Origin: Sandaracinaceae bacterium
GTDB lineage: Bacteria; Myxococcota_A; Polyangia; Polyangiales; Sandaracinaceae
Assembly (NCBI GenBank): GCA_040218145.1
Contig: JAVJQK010000115.1
Coordinates: 1-64,000, forward strand
Reading direction: 5' to 3'
Length of the DNA: 64,000 nt
Within the stretch, counting starts at the first letter, position 1, and every line of letters starts with the position of its first letter. The position numbers were made by a program, and so were the translations under genes. A model generated the notes under the pieces. The model was given only the letters and a program-made list of their open reading frames with translations, was not told the DNA's origin and did not search any database. Positions 1 through 64,000 of this stretch are shown here, in pieces.

Positions 1-23
1 GCCTCGCCGGCGGGACAGCGCGC

Positions 24-84
24 CCAGCGCGCCAGTCGCTCCTCCGAAATGCTTCAGCATTTCGTCGTCGGCCCGGCGCGCTGG
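24..84. repeat. Nested inverted repeat (hairpin) downstream of hydrolase gene
   Basis: Two nested inverted repeats. The outer arms CCAGCGCGCC (24-33) and GGCGCGCTGG (75-84) match over 10 bases. The inner arms CGAAATGC (45-52) and GCATTTCG (57-64) match over 8 bases with a TTCA loop. It begins 60 bases beyond the stop of the minus-strand hydrolase gene and has no T-run, so it could be a factor-dependent terminator or mRNA-stabilising hairpin, or a REP-like element. Which of these cannot be told from one copy. Confidence 0.55.
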
Positions 85-143
85 ACACGCCGTCGCGCTC
101 GGCGATGCATCGCGCGCATCTTCGCCGGACCCTGCTAGCAGGC

Positions 144-1397
144 TCAGCGCCCGAGCGCGGGGGGGCCGAGACCGTCGAAGAAGCCGATGCGGCGGAGGAA
201 GCGTCCGATCTCGCGGAGGTACTCGCCCCGGTCGAGGTGGAGCAGGTGGCTGCCGGGGAACCAGTGGATCGGCCCGCGGCCCCAGTGGTCCCAGAGGAGG
301 CGCGTGTGCTTGGGGGGCGCGAGCCGGTCTCCCACCCCGCCGATCACGAAGAGGCGCTCGCGCGACAGCTTGGGCGCGTAGGTCAGCGGGCAGCTCACCG
401 CGAGGAGGTGGCGCGCGTCGGGCAGCGTCAGCCCATGCCGCTTCATCGCGTAGCGCACGATCGCGCCCATCGGCTCCCACTCGTGCACCAGGTCGGGCAC
501 GCTCGCGACGGGCACGTTGGCGATCGCGAACCGGAGCCGCGGCTCCACCGCCGCGAGCAGGCCGCTCGTGAAGCCGCCCAGCGAGACGCCGGTCACCCCG
601 ACCTCGCGCACGCCGAGCGTGTGCTGGAAGTGGTCGAGGAAGATGCGGAAGTCATAGACGCCCTGCGCGAACGCCTCGTTGATCCGGTTGATACCCCCCG
701 CGAAGAAGCCGTGGCCGCTGAAGGGCGAGAAGCGTGGCTGCCGCTCGCCGTGGAAGGGCAGGGTGACGAGGCAGACGTCGAACCCCATCCGATACAGCCA
801 GGGGAGCGCGAAGAACCACTCGTTGAGCAGGTAGAGGTCGGCGCTGAAGCCGTGGATGGCCATGATCGTCGGCCGCGGTCCACCCTCGTGACGCCAGTGC
901 CGCGCCCGCGCGACGCGGTTCTCCCGATGGCGCAGGTAGCTGCCGCGCTCACGGGGGTTGGCCGGCACGAAGGGGCTCTCGAACGAGAGGTCGTTGCAGA
1001 TCCCGTCCGGGGGTCGGAAGCGCGGGAAGCGCGCTCGCGCGGTCTTCACCTGCACGCCGCGGGGAGGGCTCTCGAAGAAGCGCGTCGCGTCGCCGCTCTC
1101 CGCCATCGGCCCGTAGAACGAGCGGTCGGCCAGCGCCTGCTTCAGCTTCTCGGGCCCGTAGCCGAGCGGCATCGCGGTGACGCCGACGAGGCACGCGCCG
1201 AGGGTGCGCAGGACCACGTCGGTGGCCGCGGTGGCGCGGACCTGGAGCCGATCCCGGAGCGCGAGCCGGAAGGGCTCCGAGAGCTCCGGGAAGTCGGGCG
1301 CCAGGTGCTCCCACCAGTGATCCCCTTCGGGGAGGAGGACGGGCTCGTCGACGCAGGTGTCGTGAGCGATGCGTGAAACGACCGACGCGAGGGACAT
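144..1397 (-). CDS. Alpha/beta hydrolase family protein
   Basis: The 417-residue product looks like a serine hydrolase of the alpha/beta fold. A nucleophile elbow of GxSxG type (GVSLG, followed by GF) sits near residue 270, after a block containing MAIHGFSAD that fits the oxyanion-hole HG motif. A late Asp (GGVGDRLAPPKHT) and a late His (WFPGSHLLHLDRG) are good candidates for the rest of the triad. No signal peptide is evident, so it is probably cytosolic. The ATG at 1397 was chosen; an upstream in-frame start at 1481 would add 28 residues that look unlike protein and would run into the leader of the divergent histidine kinase. Substrate unknown; esterase, lipase or peptidase activity are all possible. 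Confidence 0.8.
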   Translation of the reverse strand: MSLASVVSRIAHDTCVDEPVLLPEGDHWWEHLAPDFPELSEPFRLALRDRLQVRATAATDVVLRTLGACLVGVTAMPLGYGPEKLKQALADRSFYGPMAESGDATRFFESPPRGVQVKTARARFPRFRPPDGICNDLSFESPFVPANPRERGSYLRHRENRVARARHWRHEGGPRPTIMAIHGFSADLYLLNEWFFALPWLYRMGFDVCLVTLPFHGERQPRFSPFSGHGFFAGGINRINEAFAQGVYDFRIFLDHFQHTLGVREVGVTGVSLGGFTSGLLAAVEPRLRFAIANVPVASVPDLVHEWEPMGAIVRYAMKRHGLTLPDARHLLAVSCPLTYAPKLSRERLFVIGGVGDRLAPPKHTRLLWDHWGRGPIHWFPGSHLLHLDRGEYLREIGRFLRRIGFFDGLGPPALGR

Positions 1398-1525
1398 CCG
1401 CCACGCAGGATAGCGCACCTGGGCCGCTCGAGGCATCGACAGTACCCCGATTCGGGGGCGTACGCGCGCGGGTGGATCCATTCAGCCATGCGACGGCCTG
1501 CCGTATCGAAAATAGGGTGAAGCTC

Positions 1526-4090
1526 GTGACCGAGGCGGAACACACTCGGACCGGCGTCCTGCGCGCCTGGGTCGTGCCCAGCCTCGCCGTCGCCGTCGCC
1601 TACTTCGTGATCGCCCGCGCGAGCCTCCTGCTGGCCATCCCTCCGGGCTTCGCGGCGCCGATCTGGCCGGCGGCCGGGGTCGCGGTCATCGCGCTGCTGC
1701 GCTGGCCGCGCGCGTGGCCGGGCATCCTCGTCGGGTCGATCGCCGCGAACGTGCAGGCGATCGGGGAGCCGGCGTCCCAGGCCGCCATCGGCATCGGCGT
1801 GGGCGCGACCCTCCAGGCCGCGCTCGGCGCGCACCTCGTCCGCCGCTGGGTCGGCTGGCCGTCCACGCTCGAGTCCCCGAAGCAGATCCTCCTCTTCTTC
1901 GCCGCGATCGGGCCCGCGGCCGAGCTGGTCAACGCGACCCTCGGTCCGCTCTCGCTCTACGTCACCGGGCTCGTCCCCGCCGATCGCCTGCCGCTGACCA
2001 TGTCGGTCTGGTGGGTCGGTGACACGCTGGGCGCGGTCGCGGCCGCGCCGGTGCTCCTCGCCGTGCTGGGCCGATCGCAGGCGCGCTGGCGCCGCGCCGC
2101 GACCTCGCTCGCGCTCCCGGTAGGGGTCGTCCTGTCGCTCGTCACGCTCGCCTACCTCGGCGCCAGCTGGAGCGAGCGGGCGAGCGAGCAGGCGCGCCTG
2201 GACCGCGAGGTCCAGCAGCGCGCGGACGTGCTCGAGCGCGAGGTGGCCGGCTACGTCGAGGCGGTCCACGCGGTGGCCCTCCTCCACGGCGCGCGGCGCG
2301 AGGGCCTCTCCGAGGAGGAGCTGCTCGCGTTCGCGCGCGGGCTCCGCGAGCGACACCCCGCCATCTTCGCCGTCGAGTGGGTCCCCCGGGTCGAGGCGCG
2401 GGAGCGCCCGGCGTTCGAGCGCGAGCTCGCCGCGCGCTACCCCGGCTTCGATTCGATCACGGAGCGGGACGGCGACGCGCGCGTCTCCGCGGCCTCCCGG
2501 TCCTTCTACTACCCCGTCGCGCTGGTCGAGCCCCTGGCGCCCAACGCCTCGGCCATCGGCTTCGACCTCGCCAGCCACCCCGACCGGCTCCGCGCGATCC
2601 GGCGCGCCCTCGATCGCGGGCAGCCCACGCTCAGCGCGCCCGTCACCCTGGTGCAGGAGACCGAAGGGGGCCGCGCGGTCCTGCTCTTCGTGCCCGTCGA
2701 GCGGCGGGGCCTGCTCATCGCGGTCCTCCGCATGAGCGATCTGTTGGCCGCGGTGCTGCCCGCGTCGCGCGATCGCCGCGCCGTGGAGCTCACCGACGTG
2801 GCGGCCGGGCAGGGCCTCCACGCCGACGCCGACGCCGACGCTGAGGCCGACGGCATGGTCTTGCGCTCCGCCGTCACGATGACGGCGGTCGATCGACAGT
2901 GGCAGCTCACGGTGTCGACCGCGATCGCGCCCGTGCTCGTGACGTGGGAGCCATGGGCGGTGCTCGTGGCCGGTGGGCTCCTGACGTGGTTGCTCGCGGT
3001 CCTCCTGCTCGTGGTGACCGGTCAGACCGCGCGGGTCGCGCGGCTGGTGGAGGAGCGGACCGCGAAGCTCGCGGCGAGCGAGTCCCGGGTCCGCACCATC
3101 GTCGATCACGTCTTCGACGGAGTCCTCAGCGTCGACGAGGACGGAGTGGTCGCGGCCATGAATCCCGCCGCCGTGCGCATGTTCGGCGACCAGGTCGGAG
3201 AGCCTTTCCCTTCGCTCTTCACCGACGCGCCCGAGCGCCCCGATGGCGGCCCCTCCCTCCTCGAGCTGGAGGGCCTCCGGTCGGATGGACAGACCTTCCC
3301 CCTCGAGCTGGCGCTCCCCGCGCCCTCCCCCGAGCGAGGCGGACACGCCACGGCGACCGTGCACGACCTGACCGAGCGCAAGCGCGTGGACCGCCTCAAG
3401 GACGAGTTCCTCTCGACGGTCAGTCACGAGCTGCGCACCCCGCTGACCTCCATCCGGGGCGCGCTCGGGATCACGCTGGGCACGATGACGGCCACGCTGC
3501 CGAAGCGCGCGACGGACCTGCTCGCGCTCGCCGACCGCAACGCGCACCGCCTCACCGCGCTGGTCGACGATCTCCTGGACCTGGGTCGCGCGTCGGCCGG
3601 GAGCCTCGAGATCATCCAGCAGCGCGTGTCGATGTCGGCCCTGGTGGCGGACGCGGTCGACGGCGTCCGCACCTACGCCTCCGAGCGCGAGGTCGGGGTC
3701 GCGGTCGAGGCTCACTGGGAGGGGGACCTGTGGGTCGACCCGCAGCGCATGGTGCAGGTGCTCTCGAACCTCCTCTCCAACGCGCTCAAGTTCTCGCCCG
3801 AGGGCGGCGAGGTGCGGCTGGTCGCCCTGGAGCAGGGCGAGCGGGTGCGCTTCGAGGTGCACGATCGCGGGCCGGGCGTGGCGCCAGAGCACCGCGAGCG
3901 GATCTTCGATCGGTTCCACCAGGCCGACGCGTCGGACACGCGCGCCGTCGGCGGGAGCGGCCTCGGGCTGGCCATCGCCAAGGAGATCGTCGAGCGCTCG
4001 GGCGGGAGCATCGGCGTCGCGGATCGCGAGGGCGGCGGGGCGGTGTTCTGGGTCGAGCTCCGACGGCCACGGCGCGAAGCGGCGGCGTGA
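1526..4090 (+). CDS. MASE1-CHASE-PAS sensor histidine kinase
   Basis: An 854-residue membrane sensor kinase. Residues about 10-205 form a multi-pass MASE1-like membrane domain, about 215-460 an extracytoplasmic CHASE-like sensor region, 475-497 a second membrane helix, about 520-620 a PAS domain, about 625-690 the HisKA domain with phospho-acceptor His634 (SHELRTPL), and about 735-850 the HATPase domain with N box (NLLSNALKFS), G1 (DRGPGVAP) and G2 (GSGLGLAIAKEI). All key residues are present. No receiver domain is attached, so a response regulator must act in trans. The GTG at 1526 was chosen because AGGG lies 8 bases upstream; GTG 1517 is an alternative. Its stop is 4 bases from the end of the convergent hybrid kinase gene. 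The input signal is unknown. Confidence 0.9.
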   Translation: MTEAEHTRTGVLRAWVVPSLAVAVAYFVIARASLLLAIPPGFAAPIWPAAGVAVIALLRWPRAWPGILVGSIAANVQAIGEPASQAAIGIGVGATLQAALGAHLVRRWVGWPSTLESPKQILLFFAAIGPAAELVNATLGPLSLYVTGLVPADRLPLTMSVWWVGDTLGAVAAAPVLLAVLGRSQARWRRAATSLALPVGVVLSLVTLAYLGASWSERASEQARLDREVQQRADVLEREVAGYVEAVHAVALLHGARREGLSEEELLAFARGLRERHPAIFAVEWVPRVEARERPAFERELAARYPGFDSITERDGDARVSAASRSFYYPVALVEPLAPNASAIGFDLASHPDRLRAIRRALDRGQPTLSAPVTLVQETEGGRAVLLFVPVERRGLLIAVLRMSDLLAAVLPASRDRRAVELTDVAAGQGLHADADADAEADGMVLRSAVTMTAVDRQWQLTVSTAIAPVLVTWEPWAVLVAGGLLTWLLAVLLLVVTGQTARVARLVEERTAKLAASESRVRTIVDHVFDGVLSVDEDGVVAAMNPAAVRMFGDQVGEPFPSLFTDAPERPDGGPSLLELEGLRSDGQTFPLELALPAPSPERGGHATATVHDLTERKRVDRLKDEFLSTVSHELRTPLTSIRGALGITLGTMTATLPKRATDLLALADRNAHRLTALVDDLLDLGRASAGSLEIIQQRVSMSALVADAVDGVRTYASEREVGVAVEAHWEGDLWVDPQRMVQVLSNLLSNALKFSPEGGEVRLVALEQGERVRFEVHDRGPGVAPEHRERIFDRFHQADASDTRAVGGSGLGLAIAKEIVERSGGSIGVADREGGGAVFWVELRRPRREAAA
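2821..2853 (+). repeat. GCCGAC microsatellite inside kinase gene
   Basis: A short run of GACGCC/GCCGAC hexamers encodes an alternating Asp-Ala stretch (HADADADADAEADG) at the end of the CHASE-like sensor region. It is in frame and sits in a probable loop. Repeat number could vary by slippage without breaking the frame, because each unit is a multiple of three. Confidence 0.6.
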
Positions 4091-4094
4091 GCCC

Positions 4095-6023
4095 TCAGTC
4101 GCGCGCGAGGAGCTGGATGACTCGCTCGACGAGCTCGCTCGGGCGATAGGGCTTCGGCAGGAAATCGGTGCGGGGGCCGAGCGCCTCGTCGAGCGCGCGC
4201 TCCGCGTAGCCCGAGACGAAGAGGATCGGGAGCGGCGGCCCGAGCTGCTCTCGCAGCGCGCGGGCCAGCGCCGCGCCGCGGATCCCGGGCATGACCACGT
4301 CCGAGACGACGACCTCCGGGCGAAGCCCCGCTTCGACCAGCTCCAGCGCTTCCCCGCCCGAGCCCGCGCTCGTCACCGAGAAGCCGGCGCCGGTCAGGAT
4401 GCGCTCCGTCGCGGCGCGGATCTGTGGGTGGTCCTCGATGACGAGCGCCGAGCGCCCGCGCGGCGGCTCCGTCGGCGCCGCCGAGGGTGCGGGCGGCGGC
4501 GCGCTCCGGGGTGGAGGATCGACGCGCGGCCACCAGACGTCGAAGCGGGTCCCCTTTCCCTCTCTGGAGCTGACGTCGATGGCGCCCCCTGCCGCGGTGA
4601 CGACCGCGTAGACGGTGGCGAGCCCCACCCCGTGACCTCCATCCTTGGTGGTGAAGAACGGCTCGAAGATCCGTTGCCGCGCCTCGCTCGGGATGCCCCG
4701 GCCTTCGTCGCTCACCGAGAGCACGACGTGAGGGCCGGGCTCGAGCGGCGGGCGCTGGCGCGCGAATGCCTCGTCCACGTCGGTCACGCGGATCGCGACC
4801 TCGACGCGCCCCCCGTCGGGCATGGCCTCGCGCGCGTTGATGACCAGGTTGGACAGCACCTGCTCGGCCCGCGTGGGCTCGACCCTCACCGTGGCCGGCT
4901 CGGCGCAGCGCCTCGAGATCACCTCCACCGCTCCGCCCGCGACCTCGTCGAGCATGCGCTGCGCGCCCGTGAGCATCGCGCGCAGATCGATGGGCACCTC
5001 GGGCCTGCGGTCGCGGAGATCGAAGCCGCGCAGCTGCCGGGCGAGCTGGGCAGCCCGTTCGGCCATGTTCACGACGACCTCGACGTCCTCACGGCGCGGG
5101 TCGTCGTCTTCCAGCGACAGCGCGATGAAGCCCGCGTGGTTGAGGATCACGGTCAGCAGGTTGTTGAAGTCGTGACGGATCGTCGCGGCGAAGCGGCCCA
5201 GCATCTCCATGCGTCGGCGTTGCTCGAGCTTCAGCTCCAGCTCCCGGCGAGCCGCGCGCGACGCCTCGATCGCCTCGAGCTTCTCCTGGAGCAGCTGGTT
5301 GGTCTCGACCAGCTCCGTGTAGAGCGCGCGAAGCTCGTCGGACGCGCGGCGCGAGCCCAGATCTCGGAGGATCCGCGCGATCCGCCCTCTCCGCCGCTCG
5401 GCGAGCCGGACCTGGACCACCACCTCGTCGGGACCGTCGGCCTCGAGCGTGATCTCGGCGGGCGGGGCGCCGACGAGGCGCGGCAGCTCGGCTGCGATCC
5501 CCGTCATCGCGAGCGCGAACGCGCGCGACAGCTTCACGTGCTCACGACCGCGCCACGAGACGCGCATGTCACGAGCGCCGAGCGTGTCGAGTCGCGCGTC
5601 GATGCCACGGAAGTAGAGCCCGTCCGGGCGCCACACGAACCGGGTCACCCACGCGAAGAGCGCCTGCTCCGACACGAACGCGCCCGCCGCGATCCCGACC
5701 GCGCGGAAGAGGGGCGACTCGAGCGCGAGCGCGCCCAGGCGTCGGGTGCCCTCGTCTCCGGCGAGCGCGCGGATCCGCTCGAGCAGGGCGTTGAAGCTCG
5801 ACCACGGGATCCACGCCTGCGCCCGCCGCGCCCGCTGGAGATCGAAGTCGAGGTCCTCCTGTAGCTCCGCCGCCTTCAAGCCCAGCTTCCCCGCGAGGTC
5901 CACGATGGCGTCCACGTTGCGGCCCGAGACCCCCGCGTCCGCGCCGAGCGGCGGCTCGCCCAGGCGTCGGCGGGCCTCCTGGATCTCGGCGATCAGCGCC
6001 TCTCGCGACAGCGGCTCGCTCAC
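4095..6023 (-). CDS. Hybrid histidine kinase with C-terminal receiver domain
   Basis: A 642-residue soluble hybrid kinase without membrane segments. Residues 1-210 form an N-terminal region of unclear family, shared in layout with the upstream neighbour, followed by a probable coiled coil (about 225-275). The phospho-acceptor is His284 (IRHDFNNLL), the N box is at about 391-398 (SNLVINAREA), and the G boxes are DEGRGIP (439-445) and GHGVGLATVYAVV. A Pro/Ala linker (500-525) leads to a CheY-like receiver domain with phospho-acceptor Asp575 (VVSDVVMPG) and Lys624 (PKPY). It is the second gene of an operon: its ATG overlaps the stop of the sister kinase gene by four bases (6020-6023). Phosphotransfer to an external Hpt or regulator is likely, but no partner is visible nearby. 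Confidence 0.88.
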   Translation of the reverse strand: MSEPLSREALIAEIQEARRRLGEPPLGADAGVSGRNVDAIVDLAGKLGLKAAELQEDLDFDLQRARRAQAWIPWSSFNALLERIRALAGDEGTRRLGALALESPLFRAVGIAAGAFVSEQALFAWVTRFVWRPDGLYFRGIDARLDTLGARDMRVSWRGREHVKLSRAFALAMTGIAAELPRLVGAPPAEITLEADGPDEVVVQVRLAERRRGRIARILRDLGSRRASDELRALYTELVETNQLLQEKLEAIEASRAARRELELKLEQRRRMEMLGRFAATIRHDFNNLLTVILNHAGFIALSLEDDDPRREDVEVVVNMAERAAQLARQLRGFDLRDRRPEVPIDLRAMLTGAQRMLDEVAGGAVEVISRRCAEPATVRVEPTRAEQVLSNLVINAREAMPDGGRVEVAIRVTDVDEAFARQRPPLEPGPHVVLSVSDEGRGIPSEARQRIFEPFFTTKDGGHGVGLATVYAVVTAAGGAIDVSSREGKGTRFDVWWPRVDPPPRSAPPPAPSAAPTEPPRGRSALVIEDHPQIRAATERILTGAGFSVTSAGSGGEALELVEAGLRPEVVVSDVVMPGIRGAALARALREQLGPPLPILFVSGYAERALDEALGPRTDFLPKPYRPSELVERVIQLLARD

Positions 6024-7609
6024 GAGGGCGCCTCCTCGCCCGGGACCCGGTCGTTCGGGATGAGGATGTGCACCTCCGTGCCGTCCCCCGGGGCCGAACG
6101 GAGCCAGAGCGCGCCGCCGAGCTGACGCACGATGCCGAAGGCGCTCGAGAGGCCGAGCCCCCGCGCGCCCGCGTCGCTGCGCGTCGTGTAGAACGGCTCC
6201 AGCGCGCGCGTGCGGACCTCATCGGTCATGCCGCAGCCGTCGTCGACGAGCGTCAGCGAGGCGTGCATCGACGCGCGGACGCGGCGCGTCTTCGCCCGCC
6301 GCGCGTCGAGCTGCTCGCGCCCCGTCCGCACGACGAGCTCGCCCCCGTCCGGCATGGCCGCGCGCGCGTTCGAGACGAGGTCCACGAGGACGCGCTCGAG
6401 GCTGCGCGTGTCGGCCCGGACCCACCCGGTCTCACCGAGCTCGAAGCGCACCCGGATCGGCTCGCTCGCGGCGGAGGTCAAGAGCTCGCGTCGCTCCTCC
6501 ACGAGGGCTCGCAGATCCACCCGCTCGATGTCCATCGGTTGCTGGCGGCCGACGGCGAGGAGCTGACGGCAGAGGGCCGCCGCCCGCTCGCTCGCCTCGC
6601 CGATCGCCGAGAGATCGCGCTGAGACGAGGGGTCAGCCAGCTGCGGCTCGAGCAGCGAGAGCTGGCCGAGGATGACGGTCAGCAGGTTGTTGAAGTCGTG
6701 CGCGACGCCGCCCGCGAAGCGCCCCACCGCCTCCATGCGCTCTTGCTCTTCGAGCTCGGCCTGCAGGATCGCGCGGGCGCGCTCGGAGGCCTCGAGCTCC
6801 CCGATCCGGCGGCGCAGCAGCTCGTTCTGCCCCGCGAGCTCTTCGCGCGCGTCACTCACCGCGCGCGCCGCCACCTGCGGCGTGAGGTTGTCGACCACGC
6901 TCAGCAGCCGGCGGAGGAGCCGCGGTCGCTCGTAGCGGATGCCGAACGACACGCTGCGCCCGAGCGGCTCGGCCGTCACGCGACGCGCTCCCGAGTCGGG
7001 GGTCTCCGGCGCGCCCTCGAGGAAGCCTCGCGTCGTCTCGACGAAGAGCGGGGGCAAGAGCTCTCCCGGCGGCGGCGTCATGAGGACCTCGAGCCGGTCG
7101 CTCCCGGTCCGACGGATCTCCACCTCGAACCCGCGAAAGAGCACGCCCCCCGGTCCGACCGCGAGGCGCTTCATGCCCGCGAGGGCCAGCTCGATGGGAG
7201 AGAAAGGGCCCGCGCCCACACGCAGGAATTGCAGCACGGGAGAGCTCAGCGCCGCGCGCCCGGCCGCGCGCGCTTCGCCGCTCTCCGCGAGCGGCTCGAG
7301 GGCACGTGCGATGGCGCAGTATTCCTCCCACGTCCACCAGCGTCGGCGCCGCCGCACGGCGACCGGGTCGAGCCCGGCGTCCTCCAGGAGCGCGTCGATC
7401 ACGCGAGGCTCGACCCGCCGCTCGAGCAGCTCCAGCACCCCACGCGTGACCCGCCAGGAGATCGCCTCCCGCGGCTCGGGCTGCTCGTCCGCGTCGTCCT
7501 CCTCGCGCGCTCGCTCCGCCTCGCGCAGTCGCGCGAGCTCCGCCTCGAGCTGCTCGCGGGACCACGCTTCGACACCTCCGGACGACACCTCCGCCATGAT
7601 ACTCGTCAT
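6020..7609 (-). CDS. Soluble histidine kinase, sister of the downstream hybrid kinase
   Basis: A 529-residue kinase. Residues about 55-230 align in layout with the N-terminal region of the next gene (WxW/SF start, then SSPVLQFLRVGAGPFS matching ESPLFRAVGIAAGAFVS, then GVLFRGFEVEI matching GLYFRGIDARL). A coiled coil (about 250-295) precedes His304 (VAHDFNNLLTVILG). The ATP lid has DDGCGMTD and ARGLGLSSAFGIV. It has no receiver domain. The pair therefore looks like a duplication in which one copy gained or the other lost a receiver. The N-terminal domain may be a ligand sensor resembling in layout those of AraC-type or V4R regulators, but this is a guess. ATG 7597 is an alternative start. The promoter probably lies in the 71-base gap shared with xdhC. 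Confidence 0.87.
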   Translation of the reverse strand: MTSIMAEVSSGGVEAWSREQLEAELARLREAERAREEDDADEQPEPREAISWRVTRGVLELLERRVEPRVIDALLEDAGLDPVAVRRRRRWWTWEEYCAIARALEPLAESGEARAAGRAALSSPVLQFLRVGAGPFSPIELALAGMKRLAVGPGGVLFRGFEVEIRRTGSDRLEVLMTPPPGELLPPLFVETTRGFLEGAPETPDSGARRVTAEPLGRSVSFGIRYERPRLLRRLLSVVDNLTPQVAARAVSDAREELAGQNELLRRRIGELEASERARAILQAELEEQERMEAVGRFAGGVAHDFNNLLTVILGQLSLLEPQLADPSSQRDLSAIGEASERAAALCRQLLAVGRQQPMDIERVDLRALVEERRELLTSAASEPIRVRFELGETGWVRADTRSLERVLVDLVSNARAAMPDGGELVVRTGREQLDARRAKTRRVRASMHASLTLVDDGCGMTDEVRTRALEPFYTTRSDAGARGLGLSSAFGIVRQLGGALWLRSAPGDGTEVHILIPNDRVPGEEAPS

Positions 7610-7680
7610 TCCACCGTCGTGGGCCCTGGTTCCCGACCGGGACGCGCGGTCGACGTCGCCGGACGCTGCTACGCTGGGGC

Positions 7681-8526
7681 GTGCGTCACGTGACCGAAGC
7701 CCTGCTCGGGCTGCTGGATGAGGGCGGACGTGGCGCGCTGGCCACGGTGGTCCGGTCGAGCGGCTCGACGCCCCAGCAGCCCGGCGCGCGCTTGCTCCTG
7801 CTGCCCGGCGGCGAGACGGTCGGCACCATCGGGGGTGGCGCCATCGAGCACCACGTCATGACCGAGCTCGAGGCCTGCCTGCGCGACGGGCGCCCGAGGG
7901 TGATCGAGAAGGACCTGGGGCGCGATCTGGGCATGTGCTGCGGCGGACGAATGGAGGTCTTCGTGGAGCCAGTGGAGGGTCGCCCGCGCCTGATCGTGTT
8001 CGGCGCCGGGCACGTCGGGAAGGCGGTGTGCGACATCTCGGGGGGCCTCGGCTTCCGGCGGGTCGTCGTCGACGATCGGGAGGAGCTGAACACGGAGGCG
8101 CGCTTTCCCGGGTGCGAGCGCGTGATCGCCGAGCCCGCCGAGGCCGCGGGTCAGGTCGCGCCGACCGAGCGGGACTGGCTGCTCGTCGTCACGCACGATC
8201 ACCGCCTCGACGAGGAGGCCGTCGACGCCTTCGCGCGCCTGCCGCACGCCTACCTCGGCGTCATCGGCAGCCGCCGCAAGATCTATCGCATCCTGCAGCG
8301 CATCCAGGCCAGGCGCGGCCTGCCGTCGCTCGAGCGGCTCTACGCCCCGGTCGGTCTCGACCTGGGCGCGGTGAGCCCGGAGGAGATCGCGGTCAGCATC
8401 GCGGCGGAGCTGGTCGCCCTGCGTCACGGTCGGGTCGGTGCCCACATGCGCGCGATGGACGACCCGGCGCTGCAGCGCGTGCTCGGCGGTGAGCTCACTC
8501 CGGAGCTGGCTGCGCAGACGGAATAG
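7681..8526 (+). CDS. xdhC: XdhC family molybdoenzyme maturation protein
   Basis: A 281-residue XdhC/CoxI-type protein. It has the N-terminal motif ATVVRSSGSTPQQPGARLLL, the glycine-rich GTIGGGAIE, MCCGG, then a Rossmann-type FGAGHVGKAV and the C-terminal block THDHRLDEEAV...YLGVIGSRRK. Proteins of this family bind molybdenum cofactor, help its sulfuration and hand it to xanthine dehydrogenase-type enzymes. The likely client is the two-subunit enzyme about 8 kb downstream (16520-20250), although the genes are not adjacent. The start is GTG at 7681, directly behind the divergent kinase operon. The last 32 bases overlap the 3' end of the convergent large gene. Confidence 0.88.
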   Translation: MRHVTEALLGLLDEGGRGALATVVRSSGSTPQQPGARLLLLPGGETVGTIGGGAIEHHVMTELEACLRDGRPRVIEKDLGRDLGMCCGGRMEVFVEPVEGRPRLIVFGAGHVGKAVCDISGGLGFRRVVVDDREELNTEARFPGCERVIAEPAEAAGQVAPTERDWLLVVTHDHRLDEEAVDAFARLPHAYLGVIGSRRKIYRILQRIQARRGLPSLERLYAPVGLDLGAVSPEEIAVSIAAELVALRHGRVGAHMRAMDDPALQRVLGGELTPELAAQTE

Positions 8527-11278
8527 GCCGCACCGCCTGCCCGCACGCGGGGCAGCGCACGTGGTAGCGCGGCCCGTGCTCCGCCGTGATGGCCGGCGCG
8601 CGAAGCTGTGCGCTGCAGCTCGGGCATCGCCCCGGCTCGGTCTCCCCGATCGCTCCGTGCGTCACCCCCTCGAGCCCCATCGCTCCGCAGCCGCTGCACC
8701 GCGTGCTGCCGAGCGGCGTCCGGTCGGGCAGCAGGTATCGCGCGCCACAGCGCGCGCAGCCCGCGTCCACCGCCGCGCCCGTCTCCTGCATCCGCGGCGA
8801 GAGCTGCACCGCGGCCGCGAGCTGCGAGCGCTCCACCGCCGTGGCCAGCGCGGACGTCCACGCGCTCGCGTGCCGAGCCGGCGGCGCTGCCCGCTCCACG
8901 CGCCCGTCCGGGCGTCGGGGTGGCGGCGCGCCAGCGGGCGGTCGAGTGAGCCCGCAGCCGGCTCGATAGATGGGCTCGACGAAGAGCGCGTTCGTGACGG
9001 TGCGCCTGACGTCACGGCTGGCGTTCAGCATGTGCCGCGCCGATTCGGTGTACCTGAAACTGCCATGCCGCCACACGGACTCGACCGGATCGGCGCCGAA
9101 GATCACCACGACGGGCGTCTGGTCCTCGGTCGCGTCCCGGGCCCTCGCGACGACCTCGTCGGGGCTGGCTGCGCCCTGACTGGACCACACGAGCAGGAGC
9201 TCGCCCGCCTCTTCCCAGCCGGCCGCCCGGACGCCCGCGAGCGCCATCTCGGCCCGGAGCACGGTCGACCGGTCGGCGCTCAGGTAGGGGCTCCTCAGCA
9301 TGCCGATCACGTCCAGCGGGGGCTGGGCGAGCATGCCCTCGAACAGCTGGGTCGCGGAGAACTGCCGTGACGAGAGCGCCTCGGCGGCGTGGTCGCCCCA
9401 CACCACGAACGCACCGACGCCAGGGAGCCTGGCGGCGCTTCGCTCGATCTGCTCGACGATTCGAGCCGCGTCTGCCTCGGCGCGCGCCTTGACGAAGAAC
9501 GGCAGCCGGAGGGCCGGGTTCGTGTCTGGCGGAAGCGGGATCGGCCAGATCCGGGCGTGATATCGGCTTGCCTGCACGATCGACAGCAGCCGCTCGACCA
9601 CTTCTCTTCCGGCACTGCGACGTCTCCAGGACCAGGGAGCTCGACGCGGCTCGTAAAGCAGCGTGCCCGCCGCCACGGTGTCCAGGCCAGACAGCTCGTC
9701 CGGTGGATCGTCTCTTCGTCCGGGCTCGGGACGGGGCGCGGCGAGCCCGGACGCGCGCTCGAAGGCGGGCCGCTCCAGCAGCGCGGTGGCGATCTCCGCG
9801 TCGCGCTCGGGTCCCAGCCCCGCGAGCACGTCACGCCCCTGGCCGGTGAAGAGGAAATCGCCGCTGACCGACTCGAAGGGATCTCCGCGCAGCACCACCG
9901 CGTGCTCGTGCCCATCCGTGGCGCGCGCGATGGCGTCCAGGAGCGCTGCGGTGTCTGTCCCGCCTGCCGAGTCCGCCCACACGACCAGGCAGCGCTGCGC
10001 GCCCGCGGCTCCCTCACCCACCCAGCCCGCAGCTCGCGCGCCCGCCATCGCCATCTCTACCCGAAACCGTGTGGCGCCGTCATTGCGGAGCTCCCCCTGG
10101 TCGCGCGCGTGGGCTCGAAGCTGCGTCCCCAGCGCCTCGATTCCGTCCGGCTCAGGCGCGCGCGCGCTGGCGAGGATCCTCTCCTGGCCTTGGTCGTCGT
10201 GGAAGCTGACGTGCGCGGCTACGCCGGGCGCGCGACGATCGAGCGCAGCTACGACCTCCCGCGCGCGGGTGCGGTTCGAGCTCCGCACGAAGACGTGCAT
10301 GGCATAGTCGGACCGCGCCGGCTGGAGTAGGGGGACCGGCCAGATGGACGCGCGGCTCGATCCGCGATGGGCCGTCGCCAGCAGGCGGTGCAACAGGTCC
10401 CGGGCTCTCGCGCCGTCGGCCGGCGAGCTCGCCGGGGTGAGGTGCACACCGGCGCCCAGCGGCCGGTCGCGCAGGGTCACGGGGCGCGCCGGCTCCCCGG
10501 CTTCGTCCTCGGCGGGCGCGGGCGCAAGGTCGACGGGCGTGACAACCGGCGCGGGCGGCTGCGGCGAGCGCTCGGGCTCGACCGCCAGCGCCTCCCGAAA
10601 GGCGTCCTCGATCGCCTCCCGCGCTCGGGCGATCGCGTCGTCGCTCTCGCTCAGCTCGGCCAGCAGCGCCTCGGCGCGGACCAGCCGCTCGACCGCGCGG
10701 CCGACGCTCGTGACCTGCTCTTCGGCGAGGCAGCCGGCGGCCTCGTGGGCGAAGGCCGCCGCGCGCGCCTCCGCCCAGCGCTGACTCGCGCCGAGGTGCT
10801 CGCCCCGCGCGCGGGCCATCGTCGCGGCGTCGGCGCGGCCCTCCTCGATGACCCATTCGGCGTCGCGCACGATCTCGTCCGCGTCGATCGCCCGGGCGCG
10901 CGCGTCGCCGGCCCGCGCGCGGTGCGTCTCCGCGTCGCGCAGCTCCGGCTCCTCGTGCGCGCTCGCCAGCGCGCGCTCGACCCATCGGGCGACGAGCGGT
11001 CGGAGATCGCTCTGCACGTCGAAGGTCGCGACCACGGCGCGCTCGGTCGCGCTGAGCTGATCGGCGTCGTCCACCACCCGGCCGCCCAGGCGCACCAGGC
11101 AGAGTGGCGCGCTCCGGGCGTGGGCGAGCGCGCCGATCACGTCCTTGGCCGCGTGCAGGCCCGCGCGCCCGACGACCGGGGCTCCGCCGAAGCGCTCGAG
11201 CGCGCCCGCCTCGACTCGCCCGCGCGCGAACCACCAGCCGTAGCGCCGCCCCACGCGATCGAGCGTGCAGAGGATCAT
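8495..11278 (-). CDS. Large protein with duplicated unknown domain and C-terminal zinc ribbons
   Basis: A 927-residue protein I cannot assign to a family. The first 290 residues are Ala/Arg/Glu-rich and helical. Two related copies of a domain of about 230 residues follow (roughly 310-540 and 575-800). Each begins with IWP(V/I)PL and contains (E)MA(M/L)AGxRAAGW, a VVWADS/LVWSSQ strand, a GDPFES/GADPVES block, and a final LL/LF-ERPxFERAxGL-like segment. The C-terminus has two CxxC pairs (CARCG...CSGCG) and a second four-Cys ribbon (CPSC...CPACG) typical of zinc binding. No signal peptide or membrane helix is seen. The start is ATG 11278; an in-frame TTG at 11290 is possible. The 3' end overlaps xdhC by 32 bases. 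The first domain may be an integrin-like or nucleotide-binding fold, but nothing in the sequence proves it. Confidence 0.8.
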   Translation of the reverse strand: MILCTLDRVGRRYGWWFARGRVEAGALERFGGAPVVGRAGLHAAKDVIGALAHARSAPLCLVRLGGRVVDDADQLSATERAVVATFDVQSDLRPLVARWVERALASAHEEPELRDAETHRARAGDARARAIDADEIVRDAEWVIEEGRADAATMARARGEHLGASQRWAEARAAAFAHEAAGCLAEEQVTSVGRAVERLVRAEALLAELSESDDAIARAREAIEDAFREALAVEPERSPQPPAPVVTPVDLAPAPAEDEAGEPARPVTLRDRPLGAGVHLTPASSPADGARARDLLHRLLATAHRGSSRASIWPVPLLQPARSDYAMHVFVRSSNRTRAREVVAALDRRAPGVAAHVSFHDDQGQERILASARAPEPDGIEALGTQLRAHARDQGELRNDGATRFRVEMAMAGARAAGWVGEGAAGAQRCLVVWADSAGGTDTAALLDAIARATDGHEHAVVLRGDPFESVSGDFLFTGQGRDVLAGLGPERDAEIATALLERPAFERASGLAAPRPEPGRRDDPPDELSGLDTVAAGTLLYEPRRAPWSWRRRSAGREVVERLLSIVQASRYHARIWPIPLPPDTNPALRLPFFVKARAEADAARIVEQIERSAARLPGVGAFVVWGDHAAEALSSRQFSATQLFEGMLAQPPLDVIGMLRSPYLSADRSTVLRAEMALAGVRAAGWEEAGELLLVWSSQGAASPDEVVARARDATEDQTPVVVIFGADPVESVWRHGSFRYTESARHMLNASRDVRRTVTNALFVEPIYRAGCGLTRPPAGAPPPRRPDGRVERAAPPARHASAWTSALATAVERSQLAAAVQLSPRMQETGAAVDAGCARCGARYLLPDRTPLGSTRCSGCGAMGLEGVTHGAIGETEPGRCPSCSAQLRAPAITAEHGPRYHVRCPACGQAVRPIPSAQPAPE

Positions 11279-11359
11279 CCTCGGTGTCAATCTCGGCTAC
11301 CGACGTGCGCATGGTGATTGCGCCTTCCCTTCGCCCCGTCGATCACTCACGCTGGACAG

Positions 11360-12439
11360 GTGTTCGCGTGCACGCGGTGTGACGAGCCCGTCTCCAGAGA
11401 AGGCGCGCTCTGCGAGGAGTGTCGGCTCGATCTCTACCCGCCCATCTCCGCGCGTGGCGGCAAGTACAGCCCCCTCGCCCTCGGCGCGATAAGCCTCGTC
11501 TGCGACCCGCTCCTCATCCCGTCCATCCTCGCCATGCGCCGCGGCGTCTCGGAGCTGCGCGAGGTCGCGCGCCGCGAGAGGGAGGGGCACTGGGGCGACG
11601 AGCACCGCGACGTCCGCACGGGCGCGGTCTGGGGCATCGTGCTCGGCGGCGCCCGCCCCGCCCTGGTCGTGTTCTTCGCGATCGCGGTGATGTTCCTCGA
11701 CGCCTGGACGCCCGAGTACAGCCAGCCGTGGCGGCCCCCCTACAACCCGGGTGTGCGCATCACGTCCGACATCCTCGCCGACGACGAGGCGCGTCGGCGC
11801 GGGTTGGAGGAGCTGAGCCACGACAGCACCGCCCTCTCCGGAGCCGAGCGTCGCCGACTCTTGCGATTCGCCATCGAGGGCGACGCGCCGCGGTCGGAGC
11901 GGTCCTTCGTGGCAGAGCGCGTGCTCGCTGGCGATCTCGCCCACTTGCTCGAGCCGGAGTCGCTCGGCGGCGTCGGCGCGCTCGACGCGCCCGCCCGGAG
12001 CGCGGCGTTCGCCCATCTCGCGAGCCAGATCGCCAGCCACGACGTGGGCGCGCCGCGTGGGGCAGCCGCGCGACGGATCGCGCTCGACCTCATGCGCCGC
12101 GAGCAGGACCCCGAGGCCTTCCCGGTTCGGGCGTACGAGGCGCCCGGGGTCGCGGCGTGGGCGTTCGCGACGCTCTCGGCGCTGGAGCCGACGCACCCGC
12201 TCGCATCGCGGTCCCTGCTCGTCGGCGCGGCGCTCTGCGTCCCGGCTGGGGGGCCGTCTCCGACCTTCGGGTCGATCCGGGCGCGCGCGCTGGACGCGCT
12301 CCGCGGCGGCGAAGAGACGGAGGTGGCCCTCGCCGCGCGCCGTCTGGCGCCTTGCCTCGAAGGAGAGGCGGAGGTGACGGAGGCGCTCGCCAGCTGGACC
12401 GCACGCGCCGAAACAAGAGAGGCGACCGACGGGCCATGA
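11360..12439 (+). CDS. Zinc-ribbon membrane protein of unknown function
   Basis: About 359 residues from the GTG at 11360; a TTG at 11318 would add 14 residues. The protein opens with a four-Cys zinc ribbon (CTRCDEPVSREGALCEEC), followed by two hydrophobic segments (LGAISLVCDPLLIPSIL and the GIVLGGARPALVVFFAIAVMFL region), then an Ala/Arg/Glu-rich helical domain of about 220 residues that may contain HEAT-like repeats. An N-terminal zinc finger on a membrane-anchored protein recurs in this window (see 30120-30665). The stop overlaps the next gene by four bases, so the two are probably co-translated. Function unknown. Confidence 0.72.
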   Translation: MFACTRCDEPVSREGALCEECRLDLYPPISARGGKYSPLALGAISLVCDPLLIPSILAMRRGVSELREVARREREGHWGDEHRDVRTGAVWGIVLGGARPALVVFFAIAVMFLDAWTPEYSQPWRPPYNPGVRITSDILADDEARRRGLEELSHDSTALSGAERRRLLRFAIEGDAPRSERSFVAERVLAGDLAHLLEPESLGGVGALDAPARSAAFAHLASQIASHDVGAPRGAAARRIALDLMRREQDPEAFPVRAYEAPGVAAWAFATLSALEPTHPLASRSLLVGAALCVPAGGPSPTFGSIRARALDALRGGEETEVALAARRLAPCLEGEAEVTEALASWTARAETREATDGP

Positions 12440-12927
12440 CGACGCTCGGATACCGCCTGCTCATGGGTTGCTTCGCGCTCCTCGGAGCCGTCGGCGTCTG
12501 GCTCGCCGCGCCGCGCGCGCACGAGCTCGGCGTGGTCGCGGAGATGGACTGTCGTGCGTTCCTCGCCGCGCCGAATGAGCGGGAGCAGGTGCGCCTCACC
12601 AATTGCCCGGTGGAGGGGCCTCCGCGAGGGGCGTGGGTGGCCATGGAGGGCGCTCTTCTGTGGGTCGAGCCCAGCCTCCTCGGGGAGCCCGGGGGAGACC
12701 TCCAAGGCCGGGTCGAGATCCTGCGTGGCTACGAGTCCGTTTCGGCCGCGCGTGAGGACTGGGTGATGCGCGAGCCCCGAGCCTCGGCCGACGCTCGACG
12801 GCGCATCTGGGGGCTGCTCATCCTGCTGCCCTCGCTCCTGCTCGCCTTGCTCCTCTTCCGCGCGCAGCGCCGCTGGACGCGCCGGGAGGAAGCGCTCCGG
12901 GGAGACGCGGCGCCGCTCACGTTCTGA
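12436..12927 (+). CDS. Small membrane protein with two terminal membrane helices
   Basis: A 163-residue protein beginning at the ATG that overlaps the previous stop (ATGA, 12436-12439). The N-terminal hydrophobic helix (LLMGCFALLGAVGVWLAAP) may be an anchor or uncleaved signal. A second helix (LLILLPSLLLALLLF) near residue 130 is followed by a basic tail. Between them lies a probable extracytoplasmic domain with two Cys residues (MDCRAF and LTNCPV) that could pair. I do not recognise a family; the gene probably works with the upstream zinc-ribbon membrane protein. Confidence 0.75.
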   Translation: MTTLGYRLLMGCFALLGAVGVWLAAPRAHELGVVAEMDCRAFLAAPNEREQVRLTNCPVEGPPRGAWVAMEGALLWVEPSLLGEPGGDLQGRVEILRGYESVSAAREDWVMREPRASADARRRIWGLLILLPSLLLALLLFRAQRRWTRREEALRGDAAPLTF

Positions 12928-12967
12928 GCCGCCCGCGTTGCCGTCGACTGGGCCGGCCTTAGATGAC

Positions 12968-13714
12968 GTGGACGTCGTGTCCGCTTCGTTCGCCCGCCGC
13001 CTCCTGGACTGGCTCCGCGCTCGAGATCTCGAGCTGATGGGCCTCGGGACGCTCTTCTTCGCCCTCGTGCTCGGGTTCTTCCGCATCGCCGATCGCGTGC
13101 AGCGAGGCCCGCTCTCCATCGACGAGCGCATCCTCATGTCGCTCCGCGAGCCCGGAGACCTCGCGGTCGGGATCGGCGGCGAGCACTTCCAGGGCATGGT
13201 GCGCGACGTCACGTCCCTCGGCTCGGGCACCCTCACCGTGCTCTTCACCGTCGGGCTGCTCGGCTACCTGCTGCTGACCAAGCGCCCCGCGGCCGCGCTC
13301 TACGTGGTCATCGCGGTCATCGGCTGCTGGCTGCTGAACGATCTCCTGAAGGACTACTTCGCGCGCGCGCGCCCGACCATCGTGCCGCACCTGATGGGCG
13401 CGAGCGATCCGAGCTTCCCGAGCGGCCACACGATGATCTCCGCGACCTTCTACCCGACCATCGCCGAGCTCTTCGGTCGCCTCATCCAGCGCCGCAGGCT
13501 GCGCTTCTATCTGCTCGGCCTCGGCGTGTTCGTCGCGGCCCTCGTCGGCTTCACGCGCATCTACCTCGGCGTGCACTACCCGAGCGACGTGGCGGCCGGG
13601 CTCTGCCTCGGCTTCAGCTGGGCGCTGCTGATCGGCATCGTCGGCCGCCTGCTCCAGCGGCGCGGCGTGGTCGAGAGCCGCGCCGAAGGTGAGCCGCTCG
13701 AGTCACCCGCCTGA
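12968..13714 (+). CDS. PAP2 superfamily membrane phosphatase
   Basis: About 248 residues with five to six membrane helices and all three PAP2 motifs: K-x6-RP (KDYFARARP), PSGH, and R-x5-H-x3-D (RIYLGVHYPSD). The His of PSGH and the His of the third motif are the expected acid/base and nucleophile, so the enzyme should be active. The family dephosphorylates lipid phosphates such as phosphatidate, phosphatidylglycerol phosphate or undecaprenyl pyrophosphate at the membrane. The start is uncertain (GTG 12968, GTG 12977 or TTG 12938). The stop is 2 bases from the end of the convergent propeller gene. Confidence 0.88.
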   Translation: MDVVSASFARRLLDWLRARDLELMGLGTLFFALVLGFFRIADRVQRGPLSIDERILMSLREPGDLAVGIGGEHFQGMVRDVTSLGSGTLTVLFTVGLLGYLLLTKRPAAALYVVIAVIGCWLLNDLLKDYFARARPTIVPHLMGASDPSFPSGHTMISATFYPTIAELFGRLIQRRRLRFYLLGLGVFVAALVGFTRIYLGVHYPSDVAAGLCLGFSWALLIGIVGRLLQRRGVVESRAEGEPLESPA

Positions 13715-13716
13715 TC

Positions 13717-14706
13717 TCAGCGACAGCCGAGGACGTGGATTCCGCTCGCCGCGTCGATGGCCACCGCGTGATCGCGCCCCGGCAGGCTCCGCACGTCGAG
13801 CGCGCCCGGCAGGTCGACCGCGCTCAGCTCCGCTCCGTCGAGGTCGCGGGCGACGACGCGTCCGTCCTCCACGGACAGGAGCGCGTCGCCGCCCGGCGCG
13901 AACGCCACCCCGGAGGCCGCCACCTCCGAGAGGACGCGCAGGCCGTCCGCGTCGCGCAGCGCGAGCCCCGCGTCCCCCGCCGCCGCGACCCGCGCGCCGT
14001 CCACGGCCAGGGCGCTGAACGCCCCCGGTCGCGTCGTCGTGTCCACCGCCTCGCCCACTCGCCCGATCGCGGCGCTCCCGTCGAGTTGCCCCGCGACCCA
14101 CGCGCCCTCGAGCGGGTCGATCGCCACCGCGTGCGTCTCGGTGAGCGGAGAGGCCTGCTCGGTCCCGTCGTGGAAGGTCAGCCGATCCGTCAGCGCCACC
14201 CAGCGCTCGCCCGCCGCGTCGAGCGCGACCACGGGGCCGTCCAAGGCCGTCTCCGCGCCGGGCTCGAAGTCCGCGGTTCGGTAGCGCACCACGCGGCCCG
14301 TCTCGTCGCCGGCCCAGAGGGCACCCGGCGCATAGGCCAGCGCCGTCACCATCGCCGTGCCCTCGCCGAACGCCGCGTCGTAGCCCGGCTCGCCCGGGCG
14401 CAGCCCGCCCGCCGCGTCGCCCTCCACCGTCCAGAGCTTGATCGCGCCGTCCGTGGACGAGACCGCTACCTGCCCGTTCGGCGCCCAGTCCAGGGTGCGG
14501 AGCTGGCCGTGATCGGTGACGACGTTGTTGTCGATGACGCGCATGACCTCGAGCGCGCCGCCGCTCCGGAGGCAGCTCGCCTCGGGCGGCCCGGCGTCGG
14601 TGGCGGCGTCGGCCACCACGGGAAGGCGGCCGGAGTCGGGGCGGAGGACCTCGACGGGGGCGCCGTCGCAGCCGGCGAGGAGGAGCACGAAGCAGCAGAA
14701 GCGCAT
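13717..14706 (-). CDS. Beta-propeller (WD40/YVTN-like) lipoprotein
   Basis: A 329-residue protein. It opens with a very short signal sequence ending in a lipobox (LLLAGC, Cys13), so it is probably a lipoprotein. An Asp/Ala/Pro linker leads to about six or seven beta-propeller-like blades with repeated strands such as LRTLDWAPNGQVAVSSTDGAIKLW, WVALTDRLTFHDG and GVAFAPGGDALLSVEDGRVVARD. Propellers of this type usually bind proteins. It ends with HVLGCR. An upstream in-frame ATG (MVGDAQAES...) would lengthen the signal region but lacks positive charge. Binding partner unknown. Confidence 0.75.
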   Translation of the reverse strand: MRFCCFVLLLAGCDGAPVEVLRPDSGRLPVVADAATDAGPPEASCLRSGGALEVMRVIDNNVVTDHGQLRTLDWAPNGQVAVSSTDGAIKLWTVEGDAAGGLRPGEPGYDAAFGEGTAMVTALAYAPGALWAGDETGRVVRYRTADFEPGAETALDGPVVALDAAGERWVALTDRLTFHDGTEQASPLTETHAVAIDPLEGAWVAGQLDGSAAIGRVGEAVDTTTRPGAFSALAVDGARVAAAGDAGLALRDADGLRVLSEVAASGVAFAPGGDALLSVEDGRVVARDLDGAELSAVDLPGALDVRSLPGRDHAVAIDAASGIHVLGCR

Positions 14707-14798
14707 GCTCTCAGCCTGCGCGTCGCCGACCATAATCACCACGATCGGGTATGCATGGCTGTCATAGCTTTGCACTATCAGCGAGCAGAACGAAGAGA

Positions 14799-14831
14799 CG
14801 CCGCGCGACCCGGAGGCCGCGCGGCGTTTTT
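14799..14831 (+). terminator. Rho-independent terminator-like hairpin reading plus strand
   Basis: The arms CGCCGCGCG (14799-14807) and CGCGCGGCG (14818-14826) form a 9-bp GC stem with a 10-base loop, followed by five T (14827-14831). It points along the plus strand, although both flanking genes are on the minus strand and the nearest plus-strand gene ends over 1 kb upstream. On the minus strand it is followed only by a weak T-mix (TCTCTT). It may mainly block antisense transcription into the Cys-repeat gene. Confidence 0.65.
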
Positions 14832-14849
14832 CGAGCGCGAGCGCTGTTC

Positions 14850-16379
14850 TCAGCGTCGCCGGCGGAAGATCGCGGCCCCTCCGAGGAGGAGCAGGCCGAG
14901 CAGCGCGCCGCTCGGTCCACGAGTGCGCGCACCCGCGGCGGAGCAGCTGCAGCCGTCCTCGCCGCCGCCGCTGACGCCGCCGTCGGCGCCCACGCCGCCG
15001 TCCTCGGTGACGCTGGCGTCGTCGCCTACGGCGCCGCCGTCGTCCACGCCGCCGTCGGACATGCCGCCATCGTCCACGCCGCCATCGGACATGCCGCCGT
15101 CGGGCACGCCCGCGTCGGTCATGACCTCCACGCCGCAGGTCTCGTCGCAGCCGTCGCCCGAGGTGGTGTTGCCGTCGTCGCACTCCTCACCGTCGTCGGC
15201 GTCGACGTTGCCGTCGCCGCAGACCGCGCCGGTGAGCGAGAGCTCCATCGTGCAGTCGTCCGCGCACTCCATGCAGGTGGCCATGCCGTAGACGCACTCC
15301 GTCTCGCTGACGGTGTTGCCGTCGTCGCAGACCTCGCCGTCGTCGGTGTCGACGTTGCCGTCGCCGCAGACCGGCCCGGTGAGCGCGAGGTCCATGGCGC
15401 AGTCGTCACTGCACGTCATGCACGACGCCATGCCGTAAGGGCAGGCGGTCTCGCTGACCGTGTTGCCGTCGTCACAGGTCTCTTCGCCCGCGTCGACGTT
15501 GCCGTCGCCGCAGACCGGGCCGGTGAGCGACAGATCCATCGCGCAGTCGGCGCTGCAGGCCATGCAGGAGGCGATGCCGTAGATGCACGCCGTCTCGGTG
15601 GTGGTGTTGCCGTCGTCGCACGCCTCGGCGCCCTCGACCATGCCGTCGCCGCAGGTCGACATCGCCGCCGGGACGGACACCGTCACGTCGTCGATGGCGA
15701 TCTCGTCGCGGCTGCCGCTGCCGCTCACGTCATCGGTCGTGAAGCGCACGATGAGGTTGTCGCCCGCCGCGACCGGCGTCGCCGACAGGTCGATCGTCGC
15801 CGAGAGGCTCATGCCCACCCACGCCGGCGCTCCGTCCGCCGCCTCCGGCGTCGTCGCGGAGAGGCTGGGCGCCGCCACCGGGGTCGGCATCGTCTCGCGC
15901 TCGACCTCGACGTCCATCGACGAAGCGCGGGCCTGGTCGTTGTAGACGTAGAAGGTGTAGCTCACCTCGATCTGGGTCAGCGGCGCGCCGGTGCCGTTCT
16001 GCACCCGCAGCTCGAACGCGCCCGGGGAGGCGTCCCCGCCTGTCGGCTGGAATCCGAGGGTGGGGTTGGGGCCGCCCACGCCGACGTCGAAGGCGTAGGC
16101 GCCGCCGGTGCTCGTGCCCCCCGTCGAGGTGCCGCGCGCGTAGTCGCCGGTGGTGAACGAGCCGCCGAAGCTGGTGTCGCCGTCCGTGAGACCGGTCACC
16201 CGCCACTCGTCCGAGTCGAGCTGGCCCGGGGCGGGCGTCGCCGTGAAGCCCGCGCCGAGGAAGCCATCGAAGCGCTCCACCACGGGCGCGCCGCTGCTGA
16301 CCGCCTGCTGCGCGTGCGCGGTGGACGCGGCGCCGAAGGCGAGGAAGGAAGAGAGGATGAGGATGTGTTGCAATCGCAT
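14850..16379 (-). CDS. Secreted Cys-rich repeat protein with MYXO-CTERM-like anchor
   Basis: A 509-residue exported protein with a clear signal peptide (MRLQHILILSSFLAFGAASTAHAQ). Residues about 30-240 form a beta-rich domain ending in DEIAIDDVTVSVP. Four copies follow of a Cys-rich repeat of about 47-49 residues with the core CGDGxVxxxxExCDDGN, like the DUF4215-type repeats of myxobacteria. A Gly/Asp linker (PDGGMSDGGVDDGG) leads to a C-terminal tail with CSCSAAG, a hydrophobic stretch (LLGLLLLGGAAIF) and RRRR, which matches the MYXO-CTERM sorting signal layout. It is therefore probably processed and shown at the cell surface. The start is ATG 16379; an upstream in-frame start at 16472 precedes the signal peptide and is unlikely. 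Ligand unknown. Confidence 0.88.
   Translation of the reverse strand: MRLQHILILSSFLAFGAASTAHAQQAVSSGAPVVERFDGFLGAGFTATPAPGQLDSDEWRVTGLTDGDTSFGGSFTTGDYARGTSTGGTSTGGAYAFDVGVGGPNPTLGFQPTGGDASPGAFELRVQNGTGAPLTQIEVSYTFYVYNDQARASSMDVEVERETMPTPVAAPSLSATTPEAADGAPAWVGMSLSATIDLSATPVAAGDNLIVRFTTDDVSGSGSRDEIAIDDVTVSVPAAMSTCGDGMVEGAEACDDGNTTTETACIYGIASCMACSADCAMDLSLTGPVCGDGNVDAGEETCDDGNTVSETACPYGMASCMTCSDDCAMDLALTGPVCGDGNVDTDDGEVCDDGNTVSETECVYGMATCMECADDCTMELSLTGAVCGDGNVDADDGEECDDGNTTSGDGCDETCGVEVMTDAGVPDGGMSDGGVDDGGMSDGGVDDGGAVGDDASVTEDGGVGADGGVSGGGEDGCSCSAAGARTRGPSGALLGLLLLGGAAIFRRRR
15120..15653 (-). repeat. Tandem repeat encoding four CGDG/CDDGN Cys-rich units
   Basis: Within the MYXO-CTERM gene, four tandem units of about 141-147 bases repeat at both protein and DNA level. 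Examples are recurring GTTGCCGTCGTCGCA and GACGTTGCCGTCGCCGCAGA segments on the plus strand. The first three units carry an inner part with CMxCxxDC. The last lacks it and ends with GDGCDETCGVE. Such arrays expand and contract by recombination. Confidence 0.8.
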
Positions 16380-16519
16380 GGCGACGCAGCCTGTAGACGA
16401 CTTGCGCCGGACGGGCAACGCGATCGGTCCAATCGCGTCACGAAACGCCGCGAGAGGTCTCACGGGAGACACGACAAACCCTTGTGGGCTCCCGGGGCGT
16501 GCGCGCTAAGCTGGGCCGA

Positions 16520-17911
16520 ATGCTCACGTTCCGACTCAACGGACGCGAGGTCGACGCGAGCGGCGCCGACCCCAACACCACCCTGCTCGGCTGGCTCCGC
16601 GAGCGCGGCCTCACCGGATCCAAGGAGGGCTGCGCCGAAGGCGAGTGCGGCGCCTGCGCGGTGGTCGTCGTCACCGAAGGCCCCGACGGCAAGACCCGCT
16701 ATCAGCCGGTCAACAGCTGCCTCTACCTGCTCGGCTCCGCCATCGGGCGCGAGATCGTCACCGTCGAGGGCGTCGCCAACGGCGCGCTCCACCCGGTGCA
16801 GAAGGCCATGGTGGAGCTCGGCGGCAGCCAGTGCGGCTACTGCACGCCCGGCTTCATCATGAGCCTCTTCGCCGAGTACTACCGCGACGGCCGGGTCGAG
16901 GGGGAGCTCGACCCGGAGGCCATCGCCGGCAACCTCTGCCGCTGCACGGGCTACCGCCCCATCCGCGACGCGGGTCGGCGCCTCCCACTCGTCTCCGACG
17001 GCGACGGCCACGCCGCGCGCCTGAAGAGCCCCGCGCCCACCGACGCCGACGTCACGCTCACCGCGGGCGAGCGCGTCTATCTCCGCCCCAGCTCGCTGGC
17101 CGGCGTGTTCGACGCGCTCGCGCAGCACCCCGGGGCCAAGCTCGTCACGGGCGGCACCGACGCGGTGGTCGAGATGAACCAGCGCCTCACCCGCTACGAG
17201 GCCATCGTCTCGCTCGAGGCGGTCGAGGAGCTGCGGGTCTTCGAGGACGCGGACGACGCGCTCATCCTGGGCGCCGCGGTGCCGCTGGCCGAGATCGAGG
17301 AGCGGCTCGACGGCGCGCTCCCCATGCTCGAGGCGCTCCTCCCGCTCTTCTCGTCGCGCCTCATCCGCAACCGCGCGACCCTCGGCGGCAACCTCGCCAC
17401 CGCGAGCCCCATCGGCGACTCGCCCCCCGTGCTGCTCGCGCTCGGCGCCGAGGTGATCCTCGCGTCGGCCGAAGGCGAGCGCACCGTGCCGGTGAGCGAG
17501 CTCTTCACGGGCTACCGAAAGACGGCGTTGAAGGACGGCGAGGTGATCGCGAAGGTCCGCATCCCCAAGCCGTTCCCGACCATCGGCCGCTTCTACAAGG
17601 TCAGCAAGCGCGTGCACGACGACATCAGCACGGTGGCGGCGGGCTTCGCGATCGACCTCGACGACGCGGGCGTGGTCAAGCAGGCCCGGCTCGCGTACGG
17701 CGGCGTCGCGGCCACCCCGGCCCGCGCGTCCGACGCGGAGAAGGCCCTCGTCGGCAAGAAGTGGAGCGCCGAGGCGGTGGCCGACGCGAAGACGCGGCTC
17801 GCCAGGTCCTTCACCCCCATGACCGATCAACGCGGCAGCGCGGACTATCGCGCGGCCATGGTCACGCGGCTGCTCGACAAGCTGTGGGCCGAGACGGGAG
17901 CGAGCGCATGA
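16520..17911 (+). CDS. xdhA: Xanthine dehydrogenase-type small subunit (2Fe-2S and FAD)
   Basis: A 463-residue subunit carrying two [2Fe-2S] clusters and FAD. The N-terminal plant-type ferredoxin domain has CAEGECGAC plus a later Cys, and the second cluster domain has CGYCTPG and CRCTGYRP. The FAD domain (about 180-460) includes LVTGGTDAVVEM and GGNLATASPIGDSPP. It transfers electrons from the molybdenum subunit to NAD or another acceptor in the cytosol. The start is ATG 16520. Its last four bases overlap the large subunit gene (ATGA), which favours balanced synthesis. Purine oxidation is the usual role, but aldehyde or other N-heterocycle substrates cannot be excluded. Confidence 0.9.
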   Translation: MLTFRLNGREVDASGADPNTTLLGWLRERGLTGSKEGCAEGECGACAVVVVTEGPDGKTRYQPVNSCLYLLGSAIGREIVTVEGVANGALHPVQKAMVELGGSQCGYCTPGFIMSLFAEYYRDGRVEGELDPEAIAGNLCRCTGYRPIRDAGRRLPLVSDGDGHAARLKSPAPTDADVTLTAGERVYLRPSSLAGVFDALAQHPGAKLVTGGTDAVVEMNQRLTRYEAIVSLEAVEELRVFEDADDALILGAAVPLAEIEERLDGALPMLEALLPLFSSRLIRNRATLGGNLATASPIGDSPPVLLALGAEVILASAEGERTVPVSELFTGYRKTALKDGEVIAKVRIPKPFPTIGRFYKVSKRVHDDISTVAAGFAIDLDDAGVVKQARLAYGGVAATPARASDAEKALVGKKWSAEAVADAKTRLARSFTPMTDQRGSADYRAAMVTRLLDKLWAETGASA

Positions 17912-20250
17912 GCGTCGGCAAGTCCATCTCGCACGAGAGCGCCGAAGGCCACGTCACTGGCGCGGCCCTCTACACCGACGACCTGGTCCCGCGCTATCCG
18001 GGCTGCCTCCACGCCTGGCCCATCCAGGTCATGGCCGCGCGCGCCCGCGTCGACGCGATGCACCTCGACGAGGTCCGCAGTCACCCCGGCGTGGTGGCCG
18101 TGCTCACCGCGGACGACGTGCCGGGCGAGAACGACACGGGCGCCGCGCGCCGCGACGAGGCGCTCTTCCCGGTGGGCGAGACCGCCTACTGGGGCCAGGC
18201 CGTCGCGTGGGTCCTCGCCGAGTCCGAAGAGGCGGCCAAGATCGCGTCGCTGAAGGCGAAGATCGACTTCACGCCGCTCGAGGCGATCACCACCATCGAG
18301 CAGGCCATCGAGGCGGAGAGCTTCCACACCGAGCCGGGCGAGATCGCGCGCGGGGACCTCGACGCGGCGTTCCGCGACGCGCCCCACACCGCGACCGGCC
18401 AGCTCTACGTCGGCGGGCAGGAGCACTTCTACCTCGAGACCCAGGCCGCCATCGCCGACGTGGACGAGGCGGGCAGCGTGCTCATCCAGTCGAGCACCCA
18501 GCACCCGTCCGAGACGCAGGAGATCGTCGCGCGCGTGCTCGGCATCCCCCGCAACCAGGTCGTCGTGCAGTCGCTCCGCATGGGCGGCGCCTTCGGCGGC
18601 AAGGAGGTGCAGGCCAACCCCTACGCGGCCGTCGCCGCCATCGGATGCAAGCTCACCGGCCGCCCCGTCCGCGTGCGCCTCGACCGGATGCGCGACTTCA
18701 CGCTGACCGGCAAGCGCCACCCCTTCCTCGGCAAGTACCGCGTCGCGTTCGACGACGAGGGCGCGATCCTCGGCTTCGACCTCGACCTCTACTCCGACGG
18801 CGGCTGGTCGCTGGATCTGAGCGCCCCGGTCTTCCACCGCGCGCTCTTCCACGCCGACAACGCGTATTACCTGCCCAATGTCCGCGTACGCGGCCGCGTC
18901 TGCAAGACCAACGTCTGCTCGCACACCGCCTTCCGCGGTTTCGGCGGCCCGCAGGGCATGCTGATGATCGAGGATGCGATCGATCGCGTGGCCCGCGCGG
19001 TGAAGCTCCCGCCGCACGCGGTGCGTCAGAAGAACTTCTACCGCCCCGGTCACACCACGCACTACGAGCAGAAGGTCGAGCAGGCCGATCGCATCGAGCG
19101 CATCTGGGACGAGCTGCGCGGGAGCAGCCAGTTCGACGAGCGCTTCATGGACATCGAGGCGTTCAACGCCAAGAGCGCGCACCTCAAGCGCGGCGTCGCG
19201 ATCACCCCGGTCAAGTTCGGCATCTCGTTCACGGCCAAGTGGTACAACCAGGCCGGCGCGCTCGTGCTCGTCTACCGCGACGGCTCGGTGCAGGTGAACC
19301 ACGGCGGCACCGAGATGGGTCAGGGCCTGCACACGAAGATGCTGCAGATCGCCGCGCACTCGCTGGGCCTGCCCCTCGAGCGCGTGCGCATCATGCCGAC
19401 CCGGACCGACAAGGTCCCGAACACCAGCGCGACCGCCGCGTCGAGCGGCTCGGACCTCAACGGCGCCGCTGTCCTCGACGCCTGCGAGCAGATCAAAGAC
19501 CGCCTCCGCCCCATCGCGGCGCGCATGCTCGACATCGACCCCGACGAGGTGGAGTTCGGTGACGGGGAGGTCCGCCGGGCGCATCTCTGGAGCCGCTCGG
19601 TGCCCTTCGCGGAGGTCGTCGAGAAGGCCTACATGGAGCGCGTGCAGCTCAGCGCGACCGGCTTCTACAAGACCCCGCGCATCCACTTCGACGCCAAGGC
19701 CGGCCGCGGCAAGCCCTTCCACTACTTCGCGTACGGCGCGGCGGTGACCGAGGTCGAGGTCGACGGCTTCACCGGCATGTACACGATCAAGCGCGTGGAC
19801 ATCCTGCACGACTGCGGCACCTCGCTCTCGCCTCTGGTCGACCTCGGCCAGGTGGAGGGCGGCTTCATCCAGGGGCTCGGCTGGGTGACCCAGGAGGAGC
19901 TCTGGTGGGCCGACGACGGACGCCTCGGAACGTCCAACGCCTCGACCTACAAGCTCCCCACCCTCGGCGAGGCGCCCGAGGAGATGCACGTGTCGTTGCT
20001 GCCGAAGGCCGAGGAGCCGGGCGTGGTGTACGGCAGCAAGGCGGTCGGCGAGCCGCCCTTCATGCTCGCGATCAGCGCGCGCGAGGCCATCCGACACGCC
20101 GTCAGCGCGTTCGCGAGCGCGGGTGAGCCGGTGGAGCTCGCCTGCCCCGCCACGCCGGAGAAGACCTACTGGGCCATCGAGAAGCTGATGGCGCGCGAGG
20201 CGAAGACGGCGATGAAGCAGGCCCAGGCGGTCAGCGGAGCGGCCGAGTGA
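17908..20250 (+). CDS. xdhB: Xanthine dehydrogenase-type molybdenum-binding large subunit
   Basis: A 780-residue subunit of the molybdenum hydroxylase family. It has the cofactor-binding motifs GGAFGGKE, AFRGFGGPQG and GGTEMGQGLHTKM, and the C-terminal KAVGEPPFML, whose Glu is the expected catalytic base. Residue pattern and separate subunits match bacterial XdhAB rather than the single-chain eukaryotic enzyme. It hydroxylates its substrate using water at the Mo centre and passes electrons to the small subunit. It overlaps xdhA by four bases and the TerB-like gene by four bases. XdhC, the likely maturation factor, is encoded at 7681-8526. Confidence 0.9.
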   Translation: MSVGKSISHESAEGHVTGAALYTDDLVPRYPGCLHAWPIQVMAARARVDAMHLDEVRSHPGVVAVLTADDVPGENDTGAARRDEALFPVGETAYWGQAVAWVLAESEEAAKIASLKAKIDFTPLEAITTIEQAIEAESFHTEPGEIARGDLDAAFRDAPHTATGQLYVGGQEHFYLETQAAIADVDEAGSVLIQSSTQHPSETQEIVARVLGIPRNQVVVQSLRMGGAFGGKEVQANPYAAVAAIGCKLTGRPVRVRLDRMRDFTLTGKRHPFLGKYRVAFDDEGAILGFDLDLYSDGGWSLDLSAPVFHRALFHADNAYYLPNVRVRGRVCKTNVCSHTAFRGFGGPQGMLMIEDAIDRVARAVKLPPHAVRQKNFYRPGHTTHYEQKVEQADRIERIWDELRGSSQFDERFMDIEAFNAKSAHLKRGVAITPVKFGISFTAKWYNQAGALVLVYRDGSVQVNHGGTEMGQGLHTKMLQIAAHSLGLPLERVRIMPTRTDKVPNTSATAASSGSDLNGAAVLDACEQIKDRLRPIAARMLDIDPDEVEFGDGEVRRAHLWSRSVPFAEVVEKAYMERVQLSATGFYKTPRIHFDAKAGRGKPFHYFAYGAAVTEVEVDGFTGMYTIKRVDILHDCGTSLSPLVDLGQVEGGFIQGLGWVTQEELWWADDGRLGTSNASTYKLPTLGEAPEEMHVSLLPKAEEPGVVYGSKAVGEPPFMLAISAREAIRHAVSAFASAGEPVELACPATPEKTYWAIEKLMAREAKTAMKQAQAVSGAAE

Positions 20251-20693
20251 AGATCGACGCGCTGTCCGACGAGACCCGTCAGGCAGCCTTCGAGGCCATG
20301 GTCGCGATGGCCTGGGCCGACGCGCACCTCACGCGCGAGGAGATCTTCGCCGTGCGCGCGGCCGGCCAGCTGCTCTCCCTCTCGAGCGACGCGCTCGACG
20401 CGCTCGACGCCGGCCCGCCCGATCTCTCGGGCCTGCCCATCGAGGACCTGAAGTGGGCCGATCGCCGCCTCGTCTACCTGTGCGCCGCGTGGATGGCGGT
20501 GGTGGACGGACGCGAAGACGACGTGGAGGGCGCGCTCTTGGCCGAGCTGCGCGAGCGGCTCGACGTCCCACTCGAGGAGGCGACGACCCTTCGCGAAGAC
20601 GCGCGCATGATGCACGTCACCGCCCCGTCCTCGATGCCCTGGTACGAGGAGCTGGCCGCGGTCATCTCCGCCGCGGCTTCTCGCCGTCCCTGA
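20247..20693 (+). CDS. TerB-like helical protein coupled to the molybdoenzyme operon
   Basis: A 148-residue helical acidic protein that starts at a GTG overlapping the xdhB stop (GTGA). The pattern AFEAMVAMAWADAHLTREE followed by WMAVVDGREDDVEGALL, with two Asp/Glu-rich loops about 65 residues apart, resembles the TerB/DjlA-like family, which carries paired acidic metal-binding loops. Coupling to xdhB suggests a role with the enzyme, perhaps in assembly, but that is inference. Its final 32 bases overlap the convergent alkC gene. Confidence 0.7.
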   Translation: MKIDALSDETRQAAFEAMVAMAWADAHLTREEIFAVRAAGQLLSLSSDALDALDAGPPDLSGLPIEDLKWADRRLVYLCAAWMAVVDGREDDVEGALLAELRERLDVPLEEATTLREDARMMHVTAPSSMPWYEELAAVISAAASRRP

Positions 20694-21807
20694 GCGTGAA
20701 GCCGCTCGCGGCGAGCACCACGCCGTTGATCTGCACGTCGACCGCGTGCGCCCCCGGGTAGAGCGGCCGGATCGTCGTCACCCGCATCGGCTGCTTCTTC
20801 GTCAGCGAGGTCGACTCCCCCGCCTTCAAGGACAGCGTCTTCCACTTGAAGACCTTCGGGCGCGCGTCCCCGCTGGACTTGCGATAGTGCACCCGGTAGT
20901 CGATGAGGAGCTCCGCGTCGGGGCCCGCGTTCTCGAGCACCAGGGAGAGCGACACGTGCTCGCCGATCGCGACCGTCTCCGGCGAGACCGACAGCGACGC
21001 CGCCAGCCGCTTCGGCGGCCCGTAGCCGAGCACCTCGAGCGCGCGGGGATCGCCGGCCTTGATGAGCGTGCGCAGCGCGTGCTTCACCACCCAGGCCCGC
21101 TCCGCGCTCGCGCCGTCCATCCAGCGCGCGGCGATCTCGAGCACCGTCTCGGGGTGATCCTTCGCGACGTCGTTCAGGCAGTTCGCCACCGACTTGCGCA
21201 CGTAGAGCGAGGGGTCGTCCTTCAGCCGCTCGAGGATCGGGAAGATCGGCGAAGGGTCCGCGATGAGCGAGTCGAGCCGCTTGCCCCAGGGCAGCCGCGG
21301 GCGAACGCCCTCCGAGCACCAGCGCCGCACGTGCGGGCTCTCGTGCGAGGTCAGCGCGAGCAGCCGCGCGAAGACCTCGTCCGGATGGCGCTCCACGAAC
21401 GGGCGGATCGCGAACTCGCTCGTCAGGCGCTGGGTCAGCTCGATCATCGCGTGCCAGGACGCGTCGAGGTGCGCGACCCCGTGGTCCGCGATGAGCTGCC
21501 CGATCGGCCACTGCAGGTAGCCGCCCGTGACGTTCTCGGTGCCGTCGAGGAGCGGCGGCAGGCTGTCGGCGAGCATCCGCAGCCCGCGCTCCATGTCCTC
21601 GGGCAGCTCCGCTCGCAGCGCGGCGGAGAACTGACGCACCCGGTCCATCATCTCGAGCGCGTCGAGGTCCTCGGTGGCGCGTCGGAAGAAGCGCCGTTCG
21701 TCGAAGCCGGGGCACGTCGCGGCGACCTGCGCGCCGAGCGCCCTCGCCGCCTCCCGGTCGAACCAGTCCTTGAACGCCTTGGACTCACCGTTGTCCCCGT
21801 CGGCCAT
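20662..21807 (-). CDS. alkC: AlkC-type DNA glycosylase with C-terminal Ig-like domain
   Basis: A 381-residue protein with the HEAT-like repeat fold of the AlkC/AlkD superfamily. The conserved blocks SEFAIRPFVERH, SHESPHVRRWCSEGVRPRLPW and DDPSLYVRKSVANCLNDVAKDHP are typical of AlkC. Residues about 280-375 (VSPETVAIGEHVSLSLVLEN through VDVQINGVVLAASGFTLRDG) look like an Ig-like beta sandwich, as reported for AlkC enzymes that remove 3-methyladenine and 3-methylcytosine from DNA. It should act in base excision repair of alkylated DNA. The start is ATG 21807; ATG 21819 is possible. Its 3' end overlaps the TerB-like gene by 32 bases. Confidence 0.87.
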   Translation of the reverse strand: MADGDNGESKAFKDWFDREAARALGAQVAATCPGFDERRFFRRATEDLDALEMMDRVRQFSAALRAELPEDMERGLRMLADSLPPLLDGTENVTGGYLQWPIGQLIADHGVAHLDASWHAMIELTQRLTSEFAIRPFVERHPDEVFARLLALTSHESPHVRRWCSEGVRPRLPWGKRLDSLIADPSPIFPILERLKDDPSLYVRKSVANCLNDVAKDHPETVLEIAARWMDGASAERAWVVKHALRTLIKAGDPRALEVLGYGPPKRLAASLSVSPETVAIGEHVSLSLVLENAGPDAELLIDYRVHYRKSSGDARPKVFKWKTLSLKAGESTSLTKKQPMRVTTIRPLYPGAHAVDVQINGVVLAASGFTLRDGEKPRRR

Positions 21808-21886
21808 GGCGCGGAGCATCGGGCGCCCGGCGATCGACGGCAACCCGCTTGCTGCGCTCTTCAGCGCGCCCGCGACTGGCCGCGAA

Positions 21887-22384
21887 TCAGGACTCGCCGA
21901 GCGGGGGCACGGCGACCACGCCCGTGCTCGCGGGTGGCGCGCCGCGTACCACGATGATCCAGCTGCGGGTGCCGAGGGGCACGCCGTCGCTCACCGGGTG
22001 GATCGGTCCGAGCCGCGTGGCGGGCACGTCTCGCGCGGGGGCGATCTCGACGATGCTGCCGTCCGGCATGACGAAGCGGCGCGTCGCCTCGTCGGTCTCG
22101 GTCGCGATCGACGCATAGAAGGCCATCGCGTCGTTCACCGAGAGCGCGCTGCTGAGATAGACGGCCGAGAACGGCGCCTCCGCCTCGAGGGCCATCTCCT
22201 CCGCGTGCTGCTGGCGGCTGCCTTCGGGGACTCTGACGCCGAGCGCCGTCTCGACCGGCTCGCCGGGCCTCGCGACCCACCACGCGCACGCCGCGGTCCA
22301 GGATCCCAGAGCGAGCGCGAGCGCGGAGAGCAGCAGCCGCCTCCTCGGACGGCGGAGGTCTCGGACCGGCCTCAGCACGCGCAT
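21887..22384 (-). CDS. Small exported or lipid-anchored protein of unknown function
   Basis: A 165-residue protein. A basic start (RPVRDLRRPRRR) precedes a hydrophobic helix (LLLSALALALGSWTAAC), so it is a signal-anchor or lipoprotein with the Cys near residue 33. The mature part has PVETALGVRVPEGSRQQ and a beta-rich segment ending SWIIVVRGAPP, reminiscent of small periplasmic domains. ATG 22384 is preferred to GTG 22390 because GGAG lies 9 bases upstream. It is divergent from the gene at 22512 across a 127-base gap that carries an inverted repeat. Confidence 0.65.
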   Translation of the reverse strand: MRVLRPVRDLRRPRRRLLLSALALALGSWTAACAWWVARPGEPVETALGVRVPEGSRQQHAEEMALEAEAPFSAVYLSSALSVNDAMAFYASIATETDEATRRFVMPDGSIVEIAPARDVPATRLGPIHPVSDGVPLGTRSWIIVVRGAPPASTGVVAVPPLGES

Positions 22385-22453
22385 CTTCACTCACTCCAGG
22401 ATGTACAGAGAACCGTACGGCGGGGGGAGGCCTGCGTTGCAGTCCTCACCTAT

Positions 22454-22485
22454 GATTGATCTCTAAGTTCAATCGGCGAATCGGC
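22454..22485. promoter_or_regulatory. Inverted repeat and direct repeat in divergent promoter region
   Basis: In the gap between two divergent genes, GATTGA (22454-22459) and TCAATC (22469-22474) form an inverted repeat around an A/T-rich 9-base spacer. The heptamer AATCGGC then occurs twice (22471-22477 and 22479-22485). The stretch is clearly poorer in GC than its surroundings. It is a plausible operator and promoter region, with no identified regulator. Confidence 0.35.
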
Positions 22486-22511
22486 AATGGTGACCTGCTA
22501 TCTTGGAGTCG

Positions 22512-23402
22512 ATGAGCGACGGATGGCTCGAGCTCGACGGGGTCCCGGAGACCTCGCTCCCCAGCTGGGCGAACGACGGACGCAGCGGCGATCGCGTCTC
22601 GTTCCTCGAGGCCGGGCTCCTCGCCGTGCAAGATGGTTTGGCGACCTTCGCGCGCTGGACCGACGTGCTCTCGGTGGTGAAGCGCGGCGACGCCGCCTTC
22701 ATCCTCGCGCCGCGCCGGCCTCCCGCTGCGCCATGGATCCGCGTCGGCCCGCAGCAGATCGACGGCGACGTCGACTCCTTCCTGCGGCGCCTGGACGAGC
22801 GACGACGCAGCGGCGGGTACCGGGACTCCGTGCGGGCGCAGCGCCAGAACCTGCAGCTCGACGAGCTCCGCCGCCGGGTCTCCGCGCGCGAGCCCGTGCC
22901 CGGCGCCCTCGAGGTCCCCTCCACCATCGTGCTCGGGCGGTCCTATCCTGGCCTCGGTCTGACTCAGGCGTCCATCGTCACCGGAGGCGGCGCCCTGGGC
23001 CTGGTCTTCCCGGTGATCGGCGTCGTGGGCGCGGGTGCGGAGGAGCTCGCCAGCTTGTGCGGGCAGCTCGGCGCGATCGGTGGCGTCTTAGCGGGCGCGC
23101 TCATCGCGCGGCACGTAGGCCGCCGCTGGCGCGCTTCCAAGGACGCCACGCTCCCCCGCCAGCGCGTGCTCGTGCTCGCGCCCGACGGCTGCATCATCGG
23201 CTTCCGCACCGGCGTCCGGACCCTCCGCTGGTCGTCGGTCGGCCGCTTCGAGTCCGGCCGCATCGAGCCCGACTACGAGCTCGGCCTCATCGTGCGCGGC
23301 GCCGACGACCAGAAGCTCGGCGAGATCGAAGCCGCCTGGCTCGACGCCCCCCTCGAGCTCGTCGTGGCCGTCGCCGAAGCCTACCGAGAAGCCGCCCGGT
23401 AG
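22512..23402 (+). CDS. Membrane protein of unknown function
   Basis: A 296-residue protein. The first 150 residues are soluble, with WLELDGVPETSLPSW at the start and an Arg-rich helical part. Two long hydrophobic stretches follow (about 155-200: IVTGGGALGLVFPVIGVVGAG and LGAIGGVLAGALIARHVG), forming a membrane hairpin. The C-terminal soluble domain (about 215-296) has a small beta-sheet resembling PH-like or photosystem-repair-type domains (VLVLAPDGCIIGFRTGVRTLRWSSV). The start is ATG 22512, with GGAG only 3 bases upstream. It ends 3 bases before the SMI1-like gene, so the two are probably one operon. Function unknown. Confidence 0.7.
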   Translation: MSDGWLELDGVPETSLPSWANDGRSGDRVSFLEAGLLAVQDGLATFARWTDVLSVVKRGDAAFILAPRRPPAAPWIRVGPQQIDGDVDSFLRRLDERRRSGGYRDSVRAQRQNLQLDELRRRVSAREPVPGALEVPSTIVLGRSYPGLGLTQASIVTGGGALGLVFPVIGVVGAGAEELASLCGQLGAIGGVLAGALIARHVGRRWRASKDATLPRQRVLVLAPDGCIIGFRTGVRTLRWSSVGRFESGRIEPDYELGLIVRGADDQKLGEIEAAWLDAPLELVVAVAEAYREAAR

Positions 23403-23404
23403 CC

Positions 23405-24145
23405 GTGCGAGCGACCGCGATCGACATCGAGCGACTCGCCGAGCGGTTGAACGCGCTCTGGGCAGCAGACCCGGAGCTTCGCGTGTTCGGGGCAGAGACC
23501 CACCGCTACGAGCTCCGCCCGACGCTCGGGGAGAACGACATCGCCCGTTTCGAACGGGAGCGAGGTGTCGAGTTGCCGGCCGACTACCGTGCCTTCCTCG
23601 AGCAGATCGGGGACGGCGGGGCGGGGCCGCAGTACGGGCTCCGAACGCTCGCGGACGCCACCCGCCGCCAGGACGTGGATCTGTCACGTGACTTCGTGTG
23701 GGAGCAGCGCGTCGAGCTCGACGGTCCTGCGAGCAGCCAGGTGGAGGCGTGGTTGGAGGACCCCTGCGGTATTGCGACGATCTGCGACCACGGGTGCGGA
23801 TACACCTCGTTTCTCGTCGTCCGGGGTCCGTCGCGAGGAACTGTCTGGGACGAGTGGGTCGCCGCCGACGGCCCGCTCACGCCGACCGGCCTCGACTTCG
23901 GGAGCTGGTATCTGGAATGGATCGAGTCGAAGCTGCGGACGATCGCGCGAGCCCCTCGCACCGAAGCGGTGCGAGTCGGCATGCACCGTAGCGAGCTCCG
24001 AGCCCTCCTCGGCGAGGAGCGCGTTTGGGGGAGCGCTGGAGTCGAGGAGGGGGAGACCCATGTCGGGTTCGACGACTGCCACGGGTCGTTCCTGCTGGGG
24101 TCCGACGGACGCGTGAAGAGGACCTACATCCGCTCGTTCTACTGA
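23405..24145 (+). CDS. SMI1/KNR4 family protein
   Basis: A 246-residue soluble protein starting at GTG 23405. The core matches SMI1/KNR4: IARFERERGVELPADYRAFLEQIGDGGAGPQYGL, later a CGYTSFLVVRG strand and LDFGSWYLEWIESKL. Bacterial members are mostly immunity proteins against polymorphic toxins or housekeeping regulators. No toxin gene is next to it; only the membrane protein 2 bases upstream is linked. The final part (VGMHRSELRALLGEERVW...VKRTYIRSFY) forms an extra small domain. An orphan immunity role is possible but unproven. Confidence 0.8.
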   Translation: MRATAIDIERLAERLNALWAADPELRVFGAETHRYELRPTLGENDIARFERERGVELPADYRAFLEQIGDGGAGPQYGLRTLADATRRQDVDLSRDFVWEQRVELDGPASSQVEAWLEDPCGIATICDHGCGYTSFLVVRGPSRGTVWDEWVAADGPLTPTGLDFGSWYLEWIESKLRTIARAPRTEAVRVGMHRSELRALLGEERVWGSAGVEEGETHVGFDDCHGSFLLGSDGRVKRTYIRSFY

Positions 24146-24188
24146 CCGACGGTCGCGGCGGATGGGACCCCAGCCCGGATGGAGCACC

Positions 24189-24854
24189 TCAGCCCGCGAC
24201 GCAGGTGTGCTCACCTTCGGTCGGGGAGGGCTCCGTCTCACCGGGGCACTGAACCATGCACATCGAGGTGTCGCGGCACAGGACCGTGCAGTCCGCCTCA
24301 CAGGTCACGGTGCAGGTCGCGCCCATCTCGCACTCGACGTCGCCCTCGTCGGCCACCGTCACGGTGCAGGTGGCGTCGCTGCACAGCACGTCGCCGTCGC
24401 GGCCGCTCGTCACGGTGCAGGTCGCGCCCGAGTCGCAGTTGATGGTGTTGTCGGCGCCCATGGCCTCGAAGGCGCACATGGAGCCCATCTCGCAGTCGAG
24501 GTCGGCGTTGTCGCCCGCCGTCGTCACGTCACAGGTCGAGTTGGTGGAGCAGGCCACGTTCGTGTCCCCGAGCGCGTCGACGACGCAGTCGGCCATCGCG
24601 CCACAGTCGACGTCACACGCCTCCGTGCCGCAGTCGGTCGTGCAGGTGTTGCCTTCGCCGCAGGTGAGCTGACAGCCAGATCCTTCGAGCGCGCCGCAGC
24701 TGAGGCCGCAGTCGAAGCCGAGCGGGCAGAGGCAGCTGACCCCGGTGCACATGCAGTCGGGGCCCGGGCAGGCGACGGGCTCGGTCGGTGTGGATTCGCC
24801 CGCGCAGGCGAGCAGAAGAAAGGAAAGGGAGAGAAGCGAGATCGTAGTCTTCAT
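24189..24854 (-). CDS. Cys-rich repeat lipoprotein, last gene of the sigma/FecR operon
   Basis: A 221-residue lipoprotein. The signal sequence MKTTISLLSLSFLLLAC gives a lipobox with Cys17. The mature protein is extremely rich in Cys, Asp, Thr and Gly, with repeats of the form D-x-x-C-x-x-G-(A/S)-x-C-x-(V/F), which would form a disulfide-stabilised right-handed solenoid (about 14 repeats of 10-14 residues). It follows the other Cys-rich lipoprotein gene by 32 bases, so it probably shares its transcript. It could be a surface stalk or binding protein. No enzyme motif is seen. Confidence 0.78.
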   Translation of the reverse strand: MKTTISLLSLSFLLLACAGESTPTEPVACPGPDCMCTGVSCLCPLGFDCGLSCGALEGSGCQLTCGEGNTCTTDCGTEACDVDCGAMADCVVDALGDTNVACSTNSTCDVTTAGDNADLDCEMGSMCAFEAMGADNTINCDSGATCTVTSGRDGDVLCSDATCTVTVADEGDVECEMGATCTVTCEADCTVLCRDTSMCMVQCPGETEPSPTEGEHTCVAG

Positions 24855-24886
24855 GCCCCGTGGGTCACGCCAGGCCCTCGCGCTGA

Positions 24887-25429
24887 TTAACAAGAATCGC
24901 CGTCGAGGCAGATCAGGTCCGAAGGTCGAGTCGGGTAGGTACAGCAGGCGCGGAAGCACGAAGCGCAGTCCGTGGCGGGAACGAAGGGCGTGCAGGTGCC
25001 GTCGACGCAGATCTGATTCGCCCCACAAGGGCGCCCACACTCGCCGCAGTGCAGCGGGTGGGTCGTCACGTCGACGCATCCACCGAGGCAAGCGCTCCCT
25101 GTGCTGCACGAATCGACGCACACACCCCCCTGGCACAAGGCCGGGCAGTCGATGTCCGCGACGCCGCAGTGGTCGCCGTCTGCGCTGATGTCGACGCAGT
25201 CGGGCCCGACCCGGACCAGCCCCTGGCGGCAGACGCAGGCGCCGTCGATGCAGTACTCGTCGTCTTCACAGTGCGTCTCCGTCGCCCCGCAGGACTCGGG
25301 GTCCCGCAGGCCGATGGGCGAGACCGTTCCCGCGTCCCCGCCGGGGGCGCAGCCGTCGCAGCGCTCGAAGAGCTCGACCTGCTGCTGCCCACACCCGGCG
25401 AGGAGCGCGGCGAGGAGGAGGGCGCGCAT
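24887..25429 (-). CDS. Cys-rich lipoprotein with EGF-like pattern
   Basis: A 180-residue lipoprotein beginning MRALLLAALLAGC (lipobox Cys13). The mature part has about 27 Cys residues arranged in small knots, including CEDDEYCIDGACVCRQGLVRVG, CVDVTTHPLHCGECGRPCGANQICVDGTC and CASCFRACC, like the EGF-type and Stigma-type Cys-rich modules of myxobacterial surface proteins. Its ATG overlaps the FecR stop by one base (TGATG). It is therefore translated with the regulator and may be its extracytoplasmic partner. Confidence 0.8.
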   Translation of the reverse strand: MRALLLAALLAGCGQQQVELFERCDGCAPGGDAGTVSPIGLRDPESCGATETHCEDDEYCIDGACVCRQGLVRVGPDCVDISADGDHCGVADIDCPALCQGGVCVDSCSTGSACLGGCVDVTTHPLHCGECGRPCGANQICVDGTCTPFVPATDCASCFRACCTYPTRPSDLICLDGDSC

Positions 25430-26751
25430 CACTCCTCGAGGCTCGCCGCGGCGCGCGCCTGGGGGGAGTCGGGGTACAGCCGGCGCAGCTGCTCGAGCGC
25501 GGCCTCCATGGCCCGAGCGTGTCCTCGGCGCCGCTCGGCGTCCGCTTCGATCCAGAGCGCCTCCGCGCCGAACCGGCTCCGAGGGAAACGGCGACGCTGG
25601 GCGCGGACCGCGCGCACCGCGCGCTCGGGGTCGCCGCCGCGTAACTCGAGACGCGCGAGACGTATCCACGCCGCCTCGGCCAGGCTCCCCCGCCCGGCGC
25701 CGACACGTCGGAAGAGCCCCCGCGCGCGCTCGTGCTCGCCAGCGCGCCAGCGTGCCTCCGCCGTGGCCAGGAGCGCTCGCGGATCGTCCGTCTCCCCGTG
25801 GGTGGAGGTCTCGCGAGCGGGTCGCGCTCGGCCCCGGGCCGCGACCGAGGTCGGCTCGTCGATTCGCGTCGCCGTCGCCTCGTCGGTGGCGGTCTCGTCG
25901 TCCGTGTCGCTGGCGACCTCGTCGCTGGCGGCCTCGTCGTCGCTGACGGCCTCGTCGCTGGCAGCCTCGTCGTCGCTGGCGGGTTCGACGGGGCTGCGCT
26001 CGAGCGGGCCGGCCGCGAGCCGCTGCCCACGCGTCCAGCGCTCGCCAGCGTACAGGTGGATCTCGCGCTCCTCGGGCGCGCGCACGACGACGTGGCCCTC
26101 GTCGACGTGCACCTCTACATGGTCGCCCGCTCGCACGACGGTGAACCGCGTGCCGCGGACCTCGACCGTCACCTCCCCCGCGCGGACCCGGAGCGCTCCC
26201 TGTCCGAGGTCGCGGGCGTGCACCGACACCCGGCCCGAAGCCAGCTCCAGCTCGGTCATGCAGCCGTCGGGCGCTCGCATCGAGAGATCGCCCTCTACCG
26301 TCGCCACGCCGCGCTGGCCGAGCGCCAGCCGACCGTCCCGCGCGATGCCCTCGGCCGGGCTCCACGACTCACAGACGCGCGCGGCGCGCGGCGCGCTCGG
26401 CTCACTGGCCGCCGCGACCCAGAGCACCAGCGCGGCCGCCGCCGCGAGGGGGATGGCCAGGAGCGCGACACGCCCGCCCCGCCGCCGTCGAGCCAGCGCG
26501 GGGCCCTCCAGCTCCACGCGATCGAGGATCCTCGCCCGCGCCGCGTCGTCGAGCCGCGGCGCCCCCTCCTCCGCGAGGTCCTGCAGGCGGTCGCGAAGCT
26601 CCTCCGCGTCCATCCCGTTCGCGACGAGCGCCGGGCCGCGCTCGAGCACGGCGTCGAGGACCCGCTCTCGCGCCGGGGACTCGAGCCGAGGCTCGGCCTC
26701 CTCCGCCAGGGAGCCGAGCCGTCGCCGCAGCTCTTCGTCGGAGAGGCTCAC
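25429..26751 (-). CDS. FecR-domain anti-sigma-like protein with TPR tail
   Basis: A 440-residue single-pass membrane protein. The cytoplasmic N-terminus holds two copies of a helical repeat of about 45 residues (RRRLGSLAEEAEPRLESPAR and RDRLQDLAEEGAPRLDDAAR). A membrane helix (about 96-115) leads to a FecR-like beta domain (GQRGVATVEGDLSMR, VRAGEVTVEVRGTRFTVVRAG, EVHVDEGHVVVRAP). An acidic Ser/Asp/Glu/Ala linker (about 255-300) precedes TPR-like helices (LLATAEARWRAGEHERARGLFRRV). It probably binds the sigma factor encoded just upstream, whose stop overlaps this start by four bases. It lacks a zinc-binding anti-sigma motif, so the N-terminal repeats may be the sigma-binding part. Confidence 0.82.
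   Translation of the reverse strand: MSLSDEELRRRLGSLAEEAEPRLESPARERVLDAVLERGPALVANGMDAEELRDRLQDLAEEGAPRLDDAARARILDRVELEGPALARRRRGGRVALLAIPLAAAAALVLWVAAASEPSAPRAARVCESWSPAEGIARDGRLALGQRGVATVEGDLSMRAPDGCMTELELASGRVSVHARDLGQGALRVRAGEVTVEVRGTRFTVVRAGDHVEVHVDEGHVVVRAPEEREIHLYAGERWTRGQRLAAGPLERSPVEPASDDEAASDEAVSDDEAASDEVASDTDDETATDEATATRIDEPTSVAARGRARPARETSTHGETDDPRALLATAEARWRAGEHERARGLFRRVGAGRGSLAEAAWIRLARLELRGGDPERAVRAVRAQRRRFPRSRFGAEALWIEADAERRRGHARAMEAALEQLRRLYPDSPQARAAASLEE
25858..25992 (-). repeat. Tandem microrepeat coding for an acidic linker
   Basis: Within the FecR gene the plus strand shows repeating CTCGTCGTCGCTGGCGGC-like units of 12-15 bases, encoding (A)SDDEAASDEAV-type units, about eight in all. 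Units are multiples of three, so copy-number change would alter only linker length. It is not a CRISPR, since there are no spacers. Confidence 0.65.
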
Positions 26752-27389
26752 GGCTCCCCCAGGAGCGAACGGACGACGGGGTTCGCCATGAGCTCGTGAC
26801 GCGCGTGGTAGATGCGCGAGCGGACGGTGTGCGGCTTGCTGTCGGTGAGCTCCGCGATCTCCTCCGGGCTCATCCCGTCGAGGGCCCAGAGCGTGAACGC
26901 GATGCGCTTCTTCGCGGTGAGCGCGTCGAGGGCGCGGTGCAGGCCTTCGAGCCGCTCCCGCGAAGAGGCCGCGTGCTCCGGGCTCTCCTCCGAGCCCACG
27001 AGCTCGAGCGGCATCGGGGCGCGTCGGCGCTGGTAGGCGCTCGGTCGCAAGGCCCGCCGCGCGACGCGCACGGTGATCCCGCCGACGAAGGTGGAGAACC
27101 GGCTCTCCTCACGGAAGGAGGGCAGGGCCCGACAGAGCTCCAGGAAGACGTTCTGGACCAGATCCTCGAAGTCGGGGCGCGGACCGAGCATGCGGCCGAG
27201 CAGGCGCTCGACGCGGGGCAGCTCCCCCTCGGCCAGAGCCCTCAGGGCGTGGCCGTCCCCTCCCTTCGCCCGGCGGACGAGATCCAGCTCGGAGCCGGCG
27301 AGGGCGAGGGGGTCGCGTGAAGCGGAGGCCACGTCGGTGGGTCGCACGACCCCCGCCAGATGATTAATCGAATCGTCACGCGCGCTCAT
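26748..27389 (-). CDS. ECF-type RNA polymerase sigma factor
   Basis: A 213-residue sigma-70 family protein. The sigma-2 region has LRALAEGELPRVERLLGRMLGP and DFEDLVQNVFLELCRALPSFREESRFSTFVGGITVRVARRALR. The sigma-4 region has LHRALDALTAKKRIAFTLWALDGMSPEEIAELTDSKPHTVRSRIYHARHEL with the helix-turn-helix. A 40-residue N-terminal extension precedes sigma-2. The ATG at 27389 overlaps the stop of the upstream gene, and the stop overlaps the FecR start. It probably directs transcription in response to a cell-surface signal gated by the FecR protein. No target promoter could be deduced. Confidence 0.87.
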   Translation of the reverse strand: MSARDDSINHLAGVVRPTDVASASRDPLALAGSELDLVRRAKGGDGHALRALAEGELPRVERLLGRMLGPRPDFEDLVQNVFLELCRALPSFREESRFSTFVGGITVRVARRALRPSAYQRRRAPMPLELVGSEESPEHAASSRERLEGLHRALDALTAKKRIAFTLWALDGMSPEEIAELTDSKPHTVRSRIYHARHELMANPVVRSLLGEP

Positions 27390-28399
27390 TCGAACCGCCA
27401 GGCCAGCCCCAGGCGGCCGGCCAGGCGCAGGGTCGACTCGTCGAGCAGGGGCTCTCCGAACGCGGTGAAGACGACGGGGGCCGGCAGCACGTCCACCCCC
27501 AGCTCCAGCGTCACCTCGAGGCCCTCCACCAGCGGCTGTCGCGCCTCGGCGGAGATCCCGGCGAACCACCCGGCTCGCACGGCCTCGGCGCTCTCCCCCG
27601 TCTCCCGTGTGCCCTGGCCGAGGATGGCCGCGCCGCCTCCGCGGAGGTGCCCCATGAGGCGGGTGCGCACGGGCCCCACGTCGCCGCCGAAGCTCAGCCG
27701 CAGGCCCACGTCGTAGCGCTGGTAGCGACCCTCGATCGCGCTCGTCTGTCCGCGCGTGACGAAGACGCCCGCGCCGGACGCGAAGAAGCCGCCACCGATC
27801 ACGAAGCGCTCGCCGGGCGGCGTCGCGACGAGCTCCACGAAGAGCGCGGGCTGAACGAGCCAGGGGGCGCCGCCCTCGGTCGAGAGCCAGGCCTCCACGC
27901 CCACGCCGACGGTGAACGCGAGGGGGACGGCTGCGGACGTCGGCGCAGCATCGGACGGGACTTCGCTGACGAGGTCGGGCGCTTCGGCCTCGGTCGTCGG
28001 CTCGGCCACGCCCAGGGTCGCGCCCACGGTCTCGGGATCCCCTCCCGCCCGCGCCACCTCGAGGAGCTCGGTGGCCACGAGGGCGAGCGCGTAGCCGTCG
28101 TCCTCGGGCGCGTCGAAGCGGCGCTCGAGCACGGCGTCGTCCCTGCGGCGCCACACGCGGATCAGCGGGGTGTCGGTGTCGATGGTGACGAGCAGCGCGA
28201 CGCCGTCGGGCGGCGGATCGGGGATCGTCGAGTAGCGGCGCTCGTCCGGCAGCCCGACGAAGCTCGCGAACGCGTCGGCCGCGACGACGCTGCGCTCCCC
28301 CCACGACACCAGCGCGACGTCGCTCCCTTGCGCCTCCGCGACGCCGGCGACCCCGGCGATGAGCGTCACCAAGACGACGAGATGGGACCCTCTCCTCAC
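27386..28399 (-). CDS. Putative outer-membrane beta-barrel protein upstream of sigma factor
   Basis: A 337-residue exported protein starting at GTG 28399, with signal peptide VVLVTLIAGVAGVAEAQ. Residues about 25-130 form a soluble domain. After an acidic Thr/Glu/Ala linker (about 135-160), the rest alternates hydrophobic beta strands with turns (PLAFTVGVGVEAWL, VQPALFVELVATPP, RFVIGGGFFASGAGVF, YDVGLRLSFGG) and ends in LRLAGRLGLAWRFE with a terminal aromatic-acidic end, as in outer-membrane barrels. Position at the head of the overlapping sigma/FecR cluster suggests the signal-receiving or transport component. Confidence 0.72.
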   Translation of the reverse strand: MRRGSHLVVLVTLIAGVAGVAEAQGSDVALVSWGERSVVAADAFASFVGLPDERRYSTIPDPPPDGVALLVTIDTDTPLIRVWRRRDDAVLERRFDAPEDDGYALALVATELLEVARAGGDPETVGATLGVAEPTTEAEAPDLVSEVPSDAAPTSAAVPLAFTVGVGVEAWLSTEGGAPWLVQPALFVELVATPPGERFVIGGGFFASGAGVFVTRGQTSAIEGRYQRYDVGLRLSFGGDVGPVRTRLMGHLRGGGAAILGQGTRETGESAEAVRAGWFAGISAEARQPLVEGLEVTLELGVDVLPAPVVFTAFGEPLLDESTLRLAGRLGLAWRFE

Positions 28400-28447
28400 G
28401 TGACCGAAGGATAGCGCGGCGTCTCGATGCGGCCGCCCGGCGGTGCT

Positions 28448-29899
28448 CTAGTGAGCGCGGTGGCCGTCGGGGTCGCCCTGGCGCAGCGCCTCGGCGAGCT
28501 CGGGGCCGCCTTCGCCGAGCAGTCGCGCCGTCTTGCCCGCGAGGTGCTGGAGGCGATCGATGAAGCGGTGGTCGTGCTCGGCCGTCTCGAGGTGCGCGAT
28601 CTCGTGGAGCACGACGCCGAGGGTCTGGGCGTCGAGGATGTCCTCGAAGCGCAGCGGGCCGCGCACGTTGAAGGAGATCTCGCGCTTGTCGACGTCGGTG
28701 ACCGCGTCCTCGAGCAGGCCCGCGTCGCCCGGGTCTCGCGCGAAGAAGCGCACCTTGACGACGCGGCCGGCCACCGCGCGGGCCAGCCAGCGCACGGCGT
28801 CCGCGAAGCGCCGCTGCGTCTCGTCCGGCTCGACGTCCTCGCCGCCGAACTCGCTCGAGCGCCGGCGCACGTAGTCGTCCGACGTCTCGAGCACGCGGCT
28901 GAGCGACATGTAGGCGCCGTGCGAGATCACCGACGCGTCGACGATGTGCGCGCCGAGCTGTCGGGCGCGGTCGTTGGCGCGGCGGGTCCCGCCGAGCACG
29001 GAGCCGCGCGGGAACACGCGCGAGACGTAGGCGTCGAGCAGCGCCGGCGTGAGCGGCCAGCCCGCGATGACCTCGTGCACCCAGTCGGAGCGCAGGTCGT
29101 TGCGGTCCAGGTAGCTGTGGATCATCGCCTCGAGCAGCGCGGCCTTCACGGCGAGCTTGTAGCGGTCGGGCACCGCGTCGCGCCCCTCGCCGAGCGGCAC
29201 CCGCTGCGCCACGTCGACGTGCCAGGGCAGGTTCCACGCCTCGACCGGCAGGCCCATCTCGAAGAGGTGCGCCTGCTCTCCGCGCCGAGGCGTGTAGATG
29301 GAGAGCGTCGTGTTGCCCATCGCCGCGCGCTCCACGCCGTCGGCGATGATCACCGTCTCCAAGTGACAGGAGCTCAGCGTCAGCACCGAGCGCGGCCGGC
29401 GCACCTGACGCGAGGCGACCTTGAGCGTGGTGCCCTTCGGCGGGATGCAGAGGCGGAGCATGCGCTTGGCCTCGACGAGCTCCTCGTCCGCGAAGCGCCG
29501 GCCGAGCACCAGCCGCGTGCCGCGCGCCCGCTCGTTCTCGCGTGATCGGCGGCCCTCCTCGGAGAATTCGACCGTGGTGCCGACCGTCTCGACGGTGGCC
29601 CGGTCCATGCCCGCGAGCAGCTCCTTCAGCCCGCGCCCCATGCGACCGCGGCGCGTCGGGTCGTCGGGCTTGTCGCTGAGGAAGATCGTGTACACGAGCC
29701 GCTCGTCGCCGATGCCCCCCTCGGCGTCGTCCTCGACCACCACCTGCTCGTCGCCCAGCTCCACCGTGACCTGACCGGCGCGCTCGTCGAAGGCGTTCTG
29801 GAGCGCCTCGAGCATCAGCCGCCCGAGTGGACGGGACGCGCTGAGCCGCCGCCATCCGTCGTCGGCCACCTCGAACCAGCGCTTTGCCGCGTCGCTCAC
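28448..29899 (-). CDS. GHKL ATPase fused to a metallopeptidase-like domain
   Basis: A 483-residue protein starting at GTG 29899, with GAGG about 7 bases upstream. Residues 20-190 resemble a GHKL (Hsp90/MutL-type) ATPase: Glu31 and Asn35 in LEALQNAFDE, DDAEGG at 58-62, and the glycine lid GRMGRGLKELL (86-95). The C-terminus carries an HExxH zinc site (LHEIAHLETAEHDHRFIDRL, His432, Glu433, His436), with His442 or His444 as third ligand. This resembles SprT-type and other small metallopeptidases. No signal peptide or membrane helix is visible, so it is cytosolic. An ATP-driven conformational switch coupled to a protease is a reasonable reading. The 48-base gap to the next gene leaves co-transcription possible. 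Confidence 0.78.
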   Translation of the reverse strand: MSDAAKRWFEVADDGWRRLSASRPLGRLMLEALQNAFDERAGQVTVELGDEQVVVEDDAEGGIGDERLVYTIFLSDKPDDPTRRGRMGRGLKELLAGMDRATVETVGTTVEFSEEGRRSRENERARGTRLVLGRRFADEELVEAKRMLRLCIPPKGTTLKVASRQVRRPRSVLTLSSCHLETVIIADGVERAAMGNTTLSIYTPRRGEQAHLFEMGLPVEAWNLPWHVDVAQRVPLGEGRDAVPDRYKLAVKAALLEAMIHSYLDRNDLRSDWVHEVIAGWPLTPALLDAYVSRVFPRGSVLGGTRRANDRARQLGAHIVDASVISHGAYMSLSRVLETSDDYVRRRSSEFGGEDVEPDETQRRFADAVRWLARAVAGRVVKVRFFARDPGDAGLLEDAVTDVDKREISFNVRGPLRFEDILDAQTLGVVLHEIAHLETAEHDHRFIDRLQHLAGKTARLLGEGGPELAEALRQGDPDGHRAH

Positions 29900-29977
29900 C
29901 GTTCCCTCGTTCCCCAGGTTCGCGCCCGCGGAGTATAGGCCATCGACCGCCGCGCCACGACGGCCCTTGGGTGAAGG

Positions 29978-29997
29978 ATACGGCGGGTTTGCCGTAT
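29978..29997. promoter_or_regulatory. Inverted repeat in divergent gap
   Basis: ATACGGC (29978-29984) and GCCGTAT (29991-29997) are perfect 7-base inverted arms around GGGTTT. They lie between the divergent ATPase-peptidase gene and the zinc-ribbon membrane protein gene, in a 220-base gap, the largest in the window. It may be an operator or a hairpin in a leader. Nothing else is recognised in this gap. Confidence 0.4.
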
Positions 29998-30119
29998 GGT
30001 TGCGTTCAGGACGTCGCTCCGGCGACAATGCAGAGCTTGCTGAAGAGAGGCGTGGCGTCAGGGGCATCAGTCGACCGGGTGGGGGTCGTGCGCCTGAGGT
30101 TCCGTCCAGAGGGAGAATG

Positions 30120-30665
30120 ATGGCCGCGTCGAGTGACCAGGTGATCTGCCACGTCTGCGGATTCAAGAACCCCGGGGACGCCGAGCGTTGCGTCTCGTGC
30201 GGTGCGAAGCTCGAAGAGCTCTCCGGGGCCTACAGCGCCGACGAAGAGGCACGGAAGAAGAACCAGCAGGAGGGGTTCGACATCAAGTGGGCGCTCGTCG
30301 CCTTCGTCGTCTACCTCGTCCTGCAGGCGGTGGTGCTCGTGCTGCTGCCGATGGTCATCGACGCGTACGACCCGCAGGGCTTCTCGGCCCTGATGGTCTC
30401 GGTCGCGGTCTGGTGCGTCGGCGGCGTCATCGTCGGCTTCTTGTCGCCGGGGAAGACCTTCCTCGAGCCCGCGGTCGGCGCGCTCGTCGCCGTCGTGCCC
30501 ACGGTCTGGTGGCTGGTGAACACCACGCCGAGCGCCCCCGAGCACCTCGGGGGCGGCTTCCAGCTGACCATGCCCGCCTACGTCATCGGTGGGCTGCTGG
30601 GCGGCATGATCTCGCTCTTCGGCGCGTTCGTCGGCGAGAAGATCCAGGACGCCAAGAACCGCTGA
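30120..30665 (+). CDS. Zinc-ribbon membrane protein with about four membrane helices
   Basis: A 181-residue protein. The N-terminal treble-clef or ribbon motif CHVCGFKNPGDAERCVSCG is followed by a charged linker and four hydrophobic helices (WALVAFVVYLVLQAVVLVLLP, LMVSVAVWCVGGVIVGFL, PAVGALVAVVPTVWWLV and YVIGGLLGGMISLFGAFVG), ending in EKIQDAKNR. ATG 30120 is preferred because AGAGGGAG sits four bases upstream; ATG 30117 is next to it. Cytosolic ribbons with membrane tails occur widely in myxobacteria, but their role is unclear. Confidence 0.78.
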   Translation: MAASSDQVICHVCGFKNPGDAERCVSCGAKLEELSGAYSADEEARKKNQQEGFDIKWALVAFVVYLVLQAVVLVLLPMVIDAYDPQGFSALMVSVAVWCVGGVIVGFLSPGKTFLEPAVGALVAVVPTVWWLVNTTPSAPEHLGGGFQLTMPAYVIGGLLGGMISLFGAFVGEKIQDAKNR

Positions 30666-30687
30666 GGCTCGAGGCGTCCCGGGCCGC

Positions 30688-31488
30688 TCACTCGGCGCGG
30701 ACCGCGCTGAAGCCCGTCGTGAACTTCAGGCTCGCGGCGAGGACGAGCGCCTGCAGCTCCTCGTCGCCCCCGGCGTCGTCCGCCCAGAGGCAGCCGCCGC
30801 CGTAAGCCGCGACGACCTCTCCGTTGCGCATCTCCTCGGCGTACCAGTCCTCGGTCTCCTCCGAGCCGGTGCTGGTGAGGTCGGCGTGTGCGCTCGAGAC
30901 GCCGAGCAGCACGCAGTTGACGCCGTTGGTCGCGATGCTGCCGCCGAGCAGCAGGTCGAAGCTCGCCCCGGCCTCGTCGATCAGGCCGAAGGTGTCGCGG
31001 TCGACGGTGGTGATCTCTCCGTCGCAGATCTGCTCGCACTCCGGGTTCAGCGTGTTGGCGCCGCACTCGCTCGGGTCGGGATCACGCATGGTGCCCATGC
31101 ACTCCTGCTGCGGGATCGTGACCCACATGCGGTGCGGATACTCCGGCTCGCGCTGCGAGACGCTCACCCGGTCCGGCCACGCCTCGCTCGGGCAGACGAT
31201 CTCGGGTCGGCTGCAGTCCAGGGTGAAGGGGATCAGGTAGCCGCCGTGCTCGACCATGACCGTGCCGCCCTCCTCGGGGAGCGTCGCGTCATAGGTCGCG
31301 CCGCCGATGCCGATCTCCACGTGGAGCGCGTCGTCGTAGGTGACCGCCCAGTCTCCCTCTACGTCGGGCGTCGGAGTCATCGACGTGAGCGGTCCGCCAC
31401 ATCCCCCGCCGCGCGCTCCCATCATCATGGGCGCCAGCAGCGCCGCGCCCACCCACACGAGCTTCATTCGCGATCTCATCATCATCAC
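30688..31488 (-). CDS. Secreted protein of unknown function
   Basis: A 266-residue exported protein with an N-terminal Met-rich signal region (MKLVWVGAALLAPMMMGARGGGC). A Cys just after GGG could be a lipid attachment site, but the lipobox is not canonical. The mature part has ten Cys, including CMGTMRDPDPSECGANTLNPECEQICDG, and a VEGDWAVTYDDALHVEIGIGG strand pattern. The Shine-Dalgarno GGAGGT is strong and lies 3 bases before the first of three adjacent ATG codons. The real start may be any of 31488, 31485 or 31482. Confidence 0.72.
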   Translation of the reverse strand: MMMMRSRMKLVWVGAALLAPMMMGARGGGCGGPLTSMTPTPDVEGDWAVTYDDALHVEIGIGGATYDATLPEEGGTVMVEHGGYLIPFTLDCSRPEIVCPSEAWPDRVSVSQREPEYPHRMWVTIPQQECMGTMRDPDPSECGANTLNPECEQICDGEITTVDRDTFGLIDEAGASFDLLLGGSIATNGVNCVLLGVSSAHADLTSTGSEETEDWYAEEMRNGEVVAAYGGGCLWADDAGGDEELQALVLAASLKFTTGFSAVRAE

Positions 31489-31534
31489 ACCTCCAAGGCG
31501 ATCCCCCGACCCGCAGGGACCGTGCCGAGACTTC

Positions 31535-31550
31535 GAGATAGTGATATCTC
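31535..31550. promoter_or_regulatory. GAGATA-GTGA-TATCTC inverted repeat
   Basis: A perfect 6-base inverted repeat with a GTGA spacer (31535-31550), in an A/T-rich patch 47 bases upstream of the minus-strand secreted protein gene and 52 bases beyond the stop of the next minus-strand gene. It could be an operator or part of a promoter. No matching second copy was found in the window. Confidence 0.4.
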
Positions 31551-31602
31551 TATCTGGCCGGAGATGGAAGTGTGAACACCGGTATCCAGTCGTGATTCTT
31601 GG

Positions 31603-32331
31603 TCACAACCGCAGCCTCACCGCGAACGCGGGCGTCAGGACGAGCCCGTTGGCGTCGATTGCGTTATCACCCAGGTCGCCCGTCCAGAGCTCGTGATCCA
31701 CGCCGAGCTCCATCATGACGTGGAAGCGCCGGAAGCCGACCGCGAGGCCGATCACCCCCCCGGTGCGGAGGCCGGTGAGGCTCACGGGCAGCGCGCCGAG
31801 GTCGCCGCGGATGTGCTCGACAGTGATACGGGCGCCGATCCAGGCTTCGTACAGGCTGAAGAGGTCGATCGCGAGCACGAGCGGGACGGTGCCGCCGAGC
31901 CGGACCGCGCTCGTGTCGTCGTGGGCGACGCCGACGTGGGGCGCGATGCCGAACAGGAGGCTCGCGGTGCCGAGGGGGAGCCGGCCGCGGAGGTGAGCCC
32001 GGGCGCTCGAGGCGGTCGCCTCCACGCCGAGGTCGGCGCGAGAGCCCAGCCCGTGGCGCACGAAGACGAGCGGCGTCGCGCCGCCCGGGGCGCCGAACGA
32101 GAGCGCCTGGTCGAGCTCCGCGCCGGGCTCACCCGGCGACACGGCGGCCGGGCTCAGGTCGCCGACCGGGATGCGATACGCCGCGCCCGTGGCCAGGTCC
32201 GTGCGACCCGTCGGCACGGTGCTCCCGCCCGCGAAGCTCGGCATGGCGGGCGCGCAGCCGAGCAGCAGAGAGAGCGAGGCGCCGAAAATGAAAACGGAGC
32301 GACCCGAGAGGATCGCTCCGTGAGCACGCAT
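31603..32331 (-). CDS. Putative outer-membrane-associated lipoprotein
   Basis: A 242-residue protein with signal sequence SGRSVFIFGASLSLLLGC (lipobox Cys at residue 26). The mature protein alternates short strands and turns (VFVRHGLGSRADLGVEATAS, HLRGRLPLGTASLLFGIAPHVGVAHD, GVIGLAVGFRRFHVMMELGVDHEL) and ends LTPAFAVRLRL, as in beta-barrel proteins of the outer membrane. The start ATG at 32331 is 10 bases past the ferredoxin stop. A hairpin terminator (32285-32321) lies inside codons about 4-15 of this frame. Confidence 0.65.
   Translation of the reverse strand: MRAHGAILSGRSVFIFGASLSLLLGCAPAMPSFAGGSTVPTGRTDLATGAAYRIPVGDLSPAAVSPGEPGAELDQALSFGAPGGATPLVFVRHGLGSRADLGVEATASSARAHLRGRLPLGTASLLFGIAPHVGVAHDDTSAVRLGGTVPLVLAIDLFSLYEAWIGARITVEHIRGDLGALPVSLTGLRTGGVIGLAVGFRRFHVMMELGVDHELWTGDLGDNAIDANGLVLTPAFAVRLRL
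32285..32321 (-). terminator. Terminator of the ferredoxin gene, inside the next coding region
   Basis: On the minus strand, ACGGAGCGA (read as its complement, 32313-32321) pairs with TCGCTCCGT (32294-32302) over 9 bases with a 10-base loop, followed by TTTTCATTTT (32285-32294). It is the best rho-independent-like terminator on the minus strand in this area. It lies within the signal-peptide codons of the following gene, so translating that frame would conflict with hairpin formation. Confidence 0.72.
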
Positions 32332-32341
32332 CAGCCGCGGC

Positions 32342-33482
<1,141 letters not shown>

Positions 33483-33612
33483 CTCGCCTCCTGCGACGAG
33501 ATAGAGCAGTCCCCGTGCCACGGAGTGACCTCCCGACATCATTGAGGAAACGGCGGACGCGTCCCGGTCGAGTATTCTCTCGGCAGCATCAGGTGCTGCT
33601 CGGAAGAGACTC

Positions 33613-35016
33613 TCAGAGCGTCGGGAGGCGCACGCGCTTCGGGCGCGGGTCGGCGCCGGGCGGCGGCTCGGGGAGGGTTCCGTCGGCCTCGTAGAGATCA
33701 GCCACCAGGTCGTACGCGGCGGACTTCGTCACGAACGCCTTGCGGACCTCGCCCGGCTGCGCGGTGCCGTTGGCCAGGTAGACCTTGCCGTCGATCTCGG
33801 GGGCCTGACCCCACCAGCGGCCCTCGAGGAGCAGCTCGGACTCGTCGCTGATCCCTTCGACCAGGACCTCGACGTCGCGGCCCACCATCGCGTCCATCTT
33901 CCGCTTCGAGATGGGACGCTGGGCGGCCATGAGCTTGCGGTGCCGCGATGCGGCGACCTTCGGCGGGACCTGGGCGTCCATCGTGCCGCTCGCGGTGCCC
34001 TCTTCGACCGAGTAGCGGAAGACCCCGACCCGATCGAACTCGGCCCAGCGCACGAACTCGAGCAGCTCCTCGAAGTCGGCGTCGCTCTCGCCGGGGTGCC
34101 CGACGATGAAGGCGGTGCGGAAGACGAGGTCGTCGATCTGCGTGCGCATCCGGTCGACCACGCGCCGCAGCCGCTCACCGCCGTGCCCGCGCTTCATGCG
34201 GCGCAGCATCGCGTCGGACGCGTGCTGGAGCGGCATGTCCACGTAGGGCAGGACCTTCGGGTGCTCGGCCAGCAGCGTGATCAGGCCGTCCTTGATCGTC
34301 TCGGGGTAGAGGTAGAACAGGCGCACCCAGCGCAGGCCGGGCACCTCGGCCACCGCCTCGGCGAGCTTCGCCAGATCCGTGCCGTCCTTCAGGTCGCGGC
34401 CGTAGGCGATGGTGTCCTGGCTGATCAGGTTCACCTCCACCGTGCCGAGCTCGACCAGCCGCCGCACCTCCTCGACCACGTCCTCGACGCTCCGGCTGCG
34501 CTGCTTGCCGCGGAAGCTCGGGATGGTGCAAAACGCGCAAGACCGGTTGCACCCCTCGGCGATCTTCACGTAGGCGCTGTGGTTCCCCTGGGACAGCCGC
34601 CGCGGATCGGTCGCGCGGAGCGTGTAGTCGGCCGGGTTGCCCACCATCATGCGGGGCGCGCCCGCGCGGTCGAGCACCTCGCCGAGCTTGAGCATGTCGC
34701 TCGAGCCGAGGAAGTGGTCCACCTCGGGCATCTCCGAGGCGAGCTCCTCCGGGTAGCGCTGCGAGAGGCAGCCAGCGACCACGAGCTTCTGGCAGGAGCC
34801 CGTCTGGCGCAGCTCGCCCATCTCGAGGATCGTGTTGACCGACTCCTCCTTGGCCTCGTCGATGAACCCGCAGGTGTTGACGACGATCACCTCGGCGTCC
34901 TCGGCGCGGTCCACCAGGCGGTACGCCCGCGTGTCCGACACGCCGAGCATCACCTCGGTGTCCACCCGGTTCTTGGGGCAGCCGAGGGAGATGAAATGGA
35001 TGGTCTTTTCGCTCAT
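33613..35016 (-). CDS. rimO: Ribosomal protein S12 methylthiotransferase RimO
   Basis: A 467-residue radical SAM methylthiotransferase. The N-terminal UPF0004 domain has SLGCPKN, NTCGFIDEAK and AGCLSQRYPEEL, whose three Cys bind the auxiliary [4Fe-4S] cluster. The radical SAM motif is CNRSCAFC. A C-terminal TRAM domain follows (about 385-450). RimO adds a methylthio group to an Asp of ribosomal protein S12; CNRSCAFCTIPSFRGKQRS and IAYGRDL are typical of it rather than of MiaB. The start is ATG 35016. It is divergent from the SPASM radical SAM gene across 64 bases. Confidence 0.93.
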   Translation of the reverse strand: MSEKTIHFISLGCPKNRVDTEVMLGVSDTRAYRLVDRAEDAEVIVVNTCGFIDEAKEESVNTILEMGELRQTGSCQKLVVAGCLSQRYPEELASEMPEVDHFLGSSDMLKLGEVLDRAGAPRMMVGNPADYTLRATDPRRLSQGNHSAYVKIAEGCNRSCAFCTIPSFRGKQRSRSVEDVVEEVRRLVELGTVEVNLISQDTIAYGRDLKDGTDLAKLAEAVAEVPGLRWVRLFYLYPETIKDGLITLLAEHPKVLPYVDMPLQHASDAMLRRMKRGHGGERLRRVVDRMRTQIDDLVFRTAFIVGHPGESDADFEELLEFVRWAEFDRVGVFRYSVEEGTASGTMDAQVPPKVAASRHRKLMAAQRPISKRKMDAMVGRDVEVLVEGISDESELLLEGRWWGQAPEIDGKVYLANGTAQPGEVRKAFVTKSAAYDLVADLYEADGTLPEPPPGADPRPKRVRLPTL

Positions 35017-35080
35017 GCGCAGCGGGCCAACGTGACGCCGCACCCCGCACGGCGCAACCACTCGGTGTAGGCTGGCCGGC

Positions 35081-36166
35081 ATGGGGAGCCGTCCGAAGAA
35101 GTACGCGTTGGCGATCGAGCTGACGAGCTACTGCAACCAGAAGTGTGGCTACTGCTACAACGGCTGGCGCGACGACGGCGGCAAGTCGGTCGGGTCGCTG
35201 CCGCGGGACGAGCTGCTGACGCTGGTCGACCGCGCGCTGACCGAGGTCGACTTCGACCACGTGACGCTCACCGGCGGAGAGCCCTTCGCGCGCAAGGACG
35301 TCTTCGACGTGCTCGACGTGGTGAAGGGGCACGGCAAGCGGGCGAAGATCATTTCGAACGGCGGGCTGATCACCGACGCGCTCGCGGAGCGGCTCGCGCC
35401 CTATCGCCCCTACTTCGTGCAGATCACCCTCAACGGGATCGACAAAGAGACGCACGAAGCGCACGTGGGGCCGGGCCACTGGGAGGTCACCCTCGAGGGC
35501 ATCGAGGCCTGCCGCCGCGCGGGCGTGGTGCTCAGCGGCTGCGTGGTGGTGACGCGCAAGAACGCGCACCAGGTCGGCGCCATCCTCGATCTCTGGCGCA
35601 GCCACGGCGTGACGAACATCGCGCTCAGCCGCTTCTCCCCCGCGGGCTACGCGTCGGAGCAGGTGGCGGAGCTGCTCTGCTCGCGCTCCGAGCTCATCGA
35701 GGCGCTGAGCCAGGCAGAAGAGCGCGGGCGCGACCACGGCATGCAGATCCAGGTCACGATGCCCACGCCGCAGTGCGTGATCGAGCACGCCGACTACCCG
35801 CACGTGACCTTCGGCGGCTGCCCCATCGGCACCGAGATGCAGGAGCTCGCGCTCGGCCCGGACGGCGGCCTGCGCAATTGCACCCTGCACGAGGAGGTCA
35901 TCGGCAACGCCAAGGACGAGTCCTTCGCCGCCCTCGTGACCGCGCCCGCCGTCACCGCCTACCGCGACGTGACCGACGAGTTCTGCGAGCCCTGCCCGCT
36001 CAAGTCCTCGTGCCTCGGGGGCTGCGGCGCGGCCGCGCACTGGACGCTGGGGGAGGGCCGACGCCTCGACCCGTTCGTCGCGCAGCACGTCGACGAGGCC
36101 TTCGCCGAGCGCCTGAAGGGGCTGCGCGAGGGCGGGCTCATCGCCGCGGAGCGCCTGGTCCGATGA
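35081..36166 (+). CDS. Radical SAM protein with SPASM-type C-terminus
   Basis: A 361-residue radical SAM enzyme. Cys18, Cys22 and Cys25 (CNQKCGYC) bind the SAM cluster. TLTGGEPFARKDVFDVLDVV is the usual substrate/SAM block. A SPASM-like C-terminus is suggested by FGGCPIGTEMQELALGPDGGLRNC and CEPCPLKSSCLGGCGA, which supply auxiliary-cluster Cys. Such proteins often modify peptides, though some act on other substrates. The stop overlaps the next gene by four bases, which couples it to the B12/radical SAM/PIMT fusion. I found no candidate precursor peptide in the flanking gaps. Confidence 0.88.
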   Translation: MGSRPKKYALAIELTSYCNQKCGYCYNGWRDDGGKSVGSLPRDELLTLVDRALTEVDFDHVTLTGGEPFARKDVFDVLDVVKGHGKRAKIISNGGLITDALAERLAPYRPYFVQITLNGIDKETHEAHVGPGHWEVTLEGIEACRRAGVVLSGCVVVTRKNAHQVGAILDLWRSHGVTNIALSRFSPAGYASEQVAELLCSRSELIEALSQAEERGRDHGMQIQVTMPTPQCVIEHADYPHVTFGGCPIGTEMQELALGPDGGLRNCTLHEEVIGNAKDESFAALVTAPAVTAYRDVTDEFCEPCPLKSSCLGGCGAAAHWTLGEGRRLDPFVAQHVDEAFAERLKGLREGGLIAAERLVR

Positions 36167-38343
36167 CCCGCGTGCTGCTGCTGTGGCCGGGCTGCGAGGG
36201 CCCGGCGAGCGGCAACTTCGGGGTGCCGCAGCTCGTCCTGATGGCGACGCACGCGCGCCGCGAGACCGGCGCCCACGTCGAGATCGTCGACCTCGCGGCC
36301 GAGCGCTACTTCGGGCCCGTGGACGTCGCGAAGCTCTTCGAGGGCTGGGACGTCATCGCCTTCAGCGTCTACTCCAGCTTCGATCACCTCAAGTGCATGG
36401 CGCTCGCGGAGCTGGCCCGGCAGCAGAGCCCCGACGCGGTGATCATGGCGGGCGGCTACCACGCGAGCGCGCGCCCCACCGAGCAGGTCTTCGACGGCTC
36501 CCCCTACGACGTCTGCGTGGTGGGCGAAGGCGAGCTGGCCTTGGTCGAGGTCATCGAGTCGGTCGAGGGCGGCGCGCCGCTCAGGCAGACGATCCTCGCG
36601 AGCAACCCGGTGACCGACCTGGACTCGCTCCCGCCGAGCGACTGGAGCTACCTCGACCGCTACCGCCCCATCGCGCGCAAGGTCGCCTCGCAGGCCCAGG
36701 TCTATCTCTCGCGCGGCTGCCCGTTCGACTGCGCCTTCTGCATGGAGCGCGCAAAACGCGAGGTCAGCTGGCGCAGCCTCTCGGTCGAGCGCGCGGTGCA
36801 CGAGGTGGTCTCGCTCCACCGCTACCTCGATCTGCGGGGCTGGACGCTCTACGTGGCCGACGCGCTCTTCGGCATGAAGAAGAGCTGGCGGCGCGAGTTC
36901 CTGGCCGCGCTCGCGCGTGAGCAGGTCCCGGTCGACAAGCTCTGGCTGCTCATCCGCGTCGATCTCGTCGAGGACGAAGACCTGCGGCTCTTCGCGGACG
37001 CCAACTGCGGCCTCGGCTTCGGGCTCGAGTCGGGCGACCCGCAGCTCTTGGCCACCATTCGCAAGGCGGGCCGGCTCGACACCTACCTCGACCGCATGAA
37101 GGAGGTCAGCGCCTGGGCGCGCACCCATGACGTGCCGTGGGGCGCCAACATCATCTGCGGCCACCCCGGCGAGACGCCCGGCACGATGGAGCGGAGCGCG
37201 GCGTACATGCGCGAGCTCTTCCTCGACCCGAAGGGCGTGACCGGCTTTCTGAGCGTCGACCCGTTCCGGCTCTACCCCGGCTCGCCGATCGACACCGAGC
37301 GGCGGCAGTGGGAGCAGCGCTTCGGCACCGTCTTCCATCGGCCTTCGTGGTGGGACGACGGCGATCAGGAGTTCCTCGCGGAGTGGGTCGACCCGAGCGC
37401 GGAGCTCGACTGGCGCACGCGGACGCGGCTTCAGCACGAGCTCTACGGCCCGATCCTCCGCCGCATCGAGGACAACTTCGTCTACCGCGGCCCGGCCCGT
37501 GAGTACTTCCTGCGCGCGGTGCGCGACCAGGTGCAGCAGTCCGAGCCGCGGACCCGCGTGCACTACCTCGGGCGCTACTACGCCTGGCTCCGCTACCTCG
37601 GCTTCCGCGAGAAGGCGGAGCAGCTCATGCGCGACGACGCGAAGCTCACCGAGCTGACCCGCCGACGCCGCGTCGCCTGGCGCCCGACGGTCGCGGAGCG
37701 CGCGCAGCTCGCGCCCGACGACCCTTTCCTCGACGTCATCGAGCGCGTGCCGCGCGAGCGCTTCGTGCCCGTCGATCAGATCGCGGAGTCGACGCGCGAC
37801 GAGGCGATCCACCTCGACGACAGCGGCGCCGCCACCGTCAGCGCCATGCACGCCTACGCGCGCTCGTTCTCGCTGCTCCGGATCGAGGCGGGCATGACCG
37901 TGCTCGACCTCGGCGGCGGGACGGGGTACGGCGCGGCGATCCTCGCGGAGCTCGTCGGAGAGGCGGGGCGGGTGATCAGCGTGGAGCTGGACCCAGCCCT
38001 CAGCGCGCGCGCTCGGGCGCTCTGCCCCTCGAACGTCGTCTGCGTCTGCGGCGACGCGACCGACCCCGCGCGCTGGGAAGTCGACCCTTCCACCATCGAC
38101 GCCGTCACGGTCGGCTTCGCGCTGCCGTCCATCCCCGCGTCGTGGTCATCCGCGCTGCGCCCGGGGACGCGCCTGGCCGTCCCCGTCGGTGAAGGCGACG
38201 CGCAGCGCCTCCAGCTCGTGACCGTGGGCGGGGAGACGCGGACGCTCGAGCCGGTGCGCTACGTGCCGATGCGTCGGACCGTGCCCGCGCGCGCTGCGCC
38301 CACGAAGGCCCGCGCGAAGGCGCGCCTGCCGCTCGTGGACTGA
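36163..38343 (+). CDS. B12-binding radical SAM protein fused to a PIMT-like methyltransferase
   Basis: A 726-residue triple-domain protein. Residues about 1-140 form a cobalamin-binding-type Rossmann domain without the DxHxxG motif. Residues about 175-480 form the radical SAM domain with Cys186, Cys190 and Cys193 (CPFDCAFC), and a partial TIM barrel with LGFGLESGDPQLL and ANIICGHPGETPGTM. Residues about 507-726 form a protein L-isoaspartate methyltransferase-like domain: RVPRERFVPVDQ, VLDLGGGTGYGAAILAELVG (SAM motif I), ALPSIPASWSSALRPGTRLAVPVGE. The usual PIMT loop (DxPIGxGQTIS) is replaced by DDSGAATVSAMHAYA. It is coupled to the SPASM gene by an ATGA overlap. A natural-product or protein-modification role is inferred. 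Confidence 0.87.
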   Translation: MTRVLLLWPGCEGPASGNFGVPQLVLMATHARRETGAHVEIVDLAAERYFGPVDVAKLFEGWDVIAFSVYSSFDHLKCMALAELARQQSPDAVIMAGGYHASARPTEQVFDGSPYDVCVVGEGELALVEVIESVEGGAPLRQTILASNPVTDLDSLPPSDWSYLDRYRPIARKVASQAQVYLSRGCPFDCAFCMERAKREVSWRSLSVERAVHEVVSLHRYLDLRGWTLYVADALFGMKKSWRREFLAALAREQVPVDKLWLLIRVDLVEDEDLRLFADANCGLGFGLESGDPQLLATIRKAGRLDTYLDRMKEVSAWARTHDVPWGANIICGHPGETPGTMERSAAYMRELFLDPKGVTGFLSVDPFRLYPGSPIDTERRQWEQRFGTVFHRPSWWDDGDQEFLAEWVDPSAELDWRTRTRLQHELYGPILRRIEDNFVYRGPAREYFLRAVRDQVQQSEPRTRVHYLGRYYAWLRYLGFREKAEQLMRDDAKLTELTRRRRVAWRPTVAERAQLAPDDPFLDVIERVPRERFVPVDQIAESTRDEAIHLDDSGAATVSAMHAYARSFSLLRIEAGMTVLDLGGGTGYGAAILAELVGEAGRVISVELDPALSARARALCPSNVVCVCGDATDPARWEVDPSTIDAVTVGFALPSIPASWSSALRPGTRLAVPVGEGDAQRLQLVTVGGETRTLEPVRYVPMRRTVPARAAPTKARAKARLPLVD

Positions 38344-38345
38344 GC

Positions 38346-38394
38346 ACGGCTCGGAGCTCCGCGCGCACGCAGCGGAGCTCGTCCCGCGAGCCGT
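38346..38394. terminator. Long hairpin between convergent genes
   Basis: The outer arms ACGGCTCG (38346-38353) and CGAGCCGT (38387-38394) and inner arms GAGCTCCGC (38354-38362) and GCGGAGCTC (38372-38380) pair perfectly, with a 6-base bulge on the 3' side. It lies 2 bases past the fusion gene stop and 28 bases before the end of the convergent gene. There is no T-run, so it is probably a factor-dependent or bidirectional terminator. Confidence 0.6.
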
Positions 38395-38421
38395 CGTACG
38401 CCCGGGAGGGCTGCGTTGCGC

Positions 38422-39297
38422 TCAGAGCTGGGCGAAGACGGATGCGCGCTCCGATGGCGCGTCGATCAGCTGCGCGGCCGCGCGCGCTTCACAGAGGCCG
38501 AGGGCCCTCGCCTGCGTGACGAGCGGCGCCAGATCGAGCCCCGCGAGCCAGCTTGCGTGCGCGTCGCGGAGAGCGTCGCTCGCGTCCGCGAGCTGACGGG
38601 CGACGGCCGAGAGCGCGCTCCACTCGGCGCGCACGTAGTCGCCGCTCTCCCGCCGGCCCGCGTCACGGACCATCGCCTCGTGCATGGCGAGCACGGCGGG
38701 GCTCTCCGGCGCGAGCCCGCTCCAGTCGTCCGGCACGCCCACGAGCACGCGCCGCTCGAACGCCCGGCCGCGCGCGCCCAGGGACCAGACCAGCTCCACG
38801 TCGGCGCCCTGCAGCGCGGGGCACCGCTCTCTCGCCTCGGCCATCGGCGCGCGGAGCCGCTCGAGCCGCTCGAGACACGAGGCCAGCAGCTCGCGGTGCC
38901 AGGCGGTCGCGAAGGCGGGGGCGGCGAGGGAGATCGCGGCGCGGAGCAGCTCCACGTGCTTCGCGTCTCGCACGCGGGCCAGGACGCGCGCGTCGGCCAC
39001 GTCGCCGTCGCTCAGCTCGGTCATCGCGAGCGCGGCCGTCGCGCGGAGCTGCGCGACGTCGCCGTAGAGCTCGGGCAAGAGCTGCAGGTCGAGTGAGGCG
39101 TCCCCGCGGGCGAGCGCGACGATCGTCTCCGCGTCGCGCGCGATGGGCTCCCAGGCCATCCCGGGCAGGGTCGCCCGGAGCCACGCGAGGTAGCGCGCGT
39201 CGGACAGGCGCTCCGGGCCAGGGAGAGGCAGAAACGTCAGGGCGTGGCAGCAGAGCTGGGTGTAGTCGTTCGCGACGCGGAGCACGGGAGCGGTCAC
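38422..39297 (-). CDS. Helical protein of unknown function
   Basis: A 291-residue Ala/Leu/Arg-rich, largely helical, probably soluble protein. It has short Cys pairs (QLCCHALTF) and blocks such as LPLPGPERLSDARYLAWL and VWSLGARGRAFERRVLVGVPDDW. No family or catalytic motif is recognised. The start GTG 39297 overlaps the stop of the small lipoprotein gene upstream by four bases, so both are probably co-translated. It might be a cofactor of the lipoprotein or peptidase upstream. Confidence 0.72.
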   Translation of the reverse strand: MTAPVLRVANDYTQLCCHALTFLPLPGPERLSDARYLAWLRATLPGMAWEPIARDAETIVALARGDASLDLQLLPELYGDVAQLRATAALAMTELSDGDVADARVLARVRDAKHVELLRAAISLAAPAFATAWHRELLASCLERLERLRAPMAEARERCPALQGADVELVWSLGARGRAFERRVLVGVPDDWSGLAPESPAVLAMHEAMVRDAGRRESGDYVRAEWSALSAVARQLADASDALRDAHASWLAGLDLAPLVTQARALGLCEARAAAQLIDAPSERASVFAQL

Positions 39298-39578
39298 TCG
39301 GGAGGCGCAGGAGGGACGGGGTCGTCGTCGGTGTCGATCTCGCCCCTCTCCGGCGCGGGCTCTGCCTCCCCGGTCGGCTCGGGGGGCATCGGCGGGCTCA
39401 GACAGGGCATCGGCGGCGAGGGGTCGCCTTCGTCGGGCTGGACGATCGGTGGCTCGAGGCAGACGGTCGGGCCGGGCGCCTCGTCACACGCGGCCGCGGC
39501 GAGCCCCGAGAGCGCGAGGCCGATCAGGCGGCTCCGACGCGCGAGGATGGCGGCGCGGTCCTCGTCGTCCGACGACAT
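39294..39578 (-). CDS. Small Pro-rich exported protein
   Basis: A 94-residue protein starting at ATG 39578. A charged N-terminus (SSDDEDRAAILARRSR) precedes a membrane/signal helix (LIGLALSGLAAAAC), giving a possible lipobox Cys at about residue 31. The rest is Pro/Glu/Asp-rich with three further Cys (LEPPIVQPDEGDPSPPMPCLSPPMPPEP). The stop overlaps the next gene (GTGA). It follows the M28-type peptidase-like gene by 23 bases in the same direction. Function unknown. Confidence 0.65.
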   Translation of the reverse strand: MSSDDEDRAAILARRSRLIGLALSGLAAAACDEAPGPTVCLEPPIVQPDEGDPSPPMPCLSPPMPPEPTGEAEPAPERGEIDTDDDPVPPAPPE

Positions 39579-39601
39579 GGCGCATACGGTAAACGAGACC
39601 C

Positions 39602-41164
39602 TCACCACGCGTCCACGCTGCGACGCGCCTGCTCGTACCAGGATCGCCACGCGTCCAGGACGCGCGCCTCCTCGGCCTGCGTCGAGCGGCCCTCGCGCAC
39701 CCAGCTCGACGCGGTCTCTCGCAGCTCGCGCATCCGTTGCCGCTCGCCCGCGTCGAGCGCCGCGCGCAGCGTCTCCCGGTCGTCGCTCGCCATCGTGATC
39801 GCCGCCGCGCCGAACACCGCCGCGACGCGGCGCATCTCGCGCCCGCTGACGCGATCGAAGCGGTCTCGTGTCGTGTGGTAGGCGTCGTCGGTGAAGTGCC
39901 AGCCGAGCGCCGCGGGGAGCCCGCGGTCGAGGAAGGGAACGTGGTCACTGCCGCCTTCGAACGGGTTCGTGCGCCAGCGCCAGGGCCCGTCCAGCGCGGC
40001 CACCGCGCCCGCGGACGCGGCGAGCAGATCGTCGAGGAAGTGACCGCGCAGATCTTCCTCGCGCAGCTCGGTCGCGCCCCACTCGGTGTGCGCGTCGGGG
40101 GGGCGCAGCCAGATGGCGCCGGGGTCCGGCATGCGCTCGATGAGAAACGGCGCGCCCGTCTCCTCCGGATCGATGCCCACCATGTCCAGCACGAGCCCGG
40201 CCGCGACGGGAACGGGCGGCGCCTCGAGCCACGCGCGCGAGACCTCCATCTCCTGGCCCCAGAGGAAGACCAGCGTGCGCCGCATGGATCGACCCCGCAG
40301 CGCGAGGGCCAGCTCGGCCAGCGTGGCGACGCCAGACGCGTTGTCGTTCGCGCCCGGCTCGTCCGCGTGGGCGACGAACACGATCGCGCCCGCGTCGGGA
40401 TCGCGCCCCGGGATCCGGGCTTCGAGGGCGGTGGCGCGTGAGGAGCCTCGCGCGACCTCGATGTCCACCCGCACGCGCGCGGCCTCGGTCTCGGTCGCCA
40501 CACGGAGCGCGCGGTGATCCGCGTCGGAGAGCGAGAAGCCGAACGCGGGCGCCTCGTGCTCGGGCAGGTAACCGAACTGCGCGCTCTCCGGGTAGCGATC
40601 GGGCGCGTGGTACGGCTCGAGGTTGCGCACGAGCAGGCCCACCGCGCCGCTCGGCGCCACCAGCTCTTCGAAGAGCGCGCGGGGCGAGCCCTCGCCCAGG
40701 ATCACCTTGCCGCGCGCGTCGAGCCCCTCGCGCACGTCCTCGGCCCGGACCACCTCGAGCTCCCCGTGGAGAGTATCCGAGCCGACGAGCAGGGTCGCGC
40801 GGTCCACGCCCGTCTCGTCTTCGAACGCGATCAGCGGCGCGCCGTTCAGGGTCAGGCGCGCGGCGCGCGGCGTCCACGTCGGCCGCTCCGGGCCCAGCTC
40901 CAGGCGACGCACGTCCGCGCCGTCGAAGCCGCCGCGGAGCAGCTCGGTCTGCACGCGCTCGAGCGTCTTCTGGTAGCCCTCGTTGCCGCGCACGCGAAAG
41001 AAACGGTCGACGTAGCGCACCGTCTCGAGCGCGGCGTCGGGGCGGAAGGCCGCGTGGACCTCGGCCGCGCGCGTGGCCAGGTGATCGGTGGGCGCGGTCG
41101 TCGCGCGTGGGGGCGCCGAGCAGGCGAGCACGAAGAGCCAGGCGAGGGCCAACGAGTGACGCAC
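39602..41164 (-). CDS. M28-like metallopeptidase lipoprotein
   Basis: A 520-residue lipoprotein (signal sequence LALAWLFVLAC, lipobox Cys15). A PA-like inserted domain spans about 100-215. The zinc-peptidase core has His266 and Asp268 (VAHADEP), Asp274 (GANDNASGVATL), Asp327 (LDMVG) and a late His (GGSDHVPFLDRG). In M28 peptidases a Glu-Glu pair supplies the general base and a metal ligand. Here it reads Gln304-Glu305 (LWGQEMEV), so the catalytic base may be missing. It is either an altered aminopeptidase or a binding pseudopeptidase. The start is GTG 41164. Confidence 0.82.
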   Translation of the reverse strand: MRHSLALAWLFVLACSAPPRATTAPTDHLATRAAEVHAAFRPDAALETVRYVDRFFRVRGNEGYQKTLERVQTELLRGGFDGADVRRLELGPERPTWTPRAARLTLNGAPLIAFEDETGVDRATLLVGSDTLHGELEVVRAEDVREGLDARGKVILGEGSPRALFEELVAPSGAVGLLVRNLEPYHAPDRYPESAQFGYLPEHEAPAFGFSLSDADHRALRVATETEAARVRVDIEVARGSSRATALEARIPGRDPDAGAIVFVAHADEPGANDNASGVATLAELALALRGRSMRRTLVFLWGQEMEVSRAWLEAPPVPVAAGLVLDMVGIDPEETGAPFLIERMPDPGAIWLRPPDAHTEWGATELREEDLRGHFLDDLLAASAGAVAALDGPWRWRTNPFEGGSDHVPFLDRGLPAALGWHFTDDAYHTTRDRFDRVSGREMRRVAAVFGAAAITMASDDRETLRAALDAGERQRMRELRETASSWVREGRSTQAEEARVLDAWRSWYEQARRSVDAW

Positions 41165-41238
41165 GCGCGGACCCTAGCAGGGACGGGGCCGCGCTTTCGC
41201 TTCCGCCGCGGGCCCGTCGGTGCTAACTGCCCCGCCCG

Positions 41239-42096
41239 ATGGCCAAGAAGAACAAGAAGCGCGACAAGTCGAAGAAGCGAAAGAAGAAGCTCGCGACGCT
41301 CGCCGACCGCCACGACCTCTACCAGCGGAGCGTGCAGAACCCCGACTTCGAGGTCGAGCTGGCCGACAGCTACTTCCGCCGCCGCGTCGGTCGCAAGCCG
41401 CTGACGCTGCTCGAGGACTTCTGCGGCACCGCGCTCCTCTGCGCCGAGTGGGTGAAGTCGGATCCGAACCGCGAGGCGACCGGCGTCGACATCTCGGGCG
41501 AGGTGCTCGGCTGGGGCCGCGAGCACAACATCGTGCCGCTCGGTGAGGACGCCGAGCGCGTGAGCCTGGTCGAGGGCGACGTGCGCACCGTGCACGAGAC
41601 CAAGTTCGACGTCGTCATGGCGCTCAACTACTCGTACTTCTGCTTCCAGGACCGCCCGACCTTGCGCGGCTACTTCGAGAAGGTGCGCGAGAACCTCGGC
41701 GAGGACGGCCTCTTCTTCCTCGACCTCTTCGGCGGCTGGGAGTCGGTGCAGGAGCTCGAGGAGGAGCGGAAGTGCGACGACTTCTGGTACATCTGGCATC
41801 AGGCCTCGTACGACGCGATCCAGTCTCATTTCCTCGGGCACATCCACTTCCGTTTCAAGGACGGGAGCAAGATGAAGAAGGCCTTCACCTACGACTGGCG
41901 CCTCTGGAACATCCGCGAGCTGCGTGAGCTGCTCGAGGAGGCCGGCTTCCGCCACACCGAGGTGCTGTGGGAGGGCGAAGACGAGGACGGCGAGGGCAAC
42001 GGCGTCTACCGCCCGCGCGAGAAGGTCGGCAACGACCCCGGCTGGAACGCCTACATCCTCGCGAGCGTGGACACGCCCAAGAGGCTCAGGAAGTAG
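41239..42096 (+). CDS. Class I SAM-dependent methyltransferase
   Basis: A 285-residue enzyme with a Lys/Arg-rich N-terminal tail (MAKKNKKRDKSKKRKKKL), which may bind RNA or DNA. The SAM-binding fold is shown by LTLLEDFCGTALLCAEWV (motif I without the usual GxGxG), ATGVDISGEVLGWGREHN, VSLVEGDVRTV and FDVVMALNYSYFCFQ. The C-terminal part (FLDLFGGWESVQELEEER and later) is typical of small-molecule or lipid methyltransferases. The last 11 bases overlap the convergent hydrolase gene. Substrate unknown. Confidence 0.83.
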   Translation: MAKKNKKRDKSKKRKKKLATLADRHDLYQRSVQNPDFEVELADSYFRRRVGRKPLTLLEDFCGTALLCAEWVKSDPNREATGVDISGEVLGWGREHNIVPLGEDAERVSLVEGDVRTVHETKFDVVMALNYSYFCFQDRPTLRGYFEKVRENLGEDGLFFLDLFGGWESVQELEEERKCDDFWYIWHQASYDAIQSHFLGHIHFRFKDGSKMKKAFTYDWRLWNIRELRELLEEAGFRHTEVLWEGEDEDGEGNGVYRPREKVGNDPGWNAYILASVDTPKRLRK

Positions 42097-42631
42097 CCGA
42101 GAGCGCTTCGGCCTTCACCACGCGCGCGTCGTGGGAGAGGCGCATGAGCGAGAGCGCGGTCTCGTGTCGCTCGTCGTCGAGCGCCTCGCACGCGTCCTCT
42201 ACCACGGTGACCTGCATGTCCCGCATGCGCGCGTCGCTCACGGTGGAGAGCACGCACATGTCGGTCGTGAGTCCGGCGACGACGAGCTCCTCGCAGCCGA
42301 GATCGGCGAGGAGGAGCTCGAGCGGCGTGCAGTAGAAGCCCGAGCGGTGCGGCTTCAGGACGAAGAGATCGCTCGGCTTCGGGTCGAGCGCGCGCACCAT
42401 CTCCGCGCCGCGCCCCTCCTCGCACCTCTCGACGAGCTCCTCGAACGAAGAGCGCCAGCGTCCGAAGTTGTCGTTGACGTAGATCACCGGGCGCTCGGCG
42501 CGGCGTGCCTCCGCGGCCAGGCGGCGGGTCGGCTCCACGATCCGCGCCGCGCGACGTAGCAGCCTCTCGGCCCCCTCGAACTCGAAGGGGTGGATCACGT
42601 CGATCAGCAGAAGCGCGCAGCCCGCTCGCAT
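42086..42631 (-). CDS. Isochorismatase-like cysteine hydrolase
   Basis: A 181-residue isochorismatase-family hydrolase. Expected catalytic residues are present: Asp in LLIDVIHPFEF, Lys in FVLKPHRSGFYCT, and the nucleophile Cys in GLTTDMCVLSTVSDA with the preceding cis-peptide motif. The family hydrolyses amides such as nicotinamide, N-carbamoyl compounds or isochorismate. The start is ATG 42631, in a gap with a tandem GTTCGAAT repeat upstream. The 3' end overlaps the methyltransferase gene by 11 bases. Confidence 0.87.
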   Translation of the reverse strand: MRAGCALLLIDVIHPFEFEGAERLLRRAARIVEPTRRLAAEARRAERPVIYVNDNFGRWRSSFEELVERCEEGRGAEMVRALDPKPSDLFVLKPHRSGFYCTPLELLLADLGCEELVVAGLTTDMCVLSTVSDARMRDMQVTVVEDACEALDDERHETALSLMRLSHDARVVKAEALSATS

Positions 42632-42672
42632 GCACCCGACGTAGCCCCCGCGCAGCTCCGAAGAACCGGGGA

Positions 42673-42688
42673 GTTCGAATGTTCGAAT
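42673..42688. promoter_or_regulatory. Tandem GTTCGAAT repeat in divergent gap
   Basis: The octamer GTTCGAAT occurs twice in immediate succession (42673-42680, 42681-42688), each holding the palindrome TTCGAA. It lies 42 bases upstream of the minus-strand hydrolase start and 113 bases upstream of the plus-strand start at 42801, and is unusually poor in GC. An operator for a dimeric repressor is the simplest reading, and the A/T-rich core could also be a promoter element. Confidence 0.45.
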
Positions 42689-42800
42689 AGGATCGTCCCC
42701 TGGCTCGCACGTCTGCCACACCCTGTGGCGCCGTGGCCCGAGGGGCGGACTCGAGCGGCCCTCGGGGAGGGTGGGCCCGGCGGTTGCAGTCTCCGGGGGC

Positions 42801-43391
42801 GTGACAGACACACTCTTCGAACGGGCCGCGCGCTGGTACGTGCGGCGCAAGGTGGATGGCGAGCGAGGCGCGAAGGAGCGCGTCGAGAGCGTGGCCGGAC
42901 CGTGGCGTGACGCCGAGAGGGTCGCGGACCTGCTCGTGCAGAAGGAGGCGAAGAAGGCGGCGATCCGCGGCTTCGTCACCGGCCTCGCGGGCAGCCCTTG
43001 GACCGCGATCCCGCTCGCCCTCGCCAACCTCGACGGCGCGACCGGACAGCAGGCCAAGCTCGCGGCGACGCTCGGCTTCCTGAAGGACCCGCGCTACTTC
43101 GACCAGCCCGACTGGGAGCTCGAGGTGCTCAAGGCGGTGACGGGCGTGGACGTGTCGGGGCTGGACGGCAAGGACCTCGCGAAGGTGATCGCCAAGCGCT
43201 TCGCCATCGGACGCGCGAAGAAGACCGGCGTCCGGCTCGCGGCGAACCTCGTGCCCGTCCTCGGCGGCGTGGCCGGCGCGACCCTCGAGTACGTCAGCCT
43301 CAAGCGCACCGCGGAGCGGCTGCGGAGCCAGCCCACCGGGCCTTCGCTCGTGGCGCTCCAGCACGCGGCGCGGGACGTCGTCGCCGCCTGA
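42801..43391 (+). CDS. EcsC-like helical protein
   Basis: A 196-residue protein from GTG 42801; an in-frame GTG at 42771 is an alternative. The pattern of a charged start, a GLAGSPWTAIPLALANLDG helix, an AKLAATLGFL segment and a C-terminal LVPVLGGVAGATLEYVSLKRTAERLR hints at the EcsC family, whose function is uncertain. A nearly hydrophobic helix at about residues 57-77 may touch a membrane. A bidirectional terminator follows immediately. The family call is tentative. Confidence 0.6.
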   Translation: MTDTLFERAARWYVRRKVDGERGAKERVESVAGPWRDAERVADLLVQKEAKKAAIRGFVTGLAGSPWTAIPLALANLDGATGQQAKLAATLGFLKDPRYFDQPDWELEVLKAVTGVDVSGLDGKDLAKVIAKRFAIGRAKKTGVRLAANLVPVLGGVAGATLEYVSLKRTAERLRSQPTGPSLVALQHAARDVVAA

Positions 43392-43407
43392 CGCGCATAC
43401 GGCGATC

Positions 43408-43452
43408 AAAAAATAGAACCCCGCCGGTGGCGGCCGGCGGGGTTCCCAGTTT
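43408..43452. terminator. Bidirectional rho-independent terminator
   Basis: Perfect 12-base arms GAACCCCGCCGG (43416-43427) and CCGGCGGGGTTC (43434-43445) enclose TGGCGG. On the minus strand the stem is followed by TATTTTTTG (43407-43415), a strong T-run that terminates the long lipoprotein gene. On the plus strand CCAGTTTTAA follows, sufficient for the EcsC-like gene. This is the clearest intrinsic terminator in the window. Confidence 0.9.
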
Positions 43453-43488
43453 TAAGTCAAGCGTTTGTGGTCGGAGATCGGATTGTGC

Positions 43489-45111
43489 TCAAAGCGACTG
43501 TCCGGTCAGCGAGAACTCGCTGGCGGAGTAGCCGCGCACCATGACGTGCAAGGGCGCGTCCGAGGCGAGCGTGACCTCACAGGTCTCGTTCGAATCGGAG
43601 CGGTAGGGCCGGCAGTCGTAAGCGCGCGTTGTGGGCGCGCCGCCGATGCGCACGTAGAGATCGGCGTCTCCACTGCCGGAAAGATCGATGTTGTAGGTCC
43701 CAGCGGGCAACACGGGGGTCTCGTAGCGAACTTCCTCGCCGCGGTCCAGGGAACCGGCCTCGCTGAGTCCTTCCCAGCCGGGCGTCGGGTCGCCGCCGCC
43801 GCCGGGGGTGCCGCCGGGGGTGTAGGTGTTGTCCTGCTCGCCGCTGACGATCACGACCTGCGAGCTGTCGACGTCGGCGAAGATCTGCTCGTACGTCTTC
43901 GGCTCGTCGTAGCTGAGGAGGCCGTTCACGAGGGCCATGGTAGCGCGGGGCATGGAGCGGAAGTAGCTGGGCAACGCGTTCATCACGATGTCGAGGTACT
44001 TCGTCCCCGACTCGTCATCCGGGTTCACCTCGGCGTGCGAGTCCCAGAGCGCGCTGTCGACGTAGGCGTAGGTGTCGCAGCCGTTCATGAACACGATGGC
44101 GTACTGGCCCTGGACCCAGCGGCCCTTCTGGGCGAGCGCGCGAATGTTCGCGCCGAGGCCGGCGTGGCCGTTGTAGATGATGAGGTCCGCGCGGGAGCTG
44201 AGCTCGGCGTAGCGCGCGTCGAAGTCGCGGCCCGCGGTGCGCACGTTGTCGACCAGGATGGCGACCACCTCGACCGTGCGTCCGTCGGCGAGCGTCGCGG
44301 AGAAGGTGACCTCCGGGACCTCGACGCCGGGGTCGCTCGGCACGTCGGCCGGGATCGTGGACAGCTCGTGGGCCGAGAGGGTGCGACGGATCTCCTGCAG
44401 GAAGCGGTCGTAGGCGGCGATGCCCGCGTCGCGGTTCGTCGTCGCGCCGTCCTCGTACTTGCCGAACACGGCGACCACGCGGAGCGCGTCGTCCTCCCAG
44501 ACCCGGTCGTACTCCGGGAAGCGCCCGGTGGTGTTGATCTCGCTCAGGGTCACGTCGGCGACGGTCGGCGCGACGTCCTCTTCCGCGAGCTCGCAGCTGC
44601 TGCGATCGGGCCGGTAGTAGTACCACATGGACCCGCTCGTCACGTCGTGCGCGCCCCAGTCCACGCAGTCGTGTCCGTAGCGCTCGGCGAAGCGGGTCAG
44701 CCCGGCGTGGCTCACGTCGCGGGGGAGCTGGAAGGTGAACTCCGCGGGCACCTGATTGCGACGGCCCCACGCAACCGGGATGGTCGCCGTGTACTGGACC
44801 CGCGTCATCTCGCCGTCGCTGGTCGTCTCGACGTCGCGGAGCGCGATGCGATCGAGCCGGCTCACGCCTCGGACCCCGTTGAGCTGCCCGATGGTGTAGA
44901 GCAGCTGATCCTCGATCTGGCTCTCCATGTTCCACGCGCGGTCGGTGACCAGCTCGCCGTCGAAGGTGAAATCCAGGAACACCGCCTCGGCGCTCGAGTC
45001 GGCCTTGCCCGGGTCCACCTTGGTGAAGGGCAGGTCCTCGGCGGCGGGCATCGCCTGCGGCGCGCAGCCGGCCAGCGCGAGGAGGAGGGAGGCGGTGACG
45101 AGGCGGCGCAT
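43489..45111 (-). CDS. Lipoprotein with caspase-like His/Cys pair and C-terminal PPC-like domain
   Basis: A 540-residue lipoprotein (lipobox LALAGC, Cys16). The central domain has His316 in LIIYNGHAGLG and Cys345 in AIVFMNGCDTY, each after a hydrophobic strand and 29 residues apart, as in clostripain/gingipain-type caspase-fold peptidases. The domain before it (about 40-250) is unrecognised. The C-terminus (about 455-540, RGEEVRYETPVLPAGTYNIDLSGSGDADLYVRIG) resembles bacterial pre-peptidase C-terminal (PPC) domains that occur on secreted proteases. It may be an envelope protease, but no substrate or activation site is seen. An intrinsic terminator follows. Confidence 0.72.
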   Translation of the reverse strand: MRRLVTASLLLALAGCAPQAMPAAEDLPFTKVDPGKADSSAEAVFLDFTFDGELVTDRAWNMESQIEDQLLYTIGQLNGVRGVSRLDRIALRDVETTSDGEMTRVQYTATIPVAWGRRNQVPAEFTFQLPRDVSHAGLTRFAERYGHDCVDWGAHDVTSGSMWYYYRPDRSSCELAEEDVAPTVADVTLSEINTTGRFPEYDRVWEDDALRVVAVFGKYEDGATTNRDAGIAAYDRFLQEIRRTLSAHELSTIPADVPSDPGVEVPEVTFSATLADGRTVEVVAILVDNVRTAGRDFDARYAELSSRADLIIYNGHAGLGANIRALAQKGRWVQGQYAIVFMNGCDTYAYVDSALWDSHAEVNPDDESGTKYLDIVMNALPSYFRSMPRATMALVNGLLSYDEPKTYEQIFADVDSSQVVIVSGEQDNTYTPGGTPGGGGDPTPGWEGLSEAGSLDRGEEVRYETPVLPAGTYNIDLSGSGDADLYVRIGGAPTTRAYDCRPYRSDSNETCEVTLASDAPLHVMVRGYSASEFSLTGQSL

Positions 45112-45257
45112 GCTGTCCCCTTCAGCAGCGGCCGTGCCAGGAGCGCCTGCACGCCGATCGGCCGGGGTGGCGCCCCCGATCGACCACCCGAGGCGCCGGT
45201 GGAGCGCCCGCGCTGGCCAGCCGGCTGGCCACCGTGATTGCCGTATACTCGCGCGCC

Positions 45258-45992
45258 ATGCTCCGCAGCAGCGCCATCGCAGGACTGATCCTGGCGTGCA
45301 CGTCGGTGGCCTCGGCGCAGCTGCCCGAGCCGCCCACCTCGCCGAGCGAGACCGAAGTCTCGGCCGGCCGCGCTGCGTTCCTCGAGGGCATCGGCCACGC
45401 GCGCGCCGAGCGCTGGGAGCCCGCGCGGGAGGCCTTCGAGCGCTCCTACGCCCTCAGCGGCTCGCCCGTCGCCCTCTTCAACCTCGCGAGCACGGACGCC
45501 ACCCTGGGTCGCCACCAGCTCGCGCTCGCCGCCTTCGACCGCCTCCTGGCGCTGCCCGACCTCGACGCGGAGACCCGCGAGCGCGCCTCCGCCCTCCGCG
45601 CGACCTCCGCGGCCCGCGTCGGCGTCATCACCATTCGCGGCATCCCGGACGGCGACGCTCGTGTCACCGCGGACGGCCGGCTGCGTGAAGTGACGCCCCG
45701 GCGCCCGGTCGAGCTCGTCATCGACCCGGGGCCGCACGTCCTGGCCATCGGCATGCCGGGCGCCGAGCCCTGGACCTGGACCGGTGACGTCGCGCCGGGC
45801 GCCATCCTGGACCTCGAGGCGAGCCTCGTCTTGCCCGAGGCGCCGCCCGAGCGCGTCGAGGGCGCCGACCCGCTCCCCTGGATCCTCGTCGGCGCGGCGG
45901 CCGCGCTCGTCGTCGGCGCCGTCGTCACCGGCGTCGTCGCCGACCAGTCCGCGCAGCTGCAGCCCCGCACGGAGCTCGTGCTCGACCTATGA
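45258..45992 (+). CDS. TPR and PEGA-like membrane protein
   Basis: A 244-residue protein starting at ATG 45258. The signal peptide is LIAGLILACTSVASAQ-like (residues 1-22). TPR-like helices follow (about 32-95: AGRAAFLEGIGHARAERWEPAREAFERSYALSGS), then a PEGA-like beta domain (VGVITIRGIPDGDARVTADGRL, PGPHVLAIGMPG), and a C-terminal membrane helix (WILVGAAAALVVGAVVTGVVA) with a short tail. TPR-PEGA-TM proteins are common in myxobacteria. A TATACT sequence 9 bases before the start could be a promoter -10 box. The stop overlaps the next lipoprotein gene (ATGA). Confidence 0.78.
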   Translation: MLRSSAIAGLILACTSVASAQLPEPPTSPSETEVSAGRAAFLEGIGHARAERWEPAREAFERSYALSGSPVALFNLASTDATLGRHQLALAAFDRLLALPDLDAETRERASALRATSAARVGVITIRGIPDGDARVTADGRLREVTPRRPVELVIDPGPHVLAIGMPGAEPWTWTGDVAPGAILDLEASLVLPEAPPERVEGADPLPWILVGAAAALVVGAVVTGVVADQSAQLQPRTELVLDL

Positions 45993-46534
45993 GACGCTGC
46001 GTCCTGTGCATCGCGTTGCTGGTGAGCGGCTGCGCTCGGAACGCCATCTTCGAGCTCGAGCTCTCGCTCCCGGCCCAGCCCGCGGGCGCGCCGATCTACG
46101 CCGTCGTCCAGGCGCGCGTCGACGGCGGCTTCGAGGCCTCGTGGGACGACGTCGCCACCAGCCCCGGCCTGCCCTTGTGTCCCCGCCCCTCCGAGGGCAC
46201 CTGCGAAGACCGCGTCCTCGACCCCGCGTGCGCCTCGATCGTGAGCATCGTGGCGGACGAGAGCGAGCTCGAGCGTCCCCTCTACGTGCGCGTGCGTTTC
46301 TGCGAAGACCCCGCGTGCGCGGCGCCGTCGGACGCCAGCGCCCCCGAGCACCGCGTCGAAGTCGAGCGCGCCTTCTACCGCGGCCGCTACACCCAGGCGC
46401 GCGTCTGCCTCGACGAGATCCCGCCCGAGCCTGCCCTCGACCTCATCGAGCGATGCGACGTCCGTTGCCGAGAGGGCTCCGCCACCAGCCACTGCCGCCT
46501 CGACGGCACCCACTTCTGCGAACCCCCAAACTAG
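45989..46534 (+). CDS. Cys-containing lipoprotein
   Basis: A 181-residue lipoprotein starting with MRRCVLCIALLVSGC (lipobox LVSGC). The mature part has a beta-rich segment (FELELSLPAQPAGAPIYAVVQARVDGGFEASW) and about 12 Cys, partly in pairs (CPRPSEGTCEDRVLDPAC, CDVRCREGSATSHC). It is coupled to the upstream TPR-PEGA protein by a four-base overlap, so both are probably envelope partners. Downstream lies the inverted repeat element at 46551-46659. Function unknown. Confidence 0.75.
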   Translation: MRRCVLCIALLVSGCARNAIFELELSLPAQPAGAPIYAVVQARVDGGFEASWDDVATSPGLPLCPRPSEGTCEDRVLDPACASIVSIVADESELERPLYVRVRFCEDPACAAPSDASAPEHRVEVERAFYRGRYTQARVCLDEIPPEPALDLIERCDVRCREGSATSHCRLDGTHFCEPPN

Positions 46535-46550
46535 GATAAGGGGACACTCC

Positions 46551-46659
46551 GGGACCCAGGGACGGTGTTTACTTGTGACCGGAAACTTTGCGTACCCACA
46601 TCCGGTTAGCACCGTTCGGTACGTATCAAGTCAACAAGTAAACACCGTCCCTGAGTCCC
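46551..46659. mobile_element. Long imperfect palindrome, probable relic of a mobile element
   Basis: The arms AGGGACGGTGTTTACTTGT (46558-46576) and ACAAGTAAACACCGTCCCT (46634-46652) match over 19 bases. They extend outward (46551-46557 with 46653-46659) with one mismatch. The 57-base centre is relatively A/T-rich. GTCCCCATGCGGGGAC (46655-46670) forms a further hairpin. The sequence style (GGGACGGTGTTTAC) resembles REP/RAYT-associated or IS200-type relics seen in many bacteria. No transposase gene is next to it. It lies between a lipoprotein gene and the 3' end of the kinase gene at 46678. Confidence 0.68.
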
Positions 46660-46677
46660 CATGCGGGGACGCGGCGG

Positions 46678-48447
46678 TCAAGGCGCGTGGCGGTCGAAGG
46701 CGTCGACGTCCATCAGGTCGGGGCCGCTCGGCTCGGGCTCGCGCTGCGGGGCGCGCCTCGTCGCGCCGCGTCGGCGTGGACGCCGCGGCGCCGCTCGGGG
46801 CTCCGGCTGCGGGTCTCGCTCGGGTGGGCTGACCGCCTCCGGCGCGGGCGGCGGCTCGGGGTCGACAGGTTCGACCGGCTGAGCCGGTGTCGGCGTCACG
46901 CTCTGTCCAACCGGCGGCTCTCCTCCGCTCCGCGGCTCCAGAGGAAGCGGCACCCGCTCCGGCTCGTCCGGCCAGAACACCCACACGCCCAGCGCCCCGC
47001 CCACGAGCGCGACGCCCGCCAGCACGCCGATGATCATCCACGTCCAGCCGCTGCTTCGCCGCACCTCGATCGGCGCGGGCGCAGGCGGCGCAGGCGCGGC
47101 CTTCTCGTACGCGCGGGTCGGCACCCCCGGCGGCGGCAGCGCGCGGACCCGCTCGTCCACGGTGTCCGGCTCGCGCCGCTTCAGCTCTCGCGCCGGCGGC
47201 GGCGCCCGCGGCGGCTTCTTCGGCTTCAGGTCCCGCGTCGGCGGCCCGTCCTGCAGCTCGCGCATCATGAGCACGTCGGTCGGGATCGCCCGGCTCTCGA
47301 GCAACACGCCCGCCTGCGTGTCGTCCTCCTCGGGCGGCAGCGTGACGGTCGGGATCTTGGGCAGCACCTCGTCGATGCGCTCCGTCCCCGGCCGCCGCAC
47401 CTCCGAGACACCCGACGCCGAGAGCCCCGACACGCGCGTCACGCCAGGGCGCACCGCCTCGATCGCCTCCGCGTCCGCCCCCTCCGTCCCCAGCCGGATC
47501 AGGCGCTGCAGCCGCTCGAGCTCCTCACCGCCGACCTCCTTGACCCACGCGCCGATCGACTTGCGATCGGGCAGCCTCCCGAATTGCTCCCGCCCGACGC
47601 GGCGCAGGTCCTCGGCCAGCTCCGCCGCGCTCTGATAGCGATGGTCGCGGTGCCGGTCGAGCGCCTTCAGCACCACGTCCTGCACCGCCTGCGGCACGCC
47701 CTCGGGCGGCGGCACCACCTTGTTGCGCACGTTCCGGATGCACTGCGTCGGGTCCCCGCGCTCGGCGAAGAGCCGCTCCCCCACGAGCTCCTCCCACAGC
47801 ACGACGCCGAGCGAGAACACGTCCGAGCGCCGGTCGAGTGGCAGCAGTCGCGTCTGCTCTGGAGACATGTACGCGAACTTGCCCTTCAGCTCCTTGACGT
47901 TGGTCTCCGCGCGCGGCCGGTGCACCGCGCGGGCGATCCCGAAGTCGGTCACCCGCGCCCGCCCGTCGAGCCCGACGAGGATGTTGTGCGGCGACACGTC
48001 GCGGTGAATGAGCCCGAGCGGATCTCCGGCCGGCGTCGTCGCCTCGTGCGCGTCGTCGAGCCCCTGCGCCGCCTGCGCCATCAGCTCCAGCGCGATCGGC
48101 GCGGGCACCGGCCCCCCGATCAGGTCCTCGAGCTGCGCGAGCGAGACCCCGACGACCAGCTCCATCACGATGTAGAGCGCGCCGTCCTCGCTCCGCCCGA
48201 GATCCAGCGTCTGCACCACGTACGGCGACGCGATGTGAGCCGCGAGCCGCGCCTCGTTGAGGAACATGTCCACGAAGCCCGCGTCCGAGGCCATGTGCGG
48301 GTGCATGCGCTTGATCGCGACGAGCTTCTGGAACCCCGCCTCCCCACGGATGCGCGCCGCATACACCTCCGCCATGCCGCCGGAGGCGATGCGGAAGAGC
48401 GGCTCGTAGCGCCCGAACGTCAGGACTTCACGGAGGGAGACCGCCAT
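46678..48447 (-). CDS. Ser/Thr protein kinase with C-terminal membrane anchor
   Basis: A 589-residue kinase. The N-terminal kinase domain (about 10-285) has ASGGMAEVYAAR, Lys of VAIKRM, Glu of NEARLAAH, HRDVSPHN, DFGIAR and SPEQTR, so it is catalytically complete. A Pro/Arg-rich linker (about 300-450) precedes a membrane helix (about 462-485, WTWMIIGVLAGVALVGGALGVWVFW) and a Pro/Arg-rich exterior tail. It phosphorylates unknown proteins at the inner membrane. The start is ATG 48447. Its stop lies next to the palindromic element, which may serve as its terminator. Confidence 0.92.
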   Translation of the reverse strand: MAVSLREVLTFGRYEPLFRIASGGMAEVYAARIRGEAGFQKLVAIKRMHPHMASDAGFVDMFLNEARLAAHIASPYVVQTLDLGRSEDGALYIVMELVVGVSLAQLEDLIGGPVPAPIALELMAQAAQGLDDAHEATTPAGDPLGLIHRDVSPHNILVGLDGRARVTDFGIARAVHRPRAETNVKELKGKFAYMSPEQTRLLPLDRRSDVFSLGVVLWEELVGERLFAERGDPTQCIRNVRNKVVPPPEGVPQAVQDVVLKALDRHRDHRYQSAAELAEDLRRVGREQFGRLPDRKSIGAWVKEVGGEELERLQRLIRLGTEGADAEAIEAVRPGVTRVSGLSASGVSEVRRPGTERIDEVLPKIPTVTLPPEEDDTQAGVLLESRAIPTDVLMMRELQDGPPTRDLKPKKPPRAPPPARELKRREPDTVDERVRALPPPGVPTRAYEKAAPAPPAPAPIEVRRSSGWTWMIIGVLAGVALVGGALGVWVFWPDEPERVPLPLEPRSGGEPPVGQSVTPTPAQPVEPVDPEPPPAPEAVSPPERDPQPEPRAAPRRPRRRGATRRAPQREPEPSGPDLMDVDAFDRHAP

Positions 48448-48504
48448 CGATCTCCCGGACCATAACGCGTTGCGGCGCGCCGGGTGGCTCCTACCCCACT
48501 GAGC

Positions 48505-49470
48505 ATGTCCCAGCGCGACGAAGAAAGCGGCGGCGCGCTCGTCCGCTTCCAGCTCGCGGCCGGCATGATCGTGTTCGGCTCGGCCACACCGGTCTCGAAG
48601 ATCGTCACGGGCGCCATGCCGCCCTTCATCGGCTCGCTCCTGCGTGTCGCCATCGGCGCGCTCGTGCTCCTGCCGTTCGTCTGGCCGCGGCGCGATCAGC
48701 TGCGCGGCATCCCCCGAAAGGACTGGATCCGCCTCGGCTTCATCGCGCTCTTCGGCATGCTCGGCTTCTCCGCCCTCATGTTGATGGGCATGGCGCTGAT
48801 CACCGGGGTCGCGGGCGCCATCGTCATGGCCACCACCCCCGCCGTGACCGCCGCCGCCGCGATGCTCTTGATGGGGGAGGACGCCACCTGGCGAAAGCTC
48901 ACCGCCATCGCGCTCGCCGTCGCGGGCGTCGTCCTCCTCCAGGTCGGCGGGATCGGCGGCGGCGAGGGAGGCGGCGGCGGCATGGGCCCGGTGATGGAGT
49001 GGCTCGCGGGGTTCGGCTCGGCGACGCTGATCGGCTCCGCCATGGTCTTCGGCGCGGTGTGCTGCGAGGCGACCTACACCCTGCTCGGCCGCAAGGTCTC
49101 ACAGGACGTGGACACGGTCAGCGTCGCCTTCCTCGCCGCCGCGCTCTCCATCCCTCTGTTCATCCCCCTCGCCGCGTTCGAGTGGTCGGCGTTCACGCCC
49201 TCCGAGGTGAGCCTCACCGAGTGGTCCGCGCTCGTCTGGTACGGCGCCGGCACCCTCGCCCTCGGCACCTGGCTCTGGTACTCCGGCGTCGCCGAGACGC
49301 AGGGCTCCGTGGCCGCCGCGTTCATGGGCCTGATGCCCGTCTCCGCGCTCGTGCTCTCCTACGTCCTGCTCGGCGAGCCCTTCGCCTGGATGCACCTCCT
49401 CGGCTTCGGCGTCGTCTTCGCTGGCGTGCTCCTCATGTCGTGGGAGCACGCGCGCATGTCCGACGACTGA
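48505..49470 (+). CDS. EamA/DMT family transporter
   Basis: A 321-residue integral membrane protein with about ten helices in two EamA-like halves: FQLAAGMIVFGSATPVSKIV and LRVAIGALVLLPFVW in the first; LIGSAMVFGAVCCEATYTLLGRKV and AAAFMGLMPVSALVLSYVLLGEPFAWMHLLGFGVVFAGVLLMSW in the second. A glycine-rich insert (GGIGGGEGGGGGMG) joins the halves. The family exports or imports small metabolites such as amino acids. Substrate unknown. The start ATG 48505 is preferred to a distal start at 48484. Confidence 0.88.
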   Translation: MSQRDEESGGALVRFQLAAGMIVFGSATPVSKIVTGAMPPFIGSLLRVAIGALVLLPFVWPRRDQLRGIPRKDWIRLGFIALFGMLGFSALMLMGMALITGVAGAIVMATTPAVTAAAAMLLMGEDATWRKLTAIALAVAGVVLLQVGGIGGGEGGGGGMGPVMEWLAGFGSATLIGSAMVFGAVCCEATYTLLGRKVSQDVDTVSVAFLAAALSIPLFIPLAAFEWSAFTPSEVSLTEWSALVWYGAGTLALGTWLWYSGVAETQGSVAAAFMGLMPVSALVLSYVLLGEPFAWMHLLGFGVVFAGVLLMSWEHARMSDD

Positions 49471-49547
49471 CCGCACTTCCCGCCATCGTCACCGCACTTG
49501 GCGCCAGCGCGTTGGGGCGGGTGCGCCGAGCCCGTACCCCATGCGCC

Positions 49548-50489
49548 ATGGACAGCTACGAGCAGAAGTACCGCGACGGCCGCGTCGCGCTCCACACGTC
49601 GACCCTGCAGCTCGGGCTCGGCCTGGCAGGCACGCAGCGATGGTCGGTCGGCGACGCGAAGGGAGCGCACGCCGAGAGCCTCCAGGAGCGGGAGTTCCGT
49701 CATCTCTGGCTGAGCGATCCCGCGGCCCTCGGCCCCGAGCCGCAGGACCACGAGATCCTCTGGGCGCTGAAGCCGCTCGTGCTGAAGGCGAACGGGCGCG
49801 GCCACCCCGAGTCGCTGACCGCCAAGCTCGATCTGAGCGCGGCGCGAGACCTCGAGCGGCTCGCCGACCGACGCAAGTCCGCGTTCCCCCTCGATCAGCT
49901 CGCCCAGCGACGTTGGTACGGCATCCGAGGCGCAGAGGTGCCGCAGGTGGCGGTGATGATCGGTGTGCGCCTGAAGAAGGGCGTGACCGATCCGCCGGAG
50001 GGCGTGGACGCGGTCCGCGACCCGAAGGGGGCCTTCTACGCCGGCATCTGCGTCCTCTACCTGGGCGACGCCGACCGCGTGGGCACGTTCGAGATGGGTC
50101 GCATCGAGCTCGCCGCAGAGGCCGCCCGGAAGGCGCTCTCGACGAAGAAGGTGAACCTGCACGTCGTCGTGGGCGCGGAGCGCGTGCAGAGCGCGGATGG
50201 GCTCCCCGAAGGCGAAGCGAGCGCCGAGGCGCCTGTGCCGGGCGACGAGCGCGCGGACCTCGCGGCCTTGCTCGAGCACTTCCGCGACGTCGCGGTCGAC
50301 GTCTTCGAGCGGCCCTACCGCTTCGAGCGCGCGGAGCGTGACGGCGCCCGCCTGACGCTCTCGTTCACCCTCGAAGGAGCGCCCGGGCAGGTGTCGGTGC
50401 GGTGGGCGGAGCCGCTGCAGCGAGACGGGGCGCTCGACGCGCTCCTGCTCGACGAGCTGACCGCGGCGCTGACCGCAGGCTCCGCGTAG
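49548..50489 (+). CDS. Soluble protein of unknown function
   Basis: A 313-residue soluble protein. It has no signal peptide or membrane helix. Recognisable regularities include LHTSTLQLGLGLAGTQRW near the start, FRHLWLSDPAALGPEPQDHEILWALKPLVLKANGRGHPESL, AGICVLYLGDADRVGTFEMGRIELAAEAARKAL and an acidic last third. No family is assigned. The start ATG 49548 has no obvious Shine-Dalgarno sequence. It sits between the EamA transporter (77 bases upstream) and a convergent RCC1 lipoprotein gene. Confidence 0.75.
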   Translation: MDSYEQKYRDGRVALHTSTLQLGLGLAGTQRWSVGDAKGAHAESLQEREFRHLWLSDPAALGPEPQDHEILWALKPLVLKANGRGHPESLTAKLDLSAARDLERLADRRKSAFPLDQLAQRRWYGIRGAEVPQVAVMIGVRLKKGVTDPPEGVDAVRDPKGAFYAGICVLYLGDADRVGTFEMGRIELAAEAARKALSTKKVNLHVVVGAERVQSADGLPEGEASAEAPVPGDERADLAALLEHFRDVAVDVFERPYRFERAERDGARLTLSFTLEGAPGQVSVRWAEPLQRDGALDALLLDELTAALTAGSA

Positions 50490-50497
50490 CACCCGAG

Positions 50498-51706
50498 TCA
50501 CCACACCATCGGCACCGGCAGCTCGCTGTAGGGCCCCGGGTTCTGGAACGGCGACGCCATCGCGCCGAGCAGGCCGTCACGGTTGTCGCCCCAGCAGCAC
50601 ACGTTGCCCTCCGCGAGCAGCGCGCAGGCCGCGTCCCGCTCCGCCGTCGTGACCTGCGTCGCGGCGCCGAGGTAGCCGCGCTGCCGCGGCTCCCCGGTCT
50701 CGCCCGCGCCGCCCTCGTGGCTGCCCCAGCACCACGCGCCGCCCTGCGCGTCGGCCACGCACGCCACCGTGTCGGTCAGGGCCAGGCTCTGCGCCGGAGG
50801 CAGCCCCTCCACCCGCAGCGGCGCCTCCGAGTAGCCGCGCCCCGCGGGCCCGAGCGTGCCCTGTCCGCCGTCGCCCCAGCACCAGACCGAGCCGTCGACC
50901 AGCCGCGCGCACGCCGCCGCGCGCCCCACCTCGACCGAGACCGCGGGCTCCGGCAGGCCCTCGACCTGCACCGGTCGCTCCGATCGCACCAGCCCGCCCC
51001 AGCAGCTCACGCCGCCGTCCATGCGCACCGCGCACGTCGAGTCGAAGCCGGCCCCGACCCAGCTCGCGCGCAGCCCTTGCACCTGCTGCGGGTCGCGGCT
51101 GCGGTCGCGCCGCCCGTTCCCCAGCTGCCCCATCATGTTGCTGCCCCAGCACGCCACGTGGCCTCGCTCGTCGACCGCGCAGCTGTGGTCGCGCCCCACG
51201 CCCAGCTGCGCGACCAGCCGCAGCCCGCTCACCTCGAGGGGCCGCCGCGTCAACGATCCTTCGGTGCGGGCGCCGATCTGGCCGTAGCCGTTGTCCCCCC
51301 AGCAGGCCACGTGGCCGTTCCGCCGGAGCGCGCAGGTGTGCATGCGGCCCGCGCCCACGCTGCGGGCGTCGTCGAGATCGAGCACCTCCACCGGCGTGGC
51401 GCGGCGCGCGGCCGTTCCGTCGCCGAGGCCGCCGCTGTGGTTCGCGCCCCAGCACCGCACGTGTCCATCGCCGAGCGCCACGCACGCGTGCGCGTAGCCC
51501 ATCGTCAGGCTGCTCGTGGCCTGCCCCTCGGGCCCCGCCCCCGCGCACATCGGCTGCGCGGGCTGCGGCTCGGGCTGGGGCGCCGGGTTCAGGTCGTCCC
51601 GCACCCGCAGGCGCACGACGACCTCGTCGGACGGCTGCTGCACGATCTGCGTCCGCGAGCCGCACCCGGAGGTGAGCAGAGTCAGCAAGAGGAGCGCTCT
51701 CGTCAT
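50498..51706 (-). CDS. RCC1-repeat lipoprotein (first copy)
   Basis: A 402-residue lipoprotein (lipobox LLTSGC, Cys15). After a Pro/Gln-rich linker it has about seven RCC1-like blades with the hallmark H-x-CA and (V/G)-x-CWG motifs (HACVALGDGHVRCWG, HTCALRRNGHVACWG, HSCAVDERGHVACWG, VCCWG). These build a seven-bladed propeller stabilised by Cys pairs. It ends PVPMVW. The neighbour at 51734 is a paralogue. Such proteins bind other proteins or sugars in myxobacteria; the partner is unknown. Gap to the upstream paralogue gene is 27 bases, so both are probably one operon. Confidence 0.88.
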   Translation of the reverse strand: MTRALLLLTLLTSGCGSRTQIVQQPSDEVVVRLRVRDDLNPAPQPEPQPAQPMCAGAGPEGQATSSLTMGYAHACVALGDGHVRCWGANHSGGLGDGTAARRATPVEVLDLDDARSVGAGRMHTCALRRNGHVACWGDNGYGQIGARTEGSLTRRPLEVSGLRLVAQLGVGRDHSCAVDERGHVACWGSNMMGQLGNGRRDRSRDPQQVQGLRASWVGAGFDSTCAVRMDGGVSCWGGLVRSERPVQVEGLPEPAVSVEVGRAAACARLVDGSVWCWGDGGQGTLGPAGRGYSEAPLRVEGLPPAQSLALTDTVACVADAQGGAWCWGSHEGGAGETGEPRQRGYLGAATQVTTAERDAACALLAEGNVCCWGDNRDGLLGAMASPFQNPGPYSELPVPMVW

Positions 51707-51733
51707 CGTCGTTCTCCTTTCTTCACCATCGCG

Positions 51734-52924
51734 TCACCAGGGGACCGGCGTCGGGTCCGGCACGCGGGTGGTCCGCTCGAGGCCGACCTGCCCACGGCTG
51801 TTGCTGCCCCAGCACCACACCTGCGCGGCGTCTCGCGCGCAGGCGTGGTTCTCTCCGAGCGCGATCTCCTGCACCCCTGCGAGGGCCAGGAACGTCGGTC
51901 GCGAGCGGGCGGCCAGGCTTCCGTCCCCGAGCTGTCCCGCCTGGTTGCTGCCCCAGCACGCCACCGTGCCCTGGCCGGTGCGCACGCAGAAGAAGCCTGC
52001 TCCCGCGAGCAGCTGCGCCGGATCGTCGACGCCCTCGATGGGCGCCAGGGCCATCGGCGGCGTGTGCCCGTAGGACCTCCGGCTGCGTCGGCCGGGCTGG
52101 CTCTCGAAGAGGCGCCCGCGTCGATCCACGACGATCAGCTGGTCCTGGTTGCCCTTCGGGATCGCCGCGAGCGTCGCGCCCTCCACGCCGGACACGCGAT
52201 AGAAGGGGCCGCCCACGCGCTCGTGGCCGTACCGGATCATCGGCCGTCCCCAGCAGTGCACCTCGCCGCTCTGCGTCAACGCGCACTGCCGCTGCATGCC
52301 CGAGAGGATCGCCACCGGCGCGTCGATCGCCACCCGCTGCGGCGTGCGCCAGCGCGGGCCCTGCGGCTGCGCGTAGTTGCCCCAGCAGAACGTGTGGCCG
52401 CCGTCGTCCACCATGCACCCGATGCGGTAGCCCAGCGACACCTGCCGCACGTCGGCGTAGGCGAGCTGCGTCGCGAACGGCCCCTCGCGCTCGTCGGGCA
52501 AGCCCGTGTCGCCCCAGCACCAGAGCCGCCCGTCCTCCTCCGCTCGCGCGCAGGTCTGGTCGCCGCCCGCCCACACTCCGTTCATGCGAGGCAGCCCGGG
52601 CACGCGCCCGGGGATCCACGCCCGACCCGCCTCGACCTCGCCGAGCTGCCCTCGATCGTTCGCGCCCCAGCAGTAGACGCCGCCGTCCTCCACCAGCGCG
52701 CAGGTGTGGTTCATGCCTGCGGCGAGCATGCGCGGCGGCGGGATCTGCTGCGGCGGCGGAGGCTCGGCGGCCGGCGGCGCGCCAGCGCAGTCGGGCCCCT
52801 GACAGGGCACGTGCAGCACCACGTCCGCCTCGGCGGCGGGCCGTCGGACATAGGCCACGCGCGAGGCGCAGCCGACGAGCAGCAGCGCGAGGCAGGTGGC
52901 GGCGGAGGCTCTGAACGAATCCAC
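51734..52924 (-). CDS. RCC1-repeat lipoprotein (second copy)
   Basis: A 396-residue paralogue of the next gene. It starts at GTG 52924 with the lipobox LLLVGC (Cys19). A Pro-rich linker (PPAAEPPPPQQIPPPRM) is followed by RCC1-like blades (HTCALVEDGGVYCWG, QTCARAEEDGRLWCWG, CMVDDGGHTFCWG, CALTQSGEVHCWG), with one degenerate blade (LIVVDRRGRLFESQPGRRSRR). It ends PDPTPVPW. The two copies have diverged widely, so the duplication is old. It is divergent from the small gene at 53079 across a gap holding three repeated boxes. Confidence 0.88.
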   Translation of the reverse strand: MDSFRASAATCLALLLVGCASRVAYVRRPAAEADVVLHVPCQGPDCAGAPPAAEPPPPQQIPPPRMLAAGMNHTCALVEDGGVYCWGANDRGQLGEVEAGRAWIPGRVPGLPRMNGVWAGGDQTCARAEEDGRLWCWGDTGLPDEREGPFATQLAYADVRQVSLGYRIGCMVDDGGHTFCWGNYAQPQGPRWRTPQRVAIDAPVAILSGMQRQCALTQSGEVHCWGRPMIRYGHERVGGPFYRVSGVEGATLAAIPKGNQDQLIVVDRRGRLFESQPGRRSRRSYGHTPPMALAPIEGVDDPAQLLAGAGFFCVRTGQGTVACWGSNQAGQLGDGSLAARSRPTFLALAGVQEIALGENHACARDAAQVWCWGSNSRGQVGLERTTRVPDPTPVPW

Positions 52925-52950
52925 GGACGCATCATCGCCGAAGCCCTCAC

Positions 52951-53022
52951 GAGGTTTCTCTCTCCCGGTGCATTTCTCCGGAGCTGGCCGTCCGGAGGTT
53001 TCTTCACCGTCCAGGAAACCTC
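52951..53022. promoter_or_regulatory. Three GAGGTTTC boxes upstream of the small gene
   Basis: The octamer GAGGTTTC occurs at 52951-52958 and 52995-53002 and in inverse orientation at 53015-53022. The last two form an inverted pair 12 bases apart. Two TCCGGA palindromes (52977-52982 and 52991-52996) lie between and at the second box. All are in the gap between the divergent RCC1 gene and the small plus-strand gene. They are plausible binding sites for a regulator of one or both. Confidence 0.5.
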
Positions 53023-53078
53023 ACCGCGCTCACCGCGATGGGGGTGCGTCATCGCCACGGAGGCGAAGGAGGGACCCC

Positions 53079-53240
53079 ATGAAGAGAGCCCTCATGCGGC
53101 GCGTGCGCGACGAGGAGCCGTTGAGCCGCAGTGACCTGAGCCGCGTCGGGACTTCGGGGGAGTGGATGACGGACGGCTCGTTCGGCAAGCTCCGCGACGA
53201 GTACAACGAAATGATCAGCGCCTACAACAGCGTCTACTGA
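53079..53240 (+). CDS. Small basic protein of unknown function (53 residues)
   Basis: An ATG at 53079 preceded by AAGGAGGG, a strong Shine-Dalgarno site at 5-6 bases, opens a 53-residue reading frame. The protein is basic at its start (KRALMRRVRDEEPLSRSDLSRVG), contains GTSGEWMTDGSFGKL, and ends with DEYNEMISAYNSVY. It has no signal peptide. It is the only small gene of this kind in the window with an excellent ribosome site. It may be a regulator, a precursor peptide or a toxin/antitoxin-type protein. Nothing in the sequence decides. It lies 51 bases ahead of the lipoprotein gene. Confidence 0.65.
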   Translation: MKRALMRRVRDEEPLSRSDLSRVGTSGEWMTDGSFGKLRDEYNEMISAYNSVY

Positions 53241-53291
53241 GCTGATGGCGGTGCGCGGCGGGGCGATGCGCGCGAGGAAGAGGACTCCGAG

Positions 53292-54755
53292 ATGAGGGGA
53301 GCGATGGCGCTCTGGACGGCGGTGGGGATCTGCCTCGGCTGCGCGCACGACGCGCCTCACCGCGGCGCGGGCACGCCCGCGGTGTCCCAGTCGCCCGCCC
53401 CGAGCTCCGCCCCGACCGCCGCGGAGGTCGACGTCGAGGTGACGTGCCCACCCCTTGTCGGCCCCTCGTCCCTCGACGAGCTCCCCGACGCCGCGAGCGC
53501 CCTGGAGACGATCGACCGCGTCTTCGCGGCGCTGCGCGCCGGGCGCCCGGCTCCGGCGTCGCTCACGACCTCGTGGTTCGAGCCGAGGGAGGCGTCGCGC
53601 GCGCTCGTGGCGCAGCTCGCGCCGTGCCCGTCCGCGCTCACGCCCGTCGACGTCGGCGCGTACCGCCTCGTCGTGGAGGTGCGCGTGCACGACCGCGGCG
53701 CACCCCTCGGGCGCCTCCGGATCGAGCTGGCGCGCCCGGAGGGTCGGTGGTTGGTCTCACCGCGCTTCCTCGACCACCTGGCCGACCTGTCTCGGCTGAC
53801 GCGCTTCGAGGCGCTCCTCCGTCGCGATGATCCCGCGATCGTGACGCGCGTGCACGCCCGCGAGTCGTGGGTGGGGGAGGGCGCGGCTCGCGTCCTCTGC
53901 GTGCACGCGCCGCCCGACACGCGCTGCTTCGAGGGATCCCTCCTAGAGGGGGACGTCGACGTCTTCTTCGATGTGGGCTCGCACCTCTGCCTGGTGCCGT
54001 CGCGGGGGCCCTCCTACGTGCTGCGCTGGCCCGACGGGGAGCCCTGGCGCGGCGTCTGCGGCGAAGACGGGCACCTCGACGCGCCCGCGCCCGAGCTCCG
54101 GACGGCCACACCTCCGTTCGACCCCACGATCCTCGCCCACGTCGGCCTGAGGCGCGATCCATCCGGCGTCACGCTGCTCGAGAGCTCCACGGGGCGGCGC
54201 GTGTGCGTGGGCCGCTCCGACACGCTCACCTGCGCGGACCTCCCCTACACCGACTCGCTCCTCCTCTCGACGGATATCGACGACATGCAGCTCGCGCAGC
54301 AGGCGGGGACCGGCTGGTTGGCCCTCCGGCAGCACGTCGGAGACGGGGGCGCCGAGGCGAACGTCGGCGTCGAGAGGCTGCTCGTGTTCGAGCTCCGCGG
54401 CGGGGAGCTGAGGTTTCACGGAGCGATCGTCCTGGGGCGGCACACGAGCGAGCGCCTCGAGCACGACCCTCCCTCGCGCTCGATCTGGAGGACGGACCAG
54501 GTCCGGCATGCCGACGTCACCCTGCGCGGCTCGGGCTGCCTCACCGTCGGTCCCCAGACCGCGGTCAGCCGCATCACCGATCGTTTCCGGCGGGGCTGGT
54601 CACGCGAGCGGACGAGGCGCACCCAGCCGCGGGCCGGCGATCGTCTGGCCGGCGACGAGCCCCTCGACCTCTACGTCGACGGTCCGCCCGACGTCTCCGG
54701 CCACTGGGTCCCGCGAGCCGAGGGCGGCTTCGCGAGAGCGTCCATCTGCAACTGA
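53292..54755 (+). CDS. Lipoprotein of unknown function
   Basis: A 487-residue lipoprotein (start ATG 53292 or 53304; lipobox GICLGC). After a Ser/Pro/Ala linker comes a helix-rich region (about 60-120: LDELPDAASALETIDRVFAALRAG), then long beta-rich parts with about 10 Cys, for example VLCVHAPPDTRCFEGSLLEGDVDVFFDVGSHLCLVP, RRVCVGRSDTLTCADLPYTDS, and a C-terminal propeller-like tail. No family is recognised. The last 85 bases overlap the convergent ExbB-like gene, an unusually long overlap. Confidence 0.72.
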   Translation: MRGAMALWTAVGICLGCAHDAPHRGAGTPAVSQSPAPSSAPTAAEVDVEVTCPPLVGPSSLDELPDAASALETIDRVFAALRAGRPAPASLTTSWFEPREASRALVAQLAPCPSALTPVDVGAYRLVVEVRVHDRGAPLGRLRIELARPEGRWLVSPRFLDHLADLSRLTRFEALLRRDDPAIVTRVHARESWVGEGAARVLCVHAPPDTRCFEGSLLEGDVDVFFDVGSHLCLVPSRGPSYVLRWPDGEPWRGVCGEDGHLDAPAPELRTATPPFDPTILAHVGLRRDPSGVTLLESSTGRRVCVGRSDTLTCADLPYTDSLLLSTDIDDMQLAQQAGTGWLALRQHVGDGGAEANVGVERLLVFELRGGELRFHGAIVLGRHTSERLEHDPPSRSIWRTDQVRHADVTLRGSGCLTVGPQTAVSRITDRFRRGWSRERTRRTQPRAGDRLAGDEPLDLYVDGPPDVSGHWVPRAEGGFARASICN

Positions 54756-55441
54756 CGCGGCCAGATGGCGCGGCGGTAGCTGCGGGGCGACAGGTGCGGT
54801 CGCTGGTCTCCGAGCCGCAGCCGGTCGCGGTAGCGCACGGCCAGGTTCACCACCGCCATCGACTCCGCCCGCAGCGTCGCCACGCGCTCCTCGATCCGGC
54901 TGCGGAGCACCAGCACGCAGGTCAGCGCGCAGATGGCGATGAAGAGCCCGAAGGCGGTGCAGTTGAGGGACTCGCTGATGCTCTTGGCGAACATGGTGGC
55001 CCTGGACGCGGCGTCGTGGTTCGGCACGCAACCGAACCCGACGCGCAGCCCCGTGACCGTGCCCATGAGGCCGAAGAGCGTGGCCAGGTTGGCGAGCGTG
55101 GCGAAGTAGCCGACCCGCGCCTCGAGCCTGGGCAGCTCGTCCAGGAGCGCGCTCTGTCGCGCGGCGCGCAGCCGCTCGGGCGTCGTCAGCGCCTCCTGCA
55201 GCGTCCGGGACGCGATCCACGCCGCCTGGCCCTGCGTCATCGCACACAGCGCGAGCGCGCCGCCCAGGTCGCCGTCCCGCAGATGCGACTCGAGCTCCGC
55301 GGTCAGCCCTCGCGCCGGACCCCAGCCCCGCGCCAGCGCGAGCGTCCGGTCCAGCGCCAGCGCGGCGAGCGCGCAGAGACAGAGCGCCAGCGGGTACATC
55401 CACCAACCGGCCTCCTCGAAGTGGTGCCGCAGCGTCTCCAC
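54671..55441 (-). CDS. MotA/TolQ/ExbB-type proton channel protein
   Basis: A 256-residue protein with three membrane helices (about 12-30, about 115-135 and about 155-180: AIGLFIAICALTCVLVL-like). The family motif LANLATLFGLMGTVTGL precedes helix 2, and SESLNCTAFGLFIAICAL is typical of helix 3. ExbB/TolQ proteins form ion channels with ExbD/TolR partners, but no partner gene is next to it, so it acts with a distant partner or has another role. The C-terminal tail (RPHLSPRSYRRAIWPRQLQMDALAKPPSARG) is shared in reverse with the overlapping lipoprotein gene over 85 bases. Confidence 0.84.
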   Translation of the reverse strand: METLRHHFEEAGWWMYPLALCLCALAALALDRTLALARGWGPARGLTAELESHLRDGDLGGALALCAMTQGQAAWIASRTLQEALTTPERLRAARQSALLDELPRLEARVGYFATLANLATLFGLMGTVTGLRVGFGCVPNHDAASRATMFAKSISESLNCTAFGLFIAICALTCVLVLRSRIEERVATLRAESMAVVNLAVRYRDRLRLGDQRPHLSPRSYRRAIWPRQLQMDALAKPPSARGTQWPETSGGPST

Positions 55442-55520
55442 GCGCGAGGGACCCGGCCGGAGGACGGAAGTTCCCAGGACGAGCGACGACGGAGCGAGGC
55501 TGGCGAGCTACACTCGCCGG

Positions 55521-56393
55521 GTGGCTGCCTATCGGGAACACAACTCGACATGGACGCTGTCGGTGGTCGCGCCCGAGGCGGTCGCCGCGCGTCGGCTCGT
55601 CGGCGGCCTGCTCGCGATCGCGGTGTTCGCGCTGATCGTGGGCGTCGGCGCGGTCGTCGCGATGAGAGTCGGGCTCCCGGGTGGCTTTCTGCTGAGCCTC
55701 GCCGCTGCCATCGCGGCGACCAAGATCGGCCGGCGGTTCTCGCTCGTGCCGAGAGAGCTGACGCGGGAGACCTCTCTGTCGGCCGCGGCGTCGGGCGCGC
55801 TCACCGTCGGCACGCGCACGCTCCGCGTCGGCTCGTGCCGCTACGACCCCGCCGAGGAGCTGCTCTGGATCCGGTCGCGCCTCGGGGTCCCCCAGACCGT
55901 CGTCCGCGCGAGCCGCGATCAGGCGTGGGAGATCGTGCGCGCGCTCCAGCGGCCGGAGCTGGGCGTCCGCACGCTGCGCTGCGCGTCCGGCGTCATGGCG
56001 CTCCCGTGGCTCGGCTTCCCGCTGACGCTCCTGGTGGTCTTCTCCGCGTCCCTCGGGCTGGCCCTCGCCTACGCCGCGCCGCTCCACATCGGCCTGCCGG
56101 CGTGCGCCCTGACCCTGGCCCTCGCCGTGTTCTCGCTCTGGCCGGCCCGCCTGCATGTCGACGAAGAGCGCGTGGAGTGGCGATGGTGGGGCTGGTCCCG
56201 GCGCGTGGCGCTCGCGGCGCTGGCGTCCGTGGCGGTCACGCGCGAGGCGCTCGTCCTCACCGATCGCAGCGGAGACGCGCATCGCCTCCGCCTCCGGCAT
56301 GCCCTCGTCCGCAACGAGACGCTCGACGCCCAGGGCGCCAACGCCATCCGCGCCTTCGCCGACTACGTCGACAGCCTGAGACGAGCTAGCTAG
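55521..56393 (+). CDS. Membrane protein of unknown function, PH-like
   Basis: A 290-residue protein starting at GTG 55521. Four hydrophobic helices are visible: LVGGLLAIAVFALIVGVGAVVAM and GGFLLSLAAAIAATKIG near the start, and ALPWLGFPLTLLVVFSASLGLAL with LPACALTLALAVFSLW in the middle. Between and after them are beta-rich parts (LSVVAPEAVAARRL, LHVDEERVEWRWWGWSRRVALAALASVAVTREALVL) that resemble bacterial PH-like domains. It has no signal peptide and no known function. It is divergent from the ExbB-like gene and separated by 79 bases. Confidence 0.7.
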   Translation: MAAYREHNSTWTLSVVAPEAVAARRLVGGLLAIAVFALIVGVGAVVAMRVGLPGGFLLSLAAAIAATKIGRRFSLVPRELTRETSLSAAASGALTVGTRTLRVGSCRYDPAEELLWIRSRLGVPQTVVRASRDQAWEIVRALQRPELGVRTLRCASGVMALPWLGFPLTLLVVFSASLGLALAYAAPLHIGLPACALTLALAVFSLWPARLHVDEERVEWRWWGWSRRVALAALASVAVTREALVLTDRSGDAHRLRLRHALVRNETLDAQGANAIRAFADYVDSLRRAS

Positions 56394-56426
56394 CGCCGCG
56401 GCGATCACGCGTGCATCCTCGCGCCC

Positions 56427-57494
56427 GTGAAGATCGCGACCCTCTTCGTCTCCTCGGCGCTCGTCGCGTGCGGCGCCCCCTCCCAGCCGCCTCGGACCGC
56501 GACGCCAGCGAGCTCGACCGCCGACGCGCCGCCCTCCGATTCGCCGCCCTCCGATAGGCCGTCTCCGCTGCCGATCCTGCTCCTGGTCGGCGGCCCCGGC
56601 GCGGAGGGCGAGCTGCTCCGCGTGGAGCCGGAAGGGGGCCCGCCGCGGCCCCTCGGCCTCCGCGCCGAGGCTGGCTACACCGGCTCGATCGAGCAGGGCT
56701 CCACGGCCCCCGTGCTCTCGTTCGACGGACGGTGGGTCGCGTACGTGCACGACCGCGAGGCGTGGGTCGCGCGCGCCGACGGCTCGGACGCGCGGGCCAT
56801 CACGTCCTTCGACGCCGAAGGCGCGGAGGTCCTCCTCGCGGGCTGGACGCCCGACTCGCGCGGCCTGCTCCTCGGGCTCTGGGCGGAGGACACCGAGGAC
56901 GGCCCCGCGCCGCCCGAAGACGCGCCGCTCGGCTTCCACCTCTGGAGCGTGGACGGCGGGCTCACCGCGCAGCCCGCGCTCTCCGCGTTCGTGGGCTTCA
57001 CCGACGCGGGCGACGCGCTCTTCACCCGCAGTAGCGAGGGCCGCATCGAGCTCCTCGCGCAGCCGCTCGCCGGAGGTGACGCCCGCGTCGTCCACACCAC
57101 CACCGCGTCGACGCTCGGACAGATCTCGCGCGGCGCGTCCGGCATGGTCTGGAGCGAGGCCCCGAACCTCGTGCGCGCCGATCGCGGCGAGGCCCCGCGC
57201 GTCGTCGTCGAGGGCGAGTGGGCCGAGTACCAGTGGCCGCAGCTCGGCCCGCGTGGAGAGGGCATCGCGTACATCCACCGCGTGGACGACGTCGATCACG
57301 TCGAGGTGCGCGACGCGGACGGCTCCACCCAGCGCCCGCACCGCTGCGAGAACCCGTGTCGCGCGCGCTGGCACGACGCCGACACCCTCCTCGTCTCCGA
57401 CGGACGCGTGCTCCTCGTGCCGCTCGACGGCGGCGAGACGCGCGCCCTCACCGACGGCCCGGCCGAGTTCGTCGACGTCGGCGTCGGCCGCTGA
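56427..57494 (+). CDS. TolB-like beta-propeller lipoprotein
   Basis: A 355-residue lipoprotein starting at GTG 56427 (lipobox SALVAC, Cys15). After an Ala/Ser/Pro linker (TATPASSTADAPPSDSPPSDRP) the remainder has repeated strands of the TolB type: APVLSFDGRWVAYVHDREAWVARADGSDARAI, GWTPDSRGLLLGLWAED, HRVDDVDHVEVRDADGSTQRP, WHDADTLLVSDGRVLLVPLDGGETRAL. Propellers of this kind bind partner proteins in the periplasm. It lies 33 bases after the previous gene and 10 bases from the convergent radical SAM gene. Confidence 0.78.
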   Translation: MKIATLFVSSALVACGAPSQPPRTATPASSTADAPPSDSPPSDRPSPLPILLLVGGPGAEGELLRVEPEGGPPRPLGLRAEAGYTGSIEQGSTAPVLSFDGRWVAYVHDREAWVARADGSDARAITSFDAEGAEVLLAGWTPDSRGLLLGLWAEDTEDGPAPPEDAPLGFHLWSVDGGLTAQPALSAFVGFTDAGDALFTRSSEGRIELLAQPLAGGDARVVHTTTASTLGQISRGASGMVWSEAPNLVRADRGEAPRVVVEGEWAEYQWPQLGPRGEGIAYIHRVDDVDHVEVRDADGSTQRPHRCENPCRARWHDADTLLVSDGRVLLVPLDGGETRALTDGPAEFVDVGVGR

Positions 57495-57504
57495 GACGCA
57501 GGCC

Positions 57505-59103
57505 TCAGCGCGAGGGCGCGGGCGCCGCCATCAGCTGGTCGCCGAAGGTGGCCTTGAAGAGCAGGTCGAGCGCCCTCAGCGCGCTCGGGCCGAGGTGGTG
57601 CGTCCGGAGGCCCACGCCCGCGTCGTGCATGGGGGAGATGCGTCGGTCGATCTTGGTGCGGTCGAAGTCGATCAGGCCCGCGTCACGCATCTGTCGGTGC
57701 AGCACCGTGATCGGATACGGCGCGAGGAAGCCGTAGCGCACGAAGTCGGGTCGAGCCTCCAGCAGGAAGCGCACGAGACGAAGGTAGGTGCGCAAGGAAT
57801 CTTTCGGAAACCCGAACATCACGTAGGCGGCGCTCTGGAGCCCGGCTTCACGCGTCAGCTCGAAGGCGCGCCGCGCGTCCGCCACGGTGTGCCCCTTCTG
57901 CACCTGGGCGAGCACGGCGTCGTCGCCGCTCTCGACCCCGTAGTAGATCGTCTTGCATCCGGCGTCGCGCATCGACCGCAGCATCGGTCGGGTCACGAGG
58001 TCGGGCTTCCCTTCGCAGAGCCAGTGGAGGTCGAGACCCGCCTCGACGATCGCCTCGGAGACGCGATGCCCGTGCGCGTTGGTGAAGATCTCGTCGAAGA
58101 CGAAGAAGTCCCTGCAGCCGAACCGGCGACCCAGGAGACGGATCTCTTCGAGGACGTTGCGCGGATCGCGCCTGCGGAACCGGAACGGGCGCTCGTCGAC
58201 GCCACCCACCATGCAGAACGTGCAGGAGTAGGGGCAGCCGCGGCTCGAGGTCACGAAGTAGCCGCTGCGCACGCCGTAGTAGGGCAGCGTGTACTGCTTC
58301 CCCCACAGCGGCGGCATCACGTCGAGGTCGGGGAGTGGGTGCCGGTCGAGATCCTCGACCACGCGGATGAACCCCGCCACCTGGCCCGGGACCGACATGC
58401 CCGCGATCTCGCCCAGCTCCACGCCGTCCGCGATCTCCTCCGCGAAGGCGTCGATCTCGCCGCACGCGATGGCGTCGAGGTACGGGAGCTCCTCGAAGAT
58501 CTGCGCCTCCGCGTGGACCGCGCCGCGGCACGCCAGGACGATGCGGACGTGCGGGTGTGCGGCCTTGTAGCGTGCGGCGACCTCGAGCTCGTGCTCGAGG
58601 ATGTCGATGATGCCCTTGACGACGATGACGTCCGGGCGCTGGGCCTCGATCCGACGGTGCGTCTCGTCGGCCGTCAGGTCCTCCGCGTTCGCGTCGATCA
58701 TCGCCACGTCCGCCCGGTCGCGCGCCGCCGCCGCGAAGTACCCGAGATCCATCGGCGGGATGTGGTTCCCCTGCACGAAGAGATACTCGCTGCGGAACAT
58801 CCGGAAGACCGTGATGCCCCGGTACCGGGGCGGGTTGAGCAGGGTGATCCGCAGGCGATCGCGCAGCCCGCGCGGACGGGACTCGGGCCCCGAAGGCGCC
58901 ATGGGGAGGCCGCGCCGCGTGCGTCGGGTCTCCGCGCTCGGCGGGCCGACCTGGTTGGTCCGCTCGACGGCGGTGGGGGCAGGCTCCGCGCTCCGTCGCT
59001 CCAGCTCGGCGGCCAGCCGGAGTGTGGTCTTCAGCGCCGGCCGCACCACGCGCGCCACCCGCCGCGCCGCCGCTCGCCAGCTCGCCTCGCCCTGCGTGGT
59101 CAC
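57505..59103 (-). CDS. B12-binding-type radical SAM protein
   Basis: A 532-residue protein starting at GTG 59103. A basic N-terminal extension (about 1-75) is followed by a cobalamin-type Rossmann domain (about 85-215, ITLLNPPRYRGITVFRM, PDVIVVKGIIDI, GEIDAFAEEIADG) and a radical SAM domain with CPYSCTFC (about residues 285-292), GGVDERPFRFRRRDPRNVLEEI, YYGVESGDDAVL and AAYVMFGFPKDS. The layout matches BchE/HpnP-like enzymes that act on lipids or ring compounds. It overlaps the upstream membrane protein gene by four bases (GTGA), suggesting that the pair acts on a membrane-bound substrate. Confidence 0.85.
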   Translation of the reverse strand: MTTQGEASWRAAARRVARVVRPALKTTLRLAAELERRSAEPAPTAVERTNQVGPPSAETRRTRRGLPMAPSGPESRPRGLRDRLRITLLNPPRYRGITVFRMFRSEYLFVQGNHIPPMDLGYFAAAARDRADVAMIDANAEDLTADETHRRIEAQRPDVIVVKGIIDILEHELEVAARYKAAHPHVRIVLACRGAVHAEAQIFEELPYLDAIACGEIDAFAEEIADGVELGEIAGMSVPGQVAGFIRVVEDLDRHPLPDLDVMPPLWGKQYTLPYYGVRSGYFVTSSRGCPYSCTFCMVGGVDERPFRFRRRDPRNVLEEIRLLGRRFGCRDFFVFDEIFTNAHGHRVSEAIVEAGLDLHWLCEGKPDLVTRPMLRSMRDAGCKTIYYGVESGDDAVLAQVQKGHTVADARRAFELTREAGLQSAAYVMFGFPKDSLRTYLRLVRFLLEARPDFVRYGFLAPYPITVLHRQMRDAGLIDFDRTKIDRRISPMHDAGVGLRTHHLGPSALRALDLLFKATFGDQLMAAPAPSR

Positions 59104-59711
59104 GCGTCCTCGCCTTCGTGGTGGATCCCGATCCGCCTGAGCCTCTCCCGCGCCGACTCCCCGTACAGGTGCCCGTATCCCTTCACGAAGCCGTAGACGC
59201 AGACCACGAGGGTAGCGTCCACCGCGAAGAGCACGCAGTACCCCACCGTCATCAGGTACCAGTAGAGGTGCTGTTGCTCGAAGAACCATCGAACCGCGCG
59301 CGGTGCCCGCATGGAGGTGTACTGAAGCAAATCATGCGACACCCCGAGCGGGACGAGCACGGCGAGGAAGTACCCGAAGACCCAGGGGTGCTCCCCGACG
59401 GAGGGACCGTGGACCAGCACGAAGCCGAGCAGCGCCGCGCCCATCACCCCGTGGTTGGGGCCGTCGATGCGCCCTCGGAGCACCCAGCTGATCAAGACGG
59501 CGAGCCAGAGGAGGTGGATGGCGTCGTTGCCCAGGGCGAGCATGCCGACGCAGAGCCCGGCGGAGACGACGCCGGTCGCCAGCGCGGCGTGGCGGAACCA
59601 GACGTAGCCGTGCTCCTGGAGCAGATCGCTGAGCTTCAACACCACGCCGAACGCGAAGCTCACCGCGGCCATGCCCAGCACCTGGGCCAGGTACTCCAAC
59701 GGGATGCTCAT
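59100..59711 (-). CDS. Multi-pass membrane protein of unknown family
   Basis: A 203-residue protein with about six membrane helices: YLAQVLGMAAVSFAFGVVL, AALATGVVSAGLCVGMLAL, IHLLWLAVLISWVL, GVMGAALLGFVLVHG, VFGYFLAVLVPLGVSHDLL and YLMTVGYCVLFAVDATLVVCVYGFV. Polar motifs GPNHGVMG and HGPSVGEHPW lie at membrane edges and may be catalytic or binding sites. No family is recognised. It is coupled to the B12 radical SAM gene by a four-base overlap. It could present the substrate of that enzyme or be a small membrane enzyme of lipid metabolism. Confidence 0.75.
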   Translation of the reverse strand: MSIPLEYLAQVLGMAAVSFAFGVVLKLSDLLQEHGYVWFRHAALATGVVSAGLCVGMLALGNDAIHLLWLAVLISWVLRGRIDGPNHGVMGAALLGFVLVHGPSVGEHPWVFGYFLAVLVPLGVSHDLLQYTSMRAPRAVRWFFEQQHLYWYLMTVGYCVLFAVDATLVVCVYGFVKGYGHLYGESARERLRRIGIHHEGEDA

Positions 59712-59852
59712 TTGACGTCACACCGAGGTCGGTGGTCCGCAGGGTCCCGCGGCGCCTCCGCCTCCCCGCCCCGCGTCACGCTCGTCCGATTCGCCGCACG
59801 CCTCCAAAATAGCAGCACGTGGTGCCGGACGGGAACACCGAACCCACGCCGG

Positions 59853-61310
59853 TCAGCGACCTCCTCGTCCAGCGCGACGTCGCGAGAGGAGGGCGCGCAG
59901 CCCAGGTGTGGTGGGATGCAACACCAGTGAGGCGATGAGCAGCGCCACCAGGAGCGCGGACAGTCGCCACCCGAGCGAGGTCCAGGGCGCGGGTGTGTAC
60001 GTGGAGAGGGCCCAGGTGGAGATCCCGGCCGCGGCCAGGAGGAGCCCGAGCACGCGGACGCTCGACAGCCGCGCCCTCCAGAACCGACGGAGGAGCCCAT
60101 GGCAGGCGACCAGCGCCGCGCACGCCGCGATCAAGCGGCTCGCGCCCAGCCCCTCCAGCCCGAACGCGGGCGCCGACGCGATCGCCAAGGCCGCGAAGGC
60201 GGAGAGCTCGAGGAGCGCGGCCACGGAGAGGATCCAGGTCTTCTCCACGAGCCCGACCGCGAGCCCGAGGAAACGGAACATCGCGTGTCCAGCTTCCGCG
60301 AAGGCGAAGAACGGGACGAGCGTCACCGCGGCTGCGTACTCGGCGGGCCCGAGCAGCTGCACCAGCTCCGGCGCGACCGCGGCCATCGTCATCGCGATGG
60401 CCGTCACGACGAACGCGAAGGAGCGAAACGCCGGGTCGAAGCGGGTCGCAGCGTCCTCGCGGCTCGCGCCGAAGAGCCAGGGCTCGAACGCCAGCCGGAC
60501 CGCGCGCGAAGCGAGCGGCAGCAGGAAGCTCGGGACGGCCGCGAGGTGGTAGACCCCGACCTGCGAGAGGGAGAGCCAGCGCTGGACCCCGAACCGATCG
60601 GCGTTGAGGCCGAGCTCACCGAGCGAGCTCGCCGCGAGGGGGGTCCCGTAGCGCAGCATGCGTCGCCACGCCGCCGCGTCCGGGCGCGCGCGTAGCTCCG
60701 CGTGCGTGACGGCCAGCCCGGCGAGGACCGACAGCGAGGCGCCGAGCACGTGCGCGCCGACGAGCCACGGCAAGCTTCCATCCATGTGCGCGGCGACGAG
60801 CAGCGCCGCCGTCGTCGAGATGCCCCCGATCCCGATGACCGCCGCGGCCGCGCGGTGCCGTCGCCGCGCGCGAAGCACGTCGGTGAGCGCCCCCGCCACG
60901 GCGTCGGCGCCGGCCGCGATCACGCCGAGCCCGATGGCCCACTCGGCCTCCGCCGACCAGCCCCAGCGCTCCGCGAGCAGGCTCAGTCCGAGGAACGCGG
61001 CGCCGCCCACCGCGAGGCTCGTCGTGACGCGCGACGCGATCAAGGTCGCGGCCAGCTCGCGCCGGCGCGCGGGAGAAGGATCGGCGGCGGCGAAGCGGAC
61101 CATCGCGTCGCCCGTCCCGAGGTCGCAGAGGACGACGACGAAGGGCATCGCCACGACGGTCAGCGCGTAGGCGGCGAAGGTCTCGAGGGGGACCGCGCGC
61201 GTCACGAACGGCAGCGCGACGAGGCGCGCGGCGCTCAGCGCCCCCACCACCGCGCCGTAGCTCGCCGTACCCGCCAGCGCGGTCGTCAGCCCGGCGCGGG
61301 CTTCCGTCAT
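59853..61310 (-). CDS. Wzx-like polysaccharide flippase
   Basis: A 485-residue integral membrane protein with about 12-14 helices, of the MOP/MATE-type polysaccharide transporter fold. The start has TTALAGTASYGAVVGALSAARLVALPFVTRAVP with FAAYALTVVAMPFVVVLCDLGTGDAMVRF, and later GHAMFRFLGLAVGLVEKTWIL, typical of O-antigen or lipid-linked sugar exporters. The ATG at 61310 overlaps the stop of the glycosyltransferase fusion gene. It should flip a lipid-linked oligosaccharide across the inner membrane. A 141-base gap separates its end from the next gene. Confidence 0.85.
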   Translation of the reverse strand: MTEARAGLTTALAGTASYGAVVGALSAARLVALPFVTRAVPLETFAAYALTVVAMPFVVVLCDLGTGDAMVRFAAADPSPARRRELAATLIASRVTTSLAVGGAAFLGLSLLAERWGWSAEAEWAIGLGVIAAGADAVAGALTDVLRARRRHRAAAAVIGIGGISTTAALLVAAHMDGSLPWLVGAHVLGASLSVLAGLAVTHAELRARPDAAAWRRMLRYGTPLAASSLGELGLNADRFGVQRWLSLSQVGVYHLAAVPSFLLPLASRAVRLAFEPWLFGASREDAATRFDPAFRSFAFVVTAIAMTMAAVAPELVQLLGPAEYAAAVTLVPFFAFAEAGHAMFRFLGLAVGLVEKTWILSVAALLELSAFAALAIASAPAFGLEGLGASRLIAACAALVACHGLLRRFWRARLSSVRVLGLLLAAAGISTWALSTYTPAPWTSLGWRLSALLVALLIASLVLHPTTPGLRALLSRRRAGRGGR

Positions 61311-62776
61311 GCTCCCTCGCGAGGCTCCGTCGGAGGTGCCCCGCTCCAGGTGGTGGCCCGGAGCGCGACCACTCGGCGCATCATGCGCATCGCGGTCCTC
61401 GCCAGGTGTGCGTAGTCGGCGGAGTGCTTCGACTCGCCGCCGCGTCGAGGGTGGTAGCCGACTGGCACCTCGAGCACGCTGAGACCCGAGATCAACGCCG
61501 CGGCGATCATCTCGGGCGCCGCCTCCGGGCCCGTCCCGGTGAGCCAGGGCCGCAGCGTGGCGTACGCGTCGCGCCACAGGGCGCGGTAGGTACACCCGAC
61601 GTCGGTCAGCCGCACCGGCGCGCTCATCCAGAGCAGCTCCATCAGCTTGGCGGCGCCGATGTTGGCGGCGCGCACGACCCCATGCATGTTCGTGCCCGCC
61701 CCGTTCAGCGGACGAGCCGTTCGCGTGCCGACGACCAGGTCCGCGTCCTTCGTGTACTCGAGGAGCTTCGGAAGATCGCGCGCTCGAAACGAGCCGTCCG
61801 CCTCGACGACGACCAGCACGTCGCCCGACGCCTCGTCCAACCCGTGGCGGATGGTGTCGCCGTACCCGCCCAGCCGAACCTCCTCGACCTCGGCGCCCGC
61901 CCGGCGCGCGGCCTCCGCCGTCCCATCACTCGACGCGTTGTCGACGACCAGGACCTGCTCGGCTCGGTCCGCGAAGTCGGCGACGACGGCGCCGATGGTC
62001 TCCACCTCCTGGAAGGTCGGGATCACGACGCTCACCCGCGCCTGCTCGAGCTGCCTGGCGCGCACGAGGTGGCGCGCCCGGGCGTGATCCTCGCGCGTGT
62101 TGACGTTGACGTACTCCCCGGCCAGCGGAAACGCGTAGACGTTGCGGGTGTCCCGCGCGAGCCGGTCGAGGGCGTCCGTCAACTCCAGGCGCCCAGACCG
62201 CCTCGAGGGAGGCGTCGCGCGGAGCGCGTCGAAGATCGAGGGGCCGAGGAGATAGGTACCGCACCCCATCGTCCGGGTCGTCGGCCGCGCGGGCTTCTCC
62301 ACGAGCCCGGTGACGCGATCTCCGTCGAGCTCCACCGCGTAGTTCGCGGAGACCTGCTCGGGGTCGGGGCTCTCGCGCACGGCCACGACCGCGGCCGCGT
62401 CGCGCTCGCGCCACCGCGCGAGCTCCTCGTGGTTGGAGCCTACGTACACCTCGTCACCGAGGATCGTCGCGAAGGGCCGGCGCCGCAGGAGTGGCTCCGC
62501 GGCGAGGAGCCCGAGCCCGAGCCCGCGCTCCGGGCGATCGCACGTCGCGTAGCGGATCCGGACCCCGAGGCGAGAGCCGTCGCCGAGGTGCTCCCGCACC
62601 CGCTCGGCGAGATGCCCCACCACCACCACGACCTCACGGACGGAGAACGCGTCGCGCAGCAAGGTCACGTTGCGCTCGACGAGGGTGGCTCCACCGACGG
62701 GGAGCATCACCTTCGGCAGGTGGGTGACCGCGCGCGAGCCCCGCCCGCCGGCGAGGATCAAGCCGTGGAGATCCAT
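61307..62776 (-). CDS. Fusion of nucleotidyltransferase and GT2-type glycosyltransferase
   Basis: A 489-residue two-domain enzyme. Residues 1-230 form a sugar-phosphate nucleotidyltransferase (LILAGGRGSRAVTHLPKVMLPVGG, GLGLGLLAAEPLLRR, ILGDEVYVGS, GLVEKPARPTT, YVNVNTREDH). Residues about 245-480 form a GT2 glycosyltransferase (VSVVIPTFQEVETIGAVV, VVDNASSDGTAEAAR, GGYGDTIRHGLDEASGDVLVVVEADGSF, VGCTYRALWRDAYATLRPW). Combining activation and transfer in one chain suggests channelling of a nucleotide sugar. The start is ATG 62776; GTG 62785 would add three residues. The stop overlaps the flippase gene. Confidence 0.86.
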   Translation of the reverse strand: MDLHGLILAGGRGSRAVTHLPKVMLPVGGATLVERNVTLLRDAFSVREVVVVVGHLAERVREHLGDGSRLGVRIRYATCDRPERGLGLGLLAAEPLLRRRPFATILGDEVYVGSNHEELARWRERDAAAVVAVRESPDPEQVSANYAVELDGDRVTGLVEKPARPTTRTMGCGTYLLGPSIFDALRATPPSRRSGRLELTDALDRLARDTRNVYAFPLAGEYVNVNTREDHARARHLVRARQLEQARVSVVIPTFQEVETIGAVVADFADRAEQVLVVDNASSDGTAEAARRAGAEVEEVRLGGYGDTIRHGLDEASGDVLVVVEADGSFRARDLPKLLEYTKDADLVVGTRTARPLNGAGTNMHGVVRAANIGAAKLMELLWMSAPVRLTDVGCTYRALWRDAYATLRPWLTGTGPEAAPEMIAAALISGLSVLEVPVGYHPRRGGESKHSADYAHLARTAMRMMRRVVALRATTWSGAPPTEPREGA

Positions 62777-62813
62777 CGCGCTCACTCTACTACGCCACGC
62801 GGCGCCGGCATCG

Positions 62814-64000
62814 TCAGCCCCGCCCGCAGGGGTAGGCGCGTGGGGACAGCAGGCGCACCGGCGCGCCCTCCCGCCCGTCCGCCGGAGAGATGTCCCAGAC
62901 GACGTCGATCCGCCGGCCGGTCCAGTCGAACAGCGCGCGCTCGGGGACCCCCAGCCGTCCCGCCCCGCTCTCGACTCGACCCTCCCAGAGCACGTGCTCC
63001 ACGTCGCCGTCGCGCACGCGCCAGACCACCTGCATCGCGCCCTCCGTCCCCTCCTCCGGCGCGATGGCGTCGAACGACACGCAGGTGTCGGGGACGGCGG
63101 TGAGGCGCCAGCGGATCTCCGCGCCGCCCGCGTCGACGCGCACGTCGTCCGCTCCCCCGCTGCCGCCTTCGCCCGCCGACGCGGCCCCGCGCTCGACCGT
63201 CGCGCGGGACCGGCGAAGCGCCGAGGCGAGATCGCGCCGGGCCTCGCAGCGCGTGAGCTGCGGCTCGACCACCACCGCGTCGTCGTACGCGCGCTCCTCT
63301 CCGTAGAGCGTGCCGAGGCGAAGCAGCACCTCGCGGCCCGCCCAGGGGCCGAGCGCGACCTCGACCGGGAGCTCCTCGCCGCCCGCCGGGACATGCGCGC
63401 GGTGCAGCCTCGGGCGCTGCTCTCCGTCGATCACGTGCACGTCGAAGACGACTCCGTCGCTCCGCTCGGGGCTCGCCTGCACGGCCACGTTCGCGCGCAG
63501 GCAGGTGTCCTCACACGGCACGATGGGGAAGAGGATCTCGGCGAGCGGCTGGTCCTCGGGCTGCGGCTCGAGGTGGAAGTGCAGGTCACTGGGGTTCGGC
63601 GCGACCCAGCGTGAGTAGGCGCGCCCTGCGTGCAGATCGCGCAGCAGATCGACCTGCGGTGTGCACTCCGCGACCGGAGCGCGCGGCGGCGTCGGAGGGG
63701 TCAAGCGATCCAGGGCCAGCACCTCCAGGCGGAGCGCCTCGGGAGAGAACGCACCTCGGGCGCTCGCACGGAACACGAGCGTGTCGGCGCTGCGGTGGCG
63801 GACCGGAGGCCGGCCGGTGATCCAGCGCCACTCCGCGCCCTCGGGATCGGGGCTCACCCACACCGTGTGCTCGCGTCCGAGCGAGAGGTGGTAGAGACGT
63901 CGCCACGGGCTCGTGGCCTCGCCGTCCTGCTCGAAGCGCCATTCGATCTCCGGGGTGCCTCCCAGGTACGCGCGCCACGCGCTCATCTCGACGCGGACAC
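62814..64000 (-). CDS. Protein of unknown function, 5' end outside the window
   Basis: An open frame of at least 390 residues runs off the right edge. An ATG at 63986 exists, but the frame stays open to base 64000, so the true start may lie beyond. The visible part is beta-rich and Cys-poor, with no clear signal at the ATG: WRAYLGGTPEIEWRFEQDG, RLYHLSLGREHTVWVSPDPEGAEWRWITGRP, PVEVALGPWAGREVLLRLGTLYGEERAYDD and a final CGRG. No family is recognised. Gap to the fusion gene is 37 bases, same direction. Confidence 0.7.
   Translation of the reverse strand, partial: VRVEMSAWRAYLGGTPEIEWRFEQDGEATSPWRRLYHLSLGREHTVWVSPDPEGAEWRWITGRPPVRHRSADTLVFRASARGAFSPEALRLEVLALDRLTPPTPPRAPVAECTPQVDLLRDLHAGRAYSRWVAPNPSDLHFHLEPQPEDQPLAEILFPIVPCEDTCLRANVAVQASPERSDGVVFDVHVIDGEQRPRLHRAHVPAGGEELPVEVALGPWAGREVLLRLGTLYGEERAYDDAVVVEPQLTRCEARRDLASALRRSRATVERGAASAGEGGSGGADDVRVDAGGAEIRWRLTAVPDTCVSFDAIAPEEGTEGAMQVVWRVRDGDVEHVLWEGRVESGAGRLGVPERALFDWTGRRIDVVWDISPADGREGAPVRLLSPRAYPCGRG

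Follow-up and report, generated by a model that had tools for sequence, protein, structure and literature searches.

A probable radical SAM modification system for a repeated Cys-Leu motif in exported lipoprotein-like proteins of Myxococcota

In the window analyzed here, a stretch of 64,000 nucleotides from a Sandaracinaceae bacterium (contig JAVJQK010000115.1), a pair of radical SAM enzymes probably alters a Cys-Leu motif that recurs in a family of lipoprotein-like, exported proteins; genes for these proteins are found beside those of the enzymes and also elsewhere in the genome. By sequence comparison, a SPASM enzyme, a fusion of B12-binding, radical SAM and PIMT-like domains (B12-rSAM-PIMT), a zincin-like third protein and substrates with repeated [P/G]-C-L motifs constitute one conserved cassette. 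The enzymes split into two clades, A and B, which have the substrate motif in common; the putative substrates of clade A, including those scattered round the genome, can be recognized by a common leader, and this leader is almost restricted to genomes with clade-A enzymes. We consider it likely that these genes represent a RiPP-like system with numerous substrates served in trans, in which Cys-Leu would be modified before export. The system is apparently undescribed before; no description of it was found in Pfam and NCBIfam models or in the open-licence literature.

The SPASM radical SAM enzyme (361 aa; positions 35081 to 36166, + strand) contains three radical SAM and seven auxiliary-cluster cysteines. 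Its product matched the Pfam Radical_SAM family with an E value of 7e-24, and its SPASM match (E 0.0015, 19.2 bits) was slightly below the Pfam cut-off of 21.5. The radical SAM cysteines C18, C22 and C25 (CxxxCxxC) as well as the auxiliary C232, C247, C267, C302, C305, C311 and C315 were all kept in 45 of 45 relatives, and the succession of G262-x4-C267 and C302, C305, C311 and C315 corresponds to the SPASM/twitch pattern G-x4-C ... CX2CX5CX3C, with C232 and C247 in addition. The best NCBIfam matches, NirJ2 and ScmE, scored far below their cut-offs. A SPASM orthologue was adjacent to the B12-rSAM-PIMT homologues examined, with identities of 50-69% in most of clade A and ~27-40% beyond, and the SPASM relatives in genomes of the same family without the enzyme pair were distant paralogues only.

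An earlier note on this DNA had described the SPASM gene as overlapping by four bases a gene that joins B12-binding, radical SAM and PIMT-like methyltransferase domains, and this was borne out by the shared ATGA, the Pfam domains and the predicted structure of the fusion (726 aa; 36163 to 38343, + strand). The B12-binding (residues 32-130, E 6e-11) and Radical_SAM (181-346, E 2e-12) domains both exceed the Pfam gathering score, an architecture corresponding to class B radical SAM enzymes, and they are followed by a PCMT/PIMT domain (519-703, E 6e-30). In the AlphaFold model (pLDDT 92) the first part matches TsrM, TokK and CysS and the last part matches the PIMT 2yxe (TM 0.84 by target, 31% identity); the cluster-binding cysteines of this second radical SAM domain are also conserved among the relatives compared. 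No NCBIfam family reached its cut-off with the fusion, TIGR04013 and ApyD being among the best sequence matches. Cobalamin binding and methyl transfer are putative activities of the fusion, the latter all the more since OxsB-type B12-rSAM enzymes do not methylate.

The altered PIMT motif to which the note had drawn attention was evident in the comparison with 2yxe, where 'IGYGQTISAIHM' reads 'DDSGAATVSAMHA' in the fusion; within the substrate loop IGxGQT[IV]S and its continuation, T-[IV]-S-A-x-H is kept and 'IGxGQ' is lost. The whole protein scored 91.1 bits against the PIMT repair enzyme model TIGR00080, below the curated cut-off of 159.05. Its fusion to a B12-rSAM enzyme and its changed substrate loop make a role as an ordinary repair PIMT unlikely. 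The SAM-binding motif I (DLGGGTGYG) is intact in the fusion of the window and in clade A and is degenerate or lost in clade B, so that, judging from these motifs, PIMT methylation cannot be a core step common to both clades.

The third component (291 aa; 38422 to 39297, - strand) has a predicted zincin-like fold (pLDDT 95) in which HE is kept, the second His of HExxH is absent and H18 is invariant: the window's protein reads HEAMV where the clade-B homologues carry HExxH (14/14 clade-B members). It is conserved beside the enzymes in many clade-A loci, and in clade B its homologue either forms a C-terminal extension of the B12-rSAM-PIMT protein (several genomes) or is encoded adjacent to it. 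A Foldseek search of the PDB gave nothing at E <= 0.001, and the top VIA-align structure was 8s5f, the HExxH domain of ChlB, with a weak Z of 5.8 (rmsd 5.3, 152 residues aligned), the next rows having Z 4.1. Assignment to TIGR04267 (mod_HExxH, alpha-KG HExxH oxygenase) by sequence was rejected, with no hmmscan match and an hhalign probability <1%. Neither the precursors nor the third component could be assigned to a Pfam or NCBIfam family, NF050125 and NF058595 giving weak sub-cut-off matches only.

The GTG start of the third component overlaps by 4 bp the stop of a gene for a precursor or substrate protein of 94 aa (39294 to 39578, - strand), and consequently the statement of the earlier note that no precursor gene was close by does not hold. 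Both the third component and three additional substrates encoded outside this locus, which bring the substrates of this organism to four, had been overlooked there. The precursor combines a Tat-like lipoprotein leader with the motifs PTVCLEPP and PMPCLSPP; its leader, MSSDDEDRAAILARRSRLIGLALSGLAAAAC (39486 to 39578, - strand), displays a twin Arg, a hydrophobic stretch and a lipobox-like Cys, and in the whole-genome search the protein matched the leader profile with an E value of 2.8e-11. The locus thus encodes a precursor with a conserved leader and core motif alongside modifying enzymes, as RiPP loci do. The leader common to clade-A substrates, DxDRxAILARRxRFVAAALAGL...C, resembles a twin-arginine lipoprotein signal, from which Tat export and lipidation are predicted; R14, R15 and C31 were invariant in a 29-row alignment (A1), and some substrates end the leader in an AxA-like sequence in place of the Cys. 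Carrier genomes contain 1-15 leader-bearing copies, which are dispersed.

All 55 distinct leader-bearing proteins contain Cys-Leu after the leader, and Cys directly precedes Leu at 197 of their 221 Cys, against a mean of 14 and a maximum of 28 in shuffled sequences. The clade-A motif reads PQ[P/V/A]CL[S/E/K]PP and that of clade B VGPCL[S/D]PP, with a repeated Pro-Cys-Leu in both. Multi-core precursors have near-identical repeats, up to ten with one Cys each, separated by Pro/Asp-rich spacers; in some other substrates the motif occurs once, close to the C-terminus (ICLSEW, MICLSEF), and in two larger proteins it is internal, as VCLQPCLSPPPP or CMPCLSPPPP. The start of clade-B substrates differs from the clade-A leader and therefore recognition via an RR..ALAG leader fails in this clade, in which a C-terminal helix (LPxDVAxRL) may substitute for it.

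Homologous pairs of the SPASM gene and the B12-rSAM-PIMT fusion were detected in 41 of 379 Myxococcota genomes; one of the carriers, Paraliomyxa miuraensis SMH-27-4 (locus L017), is in culture. The leader-only profile had matches in 23/23 clade-A carriers and in 1/356 other Myxococcota genomes (Fisher p 6e-36), a count that includes related genomes and a profile built partly from loci of these same genomes. An undescribed peptide-modification pathway had been proposed for this gene pair, with a conserved small ORF near homologues named beforehand as the sign of a peptide substrate. This proposal is supported: the two genes were found to co-occur throughout, and repeat-bearing precursor-like genes are located between or beside the enzymes in homologous loci. 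In the clade-A loci L010, L011, L013 and L028 no substrate was present within the flanks read, and leader matches occurred elsewhere in those genomes. None of the other genes of the window that were tested (RimO, a ferredoxin, an M28-like peptidase and others) recurs in relatives except in the near-identical locus L009, and no plasmid-borne copies were found.

Based on these observations, a mechanism can be proposed in which the enzymes would recognize the leader in the cytoplasm and the SPASM enzyme would then target Cys-Leu, with a thioether or another Cys/Leu-centred radical change as the most likely outcome, and the B12 enzyme would methylate this unit or otherwise complete it. The PIMT domain of clade A may methylate the product at an acidic side chain or at some other nucleophile, that of clade B could be structural only, and the third protein may bind the substrate, trim it or oxidize it. 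The modified product would leave the cytoplasm through the Tat pathway and in most cases be lipidated at the leader Cys, giving surface proteins with one to ten modified Cys-Leu units, for which metal binding, cross-linking and anchoring are candidate roles. Somewhat short of an even chance is given to the broader proposal that this is a genome-wide protein modification, in which one enzyme set would put a Cys-Leu-derived group on up to ~15 different Tat-exported lipoproteins and outer-membrane proteins per cell, with the export signal as recognition tag and no diffusible natural product. If the export signal does double as a recognition tag, radical SAM chemistry would decorate myxobacterial surface lipoproteins, beyond the making of small peptides. 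Here a substrate family recognizable by its clear motif is connected with a pair of radical SAM enzymes, a PIMT domain and a metalloprotein-like component outside the known families, and this link makes the chemistry directly testable; the existence of one clade with and one without an intact PIMT SAM site provides a natural experiment on the role of this domain.

A classical secreted RiPP, in which the leader is merely a leader and the repeats are cores excised after modification of the precursor and set free as small peptides, would agree with the repeats and spacers of the multi-core precursors and with the peptidase-like fold of the third component, together with its HExxH in clade B. We regard it as unlikely: the leader is Tat/lipoprotein-like, its Cys does not vary among the aligned sequences, and this lipobox-like residue suggests retention rather than release of a mature peptide. 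Substrates scattered in 1-15 copies per genome, those with a single motif near the C-terminus or within larger multi-domain proteins, and the window's neighbouring genes, which include no conserved transporter and no further or classical peptidase, also argue against excision and release.

Installation of aspartimide by the PIMT part, as suggested in the earlier note, was not specifically supported, since what the substrates conserve is Cys-Leu and not an Asp, and clade B keeps the same substrate motif without the SAM motif. Conversion of an Asp of a cyclised product into aspartimide or isoaspartate, a reaction known from graspetides, lanthipeptides and lasso peptides, is a rather improbable account, even though the PIMT homology, the SAM motif of clade A and the presence of Asp in every clade-A core examined are in its favour, as is the fact that RiPP PIMT enzymes in general work on substrates already cyclised (PMC11285071). 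Asp makes up 10% of residues and hence its presence in every core corresponds to chance expectation; no Asp occupies a fixed position relative to Cys-Leu, 12 of 55 cores lack Asp-Gly, Asp-Asn and Asp-Ser altogether, and the lost 'IGxGQ' also speaks against this reaction.

Similarly doubtful is the idea that modified Cys-Leu repeats are metal ligands and that the lipoproteins chelate copper or iron on the surface of the cell. One Cys in each of up to ten repeats and a leader that suggests an exported form are compatible with it, and a parallel can be drawn with the MNIO-made bufferins, which have a described role with copper (PMC12452194). Against it, no MNIO was detected in the cassette, and neither a conserved metal-responsive gene nor a second conserved ligand residue was found. 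The B12-rSAM enzymes CysS, TokK and OxsB, which are among the nearest folds to the fusion, act on small molecules, but action of the present enzymes on a small molecule, lipid or RNA, with the repeat proteins as unrelated passengers, is very improbable given the near-perfect co-occurrence of substrates and enzymes, even for substrates encoded far from them.

As a probable RiPP-like system acting in trans, the cassette shares with SPASM-matured RiPPs (sactipeptides, ranthipeptides, triceptides, mycofactocin) the full auxiliary Cys set, an adjoining small repeat-bearing substrate gene, and a leader with a repeated core, and differs from them in the Pro-Cys-Leu motif, the Tat-lipoprotein-like leader and the many substrates in trans. 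The fusion resembles the RiPP PIMT-like aspartyl O-methyltransferases (OlvSA and others, PMC11285071) in its PIMT fold, the SAM motif of clade A and T-[IV]-S-A-x-H, and departs from them in being joined to a B12-rSAM enzyme, in the altered substrate loop, in the loss of the SAM motif in clade B and in having no fixed substrate Asp. Like TsrM, TokK, CysS, MgmA and ApyD of class B it has a B12-binding domain followed by a radical SAM domain with CxxxCxxC; unlike these it adds a C-terminal PIMT domain, and some clade-B chains include the third component as well. This component parallels the alpha-KG HExxH peptide hydroxylases (ChlB 8s5f, PflC, PosC; TIGR04267) in its zincin-like fold, a likeness of weak Z, and in the HExxH of clade B, and, as in ChlB, it partners a radical SAM enzyme, to which it is fused in some genomes; unlike these hydroxylases, it has no detectable sequence relation to them and the copy in the window is without the second His.

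TIGR04133/TIGR04134 of NCBIfam, a radical SAM/putative lipoprotein pair of other phyla (one rSAM gene and one lipoprotein), were not among the best 25 of the 69 NCBIfam families matched by the SPASM protein, and they gave no match at E 1 with the substrate or third-component queries. That pair likewise joins a radical SAM enzyme to a lipoprotein substrate, whereas the cassette described here has a second radical SAM enzyme, a PIMT domain and a further protein, and its putative substrates contain Cys-Leu motifs in repeated form.

As the earlier note had stated, a SPASM radical SAM gene (35081-36166, + strand) overlaps, at an ATGA, a gene encoding a 726-aa B12-binding/radical SAM/PIMT fusion (36163-38343, + strand). 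The three radical SAM cysteines and the seven auxiliary cysteines of the SPASM protein are kept in 45/45 sequences, and on account of the latter two auxiliary clusters are expected. A high-confidence model of the fusion protein (pLDDT 92) predicts a class B radical SAM fold with a PIMT domain C-terminal to it. A RimO-like methylthiotransferase gene (33613-35082, - strand) is the divergent neighbor of the SPASM gene; it is not conserved beside the system in other genomes.

A protein query of one genome collection returned 23 loci, with titles naming myxobacteria or Deltaproteobacteria save for one "uncultured bacterium", and the SPASM gene adjoins the fusion gene in all 23. The closest public locus (L009) belongs to a Sandaracinaceae MAG and shows 99% identity, which places the window's genome among the myxobacteria. 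Among 379 sampled Myxococcota genomes, 41 carry the fusion (E <= 1e-60), and the enzyme sets form two groups. Clade A (23 genomes) has fusions with ~41-65% identity to that of the window; full-length clade B members share 33-38%, and their SPASM partner only ~27-34%, yet it is still adjacent to the fusion. One carrier assigned to neither clade (G186, a contig-end fragment) was counted among the 356 other genomes. In the genome search, the aligned fusion-gene matches of loci L039 (genome G278) and L041 (genome G072) each contain one TGA, which probably sits just where the alignment stops.

In many relatives a small ORF occupies the gap between the two enzyme genes, and elsewhere it lies directly beside the pair. 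These ORFs share a Tat-lipoprotein-signal-like leader, DxDRxAILARRxRFVAAALAGL...C, followed by 1-7 copies of a Pro-Cys-Leu motif. The window's precursor gene (39294-39578, - strand; product MSSDDEDRAAILARRSRLIGLALSGLAAAACDEAPGPTVCLEPPIVQPDEGDPSPPMPCLSPPMPPEPTGEAEPAPERGEIDTDDDPVPPAPPE) overlaps by four bases, through its stop codon, the GTG start of the gene for a third component (38422-39297, - strand; 291 aa). The clade B precursor gene lies directly upstream of the SPASM gene; its product starts differently, carries up to ten GPCL[S/D] repeats and has LPxDVAxRL as a conserved C-terminal helix.

Substrates are also encoded away from the enzymes. In the window's genome, an 11.06 Mb draft, a leader-only profile gave four strong matches (E 5e-12 to 5e-9; next 0.2). 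One is the window's precursor gene, and the remaining three, located on other contigs, each carry Cys-Leu motifs. The profile matched 24/379 genomes (E <= 0.001), including 23/23 clade A enzyme carriers (1 to 15 matches per genome) and 1/356 other genomes, weakly (E 4.4e-4). The Fisher p of 6e-36 for this co-occurrence (379 genomes) overstates independence, given the kinship among the genomes and the use of some of these loci in building the profile. Two carriers that gave no sequence to the profile (G341 and G256) were still matched. Within the family to which the window belongs, four genomes with distant SPASM paralogs only lack both enzymes and leader.

The leader profile holds no core information. 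Cys-Leu was present in 55/55 distinct leader-bearing proteins examined, and Leu follows 197 of their 221 post-leader cysteines, against a shuffle mean of 14. The clade A consensus is PQ[P/V/A]CL[S/E/K]PP and that of clade B VGPCL[S/D]PP; the substrate at locus L081, one of the three on other contigs of the window's genome, contains GPCLGAP, TPCLEPP, EPCLSAP and GPCLSAP. Some substrates carry a single motif near the C-terminus; short ones at loci L113, L119 and L114 end in ICLSEW or MICLSEF, the motif being almost C-terminal. Two proteins of ~440 aa with the shared leader (L101, G103:C3:1445588; L136, G246:C276:31301) combine a repeat-like region and a barrel-like C-terminal part with a single linker, VCLQPCLSPPPP or CMPCLSPPPP; judged from sequence, the motif sits between what appear to be TPR/PEGA-type and barrel-like parts. 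These arrangements argue that the enzymes need the motif rather than a whole core peptide, and the two large proteins could reveal the purpose of the modification.

Homologs of the third component occur in many clade A loci; in clade B a homolog either forms a C-terminal extension of the B12-radical SAM-PIMT protein or is encoded adjacently. A profile comparison (E 2.6e-7, probability 93%) supports their kinship, as do bridging intermediates (for example, locus L050 matches the clade B profile at 1e-55). Clade B proteins contain HExxH and, further along, a Glu; their clade A counterparts keep the His-Glu and the Glu, have lost the second His and have an invariant His18. The best structural match of the model (pLDDT 95) is the HExxH domain of the alpha-ketoglutarate peptide hydroxylase ChlB (Z 5.8); zinc peptidases rank after it (Z 4.1 and lower). 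This predicted resemblance is a lead rather than proof; Foldseek alone gave no significant match for the model, nor did TIGR04267 sequence profiles match the protein. The HExxH enzymes described from RiPP pathways carry out peptide hydroxylation or cleavage (PMC12636437). The window's genome has three TIGR04267 (HExxH peptide-modification) domains, two above cut-off (G000:C122:241784-242287; G000:C70:240317-240811; G000:C41:99058-99429), which suggests further RiPP-type loci.

The clade A PIMT domain retains DLGxGTGYG, its SAM-binding motif, along with T[VI]SAxHAYA, and has a substrate loop devoid of the IGxGQ part; in clade B the SAM-binding motif is lost (e.g., DLTGRSAYV, DLLATRGYV), and therefore the PIMT step cannot be chemistry common to both clades. 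Alongside the observed cassette, leader, motif, co-occurrence and intact radical SAM ligands, a pathway can be proposed in which substrates would be recognized by their leader, Cys-Leu would be modified by the SPASM and B12 enzymes, the PIMT domain may methylate the product in clade A only, the third protein might trim or oxidize it, and Tat export and lipidation would follow. The RiPP PIMT enzymes described so far use already cyclized peptides (PMC11285071), which fits an order with the radical enzymes first.

In kind, the system would be a form of radical SAM peptide maturation, which is already known. Pfam and NCBIfam contain no family for the precursors or for the third component, the enzymes score far below every NCBIfam cut-off and a search of open-licence papers found none describing the system. 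Most surprising, if confirmed, would be that lipoproteins encoded across the genome are modified with the export signal as their tag. The window also encodes another B12-binding/radical SAM protein (57505-59289, - strand; 594-aa ORF), with ~31% identity to the corresponding part of the fusion and without a PIMT domain.
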